64,000 bases of DNA, from contig NZ_LT629771.1 of the NCBI RefSeq assembly GCF_900105175.1, positions 6,406,622 to 6,470,621 on the forward strand, in the 5' to 3' direction. The position numbers were made by a program, and so were the translations under genes. Below are positions 1-64,000 of the stretch, in pieces. Source of the DNA: Jiangella sp. DSM 45060. GTDB taxonomy: Bacteria; Actinomycetota; Actinomycetes; Jiangellales; Jiangellaceae. Numbering within the stretch: position 1 is the stretch's first letter; every line of letters starts with the position of its first letter. The notes under the pieces were generated by a model that had not been told where the DNA came from, did no database searches, and saw only the letters and a program-made list of their open reading frames with translations.

Positions 1-159
1 GCTCGGCTTCCCGCCGGCCCGGGTGACGCCGTAGAGCGTGGCGAGCACCGAGAACTGCGCCTGCGTGAGCCCGAACGGCGCGAGCGTGCGGTCGAGCAGC
101 GCGCCCCACTTGGTCGCGAGCCGCCAGACGAGGTAGCCGGCCGTCGGGTCCTTCTTCAT
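1..159 (-). CDS. MarR-family transcriptional regulator (N-terminal part, cut by window edge)
   Basis: The reading frame starts at ATG 159 and runs off the left edge after 53 codons. The visible residues (GYLVWRLATKWGALLDRTL, then APFGLTQAQFSVLATL) are the dimerisation helix and first wing-helix region typical of MarR proteins. It would be a DNA-binding repressor answering a small ligand. A perfect palindrome lies just upstream (177-193), as expected for an autoregulated MarR gene. Only the N-terminus is seen, so ligand and target genes cannot be stated. Confidence 0.7.
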   Translation of the reverse strand, partial: MKKDPTAGYLVWRLATKWGALLDRTLAPFGLTQAQFSVLATLYGVTRAGGKPS

Positions 160-176
160 CACCCGAAAAACTGTAC

Positions 177-193
177 GTGGACACTATGTCCAC
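177..193. promoter_or_regulatory. Palindromic operator candidate upstream of marR
   Basis: GTGGACA and TGTCCAC form a perfect 7-bp inverted repeat around a CTA spacer, 18 bp before the MarR start codon. Size and position fit an autoregulatory MarR operator. The site also lies just past the end of the pnkp gene, where no other promoter is needed. Function is inferred from position. Confidence 0.5.
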
Positions 194-216
194 GGCAACC
201 TTTTATTCCGGTGGGT

Positions 217-2760
217 TCACAGCCGCGGGTCGACCGGCTCCGACTCCAGCGCCAGCACGGCGAACACCGGCTCGTGCACGCGCCACAGCGGCTCGGACCG
301 GGCCAGCCGCTCCAGCGACTCCAGCCCGAGCGCGTACTCCCGCAGCGCCAGCGACCGCTTGTGCCCGAGCCCGCGGTCTTTCAGCCGTTCCAGGTGCGCC
401 GGCCGCGTGTAGTCGGGGCCGTAGATGAGGCGCAGGTACTCGCGACCGCGCACCTTGAGCCCCGGCTGCACCAGACCCTTCACCCCGCGGACGAGGTTTG
501 CGGCCGGCTTGACGACCATCCCCTCGCCGCCGTCGCCGGTCACCGACGTCCACCACTCGACCCCGGCCGCGACGGATGGCGGTGAGGACGTGGAGACCTC
601 GAGGCGCCGGGTGGGCCGGAACAGGACGGGGTCGGCGGCGACCAGGCGGTCGGCCAGCCCGAGGTGCCACAGGTGCGGCCGGTCGTGCCAGGTCGCACCC
701 TCCGACGCGAGCAGCTGGAACGGCGCCAGCTGTACGCCGTCGAGCCCATCGACCGGCCAGACGTAGCGCCGGTACGCGTCGGTGAAGGCCGCCGCGTTCG
801 CCGACCGCTCCGTCGTCCGGGAGAGCAACGCCCCGACGTCCAAGCCGCGCGACGCCGCGCGAGACAGGGCCGACACCGCCGCGGGCAGGGCCGACCGCCC
901 CGCCGCACCGACGGACGCGTACTGGCCGCGCAGCAGCGCCTCGGCCTTCGCCGACCACGGCAGCAGCTCGGCGTCGAGCAGCAGCCAGTCGGTCCCGAGC
1001 TCGTCCCACAGCCCGGCCCCGTCCACGGCCGCCCGCACCCCGTCCAGCAGAACCGTCGTCAGAGAGGAGGAGAAGAACGACCGCCCCGTCCGCGTGTACA
1101 CCGCGCCCGTCTCGCCGGCCGGGGCGCCGAACCGGCGAGTGGCCGCCGCCTGGTCGCGGCAGACCAGCACGACGGCGCGAGAACCCATGTGCTTCTCCTC
1201 GCACACCACCTGCTCGACGCCGTCGGCGGCGAACGCCTCGAACGCCTCGGCGGGGTGCTCCAGGACGTCCGGCAGCGGCGACGTCGCGACCGGCGCCATG
1301 GTCGGCGGCAGGTACGGCAGCCAGCGCGGATGCAGCGCGAACCGGCTCATCACCTCCAGCGCGCCGGCCGCGTTCTCGGCCCGCACCGAGACCCGGCCGT
1401 GGTGGGCGGTCTCGACGACGCGCTTGCCCAGCACGTCGGTGAGGTCGAGCTCGTCGCCACCGCGAGCGGGCGCGGCCGCGACCAGCGGCTTGACCGGCTC
1501 GTACCAGACGCGCCCGGCCGGCACCTGGACGACCTCGCGCTCGGGGTAACGCAGCGCGGTGAGGTGCCCGCCGAACACGCAGCCGGTGTCGAGGCACATC
1601 GTGTTGTTGACCCACTCGGGCTCCGGCGTCGGCGTGTGCCCGTACAGCACCATCGCGCGACCGCGGTACTCGTTCGCCCACGGGTAGCGCACCGGCAGGC
1701 CGAACTCGTCGGTCTCGCCGGTGGTGTCGCCGTAGAGCGCGAACGAGCGGACTCGCCCGGACGCCCGTCCGTGGTAGGCCTCTTTGAGCCCCGCGTGCGC
1801 GACCACCAGCTTCCCGTCGTCGAGCACCAGGTGCGAGACCAGGTCCCGGCACCACTCGCGCACGGCCGCGGAGAAGTCGGGCGGTTCGGCCGACAGCTGC
1901 TCCAGCGTCTCGGCCAGCCCGTGCCCGACCTTCACCTGCTTGCCGTCGAGGGCGCGGATCAGCTTGTGCTCGTGGTTGCCGGGGACGGCGAGCGCGTGCC
2001 CGGCCGCCGTCATGCCCATGGCCAGCCGCAGGACGCCCGGGCTGTCGGGGCCGCGGTCGACGAGGTCGCCGAGGAAGACCACCCGCCGGCCCTCGGGGTG
2101 GACGGCGTCGACGGCGCGCCCGTCGTCGTCGCGCACCAGGGCGTAGCCGAGGCGGTCGAGCAGCGCCTCGAGCTCGGCCCGGCAGCCGTGCACGTCGCCG
2201 ATGACGTCGAACGGGCCGTGCTCGTCGCGGCGATCGTTGTACAGCCGCTCCCGCGTGATGGTGACGGCCTCGATCTCGTCGATCGAGCGCAGCACGTGCA
2301 CCTGCCGGAAGCCCTCCTTGGCCAGGCCGCGCAGCGACCGGCGCAACTGGTCGCGCTGTCGCCGGACGACGTGCGGCCCGAAGTCGCGGTCGGGCCGCTC
2401 GCGGTTGCGCTCGACGCACACGCTCTCGGGGACGTCGAGGACGATCGCGACGGGCAGCACGTCGTGCGCCTTGGCGAGGTCGACGATCTTGCGCCGGGCG
2501 TCGCGCTGCACGTTGGTGGCGTCGACGACGGTGAGCCGGCCGCCGGCCAGCCGCTTCCCGGCGATGTAGTATAGGACGTCGAACGCGTCGCCGCTGACCG
2601 TCTGGTCGTTCTCATCGTCGGCGACGAGACCGCGGCAGAAGTCGCTGGACACGACCTCGAACCGGCCGAAGTGCTTGGCGGCGAACGTCGACTTGCCGGA
2701 CCCGGACACGCCGACCAGCGCGACGAGGGACAGCTGCGGGATGGCGATGGACGTGCTCAT
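217..2760 (-). CDS. pnkp: Polynucleotide kinase-phosphatase(-ligase) Pnkp, bacterial RNA repair
   Basis: An 847-residue protein with the three-domain layout of bacterial Pnkp. The kinase has P-loop GVSGSGKST at 17-25. A calcineurin-like phosphatase follows, with GDVHG at 188-192, GDLVDRG at 231-237 and GNHEH at 261-265. The C-terminal adenylyltransferase/ligase has the nucleotidyl lysine in EEKHMGSR (about K523) and GMVVKP near residue 745. In the characterised Clostridium thermocellum system these activities heal and seal RNA cut by ribotoxins, the ligase being activated by Hen1. The ATG start overlaps the hen1 stop (ATGA), so the two genes are translationally coupled. A longer frame upstream exists but lies inside hen1 and looks like shadow sequence. 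All key motifs look intact. Confidence 0.95.
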   Translation of the reverse strand: MSTSIAIPQLSLVALVGVSGSGKSTFAAKHFGRFEVVSSDFCRGLVADDENDQTVSGDAFDVLYYIAGKRLAGGRLTVVDATNVQRDARRKIVDLAKAHDVLPVAIVLDVPESVCVERNRERPDRDFGPHVVRRQRDQLRRSLRGLAKEGFRQVHVLRSIDEIEAVTITRERLYNDRRDEHGPFDVIGDVHGCRAELEALLDRLGYALVRDDDGRAVDAVHPEGRRVVFLGDLVDRGPDSPGVLRLAMGMTAAGHALAVPGNHEHKLIRALDGKQVKVGHGLAETLEQLSAEPPDFSAAVREWCRDLVSHLVLDDGKLVVAHAGLKEAYHGRASGRVRSFALYGDTTGETDEFGLPVRYPWANEYRGRAMVLYGHTPTPEPEWVNNTMCLDTGCVFGGHLTALRYPEREVVQVPAGRVWYEPVKPLVAAAPARGGDELDLTDVLGKRVVETAHHGRVSVRAENAAGALEVMSRFALHPRWLPYLPPTMAPVATSPLPDVLEHPAEAFEAFAADGVEQVVCEEKHMGSRAVVLVCRDQAAATRRFGAPAGETGAVYTRTGRSFFSSSLTTVLLDGVRAAVDGAGLWDELGTDWLLLDAELLPWSAKAEALLRGQYASVGAAGRSALPAAVSALSRAASRGLDVGALLSRTTERSANAAAFTDAYRRYVWPVDGLDGVQLAPFQLLASEGATWHDRPHLWHLGLADRLVAADPVLFRPTRRLEVSTSSPPSVAAGVEWWTSVTGDGGEGMVVKPAANLVRGVKGLVQPGLKVRGREYLRLIYGPDYTRPAHLERLKDRGLGHKRSLALREYALGLESLERLARSEPLWRVHEPVFAVLALESEPVDPRL

Positions 2761-4163
2761 GCCGGCACCTCCGTCCGGGTGAAGACGGCCAGCTGGGTCG
2801 GCGGGCCGGAGGCGGGATCGGGCTCGCCGACGGGCGCGAATGCGACGGTGTACCCGTGTGCGCCGGCGACCCGTGTCGCCCAGTCGGCGAACTCGGCCCG
2901 GGTCCACTCGAACCGGTGGTCGTGGTGGCGCAGCGTCCCCGCGTCCAGTGCCGGGAACAGCACGTTGTACTCGGCGTTCGGGGTGGTGACGACGACCGTA
3001 CGCGGCCGCGCGTGCCCGAACACCGTCCGCTCGAGGTCGGGCAGGCGGTCCGGGTCGACGTGCTCGACCACCTCCATGAGCACGACGGCGTCGAAGCCGG
3101 CCAGGCGGTCGTCGCGGTAGGTGACCGACGACTGCAGCAGCGTGATGCGGTCTCGCTGGCGATCGCCCATGCGGTCGAGCCGGAGCCGGTCGGCCGCCTT
3201 CTCCAGTGCCCGCGGCGCGACGTCGGCGCCGACGATCTCGGTGAACGACGAGTCGGCCAGCAGCTCGCGCAGCAGCGCGCCCTCACCGCAGCCGAGGTCG
3301 ACGACGCGATGTGCGCCCGCCGCATGCAACTGCTCGACGACGGCCGTCCTGCGCAGCGTCGCCAGCGACACCACCGCCGGCGGATCGAGCTCCTCGGTCT
3401 CGTCGACGACGTCCTCCGGCGCGGAGTCGTCCAGCTCGGCCAGGCGGGCCAGCGCGTCGGCGACGAAGCCGCGCTTGTGCGCGAGGTAGCGCGTGACGAT
3501 GGCGTCGCGCCGCGGGTGCTGCGCCAGCCAGGAACCGCCGGTGCGGATCAGCTTGTCGACCTCGTCGCTGCTCACCCAATAGTGCTTCGCGCCGTCGAGC
3601 ACCGGCAACAGCACGTAGAGGTGCGACAGCGCCTGGTCCAGCGGCAGCGTGCCGCGCAACGTCACGTCGGCGTAGCGGGAGTCGCCCCACGCGGGCAGCT
3701 CCGGGTCGAGCGGCCGCACCTGCGCGTCGACCGTCCAGCCGAGCGGCTCGAACAGCCCGGTGACGACGTCGGCCCCGCCCCGCGACGGCAGCGCCGGGAC
3801 GTGCACCTCCAGCGGCAGCGGCACGCCGGCCAGCTCGGGCCGGGCATCGCAGCGGCCCTTCAGCGCCGACCCGAACACCCGGCCCAGCGCCACCGACAGC
3901 ATCGACGACGCCGCGTACGGCCGGTCGTTGACGTACTGCGCGAGGCTCAGCGCGTCGCCACCGAACCGCCGTCCGCGCACCAGCCCGACCGGGTCGACCT
4001 CGAGGAGCAGCGCCACAGTGCACCGCTCGTCGGTCGCCTCGGGGTAGAAGACGTGCGCGACGCCGACGCTCAGCTCGAAGCTCTGCACGCGCTCGGGATG
4101 CTTGTGCAGCAGGTAGCCGAGGTCGCTGGCGTGGGCGGCGGTCGAGGTCAGGGTCAGCAGCAC
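2757..4163 (-). CDS. hen1: 3'-terminal RNA ribose 2'-O-methyltransferase Hen1
   Basis: A 468-residue protein. Residues 1 to about 245 match the bacterial Hen1 N-terminal domain that activates the Pnkp ligase (LTSTAAHASDLGYLLHKHP near the start). The C-terminal half is a SAM methyltransferase, with DLGCGEG at 289-295 and the metal-binding set E364, E367, H368 (EVVEH) plus histidines in LRHHDHRFEW (about 411-420). Bacterial Hen1 methylates the 2'-OH at the damaged 3' end before Pnkp seals the RNA, protecting it from being cut again. I chose GTG 4163 because homologues begin with the LLTLTST block; the frame stays open further upstream. It is the first gene of the hen1-pnkp operon and diverges from the sensor kinase gene. 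Confidence 0.93.
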   Translation of the reverse strand: MLLTLTSTAAHASDLGYLLHKHPERVQSFELSVGVAHVFYPEATDERCTVALLLEVDPVGLVRGRRFGGDALSLAQYVNDRPYAASSMLSVALGRVFGSALKGRCDARPELAGVPLPLEVHVPALPSRGGADVVTGLFEPLGWTVDAQVRPLDPELPAWGDSRYADVTLRGTLPLDQALSHLYVLLPVLDGAKHYWVSSDEVDKLIRTGGSWLAQHPRRDAIVTRYLAHKRGFVADALARLAELDDSAPEDVVDETEELDPPAVVSLATLRRTAVVEQLHAAGAHRVVDLGCGEGALLRELLADSSFTEIVGADVAPRALEKAADRLRLDRMGDRQRDRITLLQSSVTYRDDRLAGFDAVVLMEVVEHVDPDRLPDLERTVFGHARPRTVVVTTPNAEYNVLFPALDAGTLRHHDHRFEWTRAEFADWATRVAGAHGYTVAFAPVGEPDPASGPPTQLAVFTRTEVPA

Positions 4164-4298
4164 CGGACCATTGTCGCCGCCGGGATACTCGGCGACGACG
4201 TGATTTTCCACGGCTGTCGGTGCCCGCCCGTAGGGTGGGTGGCCCACCCGGCCGGGCGGGGTGTCACTCCAGCCGGCGCGACGCCGCCGCGACCCTTT

Positions 4299-4316
4299 CT
4301 CGCTCCTGGGAGTGAG
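4299..4316. promoter_or_regulatory. Inverted repeat upstream of the two-component system (shared motif)
   Basis: CTCGCTCC and GGAGTGAG flank a TG spacer (7 of 8 positions complementary), 34 bp before the chosen kinase start. The same CTCC-TG-GGAG core recurs at 6213-6228 upstream of the MMPL gene and partly at 6191-6200. This is the likely binding site of the response regulator, giving autoregulation plus control of the exporter. Activity is inferred. Confidence 0.6.
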
Positions 4317-4350
4317 GACGCCGCCGGTGGCCGGCGCCGATACTGGGCAG

Positions 4351-5508
4351 GTGGAGCGACTCAGCGAGTACGGCGAGCGGCTGGCCGCGTGGGCGCGCGC
4401 CCTGCCACCGGTCGCCGTCGACGCGATCATCGCGGCCACGTGCGCGCTCTACGTGATCTTCAACGCCGCCGTCGACGGGCGGCTGGTGTGGTGGGTCCCG
4501 TTCGCGGCGGCGGCCAACGCGCTCCCGCTGATGTGGCGGCGCCGGTACCCGTTCGGCGCGGCGGCGGTCACGGGGATCGCGTCGGCGCTGCTGTCCTTCG
4601 TCGACGTGCTCGATGACGTGCCCGCGGCGCAACTGGTGGCCACGTACACATTCGCCGCCCTGTCGCCGCCGCTGAAGCGGCTGATCGCCGTGGGCCTGAC
4701 CATCGTCGGAATCTCGGTCTCGATACTCGTGCCGCAGGAGGAGGCGCTCAACATCGGCATGACGGGCCTGCTGTTCGCCGTCGCTTATGCGCTGGGCACC
4801 GCGGCCCGGGCCCGCCGCGACCGCATCGCCATGCTCGAGGAGCGCGCGCTGCGCCTGACCCAGGAGCACGAGACCGCCGCCACCCGCGAACGCGAGCGCA
4901 TCGCCCGCGAGATGCACGACATCCTCGCCCACTCGATGGGCCTGGTCGTCGTGCAGGCGGAGGCTGGGCCGATCGCCGTCCGGCACGACCCGGACCGCGC
5001 GGAGCAGATGTTCGACACCATCTCCGACACCGCCCGCGACGCGCTCGCCCAGCTGCGCCGGGTGCTCGGCGTGCTGCGCGCGACCGACGACGGCGGCGAA
5101 CGTGCGCCGCAGCCCGGCCTCGACGCGCTCCCCGGCCTGGTCCAGCGGGTCGACGACGCGGGGCTGACGGCGACGCTCAGCGAGGACGGCGCACCGCGGC
5201 CGGTCCCCGCCGACGTCGCGGCGACGGCGTACCGCATCGTCCAGGAGTCGCTGACGAACACCGTCAAGCACGCCGCCGCCGGACGCGTCGACGTGCGGCT
5301 GACCTGGACCGACGACCTGCTGCGCATCGAGGTCGCCGACGACGGCGGCGGCCCGGCGAGCGGGCCCGGCACTCCGTCCTCCAACGGCGGCGGGCACGGC
5401 CTGATCGGCATGCGCGAACGGGTCGCCGCGGCGGGCGGGACGCTCGACACCGGGCCGGGCGCCGGCGGCGTGGGCTTTCGCGTCACCGCCTCCCTGCGCT
5501 TGTATTAG
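4351..5508 (+). CDS. Sensor histidine kinase, HisKA_3/DesK-like
   Basis: A 385-residue membrane sensor. The N-terminal half has about five hydrophobic segments and no clear extracellular sensor domain. The dimerisation/phosphoacceptor helix carries EMHDILAHSMG, with the phosphorylated His in MHD. It is followed by a GHKL ATPase with TAYRIVQESLTNTVKHA (N box), EVADDGGG and GLIGMRERV (G boxes). It is expected to phosphorylate the response regulator three bases downstream. GTG 4351 is preferred over an in-frame GTG at 4261 because the longer version would place the operator-like palindrome (4299-4316) inside the coding region. The signal sensed is unknown; the MMPL exporter next door suggests envelope stress or an exported compound. 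Confidence 0.88.
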   Translation: MERLSEYGERLAAWARALPPVAVDAIIAATCALYVIFNAAVDGRLVWWVPFAAAANALPLMWRRRYPFGAAAVTGIASALLSFVDVLDDVPAAQLVATYTFAALSPPLKRLIAVGLTIVGISVSILVPQEEALNIGMTGLLFAVAYALGTAARARRDRIAMLEERALRLTQEHETAATRERERIAREMHDILAHSMGLVVVQAEAGPIAVRHDPDRAEQMFDTISDTARDALAQLRRVLGVLRATDDGGERAPQPGLDALPGLVQRVDDAGLTATLSEDGAPRPVPADVAATAYRIVQESLTNTVKHAAAGRVDVRLTWTDDLLRIEVADDGGGPASGPGTPSSNGGGHGLIGMRERVAAAGGTLDTGPGAGGVGFRVTASLRLY

Positions 5509-5511
5509 GGC

Positions 5512-6201
5512 GTGCCCGACCCGACCATCCGCGTGCTGATCGCCGACGACCAGGCGCTGGTGCGCGGCGGCTTCGCGATGATCCTCGACGTCCAGCCCGA
5601 CATCGCGGTGGTGGGCGAGGCCGAGGACGGCGTCAAGGCCGTCGCCGCCGCGCGCGAGCTGCACCCCGACGTCGTGCTGATGGACGTCCGCATGCCGCAC
5701 ATGGACGGCATCGAGGCGACCACCACGATCTGCCGCGAGACCGACGCCCGGGTGCTCGTTCTCACCACGTTCGACCTCGACGAGTACGTCTACGACGCGC
5801 TGCGGGCCGGCGCCAGCGGGTTCCTGCTCAAGGACATGCGCCGCGACGAGCTGGTCGAGGCGGTCCGCGTCGTCGCGTCCGGCGAGGCGCTGCTGGCGCC
5901 GTCGGTCACCCGCCGGCTGATCGCGGACGTCGTCGGGCGCGGCGGCGGGCCGCCCGGCGCCGGGCAGGGCGCGTCCGACGGCCGGCTCGACGCGCTCACC
6001 GCCCGCGAGACCGAGACCCTGCGCCAGGTCGCGCGCGGGCTGTCCAACGCCGAGATCGCGGCCGAGCTGTTCGTCACCGAGCACACGGTGAAGACGCACG
6101 TGAGCAGCATGCTCAGCAAGCTCGGCCTGCGCGACCGCGTCCAGGCGGTCGTGCTCGCGTACGAGACCGGCCTGGTCACGCCGGGCGATTCTCACTCCTG
6201 A
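5512..6201 (+). CDS. LuxR/NarL-type response regulator
   Basis: A 229-residue protein. The receiver domain has paired acids (IADDQ), phosphoacceptor Asp in VVLMDVRMPHMDG and Lys in FLLKD. The C-terminal LuxR helix-turn-helix reads LTARETETLRQVARGLSNAEIAAELFVTEHTVKTHVSSML over about residues 163-203. It starts GTG three bases after the kinase stop, so the two form an operon. Its probable targets are the CTCC-TG-GGAG palindromes upstream of its own operon and of the MMPL gene. Confidence 0.92.
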   Translation: MPDPTIRVLIADDQALVRGGFAMILDVQPDIAVVGEAEDGVKAVAAARELHPDVVLMDVRMPHMDGIEATTTICRETDARVLVLTTFDLDEYVYDALRAGASGFLLKDMRRDELVEAVRVVASGEALLAPSVTRRLIADVVGRGGGPPGAGQGASDGRLDALTARETETLRQVARGLSNAEIAAELFVTEHTVKTHVSSMLSKLGLRDRVQAVVLAYETGLVTPGDSHS

Positions 6202-6212
6202 GAGGGAGTCCG

Positions 6213-6228
6213 CCGCTCCTGGGAGCGG
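6213..6228. promoter_or_regulatory. Perfect palindrome upstream of MMPL gene
   Basis: CCGCTCC-TG-GGAGCGG has perfect 7-bp arms. A second partial copy (CTCACTCCTG) overlaps the end of the response-regulator gene at 6191-6200. The core is shared with 4299-4316. It is probably the operator through which the preceding two-component system controls the exporter gene 89 bp downstream. Confidence 0.6.
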
Positions 6229-6316
6229 TGCGGTAATCCGCTCTCCACGGCGATCCGCCGGGTGGGGGTCCGGGGACACGATCGACCCAGTCCATCGGGA
6301 GCCCCAGGAGGCCGCC

Positions 6317-8413
6317 ATGTTACGCACCGTCACCGGGTTCGCCGTCAGGCGGCCCGTCATCGTCATCCTCGTGTGGGTCGCCGTCCTCGCCGCCGGCTTC
6401 GGCATCGGCACCGGCGTGTTCGACCGCCTCACCTCCGACGTCGGAACCGTCCCCGGCAGCGAGTCGGCCCAGGCCGAGGAGCACGTCGACGACGCCGCCC
6501 CGCAGCCGGACGTCGTCACCGCCGTCATCGAGGGCGCCGCGCCCGACGCGCTGGAGGCCGGTCTGGCCGACGTCGCGGCGCTGCCCGGGATCGCCTCGGT
6601 CTCGCCGCCGCTGCCGTCGGAGTCCGGCGACGCGGCCCTCGTCGAGATCGCGCTCTCGCCCGGTCTGGAGGACGACGGCGAGGGCGAGGCGTCGGCCGCC
6701 GCCGAGCGGCTGGAGTCGATCGACGCGACGTCCGTCGTGGTCGCCGGCGGCCCGCTGTCCGACGTCGAGTTCTCCGAGACCGCCCAGGAGGACGTCGCCC
6801 GGGCGGAGATGCTGTCCATGCCGGTCGTGCTGATCCTGCTGCTGCTGGTGTTCGGCGGGCTGCTCGCCGCCGGGCTGCCACTGCTGATCGCGATGGTCGG
6901 CGTCGGTGCGACGTTCGGCATCCTGTTCGCGTTCAGCCAGGTCACGGACGTCTCGGTGTACGCGATCCAGATCACGACGATGCTGGCCGTCGGGCTCGCC
7001 GTCGACTACGCGCTGCTGATGGTGAGCCGGTTCCGCGAGGAGCGGCGGACGGCGCCCGACGTGCGCGAGGCGGTGCTGCGGACCTCGGCGACGGCCGGAC
7101 GGACGGTCGTGTTCTCCGGGCTGACGGTGGCCGTCGCGCTGGCCGGGCTGGTGGTCTTCAACGACCCGTTCCTGCGCTCGATGGGGCTGGCCGGGTCCGC
7201 GATCGTGCTGGCCGACATGGCCGCCGCGCTGACGCTGCTGCCGGCGCTGCTGGCGAAGTTCGGGCACCGCGTCTCGCCGGCGCGGGAGAAGTCCGGCGAC
7301 GGCGTGTTCGCCCGGGTCGCCCGCGGCGTGCAGAAGCGCCCCGTCCTCACTCTGGTCACGACGGCGGCCGCGCTGGTGACGCTCGCGGCACCGGTCGCGG
7401 ACCTGCACATCTCGCAGGGCGACCCGCGGATGCTGCCGGCGTCGACCGACACCCGCGAGCTGTGGACGCAGCTCACCACCCACTTCCCCGAGCAGGCCCG
7501 CTGGGCGGGCGACATCGAGATCGTCGCGTCGGCGCCCGAGAACGCGGTCGACGGCCTGCGGGAGACCGTCGCGGACCTCCCCGGCATCGAGTCGGTCGAG
7601 GTCGTCCAGCTGACCGACGACCTCACCGGCCTGGCCGCGACCCCGTCCGGCGACGCCGAGGGCGCGGCCGCGCAGGACGCCGTCCGGTCGATCCGCGCGC
7701 TGGACCTGCCCTACGAGGTGCAGGTCGGCGGCGACACCGCGACGCTGGTCGACTACCGGGCGATGCTGAGCGACCGGCTGCCGTGGGCGATCGCGCTGGT
7801 GGCGGTGGGCACCCTGGCCCTGCTGTTCGCGTTCACCGGGTCGATCCTGCTGCCGATCAAGGCGATCCTCACCAACCTGCTGAGCATCGGCGCCGCCCTC
7901 GGCGTGGTCGTCTGGGTGTTCCAGCAGGGTCACCTCGCCGGGCTGCTCGGCAGCGAGGGCCTCGGCTACCTGCACCTGACCGTCCCGATCCTGGTCGGCG
8001 CGATCGCGTTCGGGCTCTCCGTCGACTACGAGGTGTTCCTGCTGTCGCGGATCCGCGAGCGCTGGCTGGCCGGCGACGGCGCGCACGGCTCGGTGGTCGC
8101 CGGGCTGCAGCGCACCGGCGGCATCGTCACCGCGGCCGCCCTGATCATCGGCGTCGTCTTCACCGGGTTCGTGTTCGGCGGGTTCGCGCCGATCAAGGCG
8201 ATCGGGCTCGGGCTGGTGCTGGCTATCGCACTGGACGCGATCGTAGTCCGGATGCTGCTGGTCCCGGCGACGATGACGTTGCTCGGGACGCGCAACTGGT
8301 GGCTGCCGCGGCCGCTGCGCCGGGTGCACGACCGGATGGCGCTCACCGAGTCGGCGCCGTCGCCGCAGCCGCGGGCGGCCGAGGCCGAGCGCGGGCCCGC
8401 GTTGGTGGGCTGA
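6317..8413 (+). CDS. MMPL-family RND transporter
   Basis: A 698-residue inner-membrane protein with the two-fold MMPL pattern: a TM helix at residues 12-30, a periplasmic loop, five helices from about 170 to 320, a further loop, and a second helical block from about 485 to 665. The proton-relay region of the first half contains VGLAVDYALLMVSRFREER, and the second half has the equivalent GLSVDYEVFLLSRIRE. Family members use the proton gradient to export lipids, siderophores or drugs. ATG is preceded by a good ribosome site (AGGAGG). It lies just after the two-component system and shares its operator motif, so it is likely the regulated output. The substrate cannot be deduced. Confidence 0.9.
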   Translation: MLRTVTGFAVRRPVIVILVWVAVLAAGFGIGTGVFDRLTSDVGTVPGSESAQAEEHVDDAAPQPDVVTAVIEGAAPDALEAGLADVAALPGIASVSPPLPSESGDAALVEIALSPGLEDDGEGEASAAAERLESIDATSVVVAGGPLSDVEFSETAQEDVARAEMLSMPVVLILLLLVFGGLLAAGLPLLIAMVGVGATFGILFAFSQVTDVSVYAIQITTMLAVGLAVDYALLMVSRFREERRTAPDVREAVLRTSATAGRTVVFSGLTVAVALAGLVVFNDPFLRSMGLAGSAIVLADMAAALTLLPALLAKFGHRVSPAREKSGDGVFARVARGVQKRPVLTLVTTAAALVTLAAPVADLHISQGDPRMLPASTDTRELWTQLTTHFPEQARWAGDIEIVASAPENAVDGLRETVADLPGIESVEVVQLTDDLTGLAATPSGDAEGAAAQDAVRSIRALDLPYEVQVGGDTATLVDYRAMLSDRLPWAIALVAVGTLALLFAFTGSILLPIKAILTNLLSIGAALGVVVWVFQQGHLAGLLGSEGLGYLHLTVPILVGAIAFGLSVDYEVFLLSRIRERWLAGDGAHGSVVAGLQRTGGIVTAAALIIGVVFTGFVFGGFAPIKAIGLGLVLAIALDAIVVRMLLVPATMTLLGTRNWWLPRPLRRVHDRMALTESAPSPQPRAAEAERGPALVG

Positions 8414-8454
8414 GCCCTCGACGAATTCGGCCCGGCGGGCCAGTCTGAGGAGTC

Positions 8455-8919
8455 ATGGACATCACCGTGAATCCTCGGCTGGCCCGCCTCGACGTCCTGG
8501 TGGGCTCGTGGGAGCTCACCGCGACCATCGACGACCGGCTCATGAGCCGGGCCACCACGACGTTCCACCGGCTCGACGGCGGATTCCTGGCCCAGCGGAC
8601 CGACCCGCAGACCTTCGTGGTCCCCGAGTGGCAGGGCCTCGCCCCGGACTGGACCGAGGCCGTCATCGGCGTCGACGACCACTCCGGCGCCTACACGATG
8701 CTCTACACCGACTCCCGCGGCGTCGCCCGCGTCTACGCGATGGCCTTCGACGGCGGCCGGTGGACGCTCGCCTCCCGCCCCGGCGAGGACTTCCACCAGC
8801 GCTTCGAGGGCACGGTGGCCGGCGACGGCGCGACGATCGACGGGCGCTGGGAGGCCTCGCCGGACGGCCGGGCGTGGGCGACCGACTTCGTCGTCAGCTA
8901 TCGCCGGCTGGAGGGCTGA
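8455..8919 (+). CDS. DUF1579-like small soluble protein
   Basis: A 154-residue protein beginning with NPRLARLDVLVGSWELTATI, typical of DUF1579 / lipocalin-like beta-barrel proteins, and ending with a strand pair around WATDFVVSYRR. These are usually annotated as unknown-function or fatty-acid/heme-binding-like barrels. A GAGGAG ribosome site precedes the ATG. It converges with the sigma factor gene and overlaps its 3' end by 26 bases. The barrel assignment rests on pattern recognition; the ligand is unknown. Confidence 0.75.
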   Translation: MDITVNPRLARLDVLVGSWELTATIDDRLMSRATTTFHRLDGGFLAQRTDPQTFVVPEWQGLAPDWTEAVIGVDDHSGAYTMLYTDSRGVARVYAMAFDGGRWTLASRPGEDFHQRFEGTVAGDGATIDGRWEASPDGRAWATDFVVSYRRLEG

Positions 8920-10117
8920 CCTCGCGGAGGCGGCGTTCCAGCAGACGCCGTTCGGGCTCGGTCCGGGCGGCGGCGACGGCGTCCCGGTAGGCCGCGGCCG
9001 CCTCGGTGCGCCATCCGGCCCGGCGCAGGAGGTCGGCCCGGACGGCGGGCAGCCGCGGGTGGTCGTCGCCGAGCGCGTCGACGGCGGCCAGCCCGGCCTC
9101 CGGCCCGTCCCGGAACCCGATCGCCACCGCCCGGTTCAGCGCGATCGACGGCGACGGGCGCAGCACGAGCAACGCGTCGTACGCGGCGACGATGCGGACC
9201 CAGTCGGTGCTGCCGGCGTCGGCCGCCGTCGAGTGCAGCGCCGCGATCTCGGCCTGCAGCCGGTAGTACCCGGGCGGCCGGCCGGTCGCGCGGGCCGCCG
9301 CGAGCGCCGTCAGCCCGGCCTCGATCGCGTCCTGGTCCCAGCGGCCGCGGTCCTGCTCCTCCGACGTGACCAGCTCGCCATCCGCGTCGGTCCGGGCCGC
9401 GCGGCGGGCGTGCTGCAGGAGCAGCAGCGCGTGCAGTCCGAGTGCCTCGTCGTCCTCCGGCAGCAGCCGCGCGACCAGCCCGGACAGGTCGACGGCCTCG
9501 GCGGCGAGGTCGTCGTGCAGCATCGCGTAGCCCTCGGTGAAGATCAGGTAGACGACGGCGAGGACGGCGTCCGTGCGGGCGGCCAGCCGGTGCGGCTCGG
9601 GAACGCGGAAGCCGATGCCGGCGTGCTCGATCTTGTTCTTCGTGCGCAGCAGCCGCTGCCCCATCGTCGCCTCGCTGACCAGGAACGCCCGCGCGATCTG
9701 CCGCGTCGACAGCCCGGCCACCGACTTCAGCGTCAGCGCCACCCGGCCGGCCATCGGCAGCGCCGGGTGGCAGCAGGTGAACAGCAGCTTCAGCCGATCG
9801 TCGCCGTACGGGCCGGGATCGTCGCCGGTGAGGTCGCGGGCCAGCTCGGCCAGCGCCTGCGCCTCGCGCAGCTTCGCCCGCTCGGTCTGCCGCCGTCTGA
9901 GGACGTCGACCGCGCGGCGCCGGGCGGTCGTCGTCAGCCAGGCGCCGGGGTTGTCCGGGACGCCGTCGAGCGGCCAGCGCGCCAGCGCCCGCTCGACGGC
10001 GTCCTGCAGGCAGTCCTCGGCGAGGTCGAAGTCGCCCGTCACCCGGATCAGCGCCGCGACGATGCGCAGCCGCTCGGCGGCGACGGCGTCGGCGACGGCC
10101 GCGCGGGCGTCCGTCAC
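8894..10117 (-). CDS. ECF RNA polymerase sigma factor with C-terminal extension (ECF42/SigJ-like, DUF6596)
   Basis: A 407-residue protein. Sigma region 2 covers about residues 15-80 (DFDLAEDCLQDAVERALARWP), and region 4 about 130-180 (LPMAGRVALTLKSVAGLSTRQIARAFLVSEATMGQRL). A long alpha-helical C-terminal domain of about 200 residues follows, the hallmark of the ECF42 group, which works without a classical anti-sigma factor. It is translationally coupled (GTGA overlap) to a DGPF/YCII protein, the conserved genomic partner of this group. No promoter pair for the sigma factor could be assigned by eye. Confidence 0.9.
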   Translation of the reverse strand: MTDARAAVADAVAAERLRIVAALIRVTGDFDLAEDCLQDAVERALARWPLDGVPDNPGAWLTTTARRRAVDVLRRRQTERAKLREAQALAELARDLTGDDPGPYGDDRLKLLFTCCHPALPMAGRVALTLKSVAGLSTRQIARAFLVSEATMGQRLLRTKNKIEHAGIGFRVPEPHRLAARTDAVLAVVYLIFTEGYAMLHDDLAAEAVDLSGLVARLLPEDDEALGLHALLLLQHARRAARTDADGELVTSEEQDRGRWDQDAIEAGLTALAAARATGRPPGYYRLQAEIAALHSTAADAGSTDWVRIVAAYDALLVLRPSPSIALNRAVAIGFRDGPEAGLAAVDALGDDHPRLPAVRADLLRRAGWRTEAAAAYRDAVAAARTEPERRLLERRLREVSPPAGDS

Positions 10118-10452
10118 CCGTCGAGGGGCCAGAACGGCCGCAGCTCCAGCCGTCCGGTGTAGGCCATCGAGTGCTTCGACGCGATCTCGATCGCCTCGTC
10201 GAGGTCAGCGCAGTCGAGCACGTCGAAGCCGACGATCCACTCGTTGGTCTCGGCGAACGGGCCGTCGGTGACCAGCAGCTCGCCGCCCCGGACCCGGACC
10301 GTCGTCGCGGCGGACGACGGGCGCAGGCGGTCGCCGACGACGTGCTTGCCGGCGCCCGTCACGTAGGCGAACCACTCCTCGATGTCGGGAGCGGCCACGG
10401 CGTCGGCCTCGGAGTGGTCGGGGTCGGTGCCGACGAGCATCAGGTACTTCAT
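10114..10452 (-). CDS. YCII-domain (DGPF) protein, partner of the ECF sigma factor
   Basis: A 112-residue protein starting MKYLMLVGTD and containing LLVTDGPFAETNEWIVGFDV, the DGPF signature of the YCII superfamily (YCII-related/PhnB-like). GAAGGAG precedes the ATG. Its stop overlaps the GTG start of the sigma gene. DGPF proteins accompany ECF42 sigma factors very widely; the biochemical role is not settled, and direct control of the sigma factor is only a hypothesis. Confidence 0.9.
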   Translation of the reverse strand: MKYLMLVGTDPDHSEADAVAAPDIEEWFAYVTGAGKHVVGDRLRPSSAATTVRVRGGELLVTDGPFAETNEWIVGFDVLDCADLDEAIEIASKHSMAYTGRLELRPFWPLDG

Positions 10453-10531
10453 GGCGGGTCTCCTTCGCAGGGATGCTGTCATCTTCGCGGTACGCCCCCA
10501 CGACGAACGGGACGGCCCCGATCCGACACCC

Positions 10532-11158
10532 CTACGCGCCGAATTCCACCCGCATCACGACACGACGCTTGGTGGGGTGGCTGACCTGCGTGAACCCGGC
10601 GTCCTCGAACACCTGCCGGGCGCCGACGTGCAGCTCGCCCCACGTGATCTCCTTGCCCGGCTCGGTGAGCATCGGGTACGCCTCCAGCGCCCGGGCGCCG
10701 CGGTCGCGGGCGTGGCCGACGGTGGCCGCGGCGAGGTGGTAGGTCAGGCCGCGGCCACGGTAGCCCTTGCGGACGATCACGCAGGTCACGGCCCAGACGC
10801 CGGCGTCGTCGGGGTCCTCGTGGCGGCCCCGCCAGACCACCGGACTGCGACGGCGCAGCAGCGCCGGATAGTTCAGGCGCGGCTCGACCGCCACCCAGCC
10901 GGCCGGCTCGCCGTCGACGTAGGCGACGAGGCCGCTGGTCTCCGGCGCGTCCGGCTCGTCGCAGTGGGTCTGCTCCTCCTGCGCCGCGAGCCGCTCGTCG
11001 AACGTCGAGTCGCGCCACATCCAGCCCTCCACCTTGAACCACTGGCAGCGGCAGCGGGCCGCGTAGTCGGCCGTCCCGAAGACCAGGGAGAGGTCGTGCC
11101 AGGACGCCTCGTTCGCCGGGACGATCCGCACCCGATCGGCGTGGATCGGCTCCTTCAC
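10532..11158 (-). CDS. GNAT-family N-acetyltransferase
   Basis: A 208-residue protein. The GNAT core is visible as VWAVTCVIVRKGYRGRGLTYHL (motif A, acetyl-CoA pyrophosphate loop RGRGL at about 137-141), and the C-terminal strand ends in RRVVMRVEFGA. The N-terminal part has ARCRCQWFKVEGW, a feature of a GNAT subfamily often annotated without a substrate. It starts inside the stop of the DinB-like gene (ATGA overlap), so the two are co-translated. The acceptor substrate is unknown. Confidence 0.85.
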   Translation of the reverse strand: MKEPIHADRVRIVPANEASWHDLSLVFGTADYAARCRCQWFKVEGWMWRDSTFDERLAAQEEQTHCDEPDAPETSGLVAYVDGEPAGWVAVEPRLNYPALLRRRSPVVWRGRHEDPDDAGVWAVTCVIVRKGYRGRGLTYHLAAATVGHARDRGARALEAYPMLTEPGKEITWGELHVGARQVFEDAGFTQVSHPTKRRVVMRVEFGA

Positions 11159-11718
11159 GACGCCTGGGGCTGGGGCGGGTCCTCGCCGACGCGCCCGTCG
11201 ATGTTCTCGCGGAGCAGGTCGGCGTGCCCGGCGTGGCGGATGTAGTGCTCCACGGCGTCGACGAGGACGCGGCGCAGGTTGGGCTGCTCACCGGACTGGG
11301 TCGTGAAGATCGACGGCTGGTCCAGTCCGCCGCCGTTCGCGAGCACCGTCGCCCACGCGGCGCGCGACCGTTCGACCGACGCGCGCCACAGTCCGTACAG
11401 CTCGTCCGGTGTGTCGTTCGCGGCGGAGTGCCAGTCCCAGTCGGGGTCGGCGTCGAAGTTCTCCTGCTTCCACGGCTCGGGCATGTGGTCGCCGGTGATG
11501 AACTCGGCGATGCGCATGTCCTCGGCCAGCGCCATGTGCTTGAGCATCCCGCCGAGCGTCATCGTGGACGGCGGCAGCCTCGTGTTCAGCGCGTCGGCGT
11601 CGAGGCCGTCGCACTTCCAGGCGAACTGCGCCCGGGCGCGGTCGAGGGCGAACATCAGCATCTCGACCTCGTCGCCGGCCACCGACTCCTTGATGACGGT
11701 CAGGTCCTGTAGGTCCAT
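11155..11718 (-). CDS. DinB/DUF664-family protein
   Basis: A 187-residue helical protein with the DinB-like pattern LGGMLKHMALAEDMRI (metal His in LKHM, residues about 58-61) and a C-terminal VEHYIRHAGHADLLRE block (metal His residues). DinB superfamily proteins are four-helix bundles that often use mycothiol or bacillithiol as cofactor, so a mycothiol-dependent transferase role is plausible here. It is the first gene of a minus-strand run with the GNAT gene and diverges from the WYL regulator across a 58-bp gap with palindromes. Confidence 0.85.
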   Translation of the reverse strand: MDLQDLTVIKESVAGDEVEMLMFALDRARAQFAWKCDGLDADALNTRLPPSTMTLGGMLKHMALAEDMRIAEFITGDHMPEPWKQENFDADPDWDWHSAANDTPDELYGLWRASVERSRAAWATVLANGGGLDQPSIFTTQSGEQPNLRRVLVDAVEHYIRHAGHADLLRENIDGRVGEDPPQPQAS

Positions 11719-11720
11719 GC

Positions 11721-11766
11721 CGGAACGCTAGGATCGGTTCCGGACGTTCTGCTTCCGGATCCGGAA
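11721..11766. promoter_or_regulatory. Divergent operator region between DUF664 gene and WYL regulator
   Basis: The 58-bp divergent gap contains a perfect 14-bp palindrome TTCCGGATCCGGAA (11753-11766), ten bases before the regulator start, and a second inverted repeat CGGAAC / GTTCCG (11721-11726 and 11737-11742). The recurring GGAAC/TTCCG half-site suggests several sites for one regulator, most simply the adjacent WYL protein, controlling both directions. Confidence 0.6.
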
Positions 11767-11776
11767 AGATCTTGCG

Positions 11777-12733
11777 ATGACGCACGACGCGAGCCCCACG
11801 GCACGGGCGCTGCTCGCCCTCGAACTCATCCAGTCCGGCCCCGGCATCACGGCCGAGCGGCTGGCCGACGCGCTGGGGGTCACCGAGCGGGCGGCCCGCC
11901 GCTACGTCGGCATCCTGCGCGAGGCCGGCCTGCCGATCGAGTCGGCCCGCGGCCCCTACGGCGGCTACCGGCTCGGCCGCGGCGTCCGGCTGCCGCCGCT
12001 GCTGTTCACCGCCCCCGAGGTGCTCGGCCTGGTCATGGCCGTCCTCGACGGTCACCACGACGCCGCCGACGCCACCGACCCGGTCGGCAGCGCGCTGGGC
12101 AAGCTGCTGCGCGCCCTGCCCGAGCCGATCGCCGAACAGGCCGAGGCGGTGCGGCGGACGACGGCCCCGGCGCCGGATCGCGCGGCCGCCCGACCGGACC
12201 CGTCGACGGCGACGACGCTCGTCCAGGCCTGCGCCGACCGCCGCAACGTCCGGCTCAGCTACCGCTCCGAGGCCGGCTCCGAATGGACCGCCGACGTCGA
12301 GCCGTGGGCCGTCGTCGTGCGGCACGGCCGCTGGTACCTGCTGTGCTGGTCGCACGGCTCCTCCGCGCGGCGGGCGTACCGCATCGACCGCGTCACGTCG
12401 GTGTCCGTGCTGACAACGCCGTTCACGCCGCCGCCCGGCCTCGACGCCGTCGCCGAACTGGAGGCGCACCTGGCCCGCGGCTGGGAGTTCGACACCGAGG
12501 TGATCATCGAGGGCCCGCTGGAGAAGGTGCGGCCGTGCGTAGCGCCCATGCTCGGCACGCTCGAGGCGATCGACGACGACACCACCCGGCTGACCGGCAG
12601 CACCAGCAACCCCTGGTGGTACGCCGAGCAGCTGGCCCGGCTGCCGGTGACGTTCCGGGTCGTCGGCTGCGTGGAGCTGCGGCACACCACCCGCGCCGTC
12701 GGCCAGCGCCTCGTCGACGCGTCCGGCCTGTAG
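11777..12733 (+). CDS. YafY-type HTH-WYL transcriptional regulator
   Basis: A 318-residue protein. The N-terminal winged helix (about 8-62: ARALLALELIQSGPGITAERLADALGVTERAARRYVGIL) is followed by the GPYGGYRLG wing. The WYL domain spans about 145-230 and carries RNVRLSYRS and GRWYLLCW, the family's name-giving region. A WCX C-terminal extension follows. WYL domains bind nucleic acid or nucleotide ligands and many members respond to DNA damage. Here the likely targets are its own promoter and the divergent DUF664-GNAT operon. Confidence 0.9.
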   Translation: MTHDASPTARALLALELIQSGPGITAERLADALGVTERAARRYVGILREAGLPIESARGPYGGYRLGRGVRLPPLLFTAPEVLGLVMAVLDGHHDAADATDPVGSALGKLLRALPEPIAEQAEAVRRTTAPAPDRAAARPDPSTATTLVQACADRRNVRLSYRSEAGSEWTADVEPWAVVVRHGRWYLLCWSHGSSARRAYRIDRVTSVSVLTTPFTPPPGLDAVAELEAHLARGWEFDTEVIIEGPLEKVRPCVAPMLGTLEAIDDDTTRLTGSTSNPWWYAEQLARLPVTFRVVGCVELRHTTRAVGQRLVDASGL

Positions 12734-12754
12734 CGCCCGCTGCGTCGACCGGCC

Positions 12755-12795
12755 GGCCGCCGGCCCAACCGGCCGCGGCCGCCGGCCCAACCGGC
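12755..12795. repeat. Two direct copies of a 19-bp GC-rich repeat
   Basis: GGCCGCCGGCCCAACCGGC occurs at 12755-12773 and again at 12777-12795, a 22-bp period, in the 133-bp gap between the WYL and MFS genes. A looser GGGATCAA repeat (around 12805 and 12826) follows. The stretch can form strong hairpins and could serve as a terminator for the WYL gene. No reading frame of interest was seen. Confidence 0.6.
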
Positions 12796-12866
12796 GGCGG
12801 CCGTGGGATCAAGGGGCCCGGCCGCGGGATCAACCGGCGGCGGCCGCCGTCGCGGAGGGTGGGTGG

Positions 12867-14042
12867 GTGGCCTCCCCGTCCCCGCGCGCCCAGCCGGCGC
12901 CGTCCGCCGTCCTGACCGACCGGCCCCGCTGGGCGCCCGTCGTCGCGCTCGCGGCCGGCATCGCGATGCTGGTCGCCAGCGAGTTCCTGCCGGCCGGTGT
13001 GCTGCCCGCGCTCGCGGCCGACGTCGGCGTCAGCGAAGGGGTCGCCGGGCTGGCCGTCGCGGCCACGGCGATCGCCGGCGCCGTCACCGCACCGAGCATC
13101 GCCGTCGTGCTGCCGCGCGCCGACCGGCGCACCGTCCTCGTCGGCCTGCTGCTCGTCGGGGCGGCGGCGAACCTCACGGTGGCGGTCGCGCCGACCTTCG
13201 CCGTGCTGCTGGCCGGGCGGCTGCTGCTGGGCGTGGCGATCGCCGGGTACTGGTCGTTCGCGTTCGGGGCCGGACTGTCCGCGGTGGGTGGGCGGGCCCG
13301 GGTCGTGTCGTCGGCGATGGCGTTCGGGGTCAGCGTCGCGACCGTCGTGGGGGTGCCGGTGGGCGCCGTCGTCGGGGACGTCGTCGGCTGGCGGGCCGCG
13401 TTCGGCGGGGCCGCGGTGCTGGGCCTGCTGGCGGCCGCCGGGCTCGCCCGCACGCTGCCGTCCGTCCCGGCGCACCCGTCCGCGGGCATCCGGATGCTGC
13501 GTGAGGCGCTGCGGCACCGCCGGCTGATGGCCGGGATCGGCTGCGTCGTGCTGGTGGCGTTCGGCAACTTCGCGGCGTACCCGTACATCCGCGTCGCCAC
13601 GGAGCGGCTCGACGCCGGCGCGACGACGTGGCTGCTGCTGGCCTGGGGCGTCGGCGGCGTCGCCGGGACGATCGTGGCCGGCGCGGCCGCCGTCCGGCTG
13701 CGGCTGCTGGCCGGGCTCGCGCCGATGCTGCTCGGCGTCAGCCTGCTGGTCGCGACGGCCGATGCCCTACCGCTGCTGACGGTGGCGGTCGTGCTGTGGG
13801 GCTTCGCGTTCAACATGGTGCCCGTGGCGACCCAGCTCTGGGTGGCGCGGGTCGAACCCGAACGCGTCGAGTCCGCGATGTCGCTGCAGGTCACCGCGTT
13901 CCAGGTCGCCATCACGCTCGGCTCCGCGGCAGGCGGCGCCCTGCTCGACGCCTACGGCGTCGGTGTCCCGTTCGTAGTCGGCGCCGCTGCCGCCGTGGCC
14001 GCCGGGGTGGGGTTCGCGCTGCTGCGGATCCCGGCCCGCTGA
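12867..14042 (+). CDS. MFS transporter (drug/sugar efflux type)
   Basis: A 391-residue protein with twelve hydrophobic segments spaced as in the DHA1-type major facilitator family. The loop between TM2 and TM3 has the DRRTVLVG-like motif A, and the start of the first helix block reads VVALAAGIAMLVASEFLPAGVLP, characteristic of the AraJ/SotB-like efflux branch. GTG 12867 follows a GGAGGGTGG ribosome site. Its 3' end is covered on the other strand by the extended AraC-type gene. The neighbouring AraC gene could be its regulator, but the two converge. Confidence 0.88.
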   Translation: MASPSPRAQPAPSAVLTDRPRWAPVVALAAGIAMLVASEFLPAGVLPALAADVGVSEGVAGLAVAATAIAGAVTAPSIAVVLPRADRRTVLVGLLLVGAAANLTVAVAPTFAVLLAGRLLLGVAIAGYWSFAFGAGLSAVGGRARVVSSAMAFGVSVATVVGVPVGAVVGDVVGWRAAFGGAAVLGLLAAAGLARTLPSVPAHPSAGIRMLREALRHRRLMAGIGCVVLVAFGNFAAYPYIRVATERLDAGATTWLLLAWGVGGVAGTIVAGAAAVRLRLLAGLAPMLLGVSLLVATADALPLLTVAVVLWGFAFNMVPVATQLWVARVEPERVESAMSLQVTAFQVAITLGSAAGGALLDAYGVGVPFVVGAAAAVAAGVGFALLRIPAR

Positions 14043-14864
14043 GCGGTCGCGCCACTGTTGCGGCGCGACGCCGTGCTGGGCGGAGAAGGCACGGCTGAAC
14101 GCGGCCACCGACCCGTACCCGACGGCGTACGCCACCTGCGTGACCGCCTGCCCGCCGCCGAGCCTGCGTCGCGCGTCCCACATCCGCACGTCGCGGAGCA
14201 CCCGCATCGGGCTGCGGCCGGTGACGCGGCGGAACCGGTCGGTCAGCGCCGAACGGGACAGGTGGACGAGGCCGGCCATACGGTCCAGCGTCCACGCCTC
14301 CCCCGGGTGCGCCACGAGGGCCGCCACCACCGTCGCGACCTGCTCGTCGCCGCCGGCATCGTCCGCGCGCGAGGGCGCGTCCTCCAGCCAGGACGCCGTC
14401 ATCGCGGCGCCCACCAGCCCCGCGTAGCTGGCCACGAACAGCGACGGATGACAGCCGTCGTTGATGGGGCAGGTCATGACGAGGCCGGTGACGCCGCGGT
14501 GGCGGTCGCTGAATGCCGTCACCACCAGCGGGCTCGGCACCGGATGCGCCGGCACGACCAGCCGCAGGTCGGCGACCAGCACGAACGCCGGCTCCGCCGC
14601 CACCACCCGGAACGCCGTCGTCGCCCCCACATACACGGCGTCGCCCGCCCCGACCCGCCGCCTCCCCGCCGCCGTCTCGACGTCGACGGACCCCTCCCAG
14701 ACCAACGCCCACATCGACCCCGGCGCGTCGGCCAGCCGCTCAGCGGTGGCCAGCCGCACGCGGCGGACGGTGGACATCTCCCAGCGGGCCACCGCCCCGC
14801 CCGGGTCGGTGGACGCGGCCGGCTGCGGGCTCGGCAGGACTGCGGTCACACCCAGGACAGCCAC
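13767..14864 (-). CDS. AraC-family transcriptional regulator with long antisense-overlapping C-terminus
   Basis: 365 codons from GTG 14864; ATG 14777 (MSTVRRVRL) is an alternative start. Residues about 30-130 look like a cupin-type ligand domain. The AraC double helix-turn-helix covers about 190-285, with LDRMAGLVHLSRSALTDRFRRVTGRSP and the canonical second part VTQVAYAVGYGSVAAFSRAFSAQHGVAPQQWR. Normal AraC proteins end near here (about position 14030), but no stop occurs until 13767, adding about 85 residues of low-complexity sequence antisense to the end of the MFS gene. Either the protein really carries this tail or the true stop was lost by a frameshift. Confidence 0.8.
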   Translation of the reverse strand: MAVLGVTAVLPSPQPAASTDPGGAVARWEMSTVRRVRLATAERLADAPGSMWALVWEGSVDVETAAGRRRVGAGDAVYVGATTAFRVVAAEPAFVLVADLRLVVPAHPVPSPLVVTAFSDRHRGVTGLVMTCPINDGCHPSLFVASYAGLVGAAMTASWLEDAPSRADDAGGDEQVATVVAALVAHPGEAWTLDRMAGLVHLSRSALTDRFRRVTGRSPMRVLRDVRMWDARRRLGGGQAVTQVAYAVGYGSVAAFSRAFSAQHGVAPQQWRDRSAGRDPQQREPHPGGHGGSGADYERDTDAVGVEQGAACRGAERDGDLERGDLQRHRGLDAFGFDPRHPELGRHGHHVEREAPQHDRHRQQR

Positions 14865-14902
14865 CCCGCGCTGTCCGCATATTCCCGATCGTGTCGGCGG
14901 GG

Positions 14903-15160
14903 CTAAGCCACGCGGATGAGGACATAACCGCGGCGAAGGGACTCCGCGATGTTGTCGCGAAGCTCGCGCTCGACCCGTTCCCGCAGGTCAGCAGGCGTCT
15001 TGCAGCCGCACGCCGCGCCGGCACCCGAACCGTACCCAGCCGGCTGGTCGACATTGCATCGCAACTGGGGTGGTACCGGCCGCTCGATGGGAACGCAAAG
15101 CGAGTGCTCGCAGTAGTGGCGGCCGACGAGCCGGACTGAGCAGCGTTGGATTCTTGGCAT
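14903..15160 (-). CDS. Small cysteine-rich actinobacterial protein of unknown function
   Basis: An 85-residue protein with a near-perfect ribosome site (AGGAGG, seven bases before ATG). It has Cys at 7, 17, 22, 35, 50 and 52, including RC (34-35) and ACGCK (49-53), which could form a metal-binding knuckle. A final helix follows (LRERVERELRDNIAESLRRGYVLIRV). From memory, similar short proteins occur widely in actinomycetes, often in accessory or phage-like DNA, without assigned function. It lies between dnaB and the AraC gene on the same strand. Confidence 0.65.
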   Translation of the reverse strand: MPRIQRCSVRLVGRHYCEHSLCVPIERPVPPQLRCNVDQPAGYGSGAGAACGCKTPADLRERVERELRDNIAESLRRGYVLIRVA

Positions 15161-15186
15161 GTTCGCCTCCTGGTCGAGACCCGGTG

Positions 15187-15284
15187 TTGGGTCAATCGGG
15201 GCGAGGCCTTACGCTGAGAAACGTAGATGGCGCGCAAGTGCCTCTGTTGGGACGGGCGTTGGCGCGCCCGTCCCAACTTCTTTC
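15187..15284 (+). ncRNA. Candidate short plus-strand RNA with intrinsic terminator
   Basis: A promoter-like pair TTGGGT (15187-15192) and TACGCT (15210-15215), 17 bp apart, is followed about 30 bp later by a perfect 13-bp hairpin (see the terminator entry) and TTCTTT. This predicts a transcript of about 60 nt in a gap where all flanking genes are on the other strand. There is no match to a family I know. The hairpin could instead be a bidirectional dnaB terminator. Confidence 0.3.
15246..15284 (+). terminator. Rho-independent terminator hairpin in dnaB downstream gap
   Basis: GTTGGGACGGGCG and CGCCCGTCCCAAC form a perfect 13-bp stem with a 6-base loop (15246-15277). On the plus strand it is followed by TTCTTT, the usual direction mark of an intrinsic terminator; on the minus strand there is no T-run. 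It could still stop dnaB transcription, since many actinobacterial terminators lack T-runs. Confidence 0.7.
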
Positions 15285-15423
15285 CTGTAGGTGGCCCACC
15301 TGAGCTGCGGGTTAACCGTTTGTGCCTGTGGATGACAGGCTGTGCCCCAGATGTCACCACTGTAATTACACAGATGTTCACTTCTGCAGCGCGAGCACAA
15401 TGGATTTTCCTAGGCTGGTCCTC
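15285..15423. other. Relatively AT-rich gap downstream of dnaB
   Basis: This 139-bp stretch is visibly poorer in GC than its surroundings and holds a perfect TGTAATTACA palindrome (15361-15370) and a small CCTGT/ACAGG hairpin. I see no convincing gene. It could be an operator, a relic of inserted DNA or an untranslated leader for the small Cys-rich gene. Confidence 0.4.
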
Positions 15424-18282
15424 TCACTGGGCCATGTCGACGAAGCGGCTGTAGTGGCCCTGGAAGGCGACCGTGATGGTGGCGGTGGGGCCGTTACGGT
15501 GCTTGGCCACGATGAAGTCGGCCTCACCCGCGCGCGGCGACTCCTTCTCGTAGGCGTCCTCGCGATGCAGCAGGATGACCATGTCGGCGTCCTGCTCGAT
15601 CGAGCCGGATTCGCGCAGGTCGGACAGCATGGGCTTCTTGTCCTGGCGCTGCTCGGGGCCGCGGTTGAGCTGGCTCATCGCGATGACGGGGACCTCGAGC
15701 TCCTTGGCCAGCAGCTTGAGCGCCCGGGAGAACTCGGCGACCTCCTGCTGTCGGCTCTCGACCCGCTTGCCGCTGGTCATCAGCTGGAGGTAGTCGATGA
15801 TGACGAGGCGGAGGTCGTTGCGCTGCTTGAGCCGCCGGCACTTGGCGCGGATCTCCATCATCGTCATGTTCGGCGAGTCGTCGATGTAGAGAGGTGCGCT
15901 GGACACCTCGCCGGTGCTGCGGGCGATGCGGTTCCAGTCGTCGTCGGTCATCTGGCCGGAGCGCATGTGGTGCAGCGGGACCTTCGCCTCGGCGGAGAGC
16001 AGTCGCATGGTGATCTCGTTGCGGCCCATCTCCAGCGAGTACACGACCGACGTCAGCCCGTGCTTGATGGACGCCGCCCGGGCGAGGTCCAGTCCCAGGG
16101 TCGAGTTGTGCGTGGGGATGCAGGATCGACCGGCGAGGTAGAGGTGGTCGGCGGCATCGACCTCGACGCAGCGGACGGGAACGGAGGGAACGGGACGGAC
16201 GTCGACGACCATGCGTGCCGTAGGGCCGCTGCCGAGACGCTGCCGCCGCAGCTTGCGCCCGAGCCGGAACACGGGGTCGCGCGGCGTGAAGGTGATGCAG
16301 TACGACGTGGAGCTGGCTTCAGAGCGGCCGCGGACCCGCTTGGTGGTCATCCGCGCCCGGTAACCGAGCGAGTGGACGAGCTCGAGCGTGGTCTCGGCGA
16401 GACGGCGGTTGGTGACCGCGAACTGCACCACGCCGTTGGCGTTGACGTACCCGTCGGTGTCGAGCAGGCCGGCGAGGAGTGCCCGGCGCTGCTGGATCGA
16501 GGCTCGGAGGTAGTCGCGCGGGATGTGCTTGTCGCCGAGGACCCCCATGGTGCGCAGCACCGCCTGGACCGTGCCGTGGTGCCGATGGCAGGCATCGCAG
16601 CGCCGCAGCCCGGTCGACGGCCGGCCGCAGTCGGGGCAGGTCGGCGCCACGGCGACGCCGGCCAACCCGCGGACCCGTCCGCCGCAACGCCGCCCGCAGG
16701 TGCGGACCTGGCTGGTCTTGGGCACGAACGTGGCACCGCAGACGACACACGAGCGCTCGGCGACCGGCGCGGGATCGGGGTACCGCAACGAGTAGAGCCG
16801 GCCGTCCGCAGACTCGACCCGCAGGCCCTCGCGGCGGATCTCCTCAGCGATCTCCGGGTCGTCGGAGGTGAACCGGGCCGCCGCGCTGTGACCGTCGCCG
16901 AGCCAGACGCCGAGGGCGTACGGCGGCAATGGCAGGTCGCGGTCGGGCAGGTCGAACGCACCGGCCAGCCGCACCGCGTGGTTCAGCCGCCCGTCCCCGC
17001 CTTCGCAGCGCAGCGTGGCGGCCAGCTCCTCCGTCGTGACGATGCCCGAGTGTTCCGCGGCGGCCCAGCTGCCCACCGGACGGGAGACCCGGTGCGCGAG
17101 CTCGCCGAGTAGACGACGACGCGAGTACACCGGCACCCGCTGCTCGGCGGGCCGTGCCGACCCGCCGGTACGACGTGCAGCCAGGACGTCGACGCCGACC
17201 GCCTGGACCGCGCCGTGGACGGCGTGCCGGAACTCGGTGCCGACCTCGGCGACGGCCTCGGCCGCGGTGACGAGGCGGTCGGCTTCGGTCTCGGCCCGCC
17301 GCGCGATCGCACAGGCCCGGCCCACGGATGCGTCCGGCCAGTAGAAGCGGCGCGGGCGCCGTTCGCTCGCCGCACGCCGGGCGGCGCGGGTGGTGGTGGC
17401 CCACTGGTGCTGGGCATCGGCCACGATGACCGTGCCGTCGGAGAACTCGACCTCGTAGCAGGGACGATCGGCCATGACCTCGGTCGCGCCGACGACCTTG
17501 GTGGGCCGGCCGTCGGCGCCGATGAGAAGGTCGCCGACCCGGACCTCACCCATGGTGGTCCAGCCCGTCGGTGTCGGCAGCGGGGTGTCCAGTGCCAGCG
17601 CCTTGCCGACGGCGGGGCGCGCGGCCAGGATGATCAGCTGGCCGGGGTGCAGGCCGTTCGTCAGAGCGTCGAGGTCGGTGAAGCCGGTGGGGACGCCGAC
17701 CATCTGGCCGCCGCGCGAGCCGATGGCCTCGATCTCGTCGAGCGTGCCCTCCATGATCTCCGAGAGCGGGTGGTAGTCGTCGGACGCCCGCTTCTCGGTG
17801 ATGGCGTAGATCTCGGCCTGCGCGCGGTCGACGATGGCGTCGGCGTCGCCGTCGTCGCTGTAGCCCATCTGGGTGATGCGGGTGCCGGCCTCGACGAGGC
17901 GGCGGAGCATGGCCCGCTCGCGGACGATCTCGGCGTAGAAGCCGGCGTTGGCCGCCGACGGCACGGAGGAGACGAGGGTGTGCAGGTACGGCGCGCCGCC
18001 GACCCGGCCCAGCTCGCCCCGCTTCTGCAACTGCGCGGCGACGGTGACGGCGTCGGCGGGCTCGCCGCGGCCATAGAGGTCGATGATGGCCTCGTAGACC
18101 GCCTCGTGCGCCGGGCGGTAGAAGTCGTTGCCGCGGATGATCTCGACGACGTCGGCGATGGCGTCCTTCGACAGCAGCATGCCGCCCAGCACCGACTGTT
18201 CGGCGGCGACGTCCTGCGGTGGCGTGCGACCGTAGTCGGCCGGGGCCTCCTCCCGGCGATCCGGCAGCTCCGCGACGCTCAC
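15424..18282 (-). CDS. dnaB: Replicative DNA helicase DnaB interrupted in frame by an intein
   Basis: A 952-codon precursor: 227 residues of N-extein, a 499-residue intein, then 226 residues of C-extein. The spliced product is 453 residues, normal for DnaB. The N-extein has the N-terminal helicase-primase domain (PPQDVAAEQSVLGGMLLS) and the linker. The intein sits inside Walker A, between the Lys and Ser of ARPAVGK/STLGLDLARA. The C-extein contains VIIDYLQLM (Walker B) and SQLNRGPEQR. Without splicing the ATPase site is destroyed, so splicing is essential. GTG 18282 is chosen because GGAGG lies 7 bases upstream; a GTG two codons earlier and an ATG at 18348 are less likely. It stands alone on its strand, separated from rplI. 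Confidence 0.95.
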   Translation of the reverse strand: MSVAELPDRREEAPADYGRTPPQDVAAEQSVLGGMLLSKDAIADVVEIIRGNDFYRPAHEAVYEAIIDLYGRGEPADAVTVAAQLQKRGELGRVGGAPYLHTLVSSVPSAANAGFYAEIVRERAMLRRLVEAGTRITQMGYSDDGDADAIVDRAQAEIYAITEKRASDDYHPLSEIMEGTLDEIEAIGSRGGQMVGVPTGFTDLDALTNGLHPGQLIILAARPAVGKALALDTPLPTPTGWTTMGEVRVGDLLIGADGRPTKVVGATEVMADRPCYEVEFSDGTVIVADAQHQWATTTRAARRAASERRPRRFYWPDASVGRACAIARRAETEADRLVTAAEAVAEVGTEFRHAVHGAVQAVGVDVLAARRTGGSARPAEQRVPVYSRRRLLGELAHRVSRPVGSWAAAEHSGIVTTEELAATLRCEGGDGRLNHAVRLAGAFDLPDRDLPLPPYALGVWLGDGHSAAARFTSDDPEIAEEIRREGLRVESADGRLYSLRYPDPAPVAERSCVVCGATFVPKTSQVRTCGRRCGGRVRGLAGVAVAPTCPDCGRPSTGLRRCDACHRHHGTVQAVLRTMGVLGDKHIPRDYLRASIQQRRALLAGLLDTDGYVNANGVVQFAVTNRRLAETTLELVHSLGYRARMTTKRVRGRSEASSTSYCITFTPRDPVFRLGRKLRRQRLGSGPTARMVVDVRPVPSVPVRCVEVDAADHLYLAGRSCIPTHNSTLGLDLARAASIKHGLTSVVYSLEMGRNEITMRLLSAEAKVPLHHMRSGQMTDDDWNRIARSTGEVSSAPLYIDDSPNMTMMEIRAKCRRLKQRNDLRLVIIDYLQLMTSGKRVESRQQEVAEFSRALKLLAKELEVPVIAMSQLNRGPEQRQDKKPMLSDLRESGSIEQDADMVILLHREDAYEKESPRAGEADFIVAKHRNGPTATITVAFQGHYSRFVDMAQ
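16105..17601 (-). other. Class 3 DnaB intein with LAGLIDADG endonuclease and zinc-finger-like insert
   Basis: 499 residues. Residue 1 is Ala, not Cys or Ser, and the end is THN followed by extein Ser. The class 3 WCT triplet is present: W67 in the block B region (ADAQHQW), C478 in block F (VRCVEVDAADHLYL) and T497 before H498-N499. Such inteins start splicing with the block F Cys instead of residue 1. A homing endonuclease domain is recognised by ALGVWLGDGH (229-238) and LLAGLLDTDGY (376-385). Between them lie two CxxC pairs with partners, C285/C288/C302/C306 and C322/C325/C335/C338, which look like zinc ribbons. Both catalytic acidic residues appear present, so homing activity may be intact. 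Confidence 0.92.
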
Positions 18283-18378
18283 GCACACACCTCCGGCACC
18301 GGGTCGTCCATACACATGTTCTAACAGCCGCCGCTGTTTGGTGAACATATGGCCCGCGTCGGCGCGTCGCCAAGTCGA

Positions 18379-18553
18379 TGATCCACAGGAGCTGTGGACG
18401 AGCTGTGGAGGGGTGTGGAGACGCCGTGTAAACGATCATCCCCAACTGTGGACAAGCCTGGGGACAGCGCCCCGCCGAGTTGTTCACAGCTCGAACGTCT
18501 TACCAGTTCACGAGCGACATGCGTCGCCCTCGGGGTGTGGACGGAGATCCACA
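18379..18553. promoter_or_regulatory. Cluster of DnaA-box-like sites upstream of dnaB
   Basis: The 307-bp divergent gap between dnaB and the MATE gene holds a perfect actinobacterial DnaA box TGTGGACAA (18447-18455, complement TTGTCCACA). Related 9-mers occur at 18379-18387 (TGATCCACA), 18393-18401 (TGTGGACGA), 18480-18488 (TTGTTCACA), 18536-18544 (TGTGGACGG) and 18545-18553 (AGATCCACA). Weaker TGTGGA cores lie at 18404 and 18414. This is far denser than expected by chance. It may let DnaA control dnaB, titrate DnaA, or be an origin-like relic. No gene is seen in the gap. Confidence 0.6.
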
Positions 18554-18589
18554 GAGCAAGATCTCAGATAGCGAGACGACGGTCACGCG

Positions 18590-19960
18590 ATGACAGGTGT
18601 CACCCCTACCGTCGGTCCTGCCATGATTCGACATCCGTTCCGACGGCACGCGGCCGACGGCGAGATCGTGCGGCTCGCGCTGCCCGCGCTGGGCGCGCTC
18701 GTCGCCGAGCCGCTGTTCCTGCTGACCGACTCCGCCATCATCGGCCACCTCGGCACCCCCGAGCTGGCCGGCCTCGGCATCGCGTCAACGGTGCTGGCGA
18801 CGCTGGTGAACGTGTCGATCTTCCTCGCGTACGGGACGACGGCCGCGGTGGCGCGGCGGCTGGGCGCCGGTGACCAGGCCGGGGCGCTGCGCTCGGGCAT
18901 CGACGGCTGCTGGCTGGCCGTCCTGATCGGCGTCGCGACGGTGGCCGCCGGCTGGCCGCTGACGCCGTGGGTGGTGTCGCTGTTCGGGCCGGGCGACGAC
19001 GTGGCCGGGCACGCGGAGACGTACCTGCGCATCAGCCTGCTCGGCATCCCGTCGATGCTGCTGGTCCTCGCCGCGACCGGCGTCCTGCGCGGCCTGCAGG
19101 ACACGCGGACGCCGCTCTACGTCGCGGTGACGGGCGCGGTCGCGAACGTCGTGCTCAACGTCGTGCTGGTGTACGGGCTCGACCTCGGCATCGGCGGCTC
19201 CGCGCTGGGCACCGTCCTCGCCCAGACCGGCATGGCCGCCGTGTTCATCCGGGTCGTCGCGCGCGGCGCCCGGCAGGCCGGGGTCGGGCTGCGCCCGGAC
19301 GGGCGCGGCGTCGCGCAGGCGTTCGGCGCGGGCATCCCGCTGATCGTCCGGACGGTCGCGATGCGGGCCGCGCTCATCGTCATCACGGTGGTGGCGGCCG
19401 GGCTGGGGACGGCGGAGCTGGCGGCGCACCAGGTGGCGTTCACGACGTGGACGCTGCTGGCGCTCATCCTCGACGCGGTCGCGATCGCCGCCCAGGCGCT
19501 GGTCGGCCGCGCGCTCGGCGCCGGCGACGTGGACGGCGCACGGTCGATCACCCGGCGCATGGTGCAGTGGGGCGTGCTGTCGGGGTTCGCGCTCGCCGTG
19601 CTGCTGCTGGTCGTCGGCAACGGCTACGCGCGGCTGTTCACGTCCGACCCCGAGGTGCGGACGCTGCTGTTCGCCGCGCTGGTGGTGGCCGCGGCGATGC
19701 AGCCGATCGCAGGGTGGGTGTTCGTGCTCGACGGCGTGCTGATCGGCGCCGGGGACGGGCGCTACCTGGCCTGGGCGTCGGTGCTCTCGGTGGTGGCGTT
19801 CCTGCCGGCGGCCTGGGCCGTCGCCGTCGCGGACGTGTCCGGGCAGGCCGGCCTCATGTGGCTCTGGGCCGCGATCGGCGTGTGGATGCTGGTCCGGCTG
19901 GTCACGCTGGCCCTGCGGGAACGCAGCGACACGTGGATGGTCACCGGGGCAGTGCGCTAG
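18590..19960 (+). CDS. MATE-family efflux transporter (DinF-like)
   Basis: A 456-residue protein with twelve predicted membrane helices and the family's LALPALGALVAEPLFLLTDSAIIGHLGTPELAGLG opening (residues 26-60). This is the DinF branch of MATE exporters, which use H+ or Na+ gradients to expel cationic drugs or oxidised compounds. ATG 18590 and ATG 18623 are both possible starts; neither has a good ribosome site, so the mRNA may be leaderless. It diverges from dnaB and converges on the TrmB-type gene, sharing a CTAG tetramer that provides the TAG stop for both strands. Confidence 0.9.
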   Translation: MTGVTPTVGPAMIRHPFRRHAADGEIVRLALPALGALVAEPLFLLTDSAIIGHLGTPELAGLGIASTVLATLVNVSIFLAYGTTAAVARRLGAGDQAGALRSGIDGCWLAVLIGVATVAAGWPLTPWVVSLFGPGDDVAGHAETYLRISLLGIPSMLLVLAATGVLRGLQDTRTPLYVAVTGAVANVVLNVVLVYGLDLGIGGSALGTVLAQTGMAAVFIRVVARGARQAGVGLRPDGRGVAQAFGAGIPLIVRTVAMRAALIVITVVAAGLGTAELAAHQVAFTTWTLLALILDAVAIAAQALVGRALGAGDVDGARSITRRMVQWGVLSGFALAVLLLVVGNGYARLFTSDPEVRTLLFAALVVAAAMQPIAGWVFVLDGVLIGAGDGRYLAWASVLSVVAFLPAAWAVAVADVSGQAGLMWLWAAIGVWMLVRLVTLALRERSDTWMVTGAVR

Positions 19961-20934
19961 GCCCAGCCGTGCTTGGCGGCCTGGAAGCCGAGCTGCAGCC
20001 GGGTGTCGGCGCCGGCGGCGTCCATCAGGACGCGCACCCGCCGCTGCACCGTCCGCAGCGACATGTCCAGCATGTTCGCGATCGCCTGGTCGGTCAGCCC
20101 GGCCAGCAGCAGCCCGAAGATCCGGGCGTCGAGGGTGGTCAGCCCGGACGGCGGCCGCTCGGCCAGGCCTCCGCCGGTGCCGAGAACCAGCGGGACCGCC
20201 TCGTCCCAGACCTTGTCGAACAGCGCCATCAGCGCGTCGAGCAGCCCGCTCTGGTGCACGAGCAGCGCGCCGACGGCCCGCGCCTCGCCGGACACCAGCG
20301 GCACCAGCGCGATCTGCCGGTCGACCACGAGCAGCCGGATCGGCACCAAGGGCGCGACCCGCACCTCCTCGCCGTCGGCGAGGGCGGCCTCGGCGGCTGT
20401 CGCGAAGCCGGGACGGTCGAACGCGGCCCGCTCGAGGACGACGCGGAAGCGGACACCGCGTTCGACGGCGGCCTCCTCGGCGGTGTTCTCCTCGCCGGAG
20501 ATCGCGACGACCTCCGCCTTCGTCAGCCCGAGCACCTCGGACCGGGCCGACGCCTGCAGCTGCATGAACCGCTGCGCGACGGCCTGGGCGCCGTAGACGA
20601 CGTCGACCACGTCGCCGACGCTGCGGTCGGACTCGGTGCGCCGGTACGCCTCGGTCAGCGCGGCGATCTCGACCTCGGCGCGACGCAGCTCCTCCTGCCG
20701 GTCGACGACGAGGGCGGCCAGCGCGACGGACGGCGGCGAGGCGACGTAGTGCTCGGGGCTGGCGCTGGACCGGGCGGCGAGGCCGCGGCGCTCCAGTGAC
20801 GCCAGCGCCGTCGCCGCCTCGCCGGGCCGCAGGCCGAGCCGCGCGGCCAAGGCGGCGACGTCGGCCGACGGCACCTCGACCAGCGCGCGATAGGCGGACT
20901 CCTCCGCATCACCCAGCCCGAGCACATCGAACAC
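19957..20934 (-). CDS. TrmB-like/LuxR-type transcriptional regulator
   Basis: A 325-residue regulator with two DNA-binding modules. The N-terminus has a TrmB-like winged helix (FDVLGLGDAEESAYRALVEVPSADVAALAARLGLRPGEAATALASLERRGL). A PLD-like/sensor middle follows, and a C-terminal LuxR helix-turn-helix (LTTLDARIFGLLLAGLTDQAIANMLDMSLRTVQRRVRVLM). GTG 20934 follows AGGAGG. It is transcribed away from the secreted subtilase gene; such regulator-protease pairs recur in actinomycetes, so the protease is the obvious candidate target. An inverted repeat lies in the shared gap. Confidence 0.85.
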   Translation of the reverse strand: MFDVLGLGDAEESAYRALVEVPSADVAALAARLGLRPGEAATALASLERRGLAARSSASPEHYVASPPSVALAALVVDRQEELRRAEVEIAALTEAYRRTESDRSVGDVVDVVYGAQAVAQRFMQLQASARSEVLGLTKAEVVAISGEENTAEEAAVERGVRFRVVLERAAFDRPGFATAAEAALADGEEVRVAPLVPIRLLVVDRQIALVPLVSGEARAVGALLVHQSGLLDALMALFDKVWDEAVPLVLGTGGGLAERPPSGLTTLDARIFGLLLAGLTDQAIANMLDMSLRTVQRRVRVLMDAAGADTRLQLGFQAAKHGWA

Positions 20935-20978
20935 GATGCCTCCTCTGCCCGCAGGTCGTCGCTGGCGGATACCGGTCA

Positions 20979-20994
20979 TGGCGCATTCGCGCCA
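20979..20994. promoter_or_regulatory. Inverted repeat in the regulator/protease divergent gap
   Basis: TGGCGC-ATTC-GCGCCA is a perfect 6-bp inverted repeat located between the regulator start (20934) and the protease start (21064), followed by AT-richer sequence (GTATGCATTG, GCAGATTTACGAATG) suited to promoters. It may be the site where the TrmB/LuxR protein acts. Confidence 0.4.
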
Positions 20995-21063
20995 GTATGC
21001 ATTGTCCTGAATCGTGGCAGATTTACGAATGTTCCGTCTCCCTCCCGAAAGCGGGGCCGAACC

Positions 21064-24000
21064 GTGCCTGCCCTCCGCCGCACCGCCGCCGCGCTGGCCC
21101 TCGCGCTGGCCACACTGCCCCTCTCCGGCCAGGCCGCCGCGCCCGCGGACGACCCGCCCGCGACGCCGCTGCCGCAGCTCCCTGACGGGGTCGAGTCCGG
21201 CGGCGTCCGCACCGTCACGCTGATCACCGGCGACGTCGCCGTGCTGACGTACGGCCGCGACGGTGCGCCGGCCGTACGGGTGCAGTCCGACGATCCCGGC
21301 GGCTACGACGTGCGCACCGAGGGCGACGACGTGTACGTCATCCCGGCGTCGGCCGAGCAGGCGCTGGCCGAGAACCGCGTCGACCGGCAGCTGTTCAACG
21401 TCACCGGGCTGGTCGAGCAGAGCCTGGACGACGCCTCGACCGGCAGCATCCCGCTGATCGTCACCTATGCCGGCGGCGCCGCAGCCTCCCGCGGCGCCGC
21501 CCTCCCCGCCGGGACGGAGCGGACGGCGAGCCTGCCGTCGATCGGCGCCGACGTTCTCGACGCGGACAAGGCCGTCACCGAGTCCGTCTGGAACGCCGTC
21601 GTGCCGCAGCCGACGGCGTTCGGCCGGCAGGTGGAGAAGATCTGGCTGGACGCGCGGGTCGCGCCGGTGCTGGACGAGAGCGTCCCGTACGTCGGCGCGC
21701 CGGACGCGTGGGCGGCCGGGTTCGACGGCGCCGGCAGCACCGTCGCCGTCCTCGACACCGGCATCGACGCCGAGCACCCGGACGTCGCCGACGCACTCGT
21801 CGTGGCCGAGAACTTCACCGACAGCCCCGACGCCGTCGACCGCGACGGACACGGCACCCACGTCGCGTCGACGGTGCTCGGCTCCGGCGCGGCGTCCGGC
21901 GGCGACTACCGCGGCGTCGCGCCGGGCGCGGGCCTGCTGGTCGGCAAGGTGCTCGGTGACGACGGCTTCGGCGAGCTGTCGTGGATCATCGCCGGCATGG
22001 AGTGGGCCGTCGCGCAGGGTGCCGACGTCGTCAACATGAGCCTCGGCAACAACGAGCTAGGCGCCTGCGACGACCCGATGGTGCAGGCGGTCGACGCGCT
22101 GTCGGCGGCGTCGGACACGCTGTTCGTCATCGCGGCCGGCAACCTCGGCGGCCCGGCCGAGACCGTCACCAGCCCGGGCTGCGCCGCCAGCGCGCTGACC
22201 GTCGCCGCGGTCGACCTCACCGACGCGACGGCGAGCTTCTCCGGCCGCGGGCCGGTGGCGGTGACGCGCGCCGTCAAGCCCGACATCGCCGGGCCGGGCG
22301 TCGACATCACTGCCGCCCGCGCCGGCGGCCGGGGTGACGCCGCGTACACGGACATGAGCGGCACGTCGATGGCGACCCCGCACGTCGCCGGCGCCGCGGC
22401 CGTCGTCCGGCAGGCGCACCCGGACTGGACCGGCGAGCAGGTGAAAGCGGCCCTGCAGAGCACGGTCCGCCCGGACAACGACACCGACGTCTACGACCAG
22501 GGCGCCGGCATCCTCGACGTCGCGAAGGCGGCGACGGCGCAGCTCAGCGGCCCCGGCACGGTCGACCTCGGCACGCTGGCCTGGCCGCACGAGCCGGCCG
22601 AGGCGGTCACCACCGACGTCGTCTACACGAACACCGGCGACGCCGACGCGACACTGACGTTCACCCTGGACGCCCGCGGCGAGAACGGCGCCGCGCTGCC
22701 GGACGACGCGGCGACGCTCGGCGCGACGACGCTGACGGTCCCGGCCGGCGGCACCGCCGCGCTGCCCGTCACGTTCGACCCGTCGGTCCTCGACTACGGG
22801 CACTACGGCGCCGTCAGCCTCCGGCTGGTCGCGCGCGACGGCGACGCCACCGTCGTCACCCCGATCGGCGCGTATGCCGAGCCGCAGCAGGTCGACGTCA
22901 CGTTCCGGGTGATCGGCCGCGACGGCGAGCCGGCCGGCGACGGCAGCACTCTGGACGTCTTCGACCTGGACAGCATCGCCGCCCAGCGGATCAGTCTCGA
23001 CGGCGCGGACGTCACGCTGCGGCTACGCGCCGGCACGTACTCGATCGCCTCGACCGTCGCCGTCCTCGACCCCGAGACGTTCCAGGTCACCGAGGCGGCG
23101 TTCCTGGCCGAGCCGGAACTGCGGCTGCTCCGCGACCGCACGGTGACGTTGGACGCCCGCCGCGCGCTGCCGGTGAAGGTGCGCACCGACCAGCCGATGC
23201 GCATGCACAGCGGCAGCGTGTCGTACGCCCGCATCGTCGACAACTGGATCCTGTCCAACACCCGCTACTTCCGCGAGGGCATGGACACCCTGTACCTGGG
23301 CCGGATGGCCGACGTCGAGCGCGGCGCGTTCGACGTGACGGAGTCGTGGCTCTACACGACGCCCGACGGCGGCACCGACTACCACCTCGTCTACCCGCAC
23401 ACCGGGGCGATCACGACGCGCGACGTCAACCACCGGGTCGAGCAGGACCAGCTGGCCCGCATCGACTCGACGTACAACACGCCCGGCAGCCCGGACCGGT
23501 ACGCGCAGTACCTCGACGCGTACAGCACCCAGCGGGAGGCGTTCGTCCCGCTCGGCGACGTCATCCAGTTCGACGCGCCCGGCACCCGGACCTCGTACGT
23601 CACCGCGGACGTGCCGGTGCGCCAGACCGTGATCCACCCCGACGGCACCATGTGGTACTGGGGCACACCGATGTCGTCGGCGACCCGGCCGCTGGATCCG
23701 GGCAGCACCACCGCCGAGACCTGGTACGGCGCCGGGCTGCGACCCGCCGTCCCGGCCGACGCGCAAGGCCCGTACGACCCGTCCGGCCGCATCGGGAACC
23801 TCATCTGGACCAACCTCCCGGCGTGGGCGGACAGCCAGCCCGGCCACTTCGCCTGGAACGGGCTGAACGACCTCGGCAGCATGGAGCTGTTCGCGAACGG
23901 CCAGTCGCTGGGTGCGTGGGGCTGGTACGGGCAGGGCCAGTGGGACGTCCCGGCCGCCGCGACCGACCTCGCGCTCGTCTACGACCTCGTCCGGTTCGAC

Positions 24001-24405
24001 CGCAGCCACTCGACCTGGCAGTCGCCGCTGTTCACCCAGACCAGCTGGCGGTTCACGTCCTCGGCGGCGGACGGCGGCGCGCTGCCGCTGCTGTTCCCGA
24101 CGTACGACGTCGAGGTCGACGGGCAGAACCGGGCCGCTGCGGTGGACGGCTACCGCGTCGAGGTCGGCGTCGAGGCGACCCCCTCGTACGAGCACGGCTC
24201 ACTCACCGGCGCCGCCGCCTGGGTGTCCTACGACGACGGCGAGACCTGGGCCGAGGTGCCCGCGACGCTGGACGGCGACACCGTCGTCGCGACCGTCGAC
24301 AACCGGCCGGCCGCCGGCGGGTACGTCTCGGTCAAGGTCGAGCTGACCGAAGCGAACGGCGTCGGCGTCACCCAGTGGACCCAACGCCTGTACGGCGTCG
24401 TCTGA
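21064..24405 (+). CDS. Secreted S8-family serine peptidase (subtilase), large form
   Basis: A 1113-residue exported enzyme. The signal peptide covers residues 1 to about 27 (hydrophobic core, then GQAAAPADD). A propeptide-like region runs to about 210. The catalytic domain has Asp231 (VLDTGIDAEHPD), His263 (GHGTHVAS), an AAGN oxyanion-hole motif near 358 and Ser435 (GTSMATPHVAG). The remaining 600 residues are beta-rich, with a CARDB/Ig-like part followed by sequence I cannot assign, usual for large actinomycete subtilases. There is no sorting signal, so release into the medium is likely. Expression is probably set by the divergent TrmB/LuxR regulator. Confidence 0.93.
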   Translation: MPALRRTAAALALALATLPLSGQAAAPADDPPATPLPQLPDGVESGGVRTVTLITGDVAVLTYGRDGAPAVRVQSDDPGGYDVRTEGDDVYVIPASAEQALAENRVDRQLFNVTGLVEQSLDDASTGSIPLIVTYAGGAAASRGAALPAGTERTASLPSIGADVLDADKAVTESVWNAVVPQPTAFGRQVEKIWLDARVAPVLDESVPYVGAPDAWAAGFDGAGSTVAVLDTGIDAEHPDVADALVVAENFTDSPDAVDRDGHGTHVASTVLGSGAASGGDYRGVAPGAGLLVGKVLGDDGFGELSWIIAGMEWAVAQGADVVNMSLGNNELGACDDPMVQAVDALSAASDTLFVIAAGNLGGPAETVTSPGCAASALTVAAVDLTDATASFSGRGPVAVTRAVKPDIAGPGVDITAARAGGRGDAAYTDMSGTSMATPHVAGAAAVVRQAHPDWTGEQVKAALQSTVRPDNDTDVYDQGAGILDVAKAATAQLSGPGTVDLGTLAWPHEPAEAVTTDVVYTNTGDADATLTFTLDARGENGAALPDDAATLGATTLTVPAGGTAALPVTFDPSVLDYGHYGAVSLRLVARDGDATVVTPIGAYAEPQQVDVTFRVIGRDGEPAGDGSTLDVFDLDSIAAQRISLDGADVTLRLRAGTYSIASTVAVLDPETFQVTEAAFLAEPELRLLRDRTVTLDARRALPVKVRTDQPMRMHSGSVSYARIVDNWILSNTRYFREGMDTLYLGRMADVERGAFDVTESWLYTTPDGGTDYHLVYPHTGAITTRDVNHRVEQDQLARIDSTYNTPGSPDRYAQYLDAYSTQREAFVPLGDVIQFDAPGTRTSYVTADVPVRQTVIHPDGTMWYWGTPMSSATRPLDPGSTTAETWYGAGLRPAVPADAQGPYDPSGRIGNLIWTNLPAWADSQPGHFAWNGLNDLGSMELFANGQSLGAWGWYGQGQWDVPAAATDLALVYDLVRFDRSHSTWQSPLFTQTSWRFTSSAADGGALPLLFPTYDVEVDGQNRAAAVDGYRVEVGVEATPSYEHGSLTGAAAWVSYDDGETWAEVPATLDGDTVVATVDNRPAAGGYVSVKVELTEANGVGVTQWTQRLYGVV

Positions 24406-24423
24406 GGGCGGGTTGCCGGGCCG

Positions 24424-24474
24424 CTCGGGGTTCCACCCTGCGAGACTGTCGCGGACAGTGAGCCGAACCCCGAG
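24424..24474. terminator. Nested inverted repeats between protease and UbiB-like genes
   Basis: CTCGGGGTTC (24424-24433) pairs with GAACCCCGAG (24465-24474). Inside this, ACTGTC (24445-24450) pairs with GACAGT (24454-24459). The outer stem begins 19 bp after the protease stop and ends 14 bp before the next ATG. It most likely terminates the protease mRNA; an alternative is an operator or attenuator for the downstream gene, because the stem almost abuts its start. Confidence 0.6.
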
Positions 24475-24488
24475 GGGCCCGACCCGCC

Positions 24489-26471
24489 ATGGATGTACTG
24501 ACGTTCCCGATCGTCGCGACCTTCTCGATCCTGACGGCGCTGGTCTTCGGGCTGATCGCGCAGCGGCTGCTGGGCGTGCGGCTCGGGCTGTTCCGGCTGC
24601 TGCTGACCGGCGCATTCGCGATGATCGTCGGGCCGCTGATCATGTACGCGCTGCTCGGCCAGTTCACGTGGTCACCGCAGGGCACCCCCGAGCAGGGCGA
24701 GGGCTGGGTCGTCTTCTGGTTCGCACTGCTGGGCAGCGTGCTGACGGTGCTCGCGTCGATGGCGTTCCTCGTGGTCATCGAGGCGTTCGTGCCGATGGGC
24801 TCGCTGCCGCCGGCGCTCGTGTGGGGCCGCGGGCTGCTGGGCCGGCTGCGCCGCACCCGGCGGTACTGGCAGATCATCGGCATCGCGATGCGGCACGGCC
24901 TCGGCTCGTACCTGCGTGGCACGCGCGACCGCGCCCTGGACGTGCCGTCCGGACGGGCCCAGCTGGGCCGGGCGCTGACGAACACCCTGAACGCGGGCGG
25001 CGTGACGTTCGTGAAGCTCGGCCAGATCCTCGCCACCCGCCGCGACGTGCTGCCGGCCGAGGTGGCCGACGAGCTGGCCCGGCTCCAGGACGACGCCACA
25101 CCGGTGCCGTGGCCGGAGGTCGAGAAGGTCATCGTCGCGGAGCTGAACGCGCCGGTCGAGGACGTCTTCGCCGAGTTCGACCGCGAGCCGCTGGCTGCCG
25201 CGTCCGTCGGCCAGGTGCATCTCGCCCGGCTGCACAGCGGCGCCGAGGTGGTCGTCAAGGTGCAGCGCCCCGGCATCCGGCCGGTCGTCGAGCGCGACCT
25301 CGACATCGCCGCCCGACTGGCCGCGCGGCTGGAGTCGGGCACCCGGTGGGGTCGCCGCATGGGCGTCCGCCCGCTGGCCGCCGGCCTGGCCGAGGCGATC
25401 CGCGAGGAGCTCGACTACCGCATCGAGGCCGAGAACATCACCGCCGTGGCGACCGCGCCGAGCCGCCAGCCCGACGTCGTCCTGCCGGAACCGCACCTCG
25501 CGCTGTGCACCGAGCGGGTGCTGGTGATGGACCGCCTGCAGGGCACGCCGCTGAACCGCGCCGACGTCGTCATCCGGCAGCACGACTTCGACCGCGACGC
25601 CCTCGCGACGACCCTGCTGGACTGCCTGCTGCGCCAGATCGTCCTCGACGGCATCTTCCACGCCGACCCGCACGGCGGCAACATCTTCCTGCTCGACGAC
25701 GGCCGGCTCGGGCTGCTCGACTTCGGCTCGGTCGGACGACTCGACGGCGCCCTGCGCGACGCCCTGCAGCGGCTGCTCGTCGGCGTCGACCGGGGTGACC
25801 CGCTCGCCGTCAGCGACGCGCTGCTGGAACTGGTGCCGCGGCCGGACGAGATCGACCAGCAGCAATTGGAGCGCGACATCGGCCGGTTCATGGCCCGGCA
25901 CACGTCCGGCACGCCCAGCACCGGGGTCCGGATGTTCGGCGACCTGTTCCGGGTGGTCGCCGACCACGGCCTGGCCATCCCGCCGGAGATCGCCGCGGTG
26001 TTCCGCGCGCTGGCGACGGCCGAAGGCACGCTGACGCGGCTCACGCCGCGGTTCGACCTCATCGGCAGCGCCCGCTCGCTGGCCAGCGGCTACGTCGAGG
26101 AACAGTACGGTCCGGAGCATCTCAAGCGGGCGGTCACCGAGGAGCTGGCCGCCCTGTTGCCGATCCTGCGCCGGCTGCCGCGCCGCGTGGAGCGCATCGC
26201 CAGCGCCGCCGAGCACGGCCGGCTGGGCATCAACATCAGGCTGCTCGCCGACGAACGCGACCGCGCCGTGCTGACCACGATGCTGCACGAGGTGCTGCTG
26301 ACCTTCCTCGCCGCGACCACCGGCATCATGGCCGTCCTGCTCATCGGCACCAGCGGTGGGCCGCAGCTCACCGAGGACGTCCGGCTGTACGAGCTGATCG
26401 GCTACAACATGCTGGTGATCAGCGCGATCCTGGCGCTGCGCGTGCTCGCCCAGATCTTCCGCCGCGGCTGA
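24489..26471 (+). CDS. ABC1/UbiB-family atypical kinase with membrane helices
   Basis: A 660-residue protein. Three N-terminal hydrophobic segments lie before residue 105. The UbiB-like kinase fold follows, with the hallmark KLGQ motif (176-179), alanine-rich loop AAASVGQVH, ATP-binding VVVKVQRPG, EELDYRIEAEN, catalytic HADPHGGN (about 391-398) and metal-binding DFGS (about 410). Two hydrophobic helices close the protein. UbiB family ATPases support quinone or lipid biosynthesis; here menaquinone-related or lipid roles are guesses. N-terminal rather than only C-terminal helices are seen in many actinomycete homologues. Confidence 0.9.
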   Translation: MDVLTFPIVATFSILTALVFGLIAQRLLGVRLGLFRLLLTGAFAMIVGPLIMYALLGQFTWSPQGTPEQGEGWVVFWFALLGSVLTVLASMAFLVVIEAFVPMGSLPPALVWGRGLLGRLRRTRRYWQIIGIAMRHGLGSYLRGTRDRALDVPSGRAQLGRALTNTLNAGGVTFVKLGQILATRRDVLPAEVADELARLQDDATPVPWPEVEKVIVAELNAPVEDVFAEFDREPLAAASVGQVHLARLHSGAEVVVKVQRPGIRPVVERDLDIAARLAARLESGTRWGRRMGVRPLAAGLAEAIREELDYRIEAENITAVATAPSRQPDVVLPEPHLALCTERVLVMDRLQGTPLNRADVVIRQHDFDRDALATTLLDCLLRQIVLDGIFHADPHGGNIFLLDDGRLGLLDFGSVGRLDGALRDALQRLLVGVDRGDPLAVSDALLELVPRPDEIDQQQLERDIGRFMARHTSGTPSTGVRMFGDLFRVVADHGLAIPPEIAAVFRALATAEGTLTRLTPRFDLIGSARSLASGYVEEQYGPEHLKRAVTEELAALLPILRRLPRRVERIASAAEHGRLGINIRLLADERDRAVLTTMLHEVLLTFLAATTGIMAVLLIGTSGGPQLTEDVRLYELIGYNMLVISAILALRVLAQIFRRG

Positions 26472-26544
26472 CCCCCACCGCCCCACACCGCTCTCATCCG
26501 TTCCGGGTGAGTCCACGGCGCCGCGCGGCTCCTAGCGTCGGGGC

Positions 26545-27918
26545 ATGGTCACGCATCCCGACACCTACGACGACCGCTACGGCAACACGTTCCTGCAGCG
26601 ACCGGCGCCGGACGATCGGCTGCCGCAGCAGGGGATGCCGGCTGTCGACGCGCTGCGGTTGCTGGGCGAGGAACTGGTGCTGGACGGCATCCCGATGCGC
26701 AATCTCGCCACGTTCGTGACGACGTGGATGGAGCCGGAGGCGCAGCGCGTCATCGCCGACAACCTGCACCGCAACTACATCGACCACGCCGAGTACCCGC
26801 AGACCGCGCTGATCGAGCAGCGCTGCATCCGCATGCTGGCCGACCTCTTCCACGCGCCCGGTCCGACCACCGGCACCCGCACGCAGGGCTCGTCCGAGGC
26901 GATCATGCTCGGGGCGCTGTCGCTGAAATGGAAGTGGCGGCAGCGGCGCGAGGCGGCACGGCAGAGCACCGACCGGCCGAACCTGGTGTTCGGCGGCGAC
27001 GTCCACGTCGTCTGGGAGAAGTTCTGCCGTTACTTCGACGTCGAGCCGCGGATCATCCCGCTGCGCCCGGACCGCCTCACCATCGGCCCGAGCGACGTCG
27101 AGCCGCACGTCGACGAGAACACCATCGGCGTCGCTGCGGTGCTCGGCACCACGTTCACCGGGCACTCCGACGACATCTCCGGCATCAACGACCTGCTGGT
27201 GCGGCTGCGCGACGAGAAGGGGCTGGACGTCCCGCTGCACGTCGACGCGGCCAGCGGCGGGTTCGTGTGGCCGTTCCTCTTCCCGGACACGAGGTGGGAC
27301 TTCCGGCTCGAGCAGGTGCGTTCGATCAACGTGTCCGGGCACAAGTACGGGCTGGTCTACCCGGGCATCGGCTGGCTGGTGTTCCGCGGCGACGACGACC
27401 TCGCCGAGGACCTCGTCTTCTACGAGAACTACCTGGGCAAGAAGGACGCGACGTTCACGCTGAACTTCTCCACCAACGCCAGCATGGTGCTCGCGCAGTA
27501 CTACAACTTCGTCCGCTACGGACACGACGGCTACCGCGCGATCATGCAGACGATGCAGACCAACGCGAAGGCGCTGGCCGAGCGGATCGTCGACGCCGGC
27601 GACTTCGAGCTGGTCGGCCACCCCGACGCGGAGCAGCTGCCGCTGGTGGCGTTCCGGCTGGCCGGCGAGCACGACTACGACGAGTTCGACGTCGCCGGTC
27701 AGCTGGCCGGTGAGCACGGCTGGATGCTGCCGGCCTACTCGCTGCCGCCGAACGCCGAGGACGTGACGATCATGCGGGCGCTGGTGAAACAGACCCTCGG
27801 CCGCTCGCTGGCCGACACGCTGGCCGACGACCTCGCGCACGCGTGCACGACGCTGGACGCGAAGGGCGGGCTGCACGAGCGCGAGCGCCGCCGGGTGAAG
27901 TCGGGGACCGGCTACTGA
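26545..27918 (+). CDS. gadB: Glutamate decarboxylase (PLP-dependent)
   Basis: A 457-residue enzyme. The PLP-binding Lys267 lies in NVSGHKYGLVYPG, with LHVDAASGGFVWPF upstream (cofactor-binding Asp) and the GTRTQGSSEAIMLG glycine-rich loop at about 111-124. It converts glutamate to GABA and CO2 while consuming a proton, which aids acid resistance and feeds the GABA shunt. The length and the N-terminus (RNLATFVTTWMEPEA) match bacterial GadB. No antiporter gene (gadC) is adjacent, so GABA metabolism rather than a classical acid-resistance operon is likely. It converges on a DUF77 gene with a 7-base overlap. Confidence 0.94.
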   Translation: MVTHPDTYDDRYGNTFLQRPAPDDRLPQQGMPAVDALRLLGEELVLDGIPMRNLATFVTTWMEPEAQRVIADNLHRNYIDHAEYPQTALIEQRCIRMLADLFHAPGPTTGTRTQGSSEAIMLGALSLKWKWRQRREAARQSTDRPNLVFGGDVHVVWEKFCRYFDVEPRIIPLRPDRLTIGPSDVEPHVDENTIGVAAVLGTTFTGHSDDISGINDLLVRLRDEKGLDVPLHVDAASGGFVWPFLFPDTRWDFRLEQVRSINVSGHKYGLVYPGIGWLVFRGDDDLAEDLVFYENYLGKKDATFTLNFSTNASMVLAQYYNFVRYGHDGYRAIMQTMQTNAKALAERIVDAGDFELVGHPDAEQLPLVAFRLAGEHDYDEFDVAGQLAGEHGWMLPAYSLPPNAEDVTIMRALVKQTLGRSLADTLADDLAHACTTLDAKGGLHERERRRVKSGTGY

Positions 27919-28217
27919 GCCTGCTTGCGCGCCAGCGCCGCCTCGAGGCGATCGACCTTGCCGGTGATCTCGCCGGTGTGACCGGGCCGGATGTCGGCCT
28001 TGAGCACCAGGCTGACGCGGTGGCCGTGGCGGCCGACCGCCTCGCAGGCGCGCTTGACGACGTCCATGCACTCGTCCCACTCGCCCTCGATGGTGGTGAA
28101 CATGGAGTCGGTGCTGTTCGGCAGCCCAGAGGCCCGGACGACGGCGACGGCGTCGGCCACCGCCTCGGACACGGACTCGCCGGTGCCGGACGGTGCGACG
28201 GAGAACGCGATGAGCAT
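27912..28217 (-). CDS. MTH1187-family (DUF77) thiamine-binding-like protein
   Basis: A 101-residue protein beginning MLIAFSVAPSGTGESVSEAVADAVAVVRASGL, with LVLKADIRPGHTGEITGKVDRLEAAL near the end. This is the ferredoxin-like fold of the MTH1187/YkoF family, whose members can bind hydroxymethylpyrimidine/thiamine. No thiamine genes are nearby. The ATG start lies four bases after the stop of the upstream membrane protein gene, so they may be co-transcribed. Confidence 0.85.
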   Translation of the reverse strand: MLIAFSVAPSGTGESVSEAVADAVAVVRASGLPNSTDSMFTTIEGEWDECMDVVKRACEAVGRHGHRVSLVLKADIRPGHTGEITGKVDRLEAALARKQAQ

Positions 28218-28221
28218 GCCG

Positions 28222-29319
28222 TCATCGTAGGCCGCAGTCCGCGCAGCTCCCACGGCGGCGCAGCCAGTACGCCAGCGTCCCCCAGCCCAGCGCCGCACCC
28301 CACACCGGCCACAGCAGCGCCGGCCCGAAGGCGGCCCATTCCTGCGAGTTCAGCAGGTCCTGGGTGAGGCCCACCTTGATCAGCCCCAGTCCACCCGAGG
28401 TCGCGAGCACCGCCACCACCGACGCCGGGACCACGGCCAGACCGACCGGCACCCGGCGGCCGCGCAGCACCGGGATCCAGCGCGGGAACACCTCGCCCCA
28501 CCGCTGCACCAGGCCTAGCGTCAGCACCGTCCCCACCAGCGCGAACGACGCCAGCCAGGCGCCGGCCCAGAGCGATCCGTCGGCCAGCCCGTCCGCGTGG
28601 TCCTGCTCGTCGATGCCCAGCGGGATCCCGGCCACCCAGATCCACCGGGTGACGGCGTACAGCGCTGGGATCGCGGCCGCCACGTAGACCGCCGGACGGG
28701 CCCAGCGCAGGACCGTCGCGACCGCCGCCGACCGGTCCGGGCGTCCGCACCGCGCGCAGCTGCCCACCGTCCGGCGGGCGTAGACGACGGTCGCCGCAGC
28801 CCAGAGGAACCCACCCGCGATCGCCACGGCCTGATGCACGTGCTCGACGCCGAGCGCGTCGGCCACCTGCCCGCGGATCTCCGCGTCGAACGGCGCCTTG
28901 AACACGATCATCGGCAGATAGCCGACGAGGGCCAGGATCCTGGTGTCCGGCACGACCACCAGCAGGACCACCGCCATCGTGCCGCCGAGGCCGACCGCGA
29001 ACCGCCGCCACCAAGGCGGCACCGCCACGCCGGGACGGTACCGGGCCATGACGGCGCCCGTGCCGGCGGCGGCCAGCGCGACCGCGGCGAACAACGGGGC
29101 GCCGACGTCGGCCGGGACGCCACCGAGCAGCGACGTCTCCCGGTCCGGGTCGGACGCTCCCATGGGGAAGCCGGCGCCGGTGAGCGTCCAGCCCAGCGCC
29201 GTCAGCCCGTAGCCGAGCGCCCACACCGTCGCGGCCCACGGCGCCCACTCGGGCCAGCGGCGCAGCACGCCGCTTCGGGCCGGGCCACGCTCCGCGGCCG
29301 TCATCGTCGTCGAGTTCAT
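28222..29319 (-). CDS. Multi-pass membrane protein of unknown function
   Basis: A 365-residue protein with about eight to nine hydrophobic segments, the first at WAATVWALGYGLTALGWTL. A cytoplasmic-type CARCGRPD (middle) and a terminal SCADCGLR each carry a CxxC pair, possibly a weak metal site. I do not recognise the family. It lies in a minus-strand run downstream of a TetR gene, a sensor kinase and a response regulator, and upstream of the DUF77 gene, and may be part of their output. Confidence 0.7.
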   Translation of the reverse strand: MNSTTMTAAERGPARSGVLRRWPEWAPWAATVWALGYGLTALGWTLTGAGFPMGASDPDRETSLLGGVPADVGAPLFAAVALAAAGTGAVMARYRPGVAVPPWWRRFAVGLGGTMAVVLLVVVPDTRILALVGYLPMIVFKAPFDAEIRGQVADALGVEHVHQAVAIAGGFLWAAATVVYARRTVGSCARCGRPDRSAAVATVLRWARPAVYVAAAIPALYAVTRWIWVAGIPLGIDEQDHADGLADGSLWAGAWLASFALVGTVLTLGLVQRWGEVFPRWIPVLRGRRVPVGLAVVPASVVAVLATSGGLGLIKVGLTQDLLNSQEWAAFGPALLWPVWGAALGWGTLAYWLRRRGSCADCGLR

Positions 29320-29400
29320 GCCTCGACCTTCGCCGGTCGACGGTGGCCGCGGCCTCCCGCCGCCCGGTGAACCGCCTCCCCCGCCGGGGGGATCGCGGGT

Positions 29401-30051
29401 TCAACGTGGGCTGATGAAACCGGACTCGTAGGCGGCGATGACGGCCTGGGTGCGGTCGCGGACGCCGAGCTTGGTGAGCACGTTGCCGACGTGCGTCTTC
29501 ACCGTCTCGACGCCGACGACGAGCTCGGCGGCGATCTCGGCGTTGGATCGACCGGCCGCCACCAGCCGCAGCACCTCGGCCTCCCGCTCGCTCAGCCCGG
29601 CGCCGGCCAGCGCGTCGCCGCCGTTGCCGCCGTGCGACGCGGCCAGTCCGCGGATGGCGGCCGGGAACAGCAGCGAGTCGCCGCGGGCCACCGTCCGGAC
29701 GGCCTGCACGATCTGCTCCGGCCGGGCCCGCTTGAGCAGGAACCCGTGCGCACCGGCACGCAGCGCCTCGTACACGTAGTCGTCGTTCTCGAAGGTCGTG
29801 ACGACGAGGATGCGCGGCGCGTCGTCGCGGCGGCTGAGCAGCCGGGTCGCCTGGATGCCGTCGACGGCGGGCATCCGCACGTCCATCAGCACGACGTCCG
29901 GGCGCGACCGCGTCACCAGCGGCCCGACCTCCGCGCCGTCGGCCGCCTCGTCGACGACGCGCAGGTCCGGCTCGGCGTCGATGATGGCCCGCAGGCCCGC
30001 CCGCACCAGTGGCTCGTCGTCCACCAGCAGCACCGTGATCTCGTCCGTCAC
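29401..30051 (-). CDS. LuxR/NarL-type response regulator
   Basis: A 216-residue protein: receiver with VDDEP, phosphoacceptor in VVLMDVRMPAVDG and Lys in FLLKRARPEQI, then LuxR helix-turn-helix LSEREAEVLRLVAAGRSNAEIAAELVVGVETVKTHVGNVL. GTG 30051 overlaps the kinase stop (GTGA) and has GGAGG just before; an upstream start at 30090 would lie inside the kinase gene. It is the partner of the kinase upstream. Confidence 0.92.
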   Translation of the reverse strand: MTDEITVLLVDDEPLVRAGLRAIIDAEPDLRVVDEAADGAEVGPLVTRSRPDVVLMDVRMPAVDGIQATRLLSRRDDAPRILVVTTFENDDYVYEALRAGAHGFLLKRARPEQIVQAVRTVARGDSLLFPAAIRGLAASHGGNGGDALAGAGLSEREAEVLRLVAAGRSNAEIAAELVVGVETVKTHVGNVLTKLGVRDRTQAVIAAYESGFISPR

Positions 30052-31295
30052 CGGCCCTCCCGCCCCGGCAGGTGCACCCGCACCCGCCACACCCCGTCCG
30101 CGGCCTGCGCGGACAACTCTCCGCGCAGCAGCCGCACGCGCTCTCGCATGCCGCGCAGCCCGCGGCCACCGTTGGCCCGCGACGACGGCGGCGTGCCGTC
30201 GGGCAGCGGGTTCGACACGTCGATGTCCAGACCGTCCGCCGTCGCGGCCACCCGCAACCGGACCGGCACGTGCGCCGCGTGCCGGGCCGCGTTCGTCAGG
30301 CCCTCCTGCACGATGCGGTACGCCTCACGCGACAGCGCCGGCGGCACGGCGGCCAGGTCGCCGTCGACCGTCGCCTCGAGGTCCATGCCCGTGGTGCGGG
30401 TGTCGTCGATCAGGCGCGGCAGATCGGCCAGCGTGCGCTGCGGCGAGGCGGCGTCGTCAGGGGCCGTGCCGCCCGCGCGGAGCACGCCCAGCACGTGATC
30501 GAGGTCCTCCATGGCGGCCCGGCCTGCCTCCTCGACCGCGAGCAGCGCGCGGCGGGCGAACTCCGGATCGGAGTCGAGCACCCGGCGCGCGGCCGCCGCC
30601 TGCAGCGTCGTCACCGTCAGGGCGTGGCCGACGGAGTCGTGCAGGTCGCGGGCCAGCCGGTTGCGTTCGGCGAATTCCTGCGCCTGCGTCTCCATGGCCA
30701 GCCGCAGCTCGGCCGGCGACGGGCCCAGCAGCAGCGGCGCGAGCCACGCCAGCAGCGCGCCCAGCCCGGCCACCAGGTACGCCGTGGCGACGACCAGCCC
30801 GAGACCGAGCAGCACCGCCCACACCCCGCCGACGGCGTCGAGCACCGCCAGCCCGGAGATGCCGGCACCGTCGTCCAGCCCCAGCCCGCGCACCACCAGC
30901 AGGACGGCCGTCGGCGCGGAGAACAGCACCGCCGCCATCGCCGCACCACCGCTGACCAGGTGCAGCACGTACCACCCGGCGCCGAACAGCCGGCTCTCCC
31001 ACGGCGGGTCGGCGGCAGGGTCGGGCAGGTCGACGTCGAGCAGGCCGCGGGTCGCGGTGATCTCCAGTGCCCGCATCGCCGGCAGGAACGGCGGCACCGT
31101 GCCGATGACGAACGTGACCGCCGCCAGCACCCCGGCCGGCACGTAGGGCGTGCCCGGCTCGGTGAACAACTGCACGAACGCGACGATCAGCAACACGTAC
31201 GGCAGCAGGATGACGCCGCCGAGCAGCAGGTGCACGCCCCGGCGGACCAGCCGGCGCCCGGCGAGCGGCGCGACGATGCTCCGGAGCGCTCCCAC
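30048..31295 (-). CDS. Sensor histidine kinase, HisKA_3 type
   Basis: A 415-residue protein. The first 215 residues contain about five to six transmembrane helices in a DUF1707/PspC-free, DesK-like arrangement. The phosphoacceptor helix is RLARDLHDSVGHALTVTTLQ (His in LHD). The GHKL ATPase shows AYRIVQEGLTNAARHA and GRGLRGMRERV. It is coupled to the response regulator by a GTGA overlap. Start GTG 31295 places it 23 bp after the TetR gene, suggesting one transcript. The stimulus is unknown. Confidence 0.88.
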   Translation of the reverse strand: MGALRSIVAPLAGRRLVRRGVHLLLGGVILLPYVLLIVAFVQLFTEPGTPYVPAGVLAAVTFVIGTVPPFLPAMRALEITATRGLLDVDLPDPAADPPWESRLFGAGWYVLHLVSGGAAMAAVLFSAPTAVLLVVRGLGLDDGAGISGLAVLDAVGGVWAVLLGLGLVVATAYLVAGLGALLAWLAPLLLGPSPAELRLAMETQAQEFAERNRLARDLHDSVGHALTVTTLQAAAARRVLDSDPEFARRALLAVEEAGRAAMEDLDHVLGVLRAGGTAPDDAASPQRTLADLPRLIDDTRTTGMDLEATVDGDLAAVPPALSREAYRIVQEGLTNAARHAAHVPVRLRVAATADGLDIDVSNPLPDGTPPSSRANGGRGLRGMRERVRLLRGELSAQAADGVWRVRVHLPGREGR

Positions 31296-31318
31296 GCCCC
31301 CGATTGTCGCAGGCGCCG

Positions 31319-31897
31319 TCAGGGCAGCGGGCGCTCGCCGTCGTCGTCGGGCAGCATCGACAGCGCGACCGCGCACGCGGCGTCGAAGATCTCGTCGGTG
31401 GTCGCCTCGGTGTCGCTCATGATCATCGGCGCGCCGTGCAGCGCGAAGAACGCCATGCGCCCGCACAACTGCACCGGCAGCGGGTCGCGCGGGTCGACGA
31501 CGAAGTCGAGCAGCACCCGCATGCGCCGGCTCAGCGCGTCGCCGCACGCGTGCACCCGCAGCGCGGGCTGGTTCTCCATCAGGAACCGCAGCAGTGGCGT
31601 GCCCTGCCCGCGGATCGCCTTGGCGTACCGCTCGATCAGCTCGCGCCGGTTCTCGGCCGTCGGCTCCTGGCCACGGGCCCAGTCGACCACTTCGTCGACC
31701 GCCGTCAGCAGGTCGTCGACCAGGCTCTGGACGATGTCGTCCTTGCTCTTGAAGTAGTAGTAGAGCGACGCCTTCGTCATGCCGAGACGCTCGGACAGCT
31801 CGCGCAGGGACGTCTTGTCGTAGCCCTGCTCGGCGAACAGCTCCAGCGCGACATTCTGGATGCGCGTTCGCGTGCTGCGCGGGTCTCGGTCGAGCAT
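31319..31897 (-). CDS. TetR/AcrR-family transcriptional regulator
   Basis: A 192-residue protein. The N-terminal helix-turn-helix reads TRIQNVALELFAEQGYDKTSLRELSERLGMTKASLYYYFKSKDDIV (residues about 10-55), the canonical TetR pattern. A helical ligand domain follows. It is the first gene of a run with the kinase, response regulator and membrane protein, so it may repress that transcript. The ligand is not predictable. Confidence 0.92.
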   Translation of the reverse strand: MLDRDPRSTRTRIQNVALELFAEQGYDKTSLRELSERLGMTKASLYYYFKSKDDIVQSLVDDLLTAVDEVVDWARGQEPTAENRRELIERYAKAIRGQGTPLLRFLMENQPALRVHACGDALSRRMRVLLDFVVDPRDPLPVQLCGRMAFFALHGAPMIMSDTEATTDEIFDAACAVALSMLPDDDGERPLP

Positions 31898-31981
31898 GGG
31901 GCTCCGTCATCGTGGGGGGTCGTGCAGTGAACGTACCCAGATGCGGGAAAGGTTCCACGTCAACGACCCGGTGCGGACGCA

Positions 31982-32024
31982 CGAAGGCCCGCGAGCCGGC
32001 ATGGTGCCGGCGCGCGGGCCTTCG
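31982..32024 (-). terminator. Strong hairpin terminator after rplI
   Basis: CGAAGGCCCGCG (31982-31993) pairs perfectly with CGCGGGCCTTCG (32013-32024), with an inner GCCGGC pair extending the stem. It begins 13 bp beyond the rplI stop. There is no T-run, as is common in actinobacteria. It ends the rpsF-ssb-rpsR-rplI operon. Confidence 0.8.
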
Positions 32025-32036
32025 GTGAGACGAGTC

Positions 32037-32483
32037 TCAGGCCGGGACGACCTCGAGCGCGACGTTCGCCGCGACCTCGGGGTGCAGCCGCACCGTGACG
32101 CTGTGGGTGCCGACCGTCTTGATCGGGCTGCCCACCTCGATGCGGCGCTTGTCGATGGCCGGGCCACCGGACGCCGTGACGGCCGTCGCGATGTCGGCCG
32201 AGGTGACGGCGCCGAACAGGCGACCGGAGTCGCCGGCCTTGGCGACCAGCTTCACGGCCGTGCCCTCGAGCTGGGCCTTGACCGCACGAGCGGAGTCGAG
32301 GTCGGCGAACTCGCGGGCCGAGCGGGCGCGGCGGATGGAGTCGATCTCCTTCTGCCCACCCTTGGTCCACGCGATCGCGAAGCCACGCGGCACGAGGTAG
32401 TTGCGGCCGTAGCCGTCCTTGACCTCGACGACGTCACCGGCGGCACCGAGCCCCGGCACTTCCTGGGTGAGAATCAGCTTCAT
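32037..32483 (-). CDS. rplI: 50S ribosomal protein bL9
   Basis: 148 residues, the standard L9 length, with the N-terminal domain [36 protein letters not shown] that binds 23S rRNA, a long connecting helix and a C-terminal domain ending in [15 protein letters not shown]. Last gene of the rpsF-ssb-rpsR-rplI operon, 14 bp after rpsR, ahead of a strong hairpin. Confidence 0.97.
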
Positions 32484-32497
32484 GGCGTCCTCTCCCC

Positions 32498-32734
32498 TCA
32501 GCGAGCCGTCGAGGTGTACGGCAGCAGCGCCATCTCGCGGGCGTTCTTGATGGCCGTGGCGACGTCGCGCTGGTGGCGCGTGCAGTTGCCGGTGACGCGA
32601 CGGGCCCGGATCTTGCCGCGGTCGGAGATGTACTTGCGCAGCAGCGAGGTGTCCTTGTAGTCGACGTAGTCGACCTTGTCCTTGCAGAAGGCGCAAACCT
32701 TCTTCTTCGGCTTGCGCAGCGGGGGCTTTGCCAT
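32498..32734 (-). CDS. rpsR: 30S ribosomal protein bS18
   Basis: A 78-residue protein with [17 protein letters not shown] and [23 protein letters not shown], characteristic of S18. The CxxC near residues 14-17 together with a downstream Cys-x-x-His marks the zinc-binding (C+) form. Actinobacteria often carry a second, zinc-free rpsR elsewhere under Zur control. It forms the S6:S18 pair on the platform of the small subunit with the product of rpsF. Confidence 0.96.
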
Positions 32735-32859
32735 CGTGGTGCTCCTCCTTCGGGGAGCCCGGTCGCCTCGCTGGCCGCGGCTGACCGGGATGGGTTGACG
32801 GGCGCGTTCCCGAACGGGGTGGCCTCCAGAGCCGCCCCGGAACGCTGATTACCTGGTGA

Positions 32860-33384
32860 TCAGAACGGGGGCTCGTCGGACGAGGGTCCGGCCGGAGCGC
32901 CCCAGGGGTCGTTGCCGCCGCCCTGCTGCGGCGCACCGCCGCCGGACGGGGTGGCCCACGGGTCGTTGCCACCGCCGGAAGGCTGGCCACCGCCACCGAA
33001 GCCGCCGCCACCGCCGGACCGCTGGGTCCGGGTGACCTTGGCCGTGGCGTAGCGCAGGCTCGGGCCGATCTCGTCGACGTCGAGCTCGATGACCGTGCGC
33101 TTCTCACCCTCGCGGGTTTCGTACGAGCGCTGCTTGAGCCGGCCCGTCACGACGACCCGCATACCGCGCTGCAGCGACTCGGCGGCGTTCTCGGCCGCCT
33201 GACGCCACACCGAGCACGACAGGAACAGCGGATCGCCGTCTTCCCACGTGCTGGTCTGCCGGTTGAACGTGCGCGGCGTGGACGCGACGCGGAAGTTCGC
33301 GACCGCGGCGCCGCTGGGCGTGAAGCGCAGCTCAGGGTCGTCGGTCAAGTTGCCGACGACCGTGATGACGGTCTCGCCTGCCAT
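32860..33384 (-). CDS. ssb: Single-stranded DNA-binding protein
   Basis: A 174-residue protein. The OB-fold covers residues 1 to about 115 ([33 protein letters not shown]). A Gly/Gln-rich flexible linker follows and the acidic tip DEPPF ends the protein, the motif that recruits repair and replication partners. The linker holds an imperfect repeat of GG(G)NDPWA. It lies between rpsF and rpsR in the conserved operon, 125 bp before rpsR, a gap that can form hairpins. Confidence 0.96.
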
Positions 33385-33396
33385 TGGTGGTCCCTC

Positions 33397-33687
33397 TCAG
33401 TGGGCTTCCGGCCGAACGACCTTGGTACGCAGCACCGTCTCGGAGAGTCCGAGCTGGCGGTCGAGCTCTGCCACGGTGTCGGCCTCGCACGTGACGTCGA
33501 GCACCGCGTAGATGCCCTCGCTCTTCTTGCTGATCTCGTACGAGAGCTTGCGGCGGCCCCAGACGTCGATCTTCTCGACCGAGCCACCGGCCTCACGTAC
33601 GACCCCGAGGTACTGCTCGAGGCTGGGCTGCACGGTGCGCTCCTCGGACTCGGGGTCCAGGATCACCATGACCTCATAGCGACGCAT
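33397..33687 (-). CDS. rpsF: 30S ribosomal protein bS6
   Basis: 96 residues beginning [27 protein letters not shown] and ending [12 protein letters not shown], a typical S6. It is the first gene of the operon and is preceded by an unusually complete Shine-Dalgarno sequence and a leader hairpin. Confidence 0.96.
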
Positions 33688-33690
33688 GCC

Positions 33691-33733
33691 GGATCACCTC
33701 CTGTGGTCTTCGCGGCCACGGTCTCTCCGTGGC
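33691..33733 (-). promoter_or_regulatory. rpsF leader: full anti-16S ribosome site and hairpin
   Basis: On the minus strand AGGAGGTGATCC (33691-33702) matches the 16S rRNA 3' end over 12 bases, nine bases from AGGAGG to the rpsF ATG. Upstream, GCCACGG/CCGTGGC forms a perfect 7-bp hairpin with a 5-base loop (33715-33733). S6:S18 autoregulatory leaders are known in many bacteria; this hairpin is a candidate, though I cannot match it to the published motif base by base. Confidence 0.5.
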
Positions 33734-33867
33734 AGGAGGGCTGAACGTCGATGGCCCGGTCGGATGCACACAGGTCCGTGCACGACCAGGCCGCAGGCAA
33801 GGTTACCAGCGTTGAGCCGAAACGCCGATTCCGTCATCCACAGGGGTTGACCTGCGCTCACGAACCG

Positions 33868-34293
33868 TCAGAAATCGGTCCCGGCCTCCAGTCGCTGCCG
33901 CAGCAACCGCTCCAGCGGCATCGACTCGCCGTCCCGCGCGCCGACGCCCACCTGCAGCGGCGGATCGGACGGAGCGATGCGCACGCCGGCCAGCCGCGAC
34001 CGCGCCGACCGGGGCACGTCCATCAGGTAGAACCCGCCGTCCTCGCCGACCGCCATCGCCTGGTTGCGGCGGACGTACCAGCCGCGGAGCCCGGTCCGGT
34101 ACCGGACGGCGCCGTCGGCAGCACGTGCCCGCAACGGCCCCGGCGCGATGCCGGCGGCGGTCATCGCGGCGACGAACTCCGCGACGATCTCCTTCGCCCG
34201 CTCCGTCTCGGCCGCCTGCTTGCGCGCCAGCGCCTCGGCCTGCGCCCGGACGACGTCCCCCCGCCGCTCCCGCCAGTTCCCCTCACCACTCAC
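33868..34293 (-). CDS. Conserved hypothetical actinobacterial protein
   Basis: A 141-residue soluble protein. The N-terminus is a charged helix (RERRGDVVRAQAEALARKQAAETERAKEIVAEFV), followed by a beta-rich part with RTGLRGWYVRRNQAMAVGEDGGFYLMDVPRSARSRLAGVRI and a final PLQVGVGARDGESMPLERLLRQRL. From memory, similar proteins occur near this operon in other actinomycetes, without function. It is transcribed away from the endonuclease IV gene, with a palindromic element in the gap. Confidence 0.75.
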   Translation of the reverse strand: MSGEGNWRERRGDVVRAQAEALARKQAAETERAKEIVAEFVAAMTAAGIAPGPLRARAADGAVRYRTGLRGWYVRRNQAMAVGEDGGFYLMDVPRSARSRLAGVRIAPSDPPLQVGVGARDGESMPLERLLRQRLEAGTDF

Positions 34294-34383
34294 CCCAGCA
34301 CTTTACGAGGGCGCGGTGCGCGGCCGGCCCTGACGCTCCCGCGCGGCGCGGACCGCACAAGCGAGCCCGCGCGGACCGCAACG

Positions 34384-34483
34384 GCGTGCGGCGGTGGGGG
34401 GACGCCGGCAGGGGTAGGCTGCGGGCGTCCGAGCGAGGAACGAGCGAGGCGGGCGGGGCCGGCGTCCCCCCACCGCCGCACGC
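34384..34483 (+). repeat. Palindromic element, copy 1
   Basis: Perfect 26-bp arms (34384-34409 and 34458-34483) enclose a 48-nt core. Each arm's inner end is GCCGGC; the core carries CGAGCGAGG twice, two bases apart (34430-34438 and 34441-34449). It lies in the divergent gap between the hypothetical gene and nfo. The core is identical to copy 3 and differs by one base from copy 2, while the outer arm sequence is unique to this copy. Confidence 0.9.
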
Positions 34484-34540
34484 AAGCAACCTGAGGCCGG
34501 CGGGCCCACGCTGTCAGAGCGGCGCGATAGCGTCTGAGAC

Positions 34541-35329
34541 ATGGCTGAGCAGCGCATCGGAGCCCACGTGAAGCTGGGCGATCCCATCACGGCGTCGAAG
34601 TCCACCGGGGCCGGCGCGGTGCAGATCTTCCTGGGCGACCCGCAGGACTGGAAGGCGCCGAAGCTGGCGTACCCGGGCGGCGCCGAGGCGCTGAAGGCCG
34701 ACGCCGAAGCGGCGGGGCTGACGGTGTACGTGCACGCGCCGTACGTCGTGAACGTCGCCACCACGAACAACCGCATCCGCATCCCGAGCCGGAAGATCCT
34801 GCAGCAGCACGTCGACGTCGCGGCGCAGGTCGGCGCGGCCGGGTTGGTGGTGCACGGCGGCCACGTGCTGAAGGGCGACGATCCTCAGGCCGGCGTCGAC
34901 AACTGGCGCAAGGCGGCCGAGCAGCTCGACGCCAAGGTGCCGGTGTTCATCGAGAACACCGCGGGCGGCGACTACGCCATGGCACGCAAGCTCGACCGGC
35001 TGGCCGCGCTGTGGGACGCCGTCGGCGAGTTCGGGTTCGGGTTCTGCCTCGACACCTGCCACGCGTTCTCGGCCGGCATCGCGCCCGAGGACATGGTGGA
35101 GAAGACGCGCGCCATCACCGGGCGCATCGACCTCGTGCACGCCAACGACAGCCGCGACCCGTTCGACTCCGGCGCCGACCGCCACGCCACCATCGGCACC
35201 GGCAGCATCGGCGGCGAGGCCATCGTCGCGGTCATCGAGGCGGCGGGCACCGACGCCATCGTCGAGACGCCGGCCGAGGGCCAGGAGGCCGACGTCGCCT
35301 ACCTACTCGACCACGTCAAGGCCCGCTGA
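34541..35329 (+). CDS. nfo: Deoxyribonuclease IV (endonuclease IV), AP endonuclease
   Basis: A 262-residue TIM-barrel enzyme starting with RIGAHVKLGDPITASKSTGAGAVQIFLGDP. It shows the zinc-ligand motifs of the family: VHAPYVVNVA, LVVHGGHV, FIENTAGGD, GFCLDTCHAFSAG and LVHANDSRDPFDSGADRHATIGTG. It cleaves DNA 5' to abasic sites in base-excision repair. All nine zinc-binding positions appear preserved. It stands alone, flanked on both sides by palindromic elements. Confidence 0.95.
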   Translation: MAEQRIGAHVKLGDPITASKSTGAGAVQIFLGDPQDWKAPKLAYPGGAEALKADAEAAGLTVYVHAPYVVNVATTNNRIRIPSRKILQQHVDVAAQVGAAGLVVHGGHVLKGDDPQAGVDNWRKAAEQLDAKVPVFIENTAGGDYAMARKLDRLAALWDAVGEFGFGFCLDTCHAFSAGIAPEDMVEKTRAITGRIDLVHANDSRDPFDSGADRHATIGTGSIGGEAIVAVIEAAGTDAIVETPAEGQEADVAYLLDHVKAR

Positions 35330-35369
35330 CGGCCGTGCGCGGGCAGCAGCTCGGCGGGCCCGGCGCCCG

Positions 35370-35437
35370 GGTGACGCCCGCAGCCCAGCCAGCCCGGTGT
35401 CCAGGTGACGCCCGCAGACCAGCGAGGCCGGTGTCCG
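35370..35437 (+). repeat. Two tandem 34-bp units overlapping palindromic element copy 2
   Basis: GGTGACGCCCGCAG starts at 35370 and again at 35404, and similarity continues through CCGGTGTCC, giving two imperfect 34-bp units. The left arm of palindromic element copy 2 lies within the end of the second unit, so that arm is made of sequence that also exists outside the element. Confidence 0.7.
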
Positions 35438-35519
35438 GGGATGCCGGCAGGGGTGGGCTGCGGGCGTCCGAGCGAGGAACGAGCGAGGCGGGCGGGGCCG
35501 GCATCCCCGGACACCGGCC
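35426..35519 (+). repeat. Palindromic element, copy 2
   Basis: Perfect 23-bp arms (35426-35448 and 35497-35519) around a 48-nt core differing from copy 1 at one base. The arm sequence (GGCCGGTGTCCGGGGAT before GCCGGC) is unrelated to the arms of the other copies beyond the inner GCCGGC. It lies between the convergent nfo and marR genes and could act as a bidirectional terminator there. Confidence 0.9.
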
Positions 35520-35556
35520 GGACTCACCGCGCAGCCGGCCGGCAGCCCCCCAACGG

Positions 35557-36063
35557 TCAGGCGTCGACGTGCGGCCGCGCCCGGGCCGCCTCCGCCACGC
35601 CGGCGACGGCCTCGGGCCGGACGGTGTCGCGGACGATGCGCAGCGCCTCGGTCAGTGCCTCCAGTTGCTCCGGCGTCAGCAGGCCGGTGTACCAGCGGTC
35701 GACGTCCTCGATGTGGTCGGCGACGGCGGCCGTCACCCGTTCGAGGCCGGTGTCGGTGAGCACGGCCCAGGTGCCGCGGCGGTCGGTGTCGCAGCTGGCG
35801 CGCACCACCAGGCCGGCCCGCTCCAGCCGGTCGACCACGCGGGTGACGCCACTGGTGGTCAGGCTGGTCTGCGCGGCGAGGTCGCTCATGCGCAGCTGGC
35901 AGTTGGGCGTGCGCCCCAGTCGCAGCAGGATCTCCAGCTCGTTCTCGGACAGGCCGTGGCGGCCCAGGCGGGCGGCGAACTTCTGCGTCAGCCCCCGGTG
36001 CACCTCGACGAGCAGGCCGACGGCGGTGAGCCGGTCGTCGTCGATGATTCGCGTCGTCGCCAT
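35557..36063 (-). CDS. MarR-family transcriptional regulator
   Basis: A 168-residue winged-helix regulator: LVEVHRGLTQKFAARLGRHGLSENELEILLRLGRTPNCQLRMSDLAAQTSLTTSGVTRVVDRLERAGLVVRASCDTDRRGTWAVLTDTG is the complete MarR core, with the DRRG wing. It diverges from the yceI gene across 76 bp, so YceI is the probable controlled gene, as in many actinomycetes. Confidence 0.93.
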   Translation of the reverse strand: MATTRIIDDDRLTAVGLLVEVHRGLTQKFAARLGRHGLSENELEILLRLGRTPNCQLRMSDLAAQTSLTTSGVTRVVDRLERAGLVVRASCDTDRRGTWAVLTDTGLERVTAAVADHIEDVDRWYTGLLTPEQLEALTEALRIVRDTVRPEAVAGVAEAARARPHVDA

Positions 36064-36083
36064 AGATGCTGATGCTAACAATG

Positions 36084-36116
36084 GTTGACGGCGCAAAATA
36101 TTGGATGTTGACGCGC
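36084..36116. promoter_or_regulatory. Direct repeats in the marR/yceI divergent gap
   Basis: GTTGACGGCGC (36084-36094) and GTTGACGCGC (36107-36116) form a direct repeat 23 bp apart around the AT-rich CAAAATATTGGAT. TTGACG resembles a -35 box, so this is the likely promoter/operator for yceI. No clear MarR palindrome was found. Confidence 0.4.
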
Positions 36117-36139
36117 ATTCGTCAGAGAAAGGGCAGGCC

Positions 36140-36748
36140 ATGGCCGAGGCGCACATCGCCCGCGACGTGCACCCGTGGAACGGGCTGACGGTGCCGGCCG
36201 CCGGCGTCTTCACGCTCGACCCCGAGCACGCCGACGTCACCTTCGCCGTCCGGTACCTGATGCTCACGCAGATCAAGGGCCGCTTCGACGACGTCAGGGC
36301 GACGCTGACCCTCGGCGAGGACCCCACGGCGTCGCAGGTCGAGGTCGTGGTCGGGACGGCCAGCCTCTCCACCGGCGAGGACGACCGCGACCAGCGGCTG
36401 CGCTCGCCCGACTTCTTCGACGTCGCCGAGCACCCGGAGCTGACCTTCCGGTCCACCACCATCGCCCACGTCGAGGGCAACGAATTCGTGCTGGCCGGCG
36501 ACCTCACCATCCGCGGCAGCACCCGGCCGGTGGAGTTCCGGGCCAGCTTCGACGGCGTCGGCTTCGACCCGTGGGGGGCGCAGGTCGTCGGGCTCAGCGC
36601 GCGCACCGAGATCGACCGCGAGCGCTGGGGCCTGACGTGGAACCGGGCCCTCGAGACCGGCGGGGTGCTGATCGGCAAGACGGTCGTGCTGGAGATCGAC
36701 GCCGAGTTCACCCGCCCGGCGCAACCGGACACTCCCGGACGTTCGTGA
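36140..36748 (+). CDS. YceI-family lipid/isoprenoid-binding protein
   Basis: 202 residues with the YceI lipocalin-like barrel pattern: VFTLDPEHADVTFAVRYLMLTQIKGRFDDVRATLTL, then RDQRLRSPDFFDVAEHPELTFRST and GDLTIRGSTRPVEF. YceI proteins bind polyisoprenoid or other amphiphilic chains. There is no signal peptide, so the protein should be cytoplasmic, unlike the periplasmic Gram-negative members. ATG 36140 is chosen for its AAAGGG ribosome site and because homologues start here. Divergent MarR regulator. Confidence 0.9.
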   Translation: MAEAHIARDVHPWNGLTVPAAGVFTLDPEHADVTFAVRYLMLTQIKGRFDDVRATLTLGEDPTASQVEVVVGTASLSTGEDDRDQRLRSPDFFDVAEHPELTFRSTTIAHVEGNEFVLAGDLTIRGSTRPVEFRASFDGVGFDPWGAQVVGLSARTEIDRERWGLTWNRALETGGVLIGKTVVLEIDAEFTRPAQPDTPGRS

Positions 36749-36788
36749 TCGTTCTCGGGTCCGCACGCGAACCGGGTACCCTCGCCCC

Positions 36789-37928
36789 GTGACACGCTCC
36801 TCCGCCCTCACCGTCCGAGAGATCACGAGCGACCAGCATCTCGCCGCGATCGCCGAACGGCCTTCGGTCAGCTTCCTCCAGACACCGGCGTGGGGCGTGG
36901 TCAAGCGCGACTGGCGGTCCCGCTCCGTCGGCTGGTTCGACGGCGACAAGCTGGTCGGCGTGGCGCTGGTGCTGTACCGCAAGGCGCCGCGGGTGCGCCG
37001 CTATCTCGCCTACGTCCCCGAGGGCCCGAGCATCGACTGGGACGGCATCTCGGCCGCCGGCGACCTCCAGCGCTGGCTGACCCCGCTGGTCGAGCACGTG
37101 AAGGCGCAGGGCGCGTTCGGCCTGCGCATGGGGCCGAGGGTGGTGGGCCGCCGCTGGTCCAACGCCACCCTGAAGAGCGCCCTGGCCGACCCCGGCGTCG
37201 CCCGGCTGCGCGACGTCCCGGCCGACGAGACCACCGCCACGGGCACCGCACTGGCCGAACAGCTGACGGCGCTGGGCTGGCGCCCCCCGGCCGAGGTCGA
37301 CGGCTTCGCCGCCGGGCAGCCGCGGCACGTGTTCCAGCTGCCGCTCGAGGGGCAGTCCGAGGACGACGTCCTCAAGGGCTTCAACCAGCTGTGGCGGCGC
37401 AACATCAAGAAGGCCGACAAGTCCGGCGTCGTCGTGTCGCTCGGCACCGCTGCCGACCTGCCGGAGTTCCACCGCATCTACGCCGAGACCGCCCAGCGCG
37501 ACGCGTTCACGCCGCGCCCGCTGTCATACTTCGAGGGCATGTGGGCGGCCATGACGGGCGAGGCGCCGGAGCGGCTGCGGCTCTACCTGGCGCACCACGA
37601 GGGCGACCTCGTCGCGGCCGCCACCATGACCCGCGTCGGTACGCACGCCTGGTACTCCTACGGCGCCTCGACGACGACCAAGCGCGACGTCCGCGGCTCC
37701 AACGCCATCCAGTGGCGCATGATGCGCGACGCGCTGGCCGAGGGGTGCGCCGTCTACGACCTGCGCGGCATCACCGACACGCTGTCCGAGGACGACCCGC
37801 ACGCGGGCCTGATCCGGTTCAAGCTGGGCACCGGCGGCCACGCGGTCGAGTACGTCGGGGAGTGGGACCTCCCGATCTCGCGCGTCCTCTACTCTGCCTT
37901 CGACCTGTATATGAAGCGCCGGAGCTGA
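36789..37928 (+). CDS. FemX/FemAB-type peptidoglycan bridge aminoacyltransferase
   Basis: A 379-residue protein with the Fem fold (two GNAT-like domains): SFLQTPAWGVVKRDWRSRSVGWFDGDKLVGVALVLYRKAPRVRRYLAYVPEGPSIDW at the start and YSYGASTTTKRDVRGSNAIQWRMMRDALAEGCAVYDLRGI near the end. Such enzymes add the first residue of the interpeptide bridge to lipid II, using charged tRNA. It is followed four bases later by an alanine-racemase-like gene, a neighbour pair found near this locus in Streptomyces too. Which amino acid is transferred is not visible. Confidence 0.9.
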   Translation: MTRSSALTVREITSDQHLAAIAERPSVSFLQTPAWGVVKRDWRSRSVGWFDGDKLVGVALVLYRKAPRVRRYLAYVPEGPSIDWDGISAAGDLQRWLTPLVEHVKAQGAFGLRMGPRVVGRRWSNATLKSALADPGVARLRDVPADETTATGTALAEQLTALGWRPPAEVDGFAAGQPRHVFQLPLEGQSEDDVLKGFNQLWRRNIKKADKSGVVVSLGTAADLPEFHRIYAETAQRDAFTPRPLSYFEGMWAAMTGEAPERLRLYLAHHEGDLVAAATMTRVGTHAWYSYGASTTTKRDVRGSNAIQWRMMRDALAEGCAVYDLRGITDTLSEDDPHAGLIRFKLGTGGHAVEYVGEWDLPISRVLYSAFDLYMKRRS

Positions 37929-37932
37929 CCGC

Positions 37933-38976
37933 GTGTCCCTGACCCTGCACATCGCCGCCGATCAGTGGCGCGGCCGGGTGCGCCGCTACGTCCAGGACGC
38001 CTCCGCCGCCGGCGTCACCGTCGTCCCGGTCACCAAGGGCAACGGCTACGGCTTCGGCAACGCCGTGCTGGCGGCCGAGGCGGCCCGGCTGGGCGTGGCC
38101 ACGCTGGCCGCCGGCACCTACGACGAGCTGCCCGCCGTCAGCCCCGAGTTCGGCGGTGACCTGCTGGTGCTGTCGCCGTGGCGGCCGTGGCTGGCCGGCG
38201 CCGTCGGCGACGACCGCGTCGTCCACACCGTCTCGCGGCTCGAGGACCTGCGCCAGCTGGCCGCCGGCGCCACCCGGCCGCGGGTGGTCGTCGAGGTGCT
38301 GACGAGCATGCGGCGGCACGGCATCGACCCCGGCGAGCTGGCCGAGACGGCGAAGCTCCTCGACGACGTGCGGTTCGAGGGGTTCGCGCTGCACCTGCCG
38401 CTGGCCGGCGACCACGCCGCCGAGGCGACGACGCTGGCCCGGCGGGCGTTCGAGGCGGTCCCGACGGCGGCGCGGACGGTCTGGGCGAGCCACCTGAGCG
38501 CCGAGCGCGCGGCGGCCGTGGGCCGCGACACCGACGCCGAGGTGCGGCTGCGGGTGGCGACGGCGCTCTGGCTCGGCGACCGCTCCGGGCTGACCCCCCG
38601 GGCGACAGTGCTGGACGTGCACCGGGTGCGGCGCGGCGAGACGTACGGCTACCGGCAGCGCCGGGCCCGCCGCGACGGCGCCGTCGTGGTGGTCGCGGGC
38701 GGCACGGCGCACGGGGTGGCCCTGCAGGCGCCGGTCGCGGCGAGCTCGCTGCGGCAGCGGGCGACGGCGCTGGCCCGCGGCGGCCTGGAGGCGGGCGGAC
38801 GGTCGCTGTCGCCCTTCCGCGTCGCCGGCAAGCAGCGCTGGTTCGCCGAGCCGCCGCACATGCAGTGCTCGATGATCTGGCTCCCCGCCGACGTCGAGCC
38901 ACCCACCGTCGGCGACCAACTCGACGTCGAGGTCCGTTTCACCACGACCACCTTCGACGCCCTCGCCTGGGATTAG
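37933..38976 (+). CDS. Alanine racemase-like PLP protein
   Basis: 347 residues with an alanine-racemase N-terminal barrel: VTVVPVTKGNGYGFGNAVLAAEAARLGVATLAAGTYDEL, where the Lys of VTKGNGYG is the PLP lysine. The C-terminal domain is shorter and divergent compared with Alr, ending in DQLDVEVRFTTTTFDALAWD. It probably works with the FemX-like enzyme directly upstream in cell-wall amino acid supply, but racemase activity is unproven because the Tyr of the second domain is not recognisable. Confidence 0.8.
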   Translation: MSLTLHIAADQWRGRVRRYVQDASAAGVTVVPVTKGNGYGFGNAVLAAEAARLGVATLAAGTYDELPAVSPEFGGDLLVLSPWRPWLAGAVGDDRVVHTVSRLEDLRQLAAGATRPRVVVEVLTSMRRHGIDPGELAETAKLLDDVRFEGFALHLPLAGDHAAEATTLARRAFEAVPTAARTVWASHLSAERAAAVGRDTDAEVRLRVATALWLGDRSGLTPRATVLDVHRVRRGETYGYRQRRARRDGAVVVVAGGTAHGVALQAPVAASSLRQRATALARGGLEAGGRSLSPFRVAGKQRWFAEPPHMQCSMIWLPADVEPPTVGDQLDVEVRFTTTTFDALAWD

Positions 38977-39012
38977 ACGACCCAAGCGAAGCGTGAGCCG
39001 GCAGACCACCGA

Positions 39013-39104
39013 GGCTGCGGGTGGGGGCGCCGGCAGGGGTAGGCTGCGGGCGTCCGAGCGAGGAACGAGCGAGGCGGGCGGGGCCGGCGTCCCCACCCGC
39101 AGCC
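39013..39104 (+). repeat. Palindromic element, copy 3
   Basis: 22-bp arms (39013-39034 and 39083-39104), complementary at 21 positions; the one mismatch is a G-T pair that would still pair as G-U in RNA. The 48-nt core is identical to copy 1. GCAGACCA-n-CGAGGC precedes both this copy and copy 2. It lies between the convergent alanine-racemase-like gene and the decayed phosphotransferase gene. Confidence 0.9.
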
Positions 39105-39120
39105 GGACAGGGCCAGCCGA

Positions 39121-39901
39121 CTAGCGAAGTACGTTCAGCTCGTCGAGAGCGCGATGGCCGCGCTCGACCACCCCTGGAACGACATCGTGGCGCCCGTGAC
39201 GGATGGGGATCTCGAGCATGTGGAGGATCTGCGCCGCTGCGAGCACCGCCGCCCCTTCCCAGCCGACCAGGTCGAGGATTCTCGTCCACAGCCGCCTTCG
39301 GACACCGTCCAGCAGCGGATCCTGGAAGGTGTACCACACGAGGGTGGTGAGATCGGTCGCCCGCGTGCCGCTACCCGCGTTCCCGATGTCCACGACCGAC
39401 ACCACCGCTCCGTCACGGACCAGGACATTGCTGGGGGTCGAGAGATCGGCATGGACCATGTCCGTTGCCTCTCCTGGAGGTGGGACGTCGGCACACACGA
39501 GCCGCAGGCGCTCGACCAAGGCCGCCACCTCGGCGGAATACCCCGAGAGCCTGGCCACGGACCGGCGGAGAAGCGACTGCTCGGGCGTCTCGTTGACATC
39601 CAGCCCGGCGACAGCCGATCTCCATCAGCTGCTCGACGAGAGACTGGGTCAGCTCCGGCGCGGGAGCCGCGTCAACGAAGTCCGTCAGATGCCACACATG
39701 AGTGGCGGTGGCCCCACTCCGAGCCAGGCCGGGGTGGGATAGCCGCGCCCGCGCATGTGCTCGACGACTCTCAGGGCTCGCAACGTCTCGCCCAGTTGGT
39801 CGGGGTGTGTCCGGGGCACTGCTTTGAGCACGGCATGTGCCCTTGGCCACGTCGTCCAGGACCTCGGCCGGCAGCTCTTCGGCAGGGCACATGGGGCACA
39901 C
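39121..39901 (-). pseudogene. Decayed aminoglycoside/choline-type phosphotransferase (APH) gene
   Basis: The C-terminal kinase lobe is readable from 39121 to about 39610, with the catalytic MVHADLSTPSNVLV and metal-binding VVDIGNAGSGTRATDL. Upstream, homologous segments sit in changing frames: ATATHVWHLTDFVDAAPAPELTQSLVEQLMEI in a second frame, then AVLKAVPRTHPDQLGETLRALRVVEHM in a third. At least three frameshifts lie near 39615, 39715 and 39835, and the N-terminal lobe is missing. Sequencing error is an unlikely sole cause of three shifts. It abuts palindromic element copy 3. Confidence 0.8.
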
Positions 39902-39904
39902 GCC

Positions 39905-41047
39905 TCAGCCGGCCCAGCGCCCCGTCAAATACGCCGCGGCCCACACGGACATCAACGGCACCGATACGGCGAGGTACGCCCAGAGCACCCAGCGACGCCG
40001 AGCGGCGAGGAGCGCGATCGTCACCCACAGCGGCCACCACAGCAAGGTCGCCCGGGGCACCGAGAAGAACCACGTCGACGTGCCGAAGGCGATGACCTGC
40101 AGGCCGATCCAGGTGGCCTCGCCCCAGCGACGCCACCAGAGCAGGGCACCGGTCAGGACGACCCCGACGAGCATGGCGACGATCTCGGCGCGGAACATCC
40201 ACGCGAACCCGGGCGACTGCGTGCCGCCGAACGCGGCCTGCCACGTGGCGTCGAGCGACGTCCACGGCCAGGTGAAGTGGCGGTCCCAGCCTTCGGCCTG
40301 GGCGTGCAGCCAGGCCAGCCAGTCGCCGGTCTCGGACTCGAGGTAGAGCGACCACGCGAGCAGCGGCAGCGCGGGCAGGAACAGCCAGCCGAGGCCGGAC
40401 CACCAGGGCCGGCCGGACCGCTCGACCGCCTCGCGCCGGGTGGTCAGCCAGTGGACGGCGACGGCGACGGCGAGGAACACGCCGCTGACCCGCACCGTGC
40501 ACGACAGCGCCGTCAGCACGCCGGCCGCCAGCCAGTGCTGCCGGCGCGCCGCCAGCCAGGCCGGGAACGCGCAGGCGAGGAAGAGCGCCTCGGTGTACGG
40601 GGCGGCGAGGAACACCGCCGACGGCGACACGGCCCAGACGACGACGGTGAGCCGGCCGATCCGCTGGCCGCCCTCCAGTTCGCCGATGCGGCCCAGCGCC
40701 ACCGCGGCGACGGCGCCGGCGACCAGCGACACGATCAGCCCGGCGGCGACGTGGCGCAGCCCCAGCTGGTCGCCGAGCCAGAGGAATGCCGGGAAGCCGG
40801 GGAAGAACGCCTCGTTGGGGACGCCGGTGGGCTGCCCGCCGTAGCCGTGGACGGCGATGCCGAGGTAGTGCCAGTAGTCCCATTGCTGCCACCGGTCGAG
40901 GGCCGGGACGACGTCCTGGCCGGCGGCGACGAACATCCAGCCGGTGGCGCCGGCGATGACCCACATCGAGACGCGGGTGGCCAGCCAGATGCCGAGGGCG
41001 TCGCGGTCGACGCCGCGGACCCGGTCGGACAGCGTCCGTGCCGTCAT
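39905..41047 (-). CDS. PIG-V-like mannosyltransferase, polytopic membrane protein
   Basis: 380 residues with about ten transmembrane helices. The first loop holds WQQWDYWHYLGIAVHGYGG and NEAFFPGFPAFLWLG, the WD...H-Y-x-x-I-A and FFP-x-P signatures of PIG-V-like (GT-C fold) transferases, which take sugars from polyprenyl-phosphate donors on the outer face. It is coupled by an ATGA overlap to the GT87-type gene upstream, suggesting a shared cell-envelope glycan pathway. The acceptor is unknown. Confidence 0.85.
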   Translation of the reverse strand: MTARTLSDRVRGVDRDALGIWLATRVSMWVIAGATGWMFVAAGQDVVPALDRWQQWDYWHYLGIAVHGYGGQPTGVPNEAFFPGFPAFLWLGDQLGLRHVAAGLIVSLVAGAVAAVALGRIGELEGGQRIGRLTVVVWAVSPSAVFLAAPYTEALFLACAFPAWLAARRQHWLAAGVLTALSCTVRVSGVFLAVAVAVHWLTTRREAVERSGRPWWSGLGWLFLPALPLLAWSLYLESETGDWLAWLHAQAEGWDRHFTWPWTSLDATWQAAFGGTQSPGFAWMFRAEIVAMLVGVVLTGALLWWRRWGEATWIGLQVIAFGTSTWFFSVPRATLLWWPLWVTIALLAARRRWVLWAYLAVSVPLMSVWAAAYLTGRWAG

Positions 41048-42453
41048 GGCGTCGCCTCCCGCCGCCGGTGCCGGGGCGCGGTGGCGTCGACCGGGGTCAG
41101 GAACGGGCGGACGGGGTCGTCCTCGGGTCGGCGGATGTCGCGCACGACCATCACAACGAGCCAGAGCAGCCCGGCGATCCGCAGCAGGATCGCCAGCGCG
41201 TACTGGTCGTTCGTCAGCAGCGGCGCGGACGGGTCGTAGAGCGTGGCCAGGAAGCGCCACAGGAGCAGGACGTAGACGCCCTCGGCCAGCTGCCAGACGA
41301 CGAGGTCGCGCACCCGGGGCCGCGCGAGCACCGCCAGCGGCAGCAGCCACAGCGAGTATTGCGGCGACCACACCTTGTTCACCAGCAGGAACGCGGCGAC
41401 GGCGAGGAAGGCGAGCTGGGTGACGCGGGGCGGGGCGGGCGCGGTGAGCGCGAGCGCGGCGATCAGCACCAGCAGCACCGCCGCGGACACGACGGCGAGG
41501 TCGTCGACGGACTCGGGCAGCAGGCCCGGCTTCAGCAGGCCGATCGCGAACCACGTCGAGCCGAAGTCGGCGGCGCGCTCGGCGTTGAAGGTGAAGAACT
41601 CCCGCCAGCCCTCCGGCGCCCACCACGCCACCGGCAGGTTCACCGCGCACCACGCGACGACGGCGGCGACGACGGCCAGTGCGGTGTCGCGCAGGGCCGC
41701 CCTCCGGTCCGGCGACCGCAGCGCCACCAGCACCAGGACGCCGAGCAGCAGCGCGGGATAGAGCTTCGTGGCGGTGCCGAGCCCGATCAGCACCCCGGCG
41801 AGCACCGGCCGGTCACGCGTCCACGCCAGGATCGCCAGCGACATCGCCAGCACGGCCAGCAGATCCCAGTTGACGTACGCGCTGAGCAGCAGCAACGGCG
41901 ACGCCGCCACCAGCAGCCCGTCCCACGGCCGGCGCGGCACCGTCCGCGCCGTCGCGACCACGACGGCCAGCGCGCACAGGGCCATGAGCCCGGCGGTGAG
42001 GTCGAAGAAGATCACGCTCTCCGCGAAGGCGGGCGCCAGGTCGCCGCCGCCGAACGCGTCGTACAGCCCGCCCGCCACGACCGCCGTCACCTGCATGACG
42101 GCGCCGGTCAGCACCGGGTACTCCAGCAGGCTGTCGCGGTAGGCCAGCAGGCCGTCGGCGAAGCCGCGCTCGCGGTACAGGAACGCGACGTCGCTGTAGC
42201 AGAGCGACGTCCACATGGACCGGTCCGCGCGGTCGGCCCAGCCGGTGGACCGGCACGGCTGGTCGGCCAGCAGCCCGAGCGCCAGCACGACGACCGCGAC
42301 CAGCAGCGCCACCCGGACCGGGCCCCACCAGCGGCGTGGCTGGGCCGCCCGGCGCCCGAACGGCCCGCCGATCGCCTCGCTCAGGCCCGCGACGACGGGA
42401 TCGTCACGACTGGGCGCGGCGGCGGCCGCGCGGCGCTGCGGCGTCACCGACAC
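41044..42453 (-). CDS. GT87/DUF2029-family polyprenol-phosphate glycosyltransferase
   Basis: A 469-residue protein with about ten to twelve helices. A TM at about 45-62 precedes a large outer loop with CYSDVAFLYRERGFADGLLAYRDSLLEYPVLTGAVMQ. The YPVLTG block and catalytic acidic residues in the first loop are typical of GT87 mannosyl-/arabinosyltransferases of actinobacteria. It sits 27 bp after the PBP gene and overlaps the next transferase gene, so the three form one envelope operon. Confidence 0.85.
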   Translation of the reverse strand: MSVTPQRRAAAAAPSRDDPVVAGLSEAIGGPFGRRAAQPRRWWGPVRVALLVAVVVLALGLLADQPCRSTGWADRADRSMWTSLCYSDVAFLYRERGFADGLLAYRDSLLEYPVLTGAVMQVTAVVAGGLYDAFGGGDLAPAFAESVIFFDLTAGLMALCALAVVVATARTVPRRPWDGLLVAASPLLLLSAYVNWDLLAVLAMSLAILAWTRDRPVLAGVLIGLGTATKLYPALLLGVLVLVALRSPDRRAALRDTALAVVAAVVAWCAVNLPVAWWAPEGWREFFTFNAERAADFGSTWFAIGLLKPGLLPESVDDLAVVSAAVLLVLIAALALTAPAPPRVTQLAFLAVAAFLLVNKVWSPQYSLWLLPLAVLARPRVRDLVVWQLAEGVYVLLLWRFLATLYDPSAPLLTNDQYALAILLRIAGLLWLVVMVVRDIRRPEDDPVRPFLTPVDATAPRHRRREATP

Positions 42454-42480
42454 GAGTCGACAGCTTAGGGGGTTGGACGG

Positions 42481-44907
42481 TCAGCGGTCGGCGCCGCCGT
42501 CGCCCCAGGCTCCGCCGTTGGCGTTGCCGTTGCCGCCGGTCGGTTCGTCGGTCGGTTCCTCGGTGGGGGTGCCGCCGGTGTCGCCGCCGGATCCGCCGTC
42601 GGTGCCGGACCACTCGCTGCCCGACTCGTCGCCACCGGTGTCGCCGGACGTGTCGCCACCGGTGTCGCCGGAGGTGTCACCGCCGGTGTCGCCGGACTCG
42701 TCGGAGCCCGACTCGTCACCGCCGTTGCCGCCGCCGTTCTCGTTGCCGTTCCCGTTGTCGTCGCCGTTGTCGCCGTTCTCGTCCTCGTCCGGGGTCTCGG
42801 TCGGGGTGGGCGTCGGCGTGGGCGACGGGTTGACGGCGTCGCCGACCTCGGCCGGCTCGGGGAACTCCTGGATCTCCATGCCGTCGAGCGCGCCGGCCAT
42901 GAACGCGGTCCAGATGCGGGCCGGGAAGGCGCCACCGGTGAAGGTGTCCATGCCGTCGACGCCGTCGAGCGAGACGGTGCCGGCGGTCTCGCCCTCGCCC
43001 CGGAAGATCACGACGCTGGCCGACAACTGCGGCACGTAGCCGGAGAACCAGGCGGTGAGGTCCTCGTGGGTGCCGGTCTTGCCGGCGGCCGGCCGGTTGA
43101 GGTTCTGCGCCTCGCGGCCGCTGCCGTTCTGCACCACCTGGCTCAGCGCGAACGTGGTGTCGGCGACGACGCCGGGGTCGAGCACCGACTCGGGGACCGG
43201 CTCGACGCGGTACGGGACGTTGCCGCCGGGCTCGGTGACGGAGCGGACGGTGTACCAGTCGGCGTGCCGGCCGCCCGCGGCCAGCGTGGCGTACGCCTCG
43301 GCCATGTCGATGGGCCGGACGTGCCCGATGCCGATGGTGACGCGGGGGTCCTGCCGCAGCTGCGTCTCCTCGTCGGCCGCATAGGACAGGCCGGACGCCA
43401 GCTGGGCGTCGACGATGCTGTCGGGGCCGATGTTCATCGCGAGGTCGACGAACGCGGTGTTCATGGAGTTCTCGGTGGCCGTGACGAGGTCGATGGCCTC
43501 GCCGTACTCCTTGTCGTCCTGGTTGTGCACCGGCGGGCCGAGGATCGGGTCGGTGAGCGTGTTGCCGGAGTACCGGCTCTCCAGCGAGATGCCCTGCTCC
43601 AGCGCGGCCGCCAGCGTGAACGGCTTCACCGTCGACCCGCCCTGCACCGAGGCGTCGAGCGCGTCGTTGAACGGCTGCTCGACGGCGTCGGGCCCGCCGT
43701 ACATGGCGACGACCGCGCCGTCGCCCGGCGTCACGGCGGCGAGGCCGACCCGGACGCCGTCGGCGTGCTCCTGGGGTCGCTCCGCCTCGACGGACTGGAT
43801 GGCGGCGGACTGCGCCTGCGGGTCGAACGTGGTGACGACCCGCAGGCCGCCGGTGTCGATCTCTTCCTCGGTGAAGCCGTTGTCGATCAGCTCGTCGCGG
43901 ACCTGCTGCAGTAGGTAGCCGTTCGGGCCGCCGTAGCGGTTGGTCTTCTGTTCGGGCACGACCTCCGGCGGCACCAGCGTCTCGGCGGTCGCGGCGTCGA
44001 GCGTGCCGATGTCGACCATGCCGTCGACGACGTAGGCGAAGCGCTGCTGGTACCGCTCGGCGTTCTCCGGGCCCAGCGTGGGGTCGTAGCGCGTCGGCGA
44101 GCGCAGGATGCCGGCCAGCGCCGCGCACTGGGCGGTGTCGAGCTCGGACACCGGCACCCCGAAGTAGGAGCGGGACGCCGTCTGGATGCCGTAGACGCCG
44201 CCGCGGCCGAACCAGATGGTGTTGAGGTACGACGCGAGGATGTCGTCCTTGTCGAGCTGCTGGTCGATCTTGACCGAGATGAACAGCTCCTGCACCTTGC
44301 GGGTGAGGGTCTGGTCCTGCGTCAGGTAGTAGTTCTTGACGTACTGCTGGGTGATCGTCGAGCCACCGCCGGCCGCCGTCGACCCGTTGTTCTGGATGTA
44401 GCCGATGCCCGCGCGGAGCATGCCGACCGGGTCGAACCCGTTGTTGTCGTAGAAGCTGCGGTCCTCGGCGGCGACGACGGCGTCCTGGCAGGCCTGCGGG
44501 ATGTCGGAGATGTCGACGGTCTCGCGGTTCTCGGCGCTGAACCGGCCCAGCTCGGTCTCGCCGTCGTTCCAGTAGACGATGGTCGCCTCGGACCGGGCGA
44601 ACGCGTTGGCCTCGGGGATGTCCGTCATGGCGTAGGCGATGCTGATGCCGGCGACGCCGAGCAGCATCATGCCGAGCGCGTAGAGCCCGAAGGCCTTCCA
44701 GGAGACGAACCGGCGCCAGCCCTTGCGGCGGCCCTTGCCGTTCTTCTTGCCGCCGTTGCGACCTGCGGCGTAGCGGCGGCCGCCGCCGCGGCGGTCAGGG
44801 GTCGACGACGAGACCGCGCCCGCGGAGGCGGCGGTCCTGGGGGCCGCGCCCTTGGACGCGGCCGAACGCGCGCGGTCACCCGCGCGGCGGCGCCCTTGGT
44901 TCGTCAC
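42481..44907 (-). CDS. Class A penicillin-binding protein (bifunctional transglycosylase/transpeptidase)
   Basis: 808 residues. A basic, Gly-rich cytoplasmic N-terminus precedes a single TM (about 68-92). The GT51 transglycosylase has catalytic Glu148 (AAEDRSFYD), GGSTITQQYVKN and KVQELFISVKIDQQ. The transpeptidase shows S425-T-V-K428, S481-M-N and K610-T-G. A long tail after residue 700 is rich in Thr/Pro, then Asn/Gly/Asp, with alternating GDTSGDTGG repeats, probably a disordered extracellular extension into the wall. It is the first gene of an operon with the two glycosyltransferases, divergent from padR. Confidence 0.95.
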   Translation of the reverse strand: MTNQGRRRAGDRARSAASKGAAPRTAASAGAVSSSTPDRRGGGRRYAAGRNGGKKNGKGRRKGWRRFVSWKAFGLYALGMMLLGVAGISIAYAMTDIPEANAFARSEATIVYWNDGETELGRFSAENRETVDISDIPQACQDAVVAAEDRSFYDNNGFDPVGMLRAGIGYIQNNGSTAAGGGSTITQQYVKNYYLTQDQTLTRKVQELFISVKIDQQLDKDDILASYLNTIWFGRGGVYGIQTASRSYFGVPVSELDTAQCAALAGILRSPTRYDPTLGPENAERYQQRFAYVVDGMVDIGTLDAATAETLVPPEVVPEQKTNRYGGPNGYLLQQVRDELIDNGFTEEEIDTGGLRVVTTFDPQAQSAAIQSVEAERPQEHADGVRVGLAAVTPGDGAVVAMYGGPDAVEQPFNDALDASVQGGSTVKPFTLAAALEQGISLESRYSGNTLTDPILGPPVHNQDDKEYGEAIDLVTATENSMNTAFVDLAMNIGPDSIVDAQLASGLSYAADEETQLRQDPRVTIGIGHVRPIDMAEAYATLAAGGRHADWYTVRSVTEPGGNVPYRVEPVPESVLDPGVVADTTFALSQVVQNGSGREAQNLNRPAAGKTGTHEDLTAWFSGYVPQLSASVVIFRGEGETAGTVSLDGVDGMDTFTGGAFPARIWTAFMAGALDGMEIQEFPEPAEVGDAVNPSPTPTPTPTETPDEDENGDNGDDNGNGNENGGGNGGDESGSDESGDTGGDTSGDTGGDTSGDTGGDESGSEWSGTDGGSGGDTGGTPTEEPTDEPTGGNGNANGGAWGDGGADR

Positions 44908-45122
44908 TGAGTTCCCGGTCGGGTCGGGGACATCGGCAGTCCGGTGCGCGCGATGAGGCGCCCCGGAGTCATGCAGAGCCTACGACGCTCCATGGTCGAT
45001 CACGCCAATCCTGCTCTCGCCCTGGGCGTTTCAAACCTGCGTGTGACGACACAGCGGTCACACCCGTCACGCCGATGTGGACGGGTCACTTGCGGTTCGC
45101 GCCCCGGACGTCCTATCGTCCT

Positions 45123-45143
45123 GATGTATCGGTTCGATACATC
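45123..45143. promoter_or_regulatory. PadR operator palindrome
   Basis: Perfect 9-bp arms GATGTATCG and CGATACATC flank GTT, 31 bp before the padR start and just downstream of a plausible -10 (TATCGT at 45114-45119). The ATGT...ACAT ends match the consensus of PadR sites. The 267-bp gap also leads away to the PBP gene, so both directions could be controlled. Otherwise the gap shows no gene. Confidence 0.75.
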
Positions 45144-45174
45144 GAGCTGACAATGATGCAAGGGAGCGTACCTC

Positions 45175-45822
45175 GTGGGCAAGCGGGCAGACGCGTTGGA
45201 GCTGGCCATCCTGGGCCTGCTGCACGATGCGCCGCTGCACGGCTACGAGCTGCGCAAGAGGGTGAACTCGCTGCTGGGGTGGGGGCGAGCGTTCTCGTAC
45301 GGCACCTTGTATCCGACTCTGAAGGCGATGGTGCGGCAGGGCTACCTGGCCGAGGACGAACCCGTCGACACGCTGGTGACGACGGGTCCGCACCGCAGCG
45401 GGCGCCGTGCCCGCATCGCCTATCGGCTCACGCCCGAGGGCAAGGAGCGCTTCGCCGACCTGCTCGCACACACCGGGCCCTCGGCCTGGGACGACGAGCA
45501 CTTCGGCGTGCACTTCGCGTTCTTCGGCCGGGCCGACGCCGATACCCGCATGCGGATCCTCATCGGCCGGCGCAGCCGGCTGCAGGAGAAGCTCGACCAG
45601 TTCCGCTCGGCACTGTCGCGCACCCGAGAGCGACTCGACACCTACACGCTGGAGCTCCAGCGGCACGGCCTCGAGTCGGTCGAGCGCGAGGTCAAGTGGC
45701 TCGACGACCTGATCAGCGCCGAACAGCGCTCGATCGGCAGGCCAATGGGCGCCACGCCCACCCCAGGGTCCGGTGAGCCACCGGCGCCCCCCACCGGAAA
45801 CGAAGGAGAGAACGGCCGATGA
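45175..45822 (+). CDS. PadR-family transcriptional regulator
   Basis: 215 residues: winged helix [56 protein letters not shown], wing region [16 protein letters not shown], then a long helical dimerisation domain with a Pro/Gly-rich tail. GTG 45175 has AGGGAG eight bases upstream. The stop overlaps the ino1 start (ATGA). A PadR gene coupled to ino1 is common in actinomycetes, so it likely represses the ino1 operon through the palindrome at 45123-45143. Confidence 0.93.
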
Positions 45823-46898
45823 GCTCGGTTCGTGTAGGCATCGTCGGCGTGGGCAACTGCGCCGCTTCGCTCGTGCAGGGCGTGCGCTACTACCGTGACG
45901 CCGACCCGGCGACGAAGGTCCCCGGGCTGATGCACGTTCAGTTCGGCGACTACCACGTCCGTGACGTCGAGTTCGTCGCCGCGTTCGACGTCGACGCCAA
46001 GAAGGTCGGGCAGGATCTCGCCGACGCGATCGGCGCCAGCGAGAACAACACCATCAAGATCTGCGACGTGCCGCCCACCGGCGTCGTCGTGCAGCGTGGC
46101 CACACGCTGGACGGCCTGGGCAAGTACTACCGCGAGACCATCGTCGAGGACGAGAGCGAGCCGGTCGACGTCGTCGCCGCGCTGAAGGCCGCCAAGGTCG
46201 ACGTCCTCGTCTGCTACCTGCCGGTCGGCTCCGAGGAGGCCGCGAAGTTCTACGCGCAGGCCGCCATCGACGCCGGCGTCGGCTTCGTCAACTGCCTCCC
46301 GGTCTTCATCGCCGGCACCCAGGAGTGGGCGGACAAGTTCACCGCCGCGGGCGTCCCGATCGTCGGCGACGACATCAAGTCGCAGATCGGCGCCACCATC
46401 ACGCACCGTGTGCTGGCCAAGCTGTTCGAGGACCGCGGCGTCACCGTCGACCGGACCTACCAGCTCAACGTCGGCGGCAACATGGACTTCAAGAACATGC
46501 TCGAGCGCGAGCGGCTGGAGTCCAAGAAGATCTCGAAGACGCAGTCCGTCACCTCGCAGCTGGTCGACGGCCTCGAGCCGCGCAACGTGCACATCGGCCC
46601 GTCCGACTACGTCGCGTGGCTGGACGACCGCAAGTGGGCGTTCATCCGGCTCGAGGGCCGCAACTTCGGCGACGTCCCGCTGAACCTGGAGTACAAGCTC
46701 GAGGTCTGGGACTCCCCGAACTCGGCCGGCATCGTCATCGACGCGCTCCGTGCGGCGAAGATCGCCATGGACCGCGGTGTCGGCGGGCCGATCCTGTCGG
46801 CGTCGTCCTACTTCATGAAGTCGCCGCCGGAGCAGTACTCCGACGACGTCTGCCGCGAGAAGGTCGAGCAGTTCATCCGCGGCGAGATCGAGCGCTGA
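45819..46898 (+). CDS. ino1: Inositol-3-phosphate synthase
   Basis: 359 residues, the actinobacterial/archaeal short form. NAD-binding [15 protein letters not shown] opens the protein; further conserved blocks are [30 protein letters not shown] and [14 protein letters not shown] with the catalytic Lys/Asp region. It converts glucose-6-phosphate to inositol-3-phosphate for mycothiol and phosphatidylinositol. Co-translated with padR and followed by a terminator hairpin. Confidence 0.96.
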
Positions 46899-46917
46899 TC
46901 CGCACACGGGTGGACAG

Positions 46918-46948
46918 GGAGCCGGCGCCCCACCGGGGTGCCGGCTCC
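46918..46948 (+). terminator. Hairpin terminator after ino1
   Basis: GGAGCCGGCGCCCC and GGGGTGCCGGCTCC pair at 13 of 14 positions around an ACC loop, 19 bp after the ino1 stop. There is no T-run. It would end the padR-ino1 transcript. Confidence 0.75.
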
Positions 46949-47273
46949 GCCGCGTCCGGGGACCGGGCGTTGGGACGACCCAGGGGTCGGCCGAACGGGT
47001 CACCAGCGGTGATCACTGGTCCGCCCTCAGATGAGAATCCCGTCGCCGGTGCGGCAGTTTGACGTGGCTCGTCTACCATTTCCGTCATGCTCCGGTGGGA
47101 TCGTGTGCCAGATTGAGGTGTTTCACCCATCGGTCGCCTATTGACAGAACGCTGCCGGGCAGCAAGCGTCGTCTAGCGGCGCGTGTGCGTCCCGGAGCAC
47201 GACGGCGGCCACGAAGGGGCCTGAGTCGCTCACAGGCGAGCGGCCATGGGGGACGACAGAGGAAGGAACATCG
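46949..47273 (+). promoter_or_regulatory. Upstream region of the conservon operon
   Basis: A 325-bp gap without a gene. It is somewhat less GC-rich from 47050 on and holds a perfect -35 hexamer TTGACA (47141-47146); the best -10 with a 17-bp spacer (AAGCGT, 47164-47169) is weak. AGGAAGG lies nine bases before the kinase ATG (47274). It probably carries the operon promoter and a leader of about 100 nt. Confidence 0.45.
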
Positions 47274-50200
47274 ATGACGCGGACCGCCCGAGGACGCCGT
47301 AGCAACGACGGCGCCGCGAAGCGGGCGCGCGCGAATCTGCGCCCAGCAGACCAGCGCCCAGCCGTGAAGTCCGGCCGTGCGAAGGACGGCGGCGACGGCG
47401 ATCGCTCGCGGTCGTTCTGGCAGTCCTTCCTGCACGACCGCAGCGTCCGGTCGCGCGTCGCCGCACTGGTTCTTCTCCCGCTGCTCGGCACGCTCGTGCT
47501 CGGCACCCTGTTCTTCAAGAACTCGCTCGACGACGCCTCGTCCGCCTCGCGCACCGAGAGCCTGGCCGAGGTCGGCATGGTGGCGCTGCAGGCGCTGCAG
47601 GCGGTCCAGGACGAACGCGACGTCACCGGCCTCGCCGACGGCGGCGGCACCGAGCCGGCGTCGGTCGACACCGCCCGCGAGGCCACCGACGCCGCCATCG
47701 CCGCACTGAACCAGGAGATCGACGAGCACCGCGGCGACGACCTCGGCTCCGCCTACGCGGGCGCGGTCGAGCAGTACGAGACCGAGGTCGACCGGCTGAG
47801 CGGCACCACGAACGAGTCGAACTACCGCCTCCAGCGCGACGCCAAGGACCCGCTCTTCAACGACGGCGGCACCGCCGGCTACCACCGCTTCGCCGAGGTG
47901 CTGCAGCGGCTGGCCACGGCCGCCGCCACCGGCACCGAGGACCCCGCGCTGGCCCGCCGCATCTCGGCGCTGGCCGACGTCGCGCAGGCGGTCGAGTCGG
48001 CGTCACTCGAGCGCGGCGTCGTCGCCTACTTCATGACGCCCGGCGCGCAGCCCTCGCAGGCCGATCGTGACCTGGCCGTGTCCCTCCAGGGCGAGCAGGC
48101 CATGCTGCTCGACGGCCGGTTCCTCCGCGCCCTCGGCTTCACCGAGCAGCAGCGCATCTACTCCAACGAGATCTACGTCGCCAACCGCGAGCTCGCCCAG
48201 GCCCGCACCGACATCGCAGACTTCGCCGAGCCGCGCATCGACAAGCAGCAGTGGTGGGAGCTGTCGACGCAGCGGCTCGACGCTCTGCGCGACATCCAGC
48301 AGGACACCGGCAACAGCGTGCTGGCGCTGGCGGCCGACCGCACCGACAGCGCCCGCGTCACGGCGCTGTTCAGCGCGCTCGGCGTGCTCGCCGTCCTGGC
48401 GCTCACCGTCTACCTCGCCATCGTCGTGGCGCGCTCCATCATCGGCCCGCTGCGCCGGCTGCGCGCCTCGGCGCTCGAGACCGCGCAGACCCAGCTGCCG
48501 GCGCTGGTCGACCGGGTGCACAAGGACGGCCCGGCGGTCGCCCGCAACCTCCCCGACGCCGTCACGGCCGAGGGCCGCGACGAGATCGGCCAGGTCGCCA
48601 CGGCGTTCAACGACGTCCACTCCACCGCCGTCCGGGTCGCCGCCGAGCAGGCGCTGCTGCGGCAGAACCTCGACACCATCGTCGTCAACCTCTCCCGCCG
48701 CACCCAGTCGCTGGTCGACCGTCAGCTCGGCGAGATCGAGGGCCTCGAGCAGCGCGAGCGCGACCCCGACCAGCTGAGCACGCTGTTCCGCATCGACCAC
48801 ATGGCCACCCGCGTCCGGCGGCACGCCGAGAGCCTCCTGGTCCTCGCCGGCGTCGAGGAGATGCGCAAGCACACCAGCGCGGCCGGCGTCCTCGACGTCG
48901 TCCGCACCGCGGTCGGCGAGGTCGAGCAGTACCCGCGGGTGAAGTTCGGCGTCATGCCGACCGACCTCATCACCGCCGGCGCCGTCGACGACATCGCCCA
49001 CCTGCTGGCCGAGCTGATCGACAACGCCACCGAGTTCTCCGCGCCGGCCACGCCGGTCCGGGTCACCAGCCAGCCGCTGCTCGGCGGCGGGCTGCGGCTG
49101 CAGGTCACCGACTCCGGCCTGGGCATCCCGGCCGGCCAGCTCGAGGAACTGAACGAGCGGCTGCGCAACGTCGGCGACATCGACGTCGCGGCGTCGCGCA
49201 CGCTGGGCCTCTACGTCGTCGCGCGCCTGGCCGCCAAGCACGGCATCCAGGTGCGGCTCGAGCCGGTGCCCGAGGGCGGCACGGCCGCGCAGGTCGACCT
49301 CCCGGCGCACCTCATCCTCTCCCCCCTCGACACCAGCGAGGGCGTCATCCCGCCGGTGCCGGCCGAGCCGGCGGCGCCGCAGCCGCCCAGTGGCCTGAAC
49401 GACTCCTGGAACCTCGACCCCAGCCCGGCACCGTTCCGCCGCGACGACTCCTCGCCGTCGCTGCCGCCGGTCACCGCGCCGGCCGCGTCCGGGCTGCCCC
49501 GCCGCGGCGAGCGTCCCGACGAGACCCGCGTCCCGGCCGAGGCGTCCGACCTGCCGCGGCCGACGCCCGAGCCCGCGCCGACCATGGACGCCGGCCGGCC
49601 CACCTGGCCCAGCCCGGAGGAGTCGCGGCTGCGCCCCGACACCGGCGAGTCGCGCATCGCGCCCATCACGGCCGAGACCCGCTACGACACCGGCGAGCAC
49701 GCCGTCGCCGACACCGGTGAGCACAAGCAGCTGTCCGAGACCGGTGAGCGCCGCCTCACCGACACCGGCGAGCGTCGCGTCACGACCGACCACGGCGCCC
49801 GGCCCGACGAGGCCTGGCGGCAGCCGCTGACCAACGGCAGCACCGGCTCGGCGCTGCCGACCCGCGAGCCCCGTCAGGAGCCGCGGCCCGAGATCCGCCC
49901 GCCGGCGTCGCCGCCACCGGCCATGCCCGCCGCGCCGGCCGCCCGCTCCTCGCTGCGCGCACCCGAGCCGGTGCTCCCGGAGAGCGACTCGCCGATCTAC
50001 GACTCCGTCGCCTCCGCCTGGTTCAGCCGGTCCGGCGACTCGTCCACCGACGACTGGTCCAGCCCGGCCGACGAAGGCTGGCGGCGCGCCGCCGAGGCGC
50101 TGCGCTCGGCCGAAGAGGCCGCCAGCGCCCGCGCCGGGCAGCGCGACACCGAGCCGATCCAGACGTCGCCGCCGGTGGGTTCGGGCTGGGCGAGCCGCGA

Positions 50201-50483
50201 AACGGCGGCGGCGCCGCCGGTGCCCGAGCCGGTCGCGGAGGCCGAGCCCGCGCTCAGCGCGTCCGGCCTGCCGCTGCGGCGGCGCGGCGCCTCGCTGGTG
50301 CCCGGCTCCATCGGCGAGCTCAACGAGACCGAACGCACCCGACGCCCTGCCGCGGCGGCCAAAGACGCGAGTAACGTTGCCTCGACGCTGGCCAGCCTGC
50401 AGCGAGGTGTCGGGCGCGGCCGGGAGGAAACCGGTGGCTGGGTACCCAAGCGGCCCAGCGACCCCGAGAGGAGCGATTCGTGA
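47274..50483 (+). CDS. NIT-domain sensor histidine kinase of a conservon
   Basis: 1069 residues. The TM at about 60-80 and second TM at about 361-389 bracket an all-helical extracellular nitrate/nitrite-sensing-like domain (VALQALQAVQDERDVT; ASLERGVVAYFM). A HAMP-like linker follows, then a GHKL ATPase (DDIAHLLAELIDNATEFSAPATPV about 570-595; TDSGLGIP about 613). The last 400 residues are a Pro/Glu/Arg-rich, disordered tail with many TGE units (for example DTGEHAVADTGEHKQLSETGER). The usual phosphoacceptor His helix is degenerate, as in CvnA proteins. It heads a four-gene conservon with the roadblock, DUF742 and GTPase genes. Confidence 0.92.
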   Translation: MTRTARGRRSNDGAAKRARANLRPADQRPAVKSGRAKDGGDGDRSRSFWQSFLHDRSVRSRVAALVLLPLLGTLVLGTLFFKNSLDDASSASRTESLAEVGMVALQALQAVQDERDVTGLADGGGTEPASVDTAREATDAAIAALNQEIDEHRGDDLGSAYAGAVEQYETEVDRLSGTTNESNYRLQRDAKDPLFNDGGTAGYHRFAEVLQRLATAAATGTEDPALARRISALADVAQAVESASLERGVVAYFMTPGAQPSQADRDLAVSLQGEQAMLLDGRFLRALGFTEQQRIYSNEIYVANRELAQARTDIADFAEPRIDKQQWWELSTQRLDALRDIQQDTGNSVLALAADRTDSARVTALFSALGVLAVLALTVYLAIVVARSIIGPLRRLRASALETAQTQLPALVDRVHKDGPAVARNLPDAVTAEGRDEIGQVATAFNDVHSTAVRVAAEQALLRQNLDTIVVNLSRRTQSLVDRQLGEIEGLEQRERDPDQLSTLFRIDHMATRVRRHAESLLVLAGVEEMRKHTSAAGVLDVVRTAVGEVEQYPRVKFGVMPTDLITAGAVDDIAHLLAELIDNATEFSAPATPVRVTSQPLLGGGLRLQVTDSGLGIPAGQLEELNERLRNVGDIDVAASRTLGLYVVARLAAKHGIQVRLEPVPEGGTAAQVDLPAHLILSPLDTSEGVIPPVPAEPAAPQPPSGLNDSWNLDPSPAPFRRDDSSPSLPPVTAPAASGLPRRGERPDETRVPAEASDLPRPTPEPAPTMDAGRPTWPSPEESRLRPDTGESRIAPITAETRYDTGEHAVADTGEHKQLSETGERRLTDTGERRVTTDHGARPDEAWRQPLTNGSTGSALPTREPRQEPRPEIRPPASPPPAMPAAPAARSSLRAPEPVLPESDSPIYDSVASAWFSRSGDSSTDDWSSPADEGWRRAAEALRSAEEAASARAGQRDTEPIQTSPPVGSGWASRETAAAPPVPEPVAEAEPALSASGLPLRRRGASLVPGSIGELNETERTRRPAAAAKDASNVASTLASLQRGVGRGREETGGWVPKRPSDPERSDS

Positions 50484-50875
50484 CCAACGCCTCCAGCGAC
50501 GAGCTCGGCTGGCTGCTCGACCGTTTCGTCGACCGCACCACTGGCGCCGCGCACGCGGTCGTGGTGTCCGCCGACGGTCTGCACCTCGCCGGCTCCACGG
50601 GCATGCCGCGTGAACGCGGCGAGCAGCTCGCTGCGGTGGTGTCCGGACTGGCCAGCCTCACGGTCGGCGCATCGCTGATCCTGGGCGCGGGCACCGTCCA
50701 GCAGACCCTGGTAGAGATGAGCAACGGCTTCCTGCTGGTCATGGCGGTCGGCGACGGCGCGCACCTGGCCGTGCTGGCAGCCTCCACCGCCGACCTCGGT
50801 CAGGTGGGCTACGAGATGGCGCTGCTCGTCGAACGCGTGGGCGCCGTGCTCAACCCGGCCACCCGGGTGGGGTGA
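50480..50875 (+). CDS. Roadblock/LC7-domain protein (CvnB-like)
   Basis: 131 residues with the single roadblock domain: LGWLLDRFVDRTTGAAHAVVVSADGLHLAGSTGMPRERGEQLAAVVSGLASLTVGAS. GTG 50480 overlaps the kinase stop. In conservons this protein pairs with the GTPase, likely as a MglB-type regulator. Confidence 0.94.
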   Translation: MTNASSDELGWLLDRFVDRTTGAAHAVVVSADGLHLAGSTGMPRERGEQLAAVVSGLASLTVGASLILGAGTVQQTLVEMSNGFLLVMAVGDGAHLAVLAASTADLGQVGYEMALLVERVGAVLNPATRVG

Positions 50876-50961
50876 GAATCGACGTGCACGAGCGCCGGAT
50901 GTGGTAGGGATCGGGTCAGCACCGCGCAGATCCGCGATCCGACGATGGTCTGGAGGTAACG

Positions 50962-51324
50962 ATGGCGGCACCTGACGGCCGGAGGGTACGGCCGTATCTT
51001 GCGACGCGTGGGCGCACGCGCCCGGTGCAGGACATCGCCATCGAGGCCCTCGTCTCCACCACGAAGGACGGCCGCACCAACGGCTCCGACCCGGAGCCGG
51101 AACGGGAGCGGATCCTCCGGCTGTGCCACTCGCCACGGTCCGTGGCCGAGGTGGCCGCAATCGTCTCGATGCCACTCGGCGTGGCCCGCGTGCTCGTCGC
51201 GGATCTCGAGACCGAAGGACTGGTGCGGGTCGCTGACCCGCATGCGGCGTTCGCCGGCTCCGCGGAGCCGGCTCGTAATCTGAGCGTGCTGGAAAGGGTG
51301 AGGGATGGCCTTCGTCGACTCTGA
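50962..51324 (+). CDS. DUF742 protein (CvnC-like)
   Basis: 120 residues with GRRVRPYLATRGRTRP and ILRLCHSPRSVAEVAAIVSMPLGVARVLVADLETEGLVRV, the winged-helix-like core of DUF742. Third gene of the conservon; its 3' end overlaps the GTPase start by 20 bases, and 86 bp separate it from the roadblock gene. Confidence 0.94.
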   Translation: MAAPDGRRVRPYLATRGRTRPVQDIAIEALVSTTKDGRTNGSDPEPERERILRLCHSPRSVAEVAAIVSMPLGVARVLVADLETEGLVRVADPHAAFAGSAEPARNLSVLERVRDGLRRL

Positions 51325-51901
51325 GGTGTCTGGCGGCACACAGGCCGACCAAGACGCGCTGTCGGTCAAGATCGTCGTGGCCGGCGGTTTCGGCGTGGGC
51401 AAGACGACGTTCGTCGGCGCGGTCAGCGAGATCGAGCCGCTGCGTACCGAGGCACTCATGACGGAGGCCTCGACCAGCGTCGACGACCTCTCCATGCTGC
51501 CCGAGAAGCGCACCACGACCGTGGCCATGGACTTCGGCCGCATCACGCTGGCCGAGGACCTCGTGCTGTACCTCTTCGGCACGCCGGGCCAGAACCGGTT
51601 CTGGTTCATGTGGGACGACATCACCCGCGGCGCCATCGGCGCGGTCGTGCTCGTCGACACCCGCCGCCTGGCCGACTGCTTCGGCGCCATCGACTACGTC
51701 GAGCAGCGCGGCATCCCGTTCGTCGTCGCCCTCAACGCGTTCAACGGCATTCAGGAGCACGATGTCGAGGACGTCCGCGACGCCCTGCAGGTCGGGCCCG
51801 AGGTCCCGTTCGTCGTCACCGACGCGCGCGACCGCGAGTCGGTCAAGGTCGTGCTCGTCACGCTGGTCGAGCACGCGATGTCGCTGATCCAGCAGACCTG
51901 A
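51305..51901 (+). CDS. Ras-like GTP-binding protein of a conservon (CvnD-like)
   Basis: 198 residues. P-loop GGFGVGKTT (about 28-36), switch-region TTTVAMDFGRITL, G3-like LFGTPGQNRFWFMW and VALNAFNG, where the normal NKxD is replaced, as usual in CvnD. It is expected to cycle between GTP and GDP under the roadblock partner and relay the kinase signal; outputs in Streptomyces conservons include development and antibiotic production. Confidence 0.94.
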   Translation: MAFVDSEVSGGTQADQDALSVKIVVAGGFGVGKTTFVGAVSEIEPLRTEALMTEASTSVDDLSMLPEKRTTTVAMDFGRITLAEDLVLYLFGTPGQNRFWFMWDDITRGAIGAVVLVDTRRLADCFGAIDYVEQRGIPFVVALNAFNGIQEHDVEDVRDALQVGPEVPFVVTDARDRESVKVVLVTLVEHAMSLIQQT

Positions 51902-51946
51902 CCCCTTCGCCGGGAACCTCCCGCGCGCACCATACGTCCTAGTGAC

Positions 51947-53551
51947 ATGCGTCACAGGGGGTGGCTGGCGGGTGTCGTCGTCGGACTGACGGCGTGCACG
52001 GCCGCGGACGCCGAGCCGGGCGACGTCGCGACCGAGCCCGAGCAGCAGCGCTTCACCGGCACGTTCCTGGTGCTCGAGGACGCCGAGCACGGGCCTCAGG
52101 TGTGCTACGGCGGCGCCCTCTTCAGCAACCCGCCGAAGTGCGGTGGGCCGGACATCCCGAACTGGGACTGGTCCGCCGTCGAGCACGAGTCCGTCGACGG
52201 TGTCAGGTGGGGCGACTACCAGGTCACCGGCACGTTCGACGGCACCGAGTTCACCCTGACCGAGCCGGCCGGGCCACCCGAGCCGCCGGGCATGGACGAC
52301 GGGCGCCCCGACCTCGACGCGCTGCTCGACACGCCCTGCGAGGCGCCGCCGGAAGGCTGGGTGCTCGTCGACATCGCCACCGCGAGCACCGAGGTCCTTG
52401 ACGCCGTCGTCGACTACGCGGCGGCGCTGCCCGGCTACGGCGGCCTCTGGGTCGACCGCTCCGTCGAGCAGCCGCCGGGCGTTCCACCGTCGGCGGCCGC
52501 CGCGGCGGCGATCCTCAACGTCAGCTTCACCGGCGACCTCGCCGCGCGCGAGGCCGAGCTGCGCGCCGTCTGGGGCGGCGCGCTCTGCGTCACGCAGGCC
52601 CGGCACGAGCACAGCCGGCTGGAGGAGATCCAGGCCGAGCTGGCCGGTGAGTTCGGCATCTACTCGGCGAGCGTGTCGGGACCGGAAAACCTGGTCGAGG
52701 TCGACGCGTTCATCGACGACGGCCTGCAGGAGCAGCTCGACGAGACCTACGGTCCCGGCACGGTCCGGGTGACGTCCGCCCTGCGGCCCGTGCCGCCCGA
52801 CGACGCACCGACGATCTACGCGGGCACGTTCACCGTCATCGAGTCGCGCGACGGCGACGTGAACGCCTGCTCGATGGTCATGGAGTCCTATCCGCCCGGC
52901 TGCGGCGGCGGCTTCGAGCTGCGCGGCTGGTCCTGGGAAGACGTGCGTGGCGAAGAGTCGTCCGACGGCGTGACCTGGGGCGACTACCACATCAAGGGGA
53001 CCTGGGACGGCACCGCGCTGACGCTGACCGCGCCGCCGGAGCCACCGCCGCCGTCCGGCCCGCGTGAGGATCTGAGCCAGCGCTTCGACACGCCCTGCCC
53101 CACCCCGCCCGGCGGCTGGGCGATCCTCGACGGCGCGTTGACGCACGCGACCGACTTCCAGCGCGCCCACGCGTACGCCCTGGCCGCACCCGGCTACGTC
53201 GACTCCTGGCTGGACCGCCATGTCGCACCCGAGGCCCGGTCGGCGACGGCGCCGGCCGAGGTGATCGTGAACTTCCGGTTCACCGGCGACCTCGCCACCC
53301 ACGAAGCCGCGCTGCGGAGCCTGTACGGCGGCGCCATCTGCGTCAGCCAGGCCGAGCGCAGCCAGCAGGAGATGGAGGCGACCGGCGCCGAGATCGCGGC
53401 CGCGCACGACGCCCTCGCCTGGACGGTCGAGTCACCGGCGAACACGGTGTGGATCCAGGTGATCGTCGACGACGGCCTGCAGGAGCGGCTCGACGAGGAG
53501 TACGGGCCGGGCCTGGTACGGGTCGAGGCTCTGCTGAAGCCGGTGGACTGA
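51947..53551 (+). CDS. Lipoprotein with two copies of an unassigned Cys-conserved domain
   Basis: 534 residues. A lipoprotein signal (MRHRGWLAGVVVGLTAC; lipobox LTAC, Cys17) is followed by two homologous units, about 34-278 and 288-534. Each has TGTF-VLE, a Cys pair (VCYGG...KCGGPDI in unit 1), GV-WGDY--TGT-DGT-LT, TPC--PP-GW, FTGDLA--EA-LR--GG--CV, and an end block VDDGLQE-LDE-YGPG-VRV. Four Cys per unit recur in register, suggesting two disulfides. I do not recognise the family. The start ATG sits within a GTGAC-ATGC-GTCAC palindrome, with a promoter-like TACGTCCTAG just upstream, so the mRNA may be leaderless. A shorter paralogue follows immediately. Confidence 0.8.
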   Translation: MRHRGWLAGVVVGLTACTAADAEPGDVATEPEQQRFTGTFLVLEDAEHGPQVCYGGALFSNPPKCGGPDIPNWDWSAVEHESVDGVRWGDYQVTGTFDGTEFTLTEPAGPPEPPGMDDGRPDLDALLDTPCEAPPEGWVLVDIATASTEVLDAVVDYAAALPGYGGLWVDRSVEQPPGVPPSAAAAAAILNVSFTGDLAAREAELRAVWGGALCVTQARHEHSRLEEIQAELAGEFGIYSASVSGPENLVEVDAFIDDGLQEQLDETYGPGTVRVTSALRPVPPDDAPTIYAGTFTVIESRDGDVNACSMVMESYPPGCGGGFELRGWSWEDVRGEESSDGVTWGDYHIKGTWDGTALTLTAPPEPPPPSGPREDLSQRFDTPCPTPPGGWAILDGALTHATDFQRAHAYALAAPGYVDSWLDRHVAPEARSATAPAEVIVNFRFTGDLATHEAALRSLYGGAICVSQAERSQQEMEATGAEIAAAHDALAWTVESPANTVWIQVIVDDGLQERLDEEYGPGLVRVEALLKPVD

Positions 53552-53596
53552 CGCGTGGCGCCGGAACGTCGCGACCGCCGACGCCGTCCAAGTGGC

Positions 53597-54436
53597 ATGC
53601 GTCACTTCGGGTGGATCCTCGCCGCGCCGGTCGCGGCCCTGCTGCTCGCCGCCTGCGGCGATGAGGAGGCGCCCCGCAGCGCCTCACCGTCGGACGAACC
53701 ATCGTCCACCAACCCCGGTCAGCTCTACACCGGCGTCTTCACCGTCCTCGAGGGCTGGGGGCACGGCCCGCAGTTGTGCTCCGGCGTGCGGGAGTCCTTT
53801 CCCCCACAGTGCGGCGGTCCCGACATCGCCGGCTGGAACTGGGACGAGGCGCCCGACGCCGAGTCGGCCGATGGCGTCACGTGGGGGTTCTACTCCGTCA
53901 CGGGCACCTGGGACGGCACCCGCTTCACGCTGACCGAGCCGCCGCTGGCCGGCACCGCCACCTCGCCGGTGGCCCCCGACGCCTCCGAGTTCGATTTCTC
54001 GCCGCCGTGCGAGCCACCGGCCGGCGGCTGGGTCGTCGTCGACGCCGCCACCGCTGACGAGGCGGGCCGTGCGGCGGCCGAGGACTATGCGTACGCCCAG
54101 CCCGACTTCGCCGGCACCTGGATCGACAGTCTCGCCCGGCCCAACATCCTCACGTTCAGCTTCACCGGCGACCTCGAGACCCACGAGGCCGCGCTGCGCG
54201 GTCTCTGGGGCGGTCCGCTGTGCGTCACCGGGGCGGAGCGCAGCATGCAGGAGCTGATCGCGATCCAGGACGAGATCGTCGCCGCCGGCCCCGGCGTTCC
54301 GGCGACCGCCCTCGACCTCGTCAGCGGGGAAGTGACGCTGGACGTGTTCGTCGAGGACGGGCAGCAGGCCGAGCTGGACGAGCGGTACGGCGAGGGCGTC
54401 GTCCGGGTGAGCGCCGCGCTGCGGCCGGTCGAGTGA
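53597..54436 (+). CDS. Lipoprotein with one copy of the same Cys-conserved domain
   Basis: 279 residues. Signal with a perfect lipobox (LLAAC, Cys20), a Ser/Pro-rich linker and one unit like those of the preceding gene: LYTGVFTVLEG, LCSG...QCGGPDIAGWNWDE, GVTWGFYSVTGTWDGTRFTLTEPP, PCEPPAGGWVVVDAAT, FTGDLETHEAALRGLWGGPLCV and a VEDGQQAELDERYGEGVVRVSAALRPVE end. All four Cys of the unit are kept. ATG 53597 is preferred to an upstream frame start because it gives the lipobox and matches the MRH start of the paralogue. It probably arose by duplication; function unknown. Confidence 0.8.
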   Translation: MRHFGWILAAPVAALLLAACGDEEAPRSASPSDEPSSTNPGQLYTGVFTVLEGWGHGPQLCSGVRESFPPQCGGPDIAGWNWDEAPDAESADGVTWGFYSVTGTWDGTRFTLTEPPLAGTATSPVAPDASEFDFSPPCEPPAGGWVVVDAATADEAGRAAAEDYAYAQPDFAGTWIDSLARPNILTFSFTGDLETHEAALRGLWGGPLCVTGAERSMQELIAIQDEIVAAGPGVPATALDLVSGEVTLDVFVEDGQQAELDERYGEGVVRVSAALRPVE

Positions 54437-54495
54437 GCTCTGCCGCTGGCAGACAACGGTGACGCACGCCCGTCCCGCTGGTTAGCGTCGAGCCC

Positions 54496-55533
54496 ATGAG
54501 TGGTCACGCGATCGTCGTCGGCAGCACCGGCCAGATCGGCCGCGCCGCCGTGGAGTCCCTGCTCGACGACGGCTGGTCGGTCACGGCCGTGCACCGGGGC
54601 AGCACCGAAGCGCCGTCCGGCTGGGCGCGGCGCGGCGTCGACGAGCGGCTGGCCGACCGCGCGGACCTCGCCGGTGTGCTGCGCGAGACCGGCGGCGCCG
54701 ACGTCCTGCTCGACACCATCGCCTACGACGACGCCGACGCGCGGCTGCTGCTCGGCCTGGCCGGCGACGTCGGCTCGCTGATCGTCGCCTCCAGCGCCTC
54801 GGTGTACGCCGACGACGCGGGCCGCACCCTGGACGAGGCGACCGGGCCGGACGACTTCCCGCGCTTCGCCGCGCCCGTCCCGGAGACCCAGGCGACGGTG
54901 CCGCCCGGCCCGGCCACGTACTCGACGCGGAAGATGCTGCTGGAGCAGACCCTGCTCGACGACGGACGGCTACCGGTCACCGTGCTGCGGCCGTGCGCCA
55001 TCCACGGCCCCGGCAGCACCAGCCCGCGCGAGGTCTGGCCGCTGCTGCGCGCGCTGGACCGCCGGCCGCGCATCCCGCTGGCGCACGGCGGGCACAGCCG
55101 GTTCCACACCACGAGCGCGCCGAACCTCGGCGAGCTGGTCCGGCTCGCGGCGGCGCGCCCGGGCGGCCGCGTCCTCAACGCCGGCGACCCGGAGCCGCCG
55201 TCCGTCGCCGACATCGTCCTGGCCGTCAGCGCGACCGCCGGTCACGAGCCGGAACTGGTGCCGCTGGACGGTGCGCCGGAGTCGCGGGTGGGCCGCACCC
55301 CGTGGTCGGTGCCGCGCCCGTTCCTCGTCTCCATGACGGCGGCGGCGACGGAGCTGGGCTACGCGCCGGTCGCGACCTACGCCGAGGCGGTCGAGTGGAC
55401 GTCGGCCTGGCTGCGCGGCCGGCTGGCCGAGCGGCCGTGGCGCGAGGCGTTCCCGCTGCTGGCGCAGTTCTACGGCGACGCGATGGACGACTACGCCGCC
55501 GAGGACGAGCTGCTCGCGTCGCGCCGGAACTGA
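54496..55533 (+). CDS. NAD-dependent epimerase/dehydratase (SDR-like)
   Basis: 345 residues, extended SDR fold: Rossmann motif IVVGSTGQIGRAAVE (5-19), SSASVYAD, and YSTRKMLLEQTLL (Tyr-x-x-x-Lys-like; YSTRK) near residue 138. Downstream PCAIHGPGSTSPREVWPLLRAL. It resembles UDP-sugar epimerase-like or isoflavone-reductase-like proteins; the substrate is unknown. A TTAGCGT -10 seven bases or so before the ATG implies a leaderless mRNA. The end overlaps the DUF3054 gene on the other strand by 43 bases. Confidence 0.85.
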   Translation: MSGHAIVVGSTGQIGRAAVESLLDDGWSVTAVHRGSTEAPSGWARRGVDERLADRADLAGVLRETGGADVLLDTIAYDDADARLLLGLAGDVGSLIVASSASVYADDAGRTLDEATGPDDFPRFAAPVPETQATVPPGPATYSTRKMLLEQTLLDDGRLPVTVLRPCAIHGPGSTSPREVWPLLRALDRRPRIPLAHGGHSRFHTTSAPNLGELVRLAAARPGGRVLNAGDPEPPSVADIVLAVSATAGHEPELVPLDGAPESRVGRTPWSVPRPFLVSMTAAATELGYAPVATYAEAVEWTSAWLRGRLAERPWREAFPLLAQFYGDAMDDYAAEDELLASRRN

Positions 55534-55964
55534 CGCGCCACGACCCGCCAGCCGACCAGGAACGCGCCCAGCACCAGCGTCGCCACGGCGACGAACGAGG
55601 GCGCTGTCCCCTGGCCCGACGCCGCCCGCAGCAGCATGCCGACGGCCACCGTCGCCATCCACACAGTGACGCCGGTCGCGAGGGACGCAGGGTGGCGGCG
55701 GGGAGAGCGGGGGCCGGGGGATGCCGGCAGGGGTTGGCTCGGGCGTCCGAGCGAGGAACGAGCGAGGCGGGCGGGGCCGGCATCCCCCGGCCCCCGCCAC
55801 CGAAGCGCGATCAGCGTCCATGTCAGAGCGAGCCCGGCCAGGAACGGCCATGCCGTGCGGGCCAGCCCGGCCAGCGACAGCGGATCGTCGTGCGTCCGCC
55901 GTCCGATCAGCACGAACACCAGCACCAGGACGACGTCGACGGCGAGCGCCGGCCCCGTTCTCAC
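55491..55964 (-). CDS. DUF3054 membrane protein carrying an in-frame palindromic element
   Basis: 157 residues; DUF3054 proteins are usually near 120-130. The four-helix pattern is clear: VDVVLVLVFVLIGRRTHDD (helix 1), AWPFLAGLALTWTLIAL (helix 2, to about 54), then TGVTVWMATVAVGMLLRAASGQGT and FVAVATLVLGAFLVGWRVVA. Between helices 2 and 3, residues about 57-89 (GPGDAGPARLARSSLGRP and on) are encoded by palindromic element copy 4 and have no counterpart in the family. GTG 55964 overlaps the CCA-transferase stop (GTGA). The insert keeps the frame open, so the protein probably still folds with an enlarged loop. Confidence 0.82.
   Translation of the reverse strand: MRTGPALAVDVVLVLVFVLIGRRTHDDPLSLAGLARTAWPFLAGLALTWTLIALRWRGPGDAGPARLARSSLGRPSQPLPASPGPRSPRRHPASLATGVTVWMATVAVGMLLRAASGQGTAPSFVAVATLVLGAFLVGWRVVARQFRRDASSSSSAA
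55707..55797 (+). repeat. Palindromic element, copy 4, inside the DUF3054 gene
   Basis: Perfect 22-bp arms (55707-55728 and 55776-55797) around a core of 47 nt, one base shorter than in the other three copies. The CGAGCGAGG pair and inner GCCGGC are conserved. The arm sequence is unique to this copy. It lies wholly within the coding region of the DUF3054 gene, antisense to it. Confidence 0.9.
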
Positions 55965-57427
55965 GCCGAGGCCTCCGGCTGCTCGGACCACCACCGCAGC
56001 AGCTCCGCCCGCGCGTCGTCCTCGGACAGCACGCCGTGGTCGAGCCGGACCTCGAGCAGGTGGTGGTAGGCGCGGCCGACCAGCGGGCCCGGCCGGATGC
56101 CCAGGATCTGCATGATCTGGTTGCCGTCGAGGTCGGGCCGGATGGCGGCCAGCTCTTCCTCTTCTGCCAGCCGGGAGATGCGCTCCTCGAGGCTGTCGTA
56201 CGACTGCTGCAAGGCCAGCGCCTTGCGCCGGTTGCGCGTCGTGCTGTCGGCGCGGGTCAGGACGTGCAACCGCTCGACCTCCGGCCCGGCGTCGCGGACG
56301 TAGCGGCGCACCGCGGAGTCGGTCCACTCGCCGCCGCCGTAGCCGTGGAAGCGCAGGTGCAGCTGGATGAGCTGGGTGACGCTGTCGATGACGGCGGACG
56401 GGTAGCGCAGCGCCGTGAGCCGCTTGCGGGCCAGCTTCGCGCCGACGACGTCGTGGTGGTGGAAGCTCACGCCGCCGCCGGCCTCGAACTTGCGGGTGCG
56501 CGGCTTGCCGATGTCGTGCAGCAGCGCCGCCAGCCGGGTGACGAGGTCGGGGCCGCCGCCGGGCAGCCGCCGCTCCAGCTCGATGGCCTGCTCGAGCACC
56601 GTCAGCGAGTGCTCGTAGACGTCCTTGTGCCGGTGGTGCTCGTCGATCTCGAGCCGCAGCGCGGGCAGCTCGGGCAGCACGTGGCCGGCGATGCCGGTGT
56701 CGACCAGCAGCGTCAGCCCGGTGCGCGGCGCCGACGACAGCAACAGCTTGGTCAGCTCGTCGCGGACCCGCTCGGCCGACACGATGTCGATGCGCCCGGC
56801 CATGTCGGTCATCGCGGCGACCACCTCGGGCGCCACCTCGAAGCCGAGCTGCGACGCGAACCGCGCGGCGCGCATCATGCGGAGGGGGTCGTCGGAGAAC
56901 GACTGCTCCGGCGTGCCGGGCGTGCGGATGACCCGGCTGCCGAGGTCGGCCAGCCCGCCGAACGGGTCGACGAACTCGCGGCCGGGCAGCAGCACCGCCA
57001 TGGCGTTGACGGTGAAGTCGCGGCGCAGGAGGTCGTCGGTGATGGACGCGCCGTACGCGACCGCCGGCTTGCGGCTGGCGGGGTCGTAGCTGTCGGCGCG
57101 GTACGTGGTGATCTCGATCTGGAAGCCGTCCTTGGTGCCGCCGATGGTGCCGAACTTCTGCCCGACGTCCCACAGGCTGTCGACCCACCCCGCGAGCAGG
57201 CGCTTCGTCTCTTCGGGCCGGGCCGACGTGGTGAAGTCGAGGTCCTGGCCCAGACGGTCGAGCAGGGCGTCGCGGACGGAGCCGCCGACCAGCGCCAGCT
57301 CGTGCCCGGCGGCCTGGAAACGAGCGCCCAGTTCGTCGGCGACGGGCGCGATGCGCAGCAACTGCCGCACCGCCTGCCGCTGCGCCTTCGAGAGCACGTG
57401 GTTCGCCGCTTCCTTCGTTCCGATCAC
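55961..57427 (-). CDS. CCA tRNA nucleotidyltransferase
   Basis: 488 residues. Nucleotidyltransferase head: ALVGGSVRDALLDRLGQDLDFTT (G-G-x-V-R-D and catalytic DxD), RRDFTVNAMAV and SFSDDPLRMMRAARFASQLGF. An HD-type module follows (YEHSLTVLEQAIE; RLAALLHDIGKPRT; FHHHDVVGAKLA), which bacterial CCA enzymes use for repair phosphatase/phosphodiesterase activity. It restores the 3'-CCA of tRNAs. GTG 57427 is chosen because the family N-terminus starts near here. Its divergent NUDIX neighbour and order match the mycobacterial pcnA/mutT4 region. Confidence 0.94.
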   Translation of the reverse strand: MIGTKEAANHVLSKAQRQAVRQLLRIAPVADELGARFQAAGHELALVGGSVRDALLDRLGQDLDFTTSARPEETKRLLAGWVDSLWDVGQKFGTIGGTKDGFQIEITTYRADSYDPASRKPAVAYGASITDDLLRRDFTVNAMAVLLPGREFVDPFGGLADLGSRVIRTPGTPEQSFSDDPLRMMRAARFASQLGFEVAPEVVAAMTDMAGRIDIVSAERVRDELTKLLLSSAPRTGLTLLVDTGIAGHVLPELPALRLEIDEHHRHKDVYEHSLTVLEQAIELERRLPGGGPDLVTRLAALLHDIGKPRTRKFEAGGGVSFHHHDVVGAKLARKRLTALRYPSAVIDSVTQLIQLHLRFHGYGGGEWTDSAVRRYVRDAGPEVERLHVLTRADSTTRNRRKALALQQSYDSLEERISRLAEEEELAAIRPDLDGNQIMQILGIRPGPLVGRAYHHLLEVRLDHGVLSEDDARAELLRWWSEQPEASA

Positions 57428-57517
57428 GACGGACCAGCCTACGGGGCGACACCCCCGGGATCCCAACCGCTTTCGCTGCTACGCAGGTTGCGGCCGCATC
57501 CCAGCTACTCTGGACGT

Positions 57518-58099
57518 ATGCCCGGCTCGCCGTCCTCGCCAGCCGACGGTCCGCACCATCGGCGACGTCGGGGCGCGAGGCGACGGCGCAAGGCCGGCCG
57601 GCCGCGGCTGCGCACCGTCCGCGAGACCTCAGCGGGGGGCCTGGTGGTCGACCACTACGAGCACCCGTCGAGCGTCGCGCTCATCGGCCGCATCGACCGC
57701 CGCGGACGGCTGGAGTGGGTGCTGCCCAAGGGACACGTCGAGGCAGGTGAAACGCCCGAGGAAGCTGCGGTGCGGGAGGTATCGGAGGAAACTGGTCTGC
57801 AGTCGAGGGTCGTCACCCCGGTCGGCGACATCGACTACTGGTTCGTGGCGGACAATCGGAGGATCCACAAGACGGTGCACCACTTTCTCCTCGAGGCCAC
57901 CGGTGGGAGTCTGAGCACCGACGACGTGGAGGTGAGCGAAGTGGCCTGGGTGCCACTGGACGAGCTGGCCGGACGGATGCGCTATGCGTCCGAACGGCGG
58001 CTGGCGCGACGGCTGCGCGAGCTGCTCCCGGACTCGCCCGGCGACACCGCCGCGAGCACCGTCGCCGAATCGGGCGGCACCCGGAAGGACCGGTCATGA
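57518..58099 (+). CDS. NUDIX hydrolase (MutT4-like)
   Basis: 193 residues. A basic Arg-rich N-terminal stretch precedes the Nudix box GHVEAGETPEEAAVREVSEETGL (starting about residue 72). Family members hydrolyse nucleoside diphosphates linked to another group. TACTCTGGACGT directly before the ATG looks like a -10 followed by a leaderless start. It is the first gene of the NUDIX-DUF6049-murJ-sigM run and diverges from the CCA gene. Confidence 0.92.
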   Translation: MPGSPSSPADGPHHRRRRGARRRRKAGRPRLRTVRETSAGGLVVDHYEHPSSVALIGRIDRRGRLEWVLPKGHVEAGETPEEAAVREVSEETGLQSRVVTPVGDIDYWFVADNRRIHKTVHHFLLEATGGSLSTDDVEVSEVAWVPLDELAGRMRYASERRLARRLRELLPDSPGDTAASTVAESGGTRKDRS

Positions 58100-60282
58100 G
58101 GCTGCCCGGCCTCCGCGCCCTCGCCGCCCTCTGCGCTCCCGCCGCCGTCATCGGCGTGGGGCTGCTGGCCCCTGGCACGGCCGCGGCCGAGGAGCCGGCG
58201 CCCGACGCCGGCGCGCTGACCGCCGAGACCACCCTGACCGGTGTCTCGCCGGGCGTCCTCACCCCTGACGACGACGCCATCACCCTCACCGGCACGGTGC
58301 GCAACACCGGCGAGGAGCCGATGAGCAACGTCCAGGCGCTGCCGCGGTTCAGCACCAACCGAGTCGAGTCGCGCGACGAGATCCGCGCCATCGGCACCGA
58401 CGAGGAGCTGTACTGGGGGTCGCGCGACAGCGACGGCTTCGACCTCGTCGCCGACACCCTCGAACCGGGCCAGGCCGCCGAGTTCTCCGTCACGATCACC
58501 AGCGAGCAGCTGGGCTTCGACGCCAACGGCGTCTACGTGGTCGGCGTCGACGTCCTGGCCTCGCCGCTCGACAGCTCCGACCGCGCGCGCTTCACCAGCC
58601 GCACCGTCGTGCCCTGGATCGACGCCCCTGACGAGCTCCCGTCCGTCCCCGTCGCCATGCTCTGGCCGCTGGCGGCCCGGCCGGCGTTGTTGCCCGACGG
58701 CACCCTCGCCGACGAGACGCTGGCCGAGCAGCTGGGCACCGGCGAGCCGCTGTCGGCCGTCCTCGAGGCCGGCGCCGAGGCGCCCGTCACCTGGGCCGTC
58801 GACCCCGACCTCCTCGACACCGTGTCCGTGCTGTCCGACGGCTACAGCGTGGTCACGCCCGAGGGCACCATCGACGGCTCGCAGGCCAACACCGACGCCG
58901 CCCTGGCCTGGCGCGAGCGGTTCGACGAGGTCACCCAGGACCACGACGTCTGGATGCTGCCGTACGCGCTGCCCGACGTCGGCGCCTTCGACGAGCACGA
59001 CGCCGCCCTCGCCGGCACGCTGAGCCGGCAGTCGCTGGCGGCGAGCGAGGCCGCGGCCGAGCAGCTGCCCGCCGCCACGTCCGGCGTCGCCTGGCTCGAC
59101 GGCGCCGTCACCGACGACGTCCTGACGACGCTGGCCGACGCCGGCGCCGGCACCGTCGTCGTCCCGTCCGACGCGGTCGAGGCCACCGACCAGGACGATG
59201 CCGACCACAGCGAGGCCGGCGCGCTCGGCGAGGTCGCCGCCGGCGACACAACGCTGCGTGTCGTCGCCGCCGACGCCGGGCTCAGCTCGGCCATCGCCGA
59301 CGCCGTCGCGGCCGGCGACCCCACCGCCGGCGCCGCCGACCTCCAGCAGCGCTGGATCGCCGAGACCGCCATGGTCGCGCTCGCCGCCGCCGACGACGAC
59401 ACCGAGCCGCCGCTGCTGGTCGCCGCGCCGCCGCTGCGCTGGCGCCCGGCCGAGCCCATCCCGCAGAGCCTTGTCGCCACGTGGACGTCCAGCACCTGGG
59501 TCGAACCGGTCGGCCTCACCGACCTCGTCGGCACCGGCGAGGCGCCGGAGGTTTCGACGGCGCCGTCCGAGGGCACGACCTCGCTGCCGGAAGCCAACGT
59601 CGCCGCCACCGCCGCGCTGCGCGACGACGCCACGCAGTACACCACCCTGCTGGCCGACCCCGAGGACGTGACCACCGCGCTCGACCACGCCACCCTGCGC
59701 TCGGCGTCCACCGGCTGGCGCGACAACCCCGACACCGGGGTCTCCTACGCCAGGGGCATCGGCGACGCCCTCTCCCGGCGCATCGAGCGGGTCAGCATCA
59801 CCGTGCCCGAGTCGGTCACGCTGTCCAGCCGGACCGGATCCTTCCCGCTCACCGTCACCAACGACCTGCCCGACGCCGTCAACGTCCGGCTCCAGGTGCG
59901 GTCCGAGAACCCCGACCGCCTGCGCGTCTCCGAGGTCGAGACCCAGGAGATGGGCCCGGGCGAGCAGAAGCTGGTCGAGGTCACGGCGCAGGCCGCGGCG
60001 AACGGCCGGGTTCCCATCGAGGTGCAGCTGACCACCGACGACGGCGAGCCCATCGGGAACCCGGTGGCCACCGTCGTCAACGCCACCGAGTACGGCACCA
60101 TCGGCTGGGTCATCGTCGGCGGGGCCGGCGCGCTGTTCCTCGGCGCCATCGTCCGCCGTACGCTGCGCAGCCGGCGGCCGCGCCGGCGCCGTCGTCCCGA
60201 CGACTCGCCCGACCCAGCCGGAGGCAGCGTTCTCGACGAGCTTCCCGCGGAGGCGAGGCCCACCCAGGAGGCAGCGCGGTGA
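58096..60282 (+). CDS. DUF6049-family secreted/anchored protein
   Basis: 728 residues, with a signal peptide (about 1-37, AAVIGVGLLAPGTAAAEEP), a beta-rich N-terminal domain, a middle region with ITVPESVTLSSRTGSFPLTVTNDLPDAVNVRLQV (Ig-like), a TM near 675-695 (WVIVGGAGALFLGAIV) and a basic cytoplasmic tail. Conserved actinobacterial neighbour of murJ (Rv3909 in M. tuberculosis); function unknown. ATGA overlap with the NUDIX gene and GTGA overlap with murJ show tight coupling. Confidence 0.9.
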   Translation: MRLPGLRALAALCAPAAVIGVGLLAPGTAAAEEPAPDAGALTAETTLTGVSPGVLTPDDDAITLTGTVRNTGEEPMSNVQALPRFSTNRVESRDEIRAIGTDEELYWGSRDSDGFDLVADTLEPGQAAEFSVTITSEQLGFDANGVYVVGVDVLASPLDSSDRARFTSRTVVPWIDAPDELPSVPVAMLWPLAARPALLPDGTLADETLAEQLGTGEPLSAVLEAGAEAPVTWAVDPDLLDTVSVLSDGYSVVTPEGTIDGSQANTDAALAWRERFDEVTQDHDVWMLPYALPDVGAFDEHDAALAGTLSRQSLAASEAAAEQLPAATSGVAWLDGAVTDDVLTTLADAGAGTVVVPSDAVEATDQDDADHSEAGALGEVAAGDTTLRVVAADAGLSSAIADAVAAGDPTAGAADLQQRWIAETAMVALAAADDDTEPPLLVAAPPLRWRPAEPIPQSLVATWTSSTWVEPVGLTDLVGTGEAPEVSTAPSEGTTSLPEANVAATAALRDDATQYTTLLADPEDVTTALDHATLRSASTGWRDNPDTGVSYARGIGDALSRRIERVSITVPESVTLSSRTGSFPLTVTNDLPDAVNVRLQVRSENPDRLRVSEVETQEMGPGEQKLVEVTAQAAANGRVPIEVQLTTDDGEPIGNPVATVVNATEYGTIGWVIVGGAGALFLGAIVRRTLRSRRPRRRRRPDDSPDPAGGSVLDELPAEARPTQEAAR

Positions 60283-63200
60283 CGGCGACGCAAGAGCCGC
60301 CCCGCAGCTCCGGCCTGCTGGGCTCCAGCGCCATCATGGCCGCCGGGACGGTGGTCTCGCGGCTCACCGGGTTCGCGCGCGCCGCCGTCATCGCGGCGGC
60401 CATCGGCCTGACGGCGGCCACGGCCGACGTCTTCAACGTGCCGAACGTGCTGCCGAACATGATCTACATCCTGGTCGGCGGCGGCGTGCTCAACTCCGTC
60501 CTCGTCCCGGTGCTGGTCCGCGCCATCAAGAACGACGCCGACGGCGGCCAGGCGTTCTCGCAACGGCTGTTCAGCCTGGCCGTGGCGGTGCTCGGACTGG
60601 CGACGCTGCTGGCGGTGCTGGCCGCGCCCTGGCTGATGCAACTGATCGTCGACGACCGCTATCTCGAGCCCGACATGCGGCCGTACTTCGACAACATGGT
60701 GATGTTCGCCCGGTTCTGCCTGCCGCAGATCTTCTTCTACGGGCTGTACGTGCTGATCGGCCAGATGCTCAACGCCAAGGGCCGGTTCGGCCCGATGATG
60801 TGGTCGCCGATCCTCAACAACGTCGTGGCCATCGCGGTGTTCGGCGTGTTCCTGTACGTGTACGGCACCCAGGGCTTCGAGCCGTTCACGACCACCCAGA
60901 CGCTGCTGCTGGGGCTGGGGTCCACGGTCGGCGTGCTGGCGCAGGCGATCGTGCTGATCCCGGTGCTGCGCAAGACCGGGTTCTCGCTGCGGTTCCGCAC
61001 CGACTGGCGCGGCCAAGGGCTCGGCGAGTCGGTGCGGCTGGGGCTGTGGACGGTCGCGTTCGTCGTGGTCAACCAGCTCGCGTACCTGGTGGTCGTGAAG
61101 GTCGCGTCGGGCGCCAGCAGCGTCAGCGCGGGCGACGCCGGCGCCGGTTACTCGGTGTACGCCAACGCCATGCTGATCATGATGGTGCCGCACTCCATCA
61201 TCACGGTGTCGCTGGCCACCGCGCTGCTGCCGCGGCTGTCCGACCTCGCCGCCGACGGCCACCTCGACGACGTCCGCGAGAAGCTGGTCGCGGCGCTGCG
61301 CATGTGCCTGGCGGTCATCATCCCGCTCGGCGCGCTGATGGCGGCGCTGGCGTTCCCGCTGACGGCGATGATCTTCGACTACGGGTCGGCCGGCGGGCAG
61401 ACCGGACGACTGGCGCTGACGCTGGTCGTGCTGATGCCGGGGCTCGTCGCGTTCACCGTCCACTACCTCGTGCTGCGCGGCTTCTACGCGCTGCAGGACA
61501 CCAAGACCCCGTTCTACACGCAGATCTGGGTGTCGGCGGTCATCATGATCGGCGCCGTCGGCGTCGCCGTCGCCGCGCCCGGCCCCCAGTACGTCACCAT
61601 GGCGCTGGCCGCCGGCTACAGCGTCGCGTACGTCGTCGGCGCCGGCGTGGGCGCCATCAGGCTGCAGCAGCGCATCGGCACGCTCGGCGGCGGCCAGCTG
61701 GTGCAGCACGTCATCCGGCTGCTGATCCACTCCGCCATCGCGGCCGGACTGGCCTGGCTGGTGTGGCGCGGCTGGACCGGCCTGGGCGTCAGCGACGCGC
61801 TGCCGTCGCTGTTCGCGCGCATGCTGGAGCTGCTCATCGGCGGCACGGTGGGCGTGGTGACGTTCGTCGGCCTGGCCTACGCCTTCCGGGTGGCCGAGGT
61901 GCGCTCCGCCGTCGCGATGGTGCTGGCCCGGCTGCGCGGCGGCGGCCGCGCCGCTCCCGCCGTCGACCCCGGCGACCTCCTCGAGGACACCGCCGAGTAC
62001 CACATCCCGGTCGAGACCGGCACGCTCAGCATCTTCCGCCGTCCGGTCGATCCCACGATGACGTCGGAGTTCTTCCTCGACGAGACCCTGCCCGGCGTGC
62101 CGAGCTTCTTCGACACCCATGCCGGCGGGTACCGCGACCGCGCGGGTGTGGGCGGCGCCGCGGCGCTCGGCCTCGACGCGGCCCGCGAGGGCGCGCGCGT
62201 CGTCCAGCCGCTGCCCGGCACCCGGCCGGGCGCGCCGTCCGAGCCGCCCGGGCCGGCGCCGGGACAGCGCCGCACGGTCGCGGGACGCTACCGGTTCGAG
62301 CGGCTGCTGCAGAACGCCGACGGCATCCAGTCCTGGCAGGCGGTCGACGACGTCCTGCGGCGGGCCGTGTTCGTCCAGGCCGTCGCGCTCGACGACCCGC
62401 GGGCGGGCGGGTTCGCCACCGCGGCGCGGGTGTCGTCCACCGTCTCCGACCCCCGGTTCCTGCGCGTCCTCGACGTCGGCAGCGACGACGACGTCGCCTA
62501 CGTCGTCCGCGAGTGGACCCCAGGGCAGAGCCTGGCCGCGCTGCTGGGGCACGCCGGCGCGTTCCACCCCGAGCAGGCCGCCGCCGTCGGACGCGAGGTC
62601 GCCGAGGCCATGGCCACGGCGCACGCCCAGGGGCTGGCGCACCGCCACCTCGACCCCACGCTGGTGTTCGTCACGGCCGACGGCTCGGTGAAGATCGCCG
62701 GACTCGAGACGGAGTACGCGTTGCGGGGGGCCGCCCAGACGCCGTGCGCGCCCACCGACCCGTCCCACCCGCGCCCGGCCGAGCTCGACGCCATCGGCAT
62801 CGGCGGCGTGCTCTATGCCGCGCTGACCGCCCGCTGGCCCGTCGGCACGCCAGGCGGGCTCCCGCCGGCGCCGCTCATCGACGGCCGGCTCGCCTCACCG
62901 CGCCAGGTCCGCCCCGGCGTGCCGCGGCTGCTCGACGCCGTCACCGACCGCGCCATCGGGCACGCCCGCCGGCACCACGCCGCCCCGCTGGTCACCCCGC
63001 TCGAGGTCGCGACCGAGCTGGCCAACGGCGCACGCCACCAGCAGCGCGCCGTCGTCGCCGACGAAGCCGTCGTCGCGGCGCCGCCCGCGCTCCTCGACGA
63101 GCCCGGCGACGTCCCGCCGCCACCGAGCCGGGTCGAGCAGCTGCGGGAACGGCGCAAGTCCGGCCGCACCGCCCGGCTGCTCGGCGTCATGGCGGCCATG

Positions 63201-63791
63201 CTGCTGCTCGTCGGCGCCACGCTGGTCGGGCTGCAGCTCCTCCTCGGGGCCATCGACGACGCCGGCGACGACTCCACGCCGTCCACCTCGGCCACCGAGG
63301 GCGTCACGACGCCGTCCGAGGACACCCCGGCCACGGAGGCGACGCCCGTCGCCGTCAGCGCCGCCACCGACTTCGACCCCGCCGGCAACGGCGAGGAGAA
63401 CCCGAGCGACGTCGGCAACGTCTTCGACGGCGACCCCGAGACCACCTGGACCACCGTCAACTACTACGACCCGCTCGAGGCGCAGAAGGACGGCGTCGGC
63501 GTCTACCTCGACCTCGGGCAGGCGGTGTCCGTGCGCGAGGTCCGGCTGGCGCTGATCAACTCCGGCGCGAGCTTCGAGCTGCGGGTCGCGCCCGAGGACG
63601 CCACCCAGGCGCCCGGCGATCTCGACGGCTGGACCGCCATCGACACCGTCGAGGACTCTGAGCAGAATGTCACCCGCACACTTGACGACGCGGTGAGCAC
63701 CCGGTATCTCCTCGTGTGGTTCACTCAGTTGCCCCTTGCCGACGACGGCAACTACCGGAGCGGAATAGCCGAAGCGGAGGTGCTCGGGTGA
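60279..63791 (+). CDS. murJ: MurJ lipid II flippase fused to a pseudokinase and extracellular domain
   Basis: 1170 residues. Residues about 20-550 are the 14-helix MurJ/MviN core that flips lipid II (SSAIMAAGTVVSRLTGFARAAVIAAAIG; PNVLPNMIYILVGGGVLNSVLVPVLVRA). From about 670 to 915 a protein-kinase-like fold appears, but the catalytic loop reads HRHLDPT where HRD is expected and the DFG place is AGL, so it is a pseudokinase. A TM (about 967-992) leads to a C-terminal discoidin-like domain. This is the mycobacterial MviN (Rv3910) architecture, whose pseudokinase binds the FHA protein FhaA. GTG 60279 overlaps the DUF6049 stop, and its own stop overlaps the sigma gene. Confidence 0.95.
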   Translation: MTATQEPPRSSGLLGSSAIMAAGTVVSRLTGFARAAVIAAAIGLTAATADVFNVPNVLPNMIYILVGGGVLNSVLVPVLVRAIKNDADGGQAFSQRLFSLAVAVLGLATLLAVLAAPWLMQLIVDDRYLEPDMRPYFDNMVMFARFCLPQIFFYGLYVLIGQMLNAKGRFGPMMWSPILNNVVAIAVFGVFLYVYGTQGFEPFTTTQTLLLGLGSTVGVLAQAIVLIPVLRKTGFSLRFRTDWRGQGLGESVRLGLWTVAFVVVNQLAYLVVVKVASGASSVSAGDAGAGYSVYANAMLIMMVPHSIITVSLATALLPRLSDLAADGHLDDVREKLVAALRMCLAVIIPLGALMAALAFPLTAMIFDYGSAGGQTGRLALTLVVLMPGLVAFTVHYLVLRGFYALQDTKTPFYTQIWVSAVIMIGAVGVAVAAPGPQYVTMALAAGYSVAYVVGAGVGAIRLQQRIGTLGGGQLVQHVIRLLIHSAIAAGLAWLVWRGWTGLGVSDALPSLFARMLELLIGGTVGVVTFVGLAYAFRVAEVRSAVAMVLARLRGGGRAAPAVDPGDLLEDTAEYHIPVETGTLSIFRRPVDPTMTSEFFLDETLPGVPSFFDTHAGGYRDRAGVGGAAALGLDAAREGARVVQPLPGTRPGAPSEPPGPAPGQRRTVAGRYRFERLLQNADGIQSWQAVDDVLRRAVFVQAVALDDPRAGGFATAARVSSTVSDPRFLRVLDVGSDDDVAYVVREWTPGQSLAALLGHAGAFHPEQAAAVGREVAEAMATAHAQGLAHRHLDPTLVFVTADGSVKIAGLETEYALRGAAQTPCAPTDPSHPRPAELDAIGIGGVLYAALTARWPVGTPGGLPPAPLIDGRLASPRQVRPGVPRLLDAVTDRAIGHARRHHAAPLVTPLEVATELANGARHQQRAVVADEAVVAAPPALLDEPGDVPPPPSRVEQLRERRKSGRTARLLGVMAAMLLLVGATLVGLQLLLGAIDDAGDDSTPSTSATEGVTTPSEDTPATEATPVAVSAATDFDPAGNGEENPSDVGNVFDGDPETTWTTVNYYDPLEAQKDGVGVYLDLGQAVSVREVRLALINSGASFELRVAPEDATQAPGDLDGWTAIDTVEDSEQNVTRTLDDAVSTRYLLVWFTQLPLADDGNYRSGIAEAEVLG

Positions 63792-64000
63792 CGCAGTCCG
63801 CGCCCGGACCCCGGGTGCCCGACGAGCAACTGCTGCGTCAGCACGTCGACGGCGACCCCGACGCCTTCGGTGAGCTGGTGAAACGGCATCAGGACCGCAT
63901 GTGGGCGGTCGCGCTGCGCACGCTCGGCGACCCGCACGACGCGGCCGACGCCCTGCAGGACGCCATGATCAACGCGTTCCGGCGGGCCGGGTCGTTCCGG
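63788..64000 (+). CDS. sigM: ECF sigma factor, SigM-like (N-terminal part, cut by window edge)
   Basis: 71 codons visible from GTG 63788 to the window end. QLLRQHVDGDPDAFGELVKRHQDRMWAVALRTLGDPHDAADALQDAMINAFRRAGSF is sigma region 2. Position directly after murJ, with a GTGA overlap, identifies it with SigM (Rv3911) by context. Region 4 and the expected anti-sigma factor lie outside the window. Confidence 0.9.
   Translation, partial: MTQSAPGPRVPDEQLLRQHVDGDPDAFGELVKRHQDRMWAVALRTLGDPHDAADALQDAMINAFRRAGSFR

Follow-up and report, generated by a model that had tools for sequence, protein, structure and literature searches.

Binding of DnaA upstream of dnaB, the gene for the replicative helicase, is already known in mycobacteria. 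In Mycobacterium tuberculosis, five regions were enriched in a DnaA pull-down at 150 nM, among them Rv0057, which lies upstream of dnaB, and homologues of the five regions were found by ChIP-seq in M. smegmatis (PMC7738170). The M. tuberculosis DnaA variant I282T binds the dnaB promoter more weakly and uniquely under-expresses dnaB (PMC7738170). In the portion of that report available to us, the mycobacterial dnaB site is described as a peak, without a ladder, an orientation or a promoter register (PMC7738170). Likewise, dnaB of Caulobacter crescentus belongs to the DnaA regulon and has predicted DnaA boxes, which links DnaA to dnaB transcription there as well; the accessible part of the review gives no array architecture (PMC8203912). 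In Streptomyces coelicolor, dnaB is a member of the modelled regulon of the principal sigma factor HrdB (PMC6344877). A DnaA-box cluster outside oriC of the same species (J Bacteriol 2006) is reported to repress untimely initiation and has been read as datA-like, and datA-analogous clusters have been reported in Streptomyces and Bacillus (PMC5742627). Within the literature searched, where subscription papers were mostly outside our reach and silence is not proof of absence, we found no earlier description of a class-wide or phased dnaB array, nor of the directional, promoter-registered architecture described below.

We analysed a window of 64,000 nucleotides (positions 6406622-6470621 of the single-contig 7.49-Mb genome of Jiangella sp. 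DSM 45060), in which a 307-bp gap (18283-18589) lies upstream of dnaB. An earlier note, made from the sequence of this stretch, had claimed one perfect DnaA box and at least five related 9-mers within about 175 bp. This count was borne out, as eight DnaA-box 9-mers with a T[CT]CACA core, one perfect and seven related, lie within 175 bp (18379-18553; Table 1). When the gap was shuffled 5,000 times with its dinucleotides kept, the shuffled sequences held a mean of 0.39 cores and a maximum of 4, compared with 8 in the real gap. In the 344 kb around oriC (the window plus 280 kb), the densest 200-bp stretch is the dnaB gap with its 8 cores, the runner-up being a stretch upstream of dnaA with 4, and four control stretches of 20 kb each from elsewhere in the genome reach at most 2 cores per 200 bp. 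The density of the boxes thus stands up to comparison with random and control DNA. While this all-orientation density scan covered the 344 kb and the four control stretches, the genome-wide cluster scan covered direct TGTGGA triplets. Three direct TGTGGA motifs with gaps of at most 30 bp occur at three distinct places in the genome, including the dnaB gap, and the reversed pattern occurs at none; another such three-box stretch (at 5067904) lies near what appears by eye to be a gene for a SprT/DUF45-like protein. The perfect 9-mer TTGTCCACA has 40 exact copies genome-wide versus 16 for the reversed pattern. However, when one mismatch is allowed there is no enrichment (340 matches, in a list that has 32 of the exact copies, versus 484 for the reversed pattern), and it is therefore the clustering, rather than any single box, that stands out.

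Table 1. Features of the dnaB upstream gap and its borders (positions in the window)
Feature	Position	Strand	Basis or remark
dnaB, replicative helicase	15424..18282	-	952 aa; Pfam DnaB N and C domains, LAGLIDADG_3, Hom_end
dnaB GTG start	18282-18280	-	sequence and genus alignment
GGAGG ahead of dnaB start	18290-18294	-	sequence
Predicted dnaB -10, TATGTT here (TAGGTT in 11 aligned genus relatives)	18344..18349	-	genus alignment; -10 calls in other families
Predicted dnaB -35, TTGGCG, 18-bp spacer	18368..18373	-	genus alignment
DnaA box TGATCCACA	18379..18387	+	convergent with next box; starts 14 nt apart
DnaA box TCGTCCACA	18393..18401	-	starts 52 bp upstream of predicted -10 (counted on the sequence)
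DnaA box CCCTCCACA	18404..18412	-	within segment of variable length across the genus
DnaA box GTCTCCACA	18414..18422	-	core scan
GTTGGGGATGATCGTTTAC, almost unchanged across 12 Jiangella loci	18428..18446	-	genus alignment
Perfect DnaA box TTGTCCACA	18447..18455	-	one of 40 exact genome copies
DnaA box TTGTTCACA, weaker core	18480..18488	+	core scan
Distal DnaA box CCGTCCACA	18536..18544	-	core scan, genus alignment
DnaA box AGATCCACA, abuts distal box CCGTCCACA	18545..18553	+	core scan
MATE-family transporter gene, divergent, other border of the gap	18590..19960	+	Pfam MatE

The mycobacterial site belongs to the same class and the same gene and has DnaA bound just upstream, as we predict for Jiangella (PMC7738170); the divergent MATE neighbour of the Jiangella gene is a difference from that site. 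The Jiangella dnaB itself has an intein-like insert that carries LAGLIDADG/homing-endonuclease domains. Within the genus, the segment with CCCTCCACA exceeds that of 9 of the 11 aligned relatives by 10 bp; the remaining two (L044 and L045), in which it is 20 bp longer, have a box spacing of 53, versus 33 in the rest. The convergent 14-nt pair of boxes recurs in Jiangella, in Streptomyces and at loci of two further families (f22 and f37).

With respect to the class, the N-terminus of DnaB is present in 387 of 393 genomes. We sampled 133 regions upstream of dnaB in 39 families, the Jiangella genome included; the sample was made up of 30 best-match loci, 53 loci chosen for family spread and 50 of 51 further genomes; one genome (G019) was excluded because its dnaB match starts at a contig end. 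At least one core within 200 bp was found at 131 of the 133 loci (63 in the reversed control), at least two at 124 (control, 7) and at least three at 111 (control, 1), and core boxes were absent from two of the 133 upstream regions (L171 and L175). A second, partly overlapping set of genomes gave at least three cores at 56 of 79 loci (79 of 80 having enough flank). Since a MATE homologue was detected upstream of dnaB at only 65 of the 133 loci, the cluster goes with dnaB. An element of the MATE gene was rejected as an account of the cluster, which persists at the 68 loci where no MATE homologue was detected, although a diverged MATE gene may escape detection. As judged from these upstream sequences, the cluster is conserved with dnaB through the class as sampled. 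The earlier note had also remarked that genes near oriC normally do not show such a density; this fails for the class, in which the dnaB upstream region is itself a conserved location of DnaA boxes. A feature reaching as deep as the phylum was rejected: outside the class, 3 of 20 loci, taken from the closest outside-class matches, have at least two cores in 200 bp, and the cluster therefore looks largely class-specific. Three records, labelled Vibrio cholerae 35D, Sporosarcina beigongshangi and Bifidobacterium breve (a MAG), contain an actinomycete-type dnaB with 69-74% identity to the query, which probably reflects contamination or mislabelling.

The boxes have a preferred direction and a preferred spacing. 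With orientation relative to dnaB taken from the recorded strands, the region from -500 to -120 holds 400 dnaB-sense boxes versus 120 antisense boxes. Using one locus per family, we observed that the distances between boxes of the same direction favour 11-12, 33, 44-45, 55-56, 65-66, 76, 110 and 122 bp. They fit a period of 11.0 bp best, with a coherence R of 0.75 (117 distances from 39 families, which share ancestry, so that the distances are not independent), compared with a maximum of 0.34 in 2,000 random placements; when family representatives were drawn at random, the 11-bp coherence was 0.60-0.80. The distances vary among families, yet they still tend to whole turns. The Gordonia sputi locus has box spacings of 43, 11 and 12, and three loci of a family that we take to be that of Mycobacterium (f4) have spacings of 65/44, 65/11 and 33/11, one locus of this family being 80% identical to Gordonia. 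Weaker sites follow the same register, as non-core box-like 9-mers scoring at least 5 make up 7.4% at phase 0 versus 0.5-0.7% at phases 4-7. From this class-wide enrichment, the nearly invariant GTTGGGGATGATCGTTTAC segment of Jiangella may contain weak in-register box-like sites.

A ladder scan with steps of 10-12 bp ranked the dnaB gap first in the 344 kb of Jiangella (7.8, followed by dnaA-dnaN with 6.8 and dnaA upstream with 5.6) and second to oriC in 300 kb of Streptomyces (7.3 versus 8.9), and off-register steps peaked at 5.6 and 5.1. Short ladders are thus not unique to dnaB, the dnaA-dnaN gap being second in Jiangella and first in Streptomyces. The boxes of the dnaA-dnaN gap in seven families, a small set, have an R of 0.157 at 11 bp (best, 0.306 at 10.4; 36 distances), whereas the dnaB boxes of the same seven families have an R of 0.75 at 11 bp (20 distances), which argues that the register is not shared by DnaA clusters in general, even though the ladder scan scores the dnaA-dnaN gap high. 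At 26 dnaA loci, many of them from Streptomyces, R is 0.008 at 11 bp. The low-affinity DnaA arrays of E. coli oriC are directional and have a pitch of about 11 bp (a 9-mer plus 2 bp). Those arrays are at the origin, whereas the Jiangella array is at a predicted promoter, and the dnaA-dnaN boxes of the seven actinomycete families lack the 11-bp pitch.

Another motif, GCAGGTCAG, was found with at most one mismatch at 59 of the 133 dnaB loci, in 24 families (reverse complement, 16 loci; reversed, 5; complement, 10). At 25 of the 31 loci that have a core box within 120 bp upstream of it, the motif lies 28-30 bp from the start of the box. It is no rarity in itself, with 8 exact occurrences on one strand of the Jiangella 344 kb and 4 of its reversed form. 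In 24 families (L095, L077 and L092 are examples), the distal part of the region is a conserved module of a box, a GGTGGA-like half box and GCAGGTCAG, the last of these some 28 bp beyond the start of the box. At the Jiangella box CCGTCCACA, the motif that lies about 28 bp downstream of such a distal box in other families has diverged.

In the genus alignment, TTGGCG-N18-TAGGTT (TATGTT in the present genome) is conserved between the last box and the GTG start. We treat this as the dnaB promoter by consensus prediction, with a predicted start near 18337, the form of the -10 element having been chosen after reading the sequences by eye. For the class, promoters were called in a fixed region independently of the boxes and the first passing locus of each family was used; at a score threshold of 7.0, 29 of the 39 families gave a promoter and 10 gave none. 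The distances from dnaB-sense boxes to the predicted -10 follow an 11-bp register with R = 0.745 (57 distances from the 29 families). None of 5,000 permutations of promoters among families, and none of 5,000 jitters, gave a register as high; the permutations also gave none in 5,000 at thresholds of 6.5 and 8.0, and P was 0.0004 at 7.5. At the 29 loci, 78 of 89 dnaB-sense boxes start 30-220 bp upstream of the predicted -10, and only one, at +25, falls near the predicted core promoter (-29 to +60 of the -10). For antisense boxes, 11 of 22 are in the same upstream range and 2, at -18 and +48, are close to the promoter. Going by these predicted promoters, the boxes sit consistently relative to the dnaB promoter.

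We consider it likely that the gap is a DnaA-responsive control region of dnaB, that is, a DnaA-activated dnaB promoter. DnaA would occupy the strong boxes as anchors, and the weaker sites in between would probably be filled by DnaA to give a directional array, in which successive units are separated by one 11-bp turn and so share a face of the DNA. Where the array comes closest to the promoter, its end would keep a constant helical position immediately ahead of the dnaB -35 element and would contact RNA polymerase. Such a contact would raise dnaB transcription, and the supply of helicase would then track the amount or the state of DnaA, perhaps including its nucleotide state. Of the roles that the earlier note had suggested, control of dnaB by DnaA fits best, because the cluster follows dnaB, keeps a register with the predicted promoter and has a DnaA-bound mycobacterial counterpart; titration could be a by-product, and a bipartite origin is not supported.

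An array in this position could also act in the opposite sense and hold the promoter down when DnaA is abundant. It adjoins the promoter, and the register could equally serve a repressing array. In E. coli, DnaA autoregulation takes the form of repression. Several bacteria have a dnaA promoter that is bound and regulated by DnaA, as the accessible part of a review describes (PMC8203912). However, dnaB-sense boxes avoid the -10 element and the predicted start in all but 1 of 89 cases, and reduced DnaA binding in M. tuberculosis accompanies reduced, not increased, expression of dnaB (PMC7738170). This makes repression of dnaB by DnaA quite improbable. The mycobacterial and Caulobacter data and the HrdB regulon, together with boxes that lie mostly off the core promoter, favour activation. 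Caulobacter belongs to a different phylum from Jiangella.

Given that the dnaB gap has dense boxes, one of them perfect, near the origin, we also considered a site that merely lies beside dnaB and that soaks up or inactivates DnaA after the origin region has been replicated, like datA of E. coli or the cluster of S. coelicolor. In all 26 genomes in which a single contig carries both genes, dnaA and dnaB are about 21-226 kb apart, as calculated by coordinate subtraction (for 7 of the 26 the interval crosses the start of the contig, which was treated as circular), which places a strong cluster fairly near the origin. Several clusters lie around oriC in the Streptomyces 300-kb scan, dnaB among them. 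The S. coelicolor 2006 study reportedly found three clusters around oriC, namely H69, H24 and D78; the dnaB cluster of this species is possibly H24. Five box cores in 65 bp occur in one Streptomyces genome (G320, 4359408) in a gap that by eye is pheA-like/serS-like, about 80 kb from dnaA, and this cluster is possibly the published D78. In Jiangella, the better of two serS-type matches (L316) has one core in 3.3 kb, and no counterpart of the pheA-serS cluster was found there. The S. coelicolor clusters are likewise outside oriC, and a Streptomyces cluster is reported to repress untimely initiation, an effect on initiation that differs from the promoter function proposed here (PMC5742627). A sink for DnaA, however, needs no main orientation, no 11-bp register with a promoter and no attachment to dnaB when the neighbouring gene changes, and the pheA-like/serS-like cluster of the G320 genome is denser than the dnaB cluster. 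Titration alone leaves the register between boxes and predicted promoter unexplained, and as the main function of the cluster we regard it as unlikely; it may be a side effect of control of dnaB by DnaA. Elsewhere near the Jiangella origin, a group of three boxes (6552191-6552416) lies between genes that by eye are ppiA/rhomboid-like and DUF881-like, and a Streptomyces cluster at 4459027 lies in the same setting, which we take to be that of Rv0010c-Rv0011c of M. tuberculosis. The Jiangella group is apparently syntenic with this DnaA-bound mycobacterial site.

Part of a bipartite origin, or a second origin, was the remaining role suggested for the cluster. The ladder score of the dnaB gap matches the level of dnaA-dnaN in the same genome (7.8 vs 6.8), and its GC content is below that of the window (0.61 vs 0.73). 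With respect to an unwinding element, overall GC was compared, at 0.612 for the dnaB gap and 0.634 for the dnaA-dnaN gap. As the note had proposed, we located dnaA, and about 95 kb separate its domain match at 6520628 from the start of dnaB at 18282 of the window, compared with distances of up to about 2 kb for known bipartite origins in the available text of one source (PMC4285127). The cumulative GC skew of the 344 kb reaches its minimum at 6532903; dnaA-dnaN lies about 11 kb and dnaB about 108 kb from this point, and the boxes of dnaA-dnaN lack the 11-bp register. With its cluster 95 kb rather than within about 2 kb of a first cluster beside dnaA, and with no turning point of the skew at dnaB, we rejected the bipartite origin, which we hold to be extremely improbable.

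The TTGTCCACA 9-mer alone is no proof of DnaA, because an exact 29-bp direct repeat, TTGTCCACA-N20-TTGTCCACA, carries it at seven places in Jiangella (865040, 1841578, 2886629, 3780147, 5980990, 6595811 and 6978685, six of which are loci L024, L318-L321 and L323 of our set). This repeat raises the question of whether the boxes upstream of dnaB serve a different protein whose target resembles a DnaA box. The repeat is present in 10 of 12 Jiangella genomes and in none of 14 others, and the reversed control gave 0; among these 26 genomes it is therefore confined to Jiangella, whereas the dnaB ladder is class-wide. Downstream of two copies lie, by eye, an SSB-like gene and a gene for a CpaE/septum-site-like ATPase, and the repeat set looks like a separate regulon. 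The mycobacterial counterpart of the dnaB site is bound by DnaA itself (PMC7738170), and another protein at the dnaB boxes is very improbable.

Building on activation of dnaB by DnaA, we tentatively put forward a more specific possibility, to which we give less credence than to activation itself. An orisome-like DnaA filament could run the dnaB promoter of nearly all Actinomycetes: it would nucleate at the distal module, in which a box, an inverted half box and GCAGGTCAG lie at a near-fixed 28 bp, extend one way along the 11-bp ladder of weak sites, and trigger dnaB once its tip arrives at the RNA polymerase face. If so, growth of the filament would need active DnaA, and the promoter would serve as a read-out of readiness for initiation that supplies the helicase just in time. 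Activation of dnaB by DnaA would in itself tie expression of the helicase gene to the initiator across the class, including Streptomyces and mycobacteria, and would give a concrete geometry, in 11-bp steps with a fixed promoter register, for DnaA acting as a transcription factor. At least one of the DnaA-box clusters near actinobacterial origins is probably a promoter element, which bears on deletions that have been interpreted as titration effects.

Follow-up and report, generated by a model that had tools for sequence, protein, structure and literature searches.

A palindromic repeat with a near-invariant loop and covarying arms lies in frame within a DUF3054 membrane-protein gene of Jiangella

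We analyzed a 64,000-nucleotide stretch (the window) of the Jiangella sp. DSM 45060 genome, designated G000. It contains a gene for a DUF3054 membrane protein interrupted in frame by a palindromic element (Table 1). The open reading frame matches PF11255 (DUF3054) in two stretches, with an E-value of 8e-28 and 97.4 bits against a gathering score of 25. Its start codon overlaps the stop codon of cca, as it does in relatives, and this overlap makes translational coupling of the two genes likely. A preliminary description of this DNA had listed four copies of the element in the window, and all four are real. Several diverged direct repeats at 52187–54436 of the window (D1, D3, D5, D7, and D8) reflect the duplication of a domain in a pair of neighboring genes.

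Table 1. Genes and element features in the window
Feature	Position	Strand	Remarks
Element copy 1	34388..34479	+	intergenic
Element copy 2	35427..35518	+	between convergent deoxyribonuclease IV and MarR genes
Element copy 3	39013..39104	+	3' of alanine-racemase-like gene
NAD-dependent reductase/epimerase-like gene	54496..55533	+	convergent; 3' end overlaps DUF3054 3' end
DUF3054 membrane-protein gene	55491..55964	-	157 codons, GTG start
Element copy 4	55707..55797	+	palindromic, 91 nt, antisense to DUF3054; encodes about residues 56-86
Left hairpin arm of copy 4	55707..55728	+	22 nt; GCGGGGGCCGGGGGATGCCGGC
Near-invariant loop of copy 4	55729..55775	+	47 nt; AGGGGTTGGCTCGGGCGTCCGAGCGAGGAACGAGCGAGGCGGGCGGG
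Core within loop	55748..55766	+	CGAGCGAG-GAA-CGAGCGAG
Right hairpin arm of copy 4	55776..55797	+	22 nt; exact complement of left arm
CCA tRNA nucleotidyltransferase gene (cca)	55961..57427	-	immediately upstream of DUF3054

The fourth copy had been described as a dispersed palindromic element inserted in frame in the DUF3054 gene, and alignment with orthologues, dN/dS, and the predicted fold of the protein support this. Element-free Jiangella orthologues are 121–125 aa long, so that the gene without its insert has the normal DUF3054 length, as had been proposed. Because the insert-free orthologue of G010 (J. muralis) has 124 aa compared with 157 aa here, the net gain is 33 codons, in agreement with the 30–33 extra residues originally ascribed to the element copy. 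In the alignment, the insert is absent from G010, G002, G007, G009, G011, G003, and the outgroup G018, with neither gap nor scar at the site. The orthologues of G004, G008, and G005 carry truncated, in-frame "DAGP" pieces at the same codons.

An AF2 model of the protein, built on an alignment of 14 sequences and of moderate confidence (mean pLDDT 66.8), predicts helices at residues 4–24, 31–56, 93–116, and 122–156, with residues 57–92 as coil. With moderate confidence, the insert would thus fall in the variable, Arg-rich loop that joins membrane helices 2 and 3, in agreement with its placement between these helices in the preliminary description. The dN/dS of DUF3054 is 0.38 for G000–G004 and 0.30 for G000–G010, compared with 0.30 for G004–G010 and 0.27–0.72 for other pairs. 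Judged by these ratios, which resemble those of element-free relatives, the gene is under purifying selection, and with its insert it looks alive. The protein is small and fast evolving, as might be expected of a pseudogene or silent gene in which the insertion is neutral debris. We nevertheless regard such decay as very improbable: the frame is open, dN/dS is unchanged, the start overlaps the cca stop as in relatives, and the remnants in other species keep the frame too.

Copy 4 is one base shorter than the other three copies in the window, as had been noted, although the special role in keeping the frame open suggested for the missing base does not hold. The 91-nt form, with its one-base-shorter loop, accounts for 27 of 51 Jiangella copies, next to 22 of 92 nt and 2 of 90 nt; the short loop is therefore an ordinary, pre-existing subtype and gives no evidence of frame repair. 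Even so, only some element lengths could have kept the DUF3054 frame.

Species with a filled site do not form one clade in the species tree, which allows one ancestral insertion followed by several exact losses as well as repeated insertion into a single DUF3054 loop; one of the two has to be assumed. If the insert were ancestral to most of the genus, the insert-free genes would be precise deletions and the normal length a derived state. Such a history would fit the remnants found at identical codons in three species that do not group together (G004, G005, and G008), and also a clean loss via a 7-bp direct repeat at another site (L074 compared with G004). It would, however, need at least three exact losses, and the six insert-free Jiangella genes and that of the outgroup show no gap or scar; we consider an ancestral insert rather unlikely. 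At one element site, a CCGGAGG direct repeat may be either a target-site duplication or a deletion junction.

DUF3054 is not the only host gene. A UbiA-like prenyltransferase gene (PF01040) harbors an intact in-frame copy in both G006 (J. asiatica) and G004, and the corresponding gene of G003 contains a decayed, inverted copy. A further in-frame copy occupies a SARP/NB-ARC/TPR regulator of J. anatolica (G005), whereas six other orthologues are without it. As read from these genes, in-frame insertion recurs in three of them (DUF3054, UbiA-like, and SARP/NB-ARC), which agrees with the behavior like that of Rickettsia palindromic elements foreseen for the window copy. Since strand and frame differ between the host genes, the encoded peptide differs and is unlikely to be the selected feature.

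Other palindromic repeats occur near the same genes. The UbiA loop of G001, G010, G008, G009, and G011 (L274–L278) holds a different, unrelated repeat, also in frame, which is a doublet like GCTGGAGGTCTGCCGTC...GACGGCAGACCTCCAGC. On the 3' side of DUF3054 in L014 (G011), L015 (G009), and L017 (G007) there is a third palindromic repeat, whose ends, CGTTGATCTTGGAGTT...AACTCCAAGATCAACG, are constant. It is abundant in some Jiangella, with 71 end motifs in G007, 42 in G002, and 41 in G008, and is absent from G000, G004, and G005.

The architecture of the element is unusual in that its loop of about 47 nt is almost invariant in Jiangella, while its 22–26-bp arms vary from copy to copy yet stay complementary. 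Across 45 copies, the 22 arm pairs show 96.9% standard pairing, and 17 of them have changed on both sides. Window copy 1 has hairpin z-scores of -6.0 and -5.2 for its two strands, and the arm covariation score of 0.58 (0.14 after shuffling) was reached in none of 500 shuffles; the hairpin is therefore not a product of chance. Cells in the arms changed on both sides number 213, compared with 67 in shuffled alignments. Where G000 and G004 have orthologous copies with flanks 93–98% identical, the arms can differ strongly and remain paired, and at one such site a 2-bp insertion is present in each arm; in G002, each arm of a copy shows a 1-bp deletion. Where orthologous stems are intact, changes fall mostly on both arms, and the loops differ at 3 of 576 compared positions. 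At L236 of G004, orthologous to the L076 site, a different hairpin, CCCCTTTGCAATGAGCACCTC...GAGGTGCTCATTGCAAAGGGG, stands where G000 has an element. Sister genera have a different but equally constant loop, and all 22 of their arm pairs vary on both sides; pairing is 97.1% and covariation 0.93 (0.19 shuffled), figures that lean toward the structure because the alignment was fitted to it. The core may itself fold antiparallel, and we infer C–G pairs alternating with tandem G·A pairs.

The family is dispersed through the genomes of Jiangella, a genus of soil actinomycetes, and the window genome has 23 copies. The exact core is present in 10 of 12 Jiangella genomes, and a scan of 48 other genomes gave no match; diverged copies in G008 extend the family to 11 of the 12, and no copy was found in the twelfth, G009. 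With a covariance model, the family or its relatives were detected in 18 of 198 actinomycete genomes, 15 of which belong to the same taxonomic family. Most copies lie 3' of genes or between convergent genes, close to stop codons. Among 60 Jiangella copies, 33 have a convergent, 21 a co-directional, and 2 a divergent context and 3 are inside genes; the genes were called with a home-made program based on codon usage, which overlooks DUF3054, and the copy there is not included. Because only about 4 of some 60 copies are inside genes, the family is not targeted to coding sequence; copies occur inside genes only where they are in frame in a loop or linker. Exact half-motifs lie nearly all within full copies, and we rejected half elements as a separate repeat. 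The gene flanked by copies 1 and 2, considered as a REPtron-like candidate, is deoxyribonuclease IV and is conserved with or without elements.

The 20-nt core by itself is widespread across actinomycetes, a distribution that is at least this wide; among the matches listed, almost all are from actinomycetes and none from Rickettsia. It does not mark one actinomycete-wide family, as clearly long paired arms accompany it only in Luteimicrobium, Isoptericola, part of Arthrobacter, and one Jatrophihabitans copy, and pairing of the core flanks in Nocardioides and Microbacterium is not above the swapped control. The Luteimicrobium and Isoptericola loci (L101, L128, L133, L142, L147, L148, and L165) and the Jatrophihabitans locus L136 are hairpins with site-specific arms of 20–31 bp and a common loop, CTGGCGGGAGC-CGAGCGAGGAACGAGCGAGG-CGGATGG, and represent the design of the Jiangella element in other actinomycete groups. 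In Intrasporangium, Arsenicicoccus, and relatives (L079, L099, L114, L143, and L177), tandem repeats of about 80 nt carry the same 20-nt core; they begin at the stop codon of a gene and seem to include its last codons. A phage search gave no match and a plasmid search one weak match, and among viral contigs the bare 20-mer alone occurs in 3; a phage or plasmid source was rejected for want of a meaningful match.

Could the element be a structured RNA, such as a 3' UTR hairpin, a bidirectional terminator, or a protein-binding site? Selection on the RNA fold would then produce the arm covariation, and the copies inside genes would be strays. The position of copies near stop codons and between convergent genes, the strong fold with its covarying arms, and the invariance of the loop at orthologous sites whose flanks diverge would all suit such a role. 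Against it, no run of TTTT, as in a Rho-independent terminator, is present in any of 51 copies or in the flanks inspected, and co-directional copies occur in both orientations (15 sense and 6 antisense, orthologues counted). Close relatives have also lost or truncated the element at many sites. Rfam covariance models did not match the element, and we rejected a known RNA family. Mismatches in the arms are about equally often GT (25) and AC (21) and so give no hint that one RNA strand is under selection; with no wobble bias, we discarded strand-specific RNA selection. Nor were the arms terminators that existed before insertion, as there is no intact palindrome at empty sites (the L073 and L074 sites in G004 and the SARP orthologues). 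On balance, a structured RNA seems to us a possible but less likely account.

In size, dispersal, and palindromic form the element also resembles MITEs and REPs, and a known transposase might then have moved it, either of the RAYT/IS200 type or from an IS with matching ends; GTAG is present in the Jiangella loop. GTAG is missing, however, from the loops of sister genera. The Y1_Tnp (RAYT) transposase was found in none of the 12 Jiangella genomes, with control genomes positive, and we rejected a RAYT/IS200 mobilizer; neither another mobilizing enzyme nor a partner IS with matching terminal inverted repeats was identified. The ends of the element are its most variable part and its middle is constant, the reverse of what end recognition by a transposase would give. 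We consider this origin improbable.

The explanation we prefer, and think probable, is that a non-autonomous, REP-like hairpin repeat of Jiangella inserted into DUF3054 and was tolerated in a loop, with its arms kept matched. The insertion would have survived because its net length is a multiple of three, its frame is without a stop, and the site is a variable, Arg-rich loop. The inserted peptide would act as a passive, probably disordered linker. Arm matching may arise because one arm repeatedly templates the rewriting of the other, through hairpin-templated repair or template switching; selection for the hairpin is a possible addition or alternative. We favor copying of arm from arm at the DNA level because the near-equal GT and AC mismatches give no signal of selection on a single RNA strand. 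Mobility would depend on an enzyme acting in trans. Peptide tolerance, arm correction, and mobility in trans are what we infer from these patterns. A bolder and doubtful extension is that hairpin elements of the Jiangellaceae are the reverse of MITEs: a constant apical loop would be the mobile part, hairpin-templated copying would create or rewrite its arms site by site, with undescribed machinery recognizing the loop and protein loops donated repeatedly in frame.

Natural pairs of genes with and without the insert make its effect on the proteins directly testable. The element itself, with its constant loop and its site-specific yet well-paired arms, prompts one to ask how a 24-bp palindrome alters its two arms in concert while genomes diverge by a few percent. 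The preliminary description had expected an actinomycete case to be new, and it appears to be: in the literature searched (open-licence papers only), we found no in-frame palindromic insert in an actinomycete, nor the core sequence or Jiangella palindromes. For this reason we describe the in-frame insertion as a new instance of a phenomenon already on record.

Earlier examples of in-frame palindromic inserts come from Rickettsia and enterobacteria (PMC2229807) and from REP-rich species (PMC3733652); in Rickettsia, one protein put to the test remains active (PMC2229807). Like the Jiangella element, Rickettsia palindromic elements (RPEs) are palindromes of about 100 nt found both between genes and in frame in conserved protein genes, with the peptide apparently tolerated (PMC2229807). 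RPEs are defined as palindromes of about 105–146 bp in frame in protein genes; the Jiangella element behaves in this way with a paired unit of about 91–100 nt. It differs in that most of its copies are intergenic, and a constant loop with copy-specific arms does not figure in the RPE descriptions consulted; the likeness of the two is one of behavior. GTAG/CGTC REPs likewise lie near stop codons, in convergent as well as co-directional intergenic regions, and in some cases inside ORFs (PMC3733652). These REPs are 20–40 bp long with a terminal tag and, in the CGTC type, 8–9 bp stems, and the paper describing them does not mention actinobacteria (PMC3733652); the Jiangella element, in contrast, has stems of 22–26 bp, a loop of 47 nt, and no RAYT, and the motifs lie within its loop rather than terminally and are absent from sister genera. 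ERIC/RU-1, YPAL/RU-2, and other bacterial MITEs are also small non-autonomous repeats, some of them fused in frame to genes (PMC2229807). MITE ends are conserved, often with a target duplication (PMC2229807), whereas in Jiangella the ends vary and the center is constant. The core, an AGCGA-containing purine strand that could form G·A-paired folds, recalls AGCGA-quadruplex DNA (PMC5442326), although the latter is human regulatory DNA and the likeness is one of sequence alone. Set beside these known kinds, the Jiangella element, whose loop is constant and whose variable arms stay matched, is a new variation. Overall, the three Jiangella host genes add a free-living actinomycete genus to the range of in-frame palindromic insertion, which is best known in Rickettsia and some proteobacteria.
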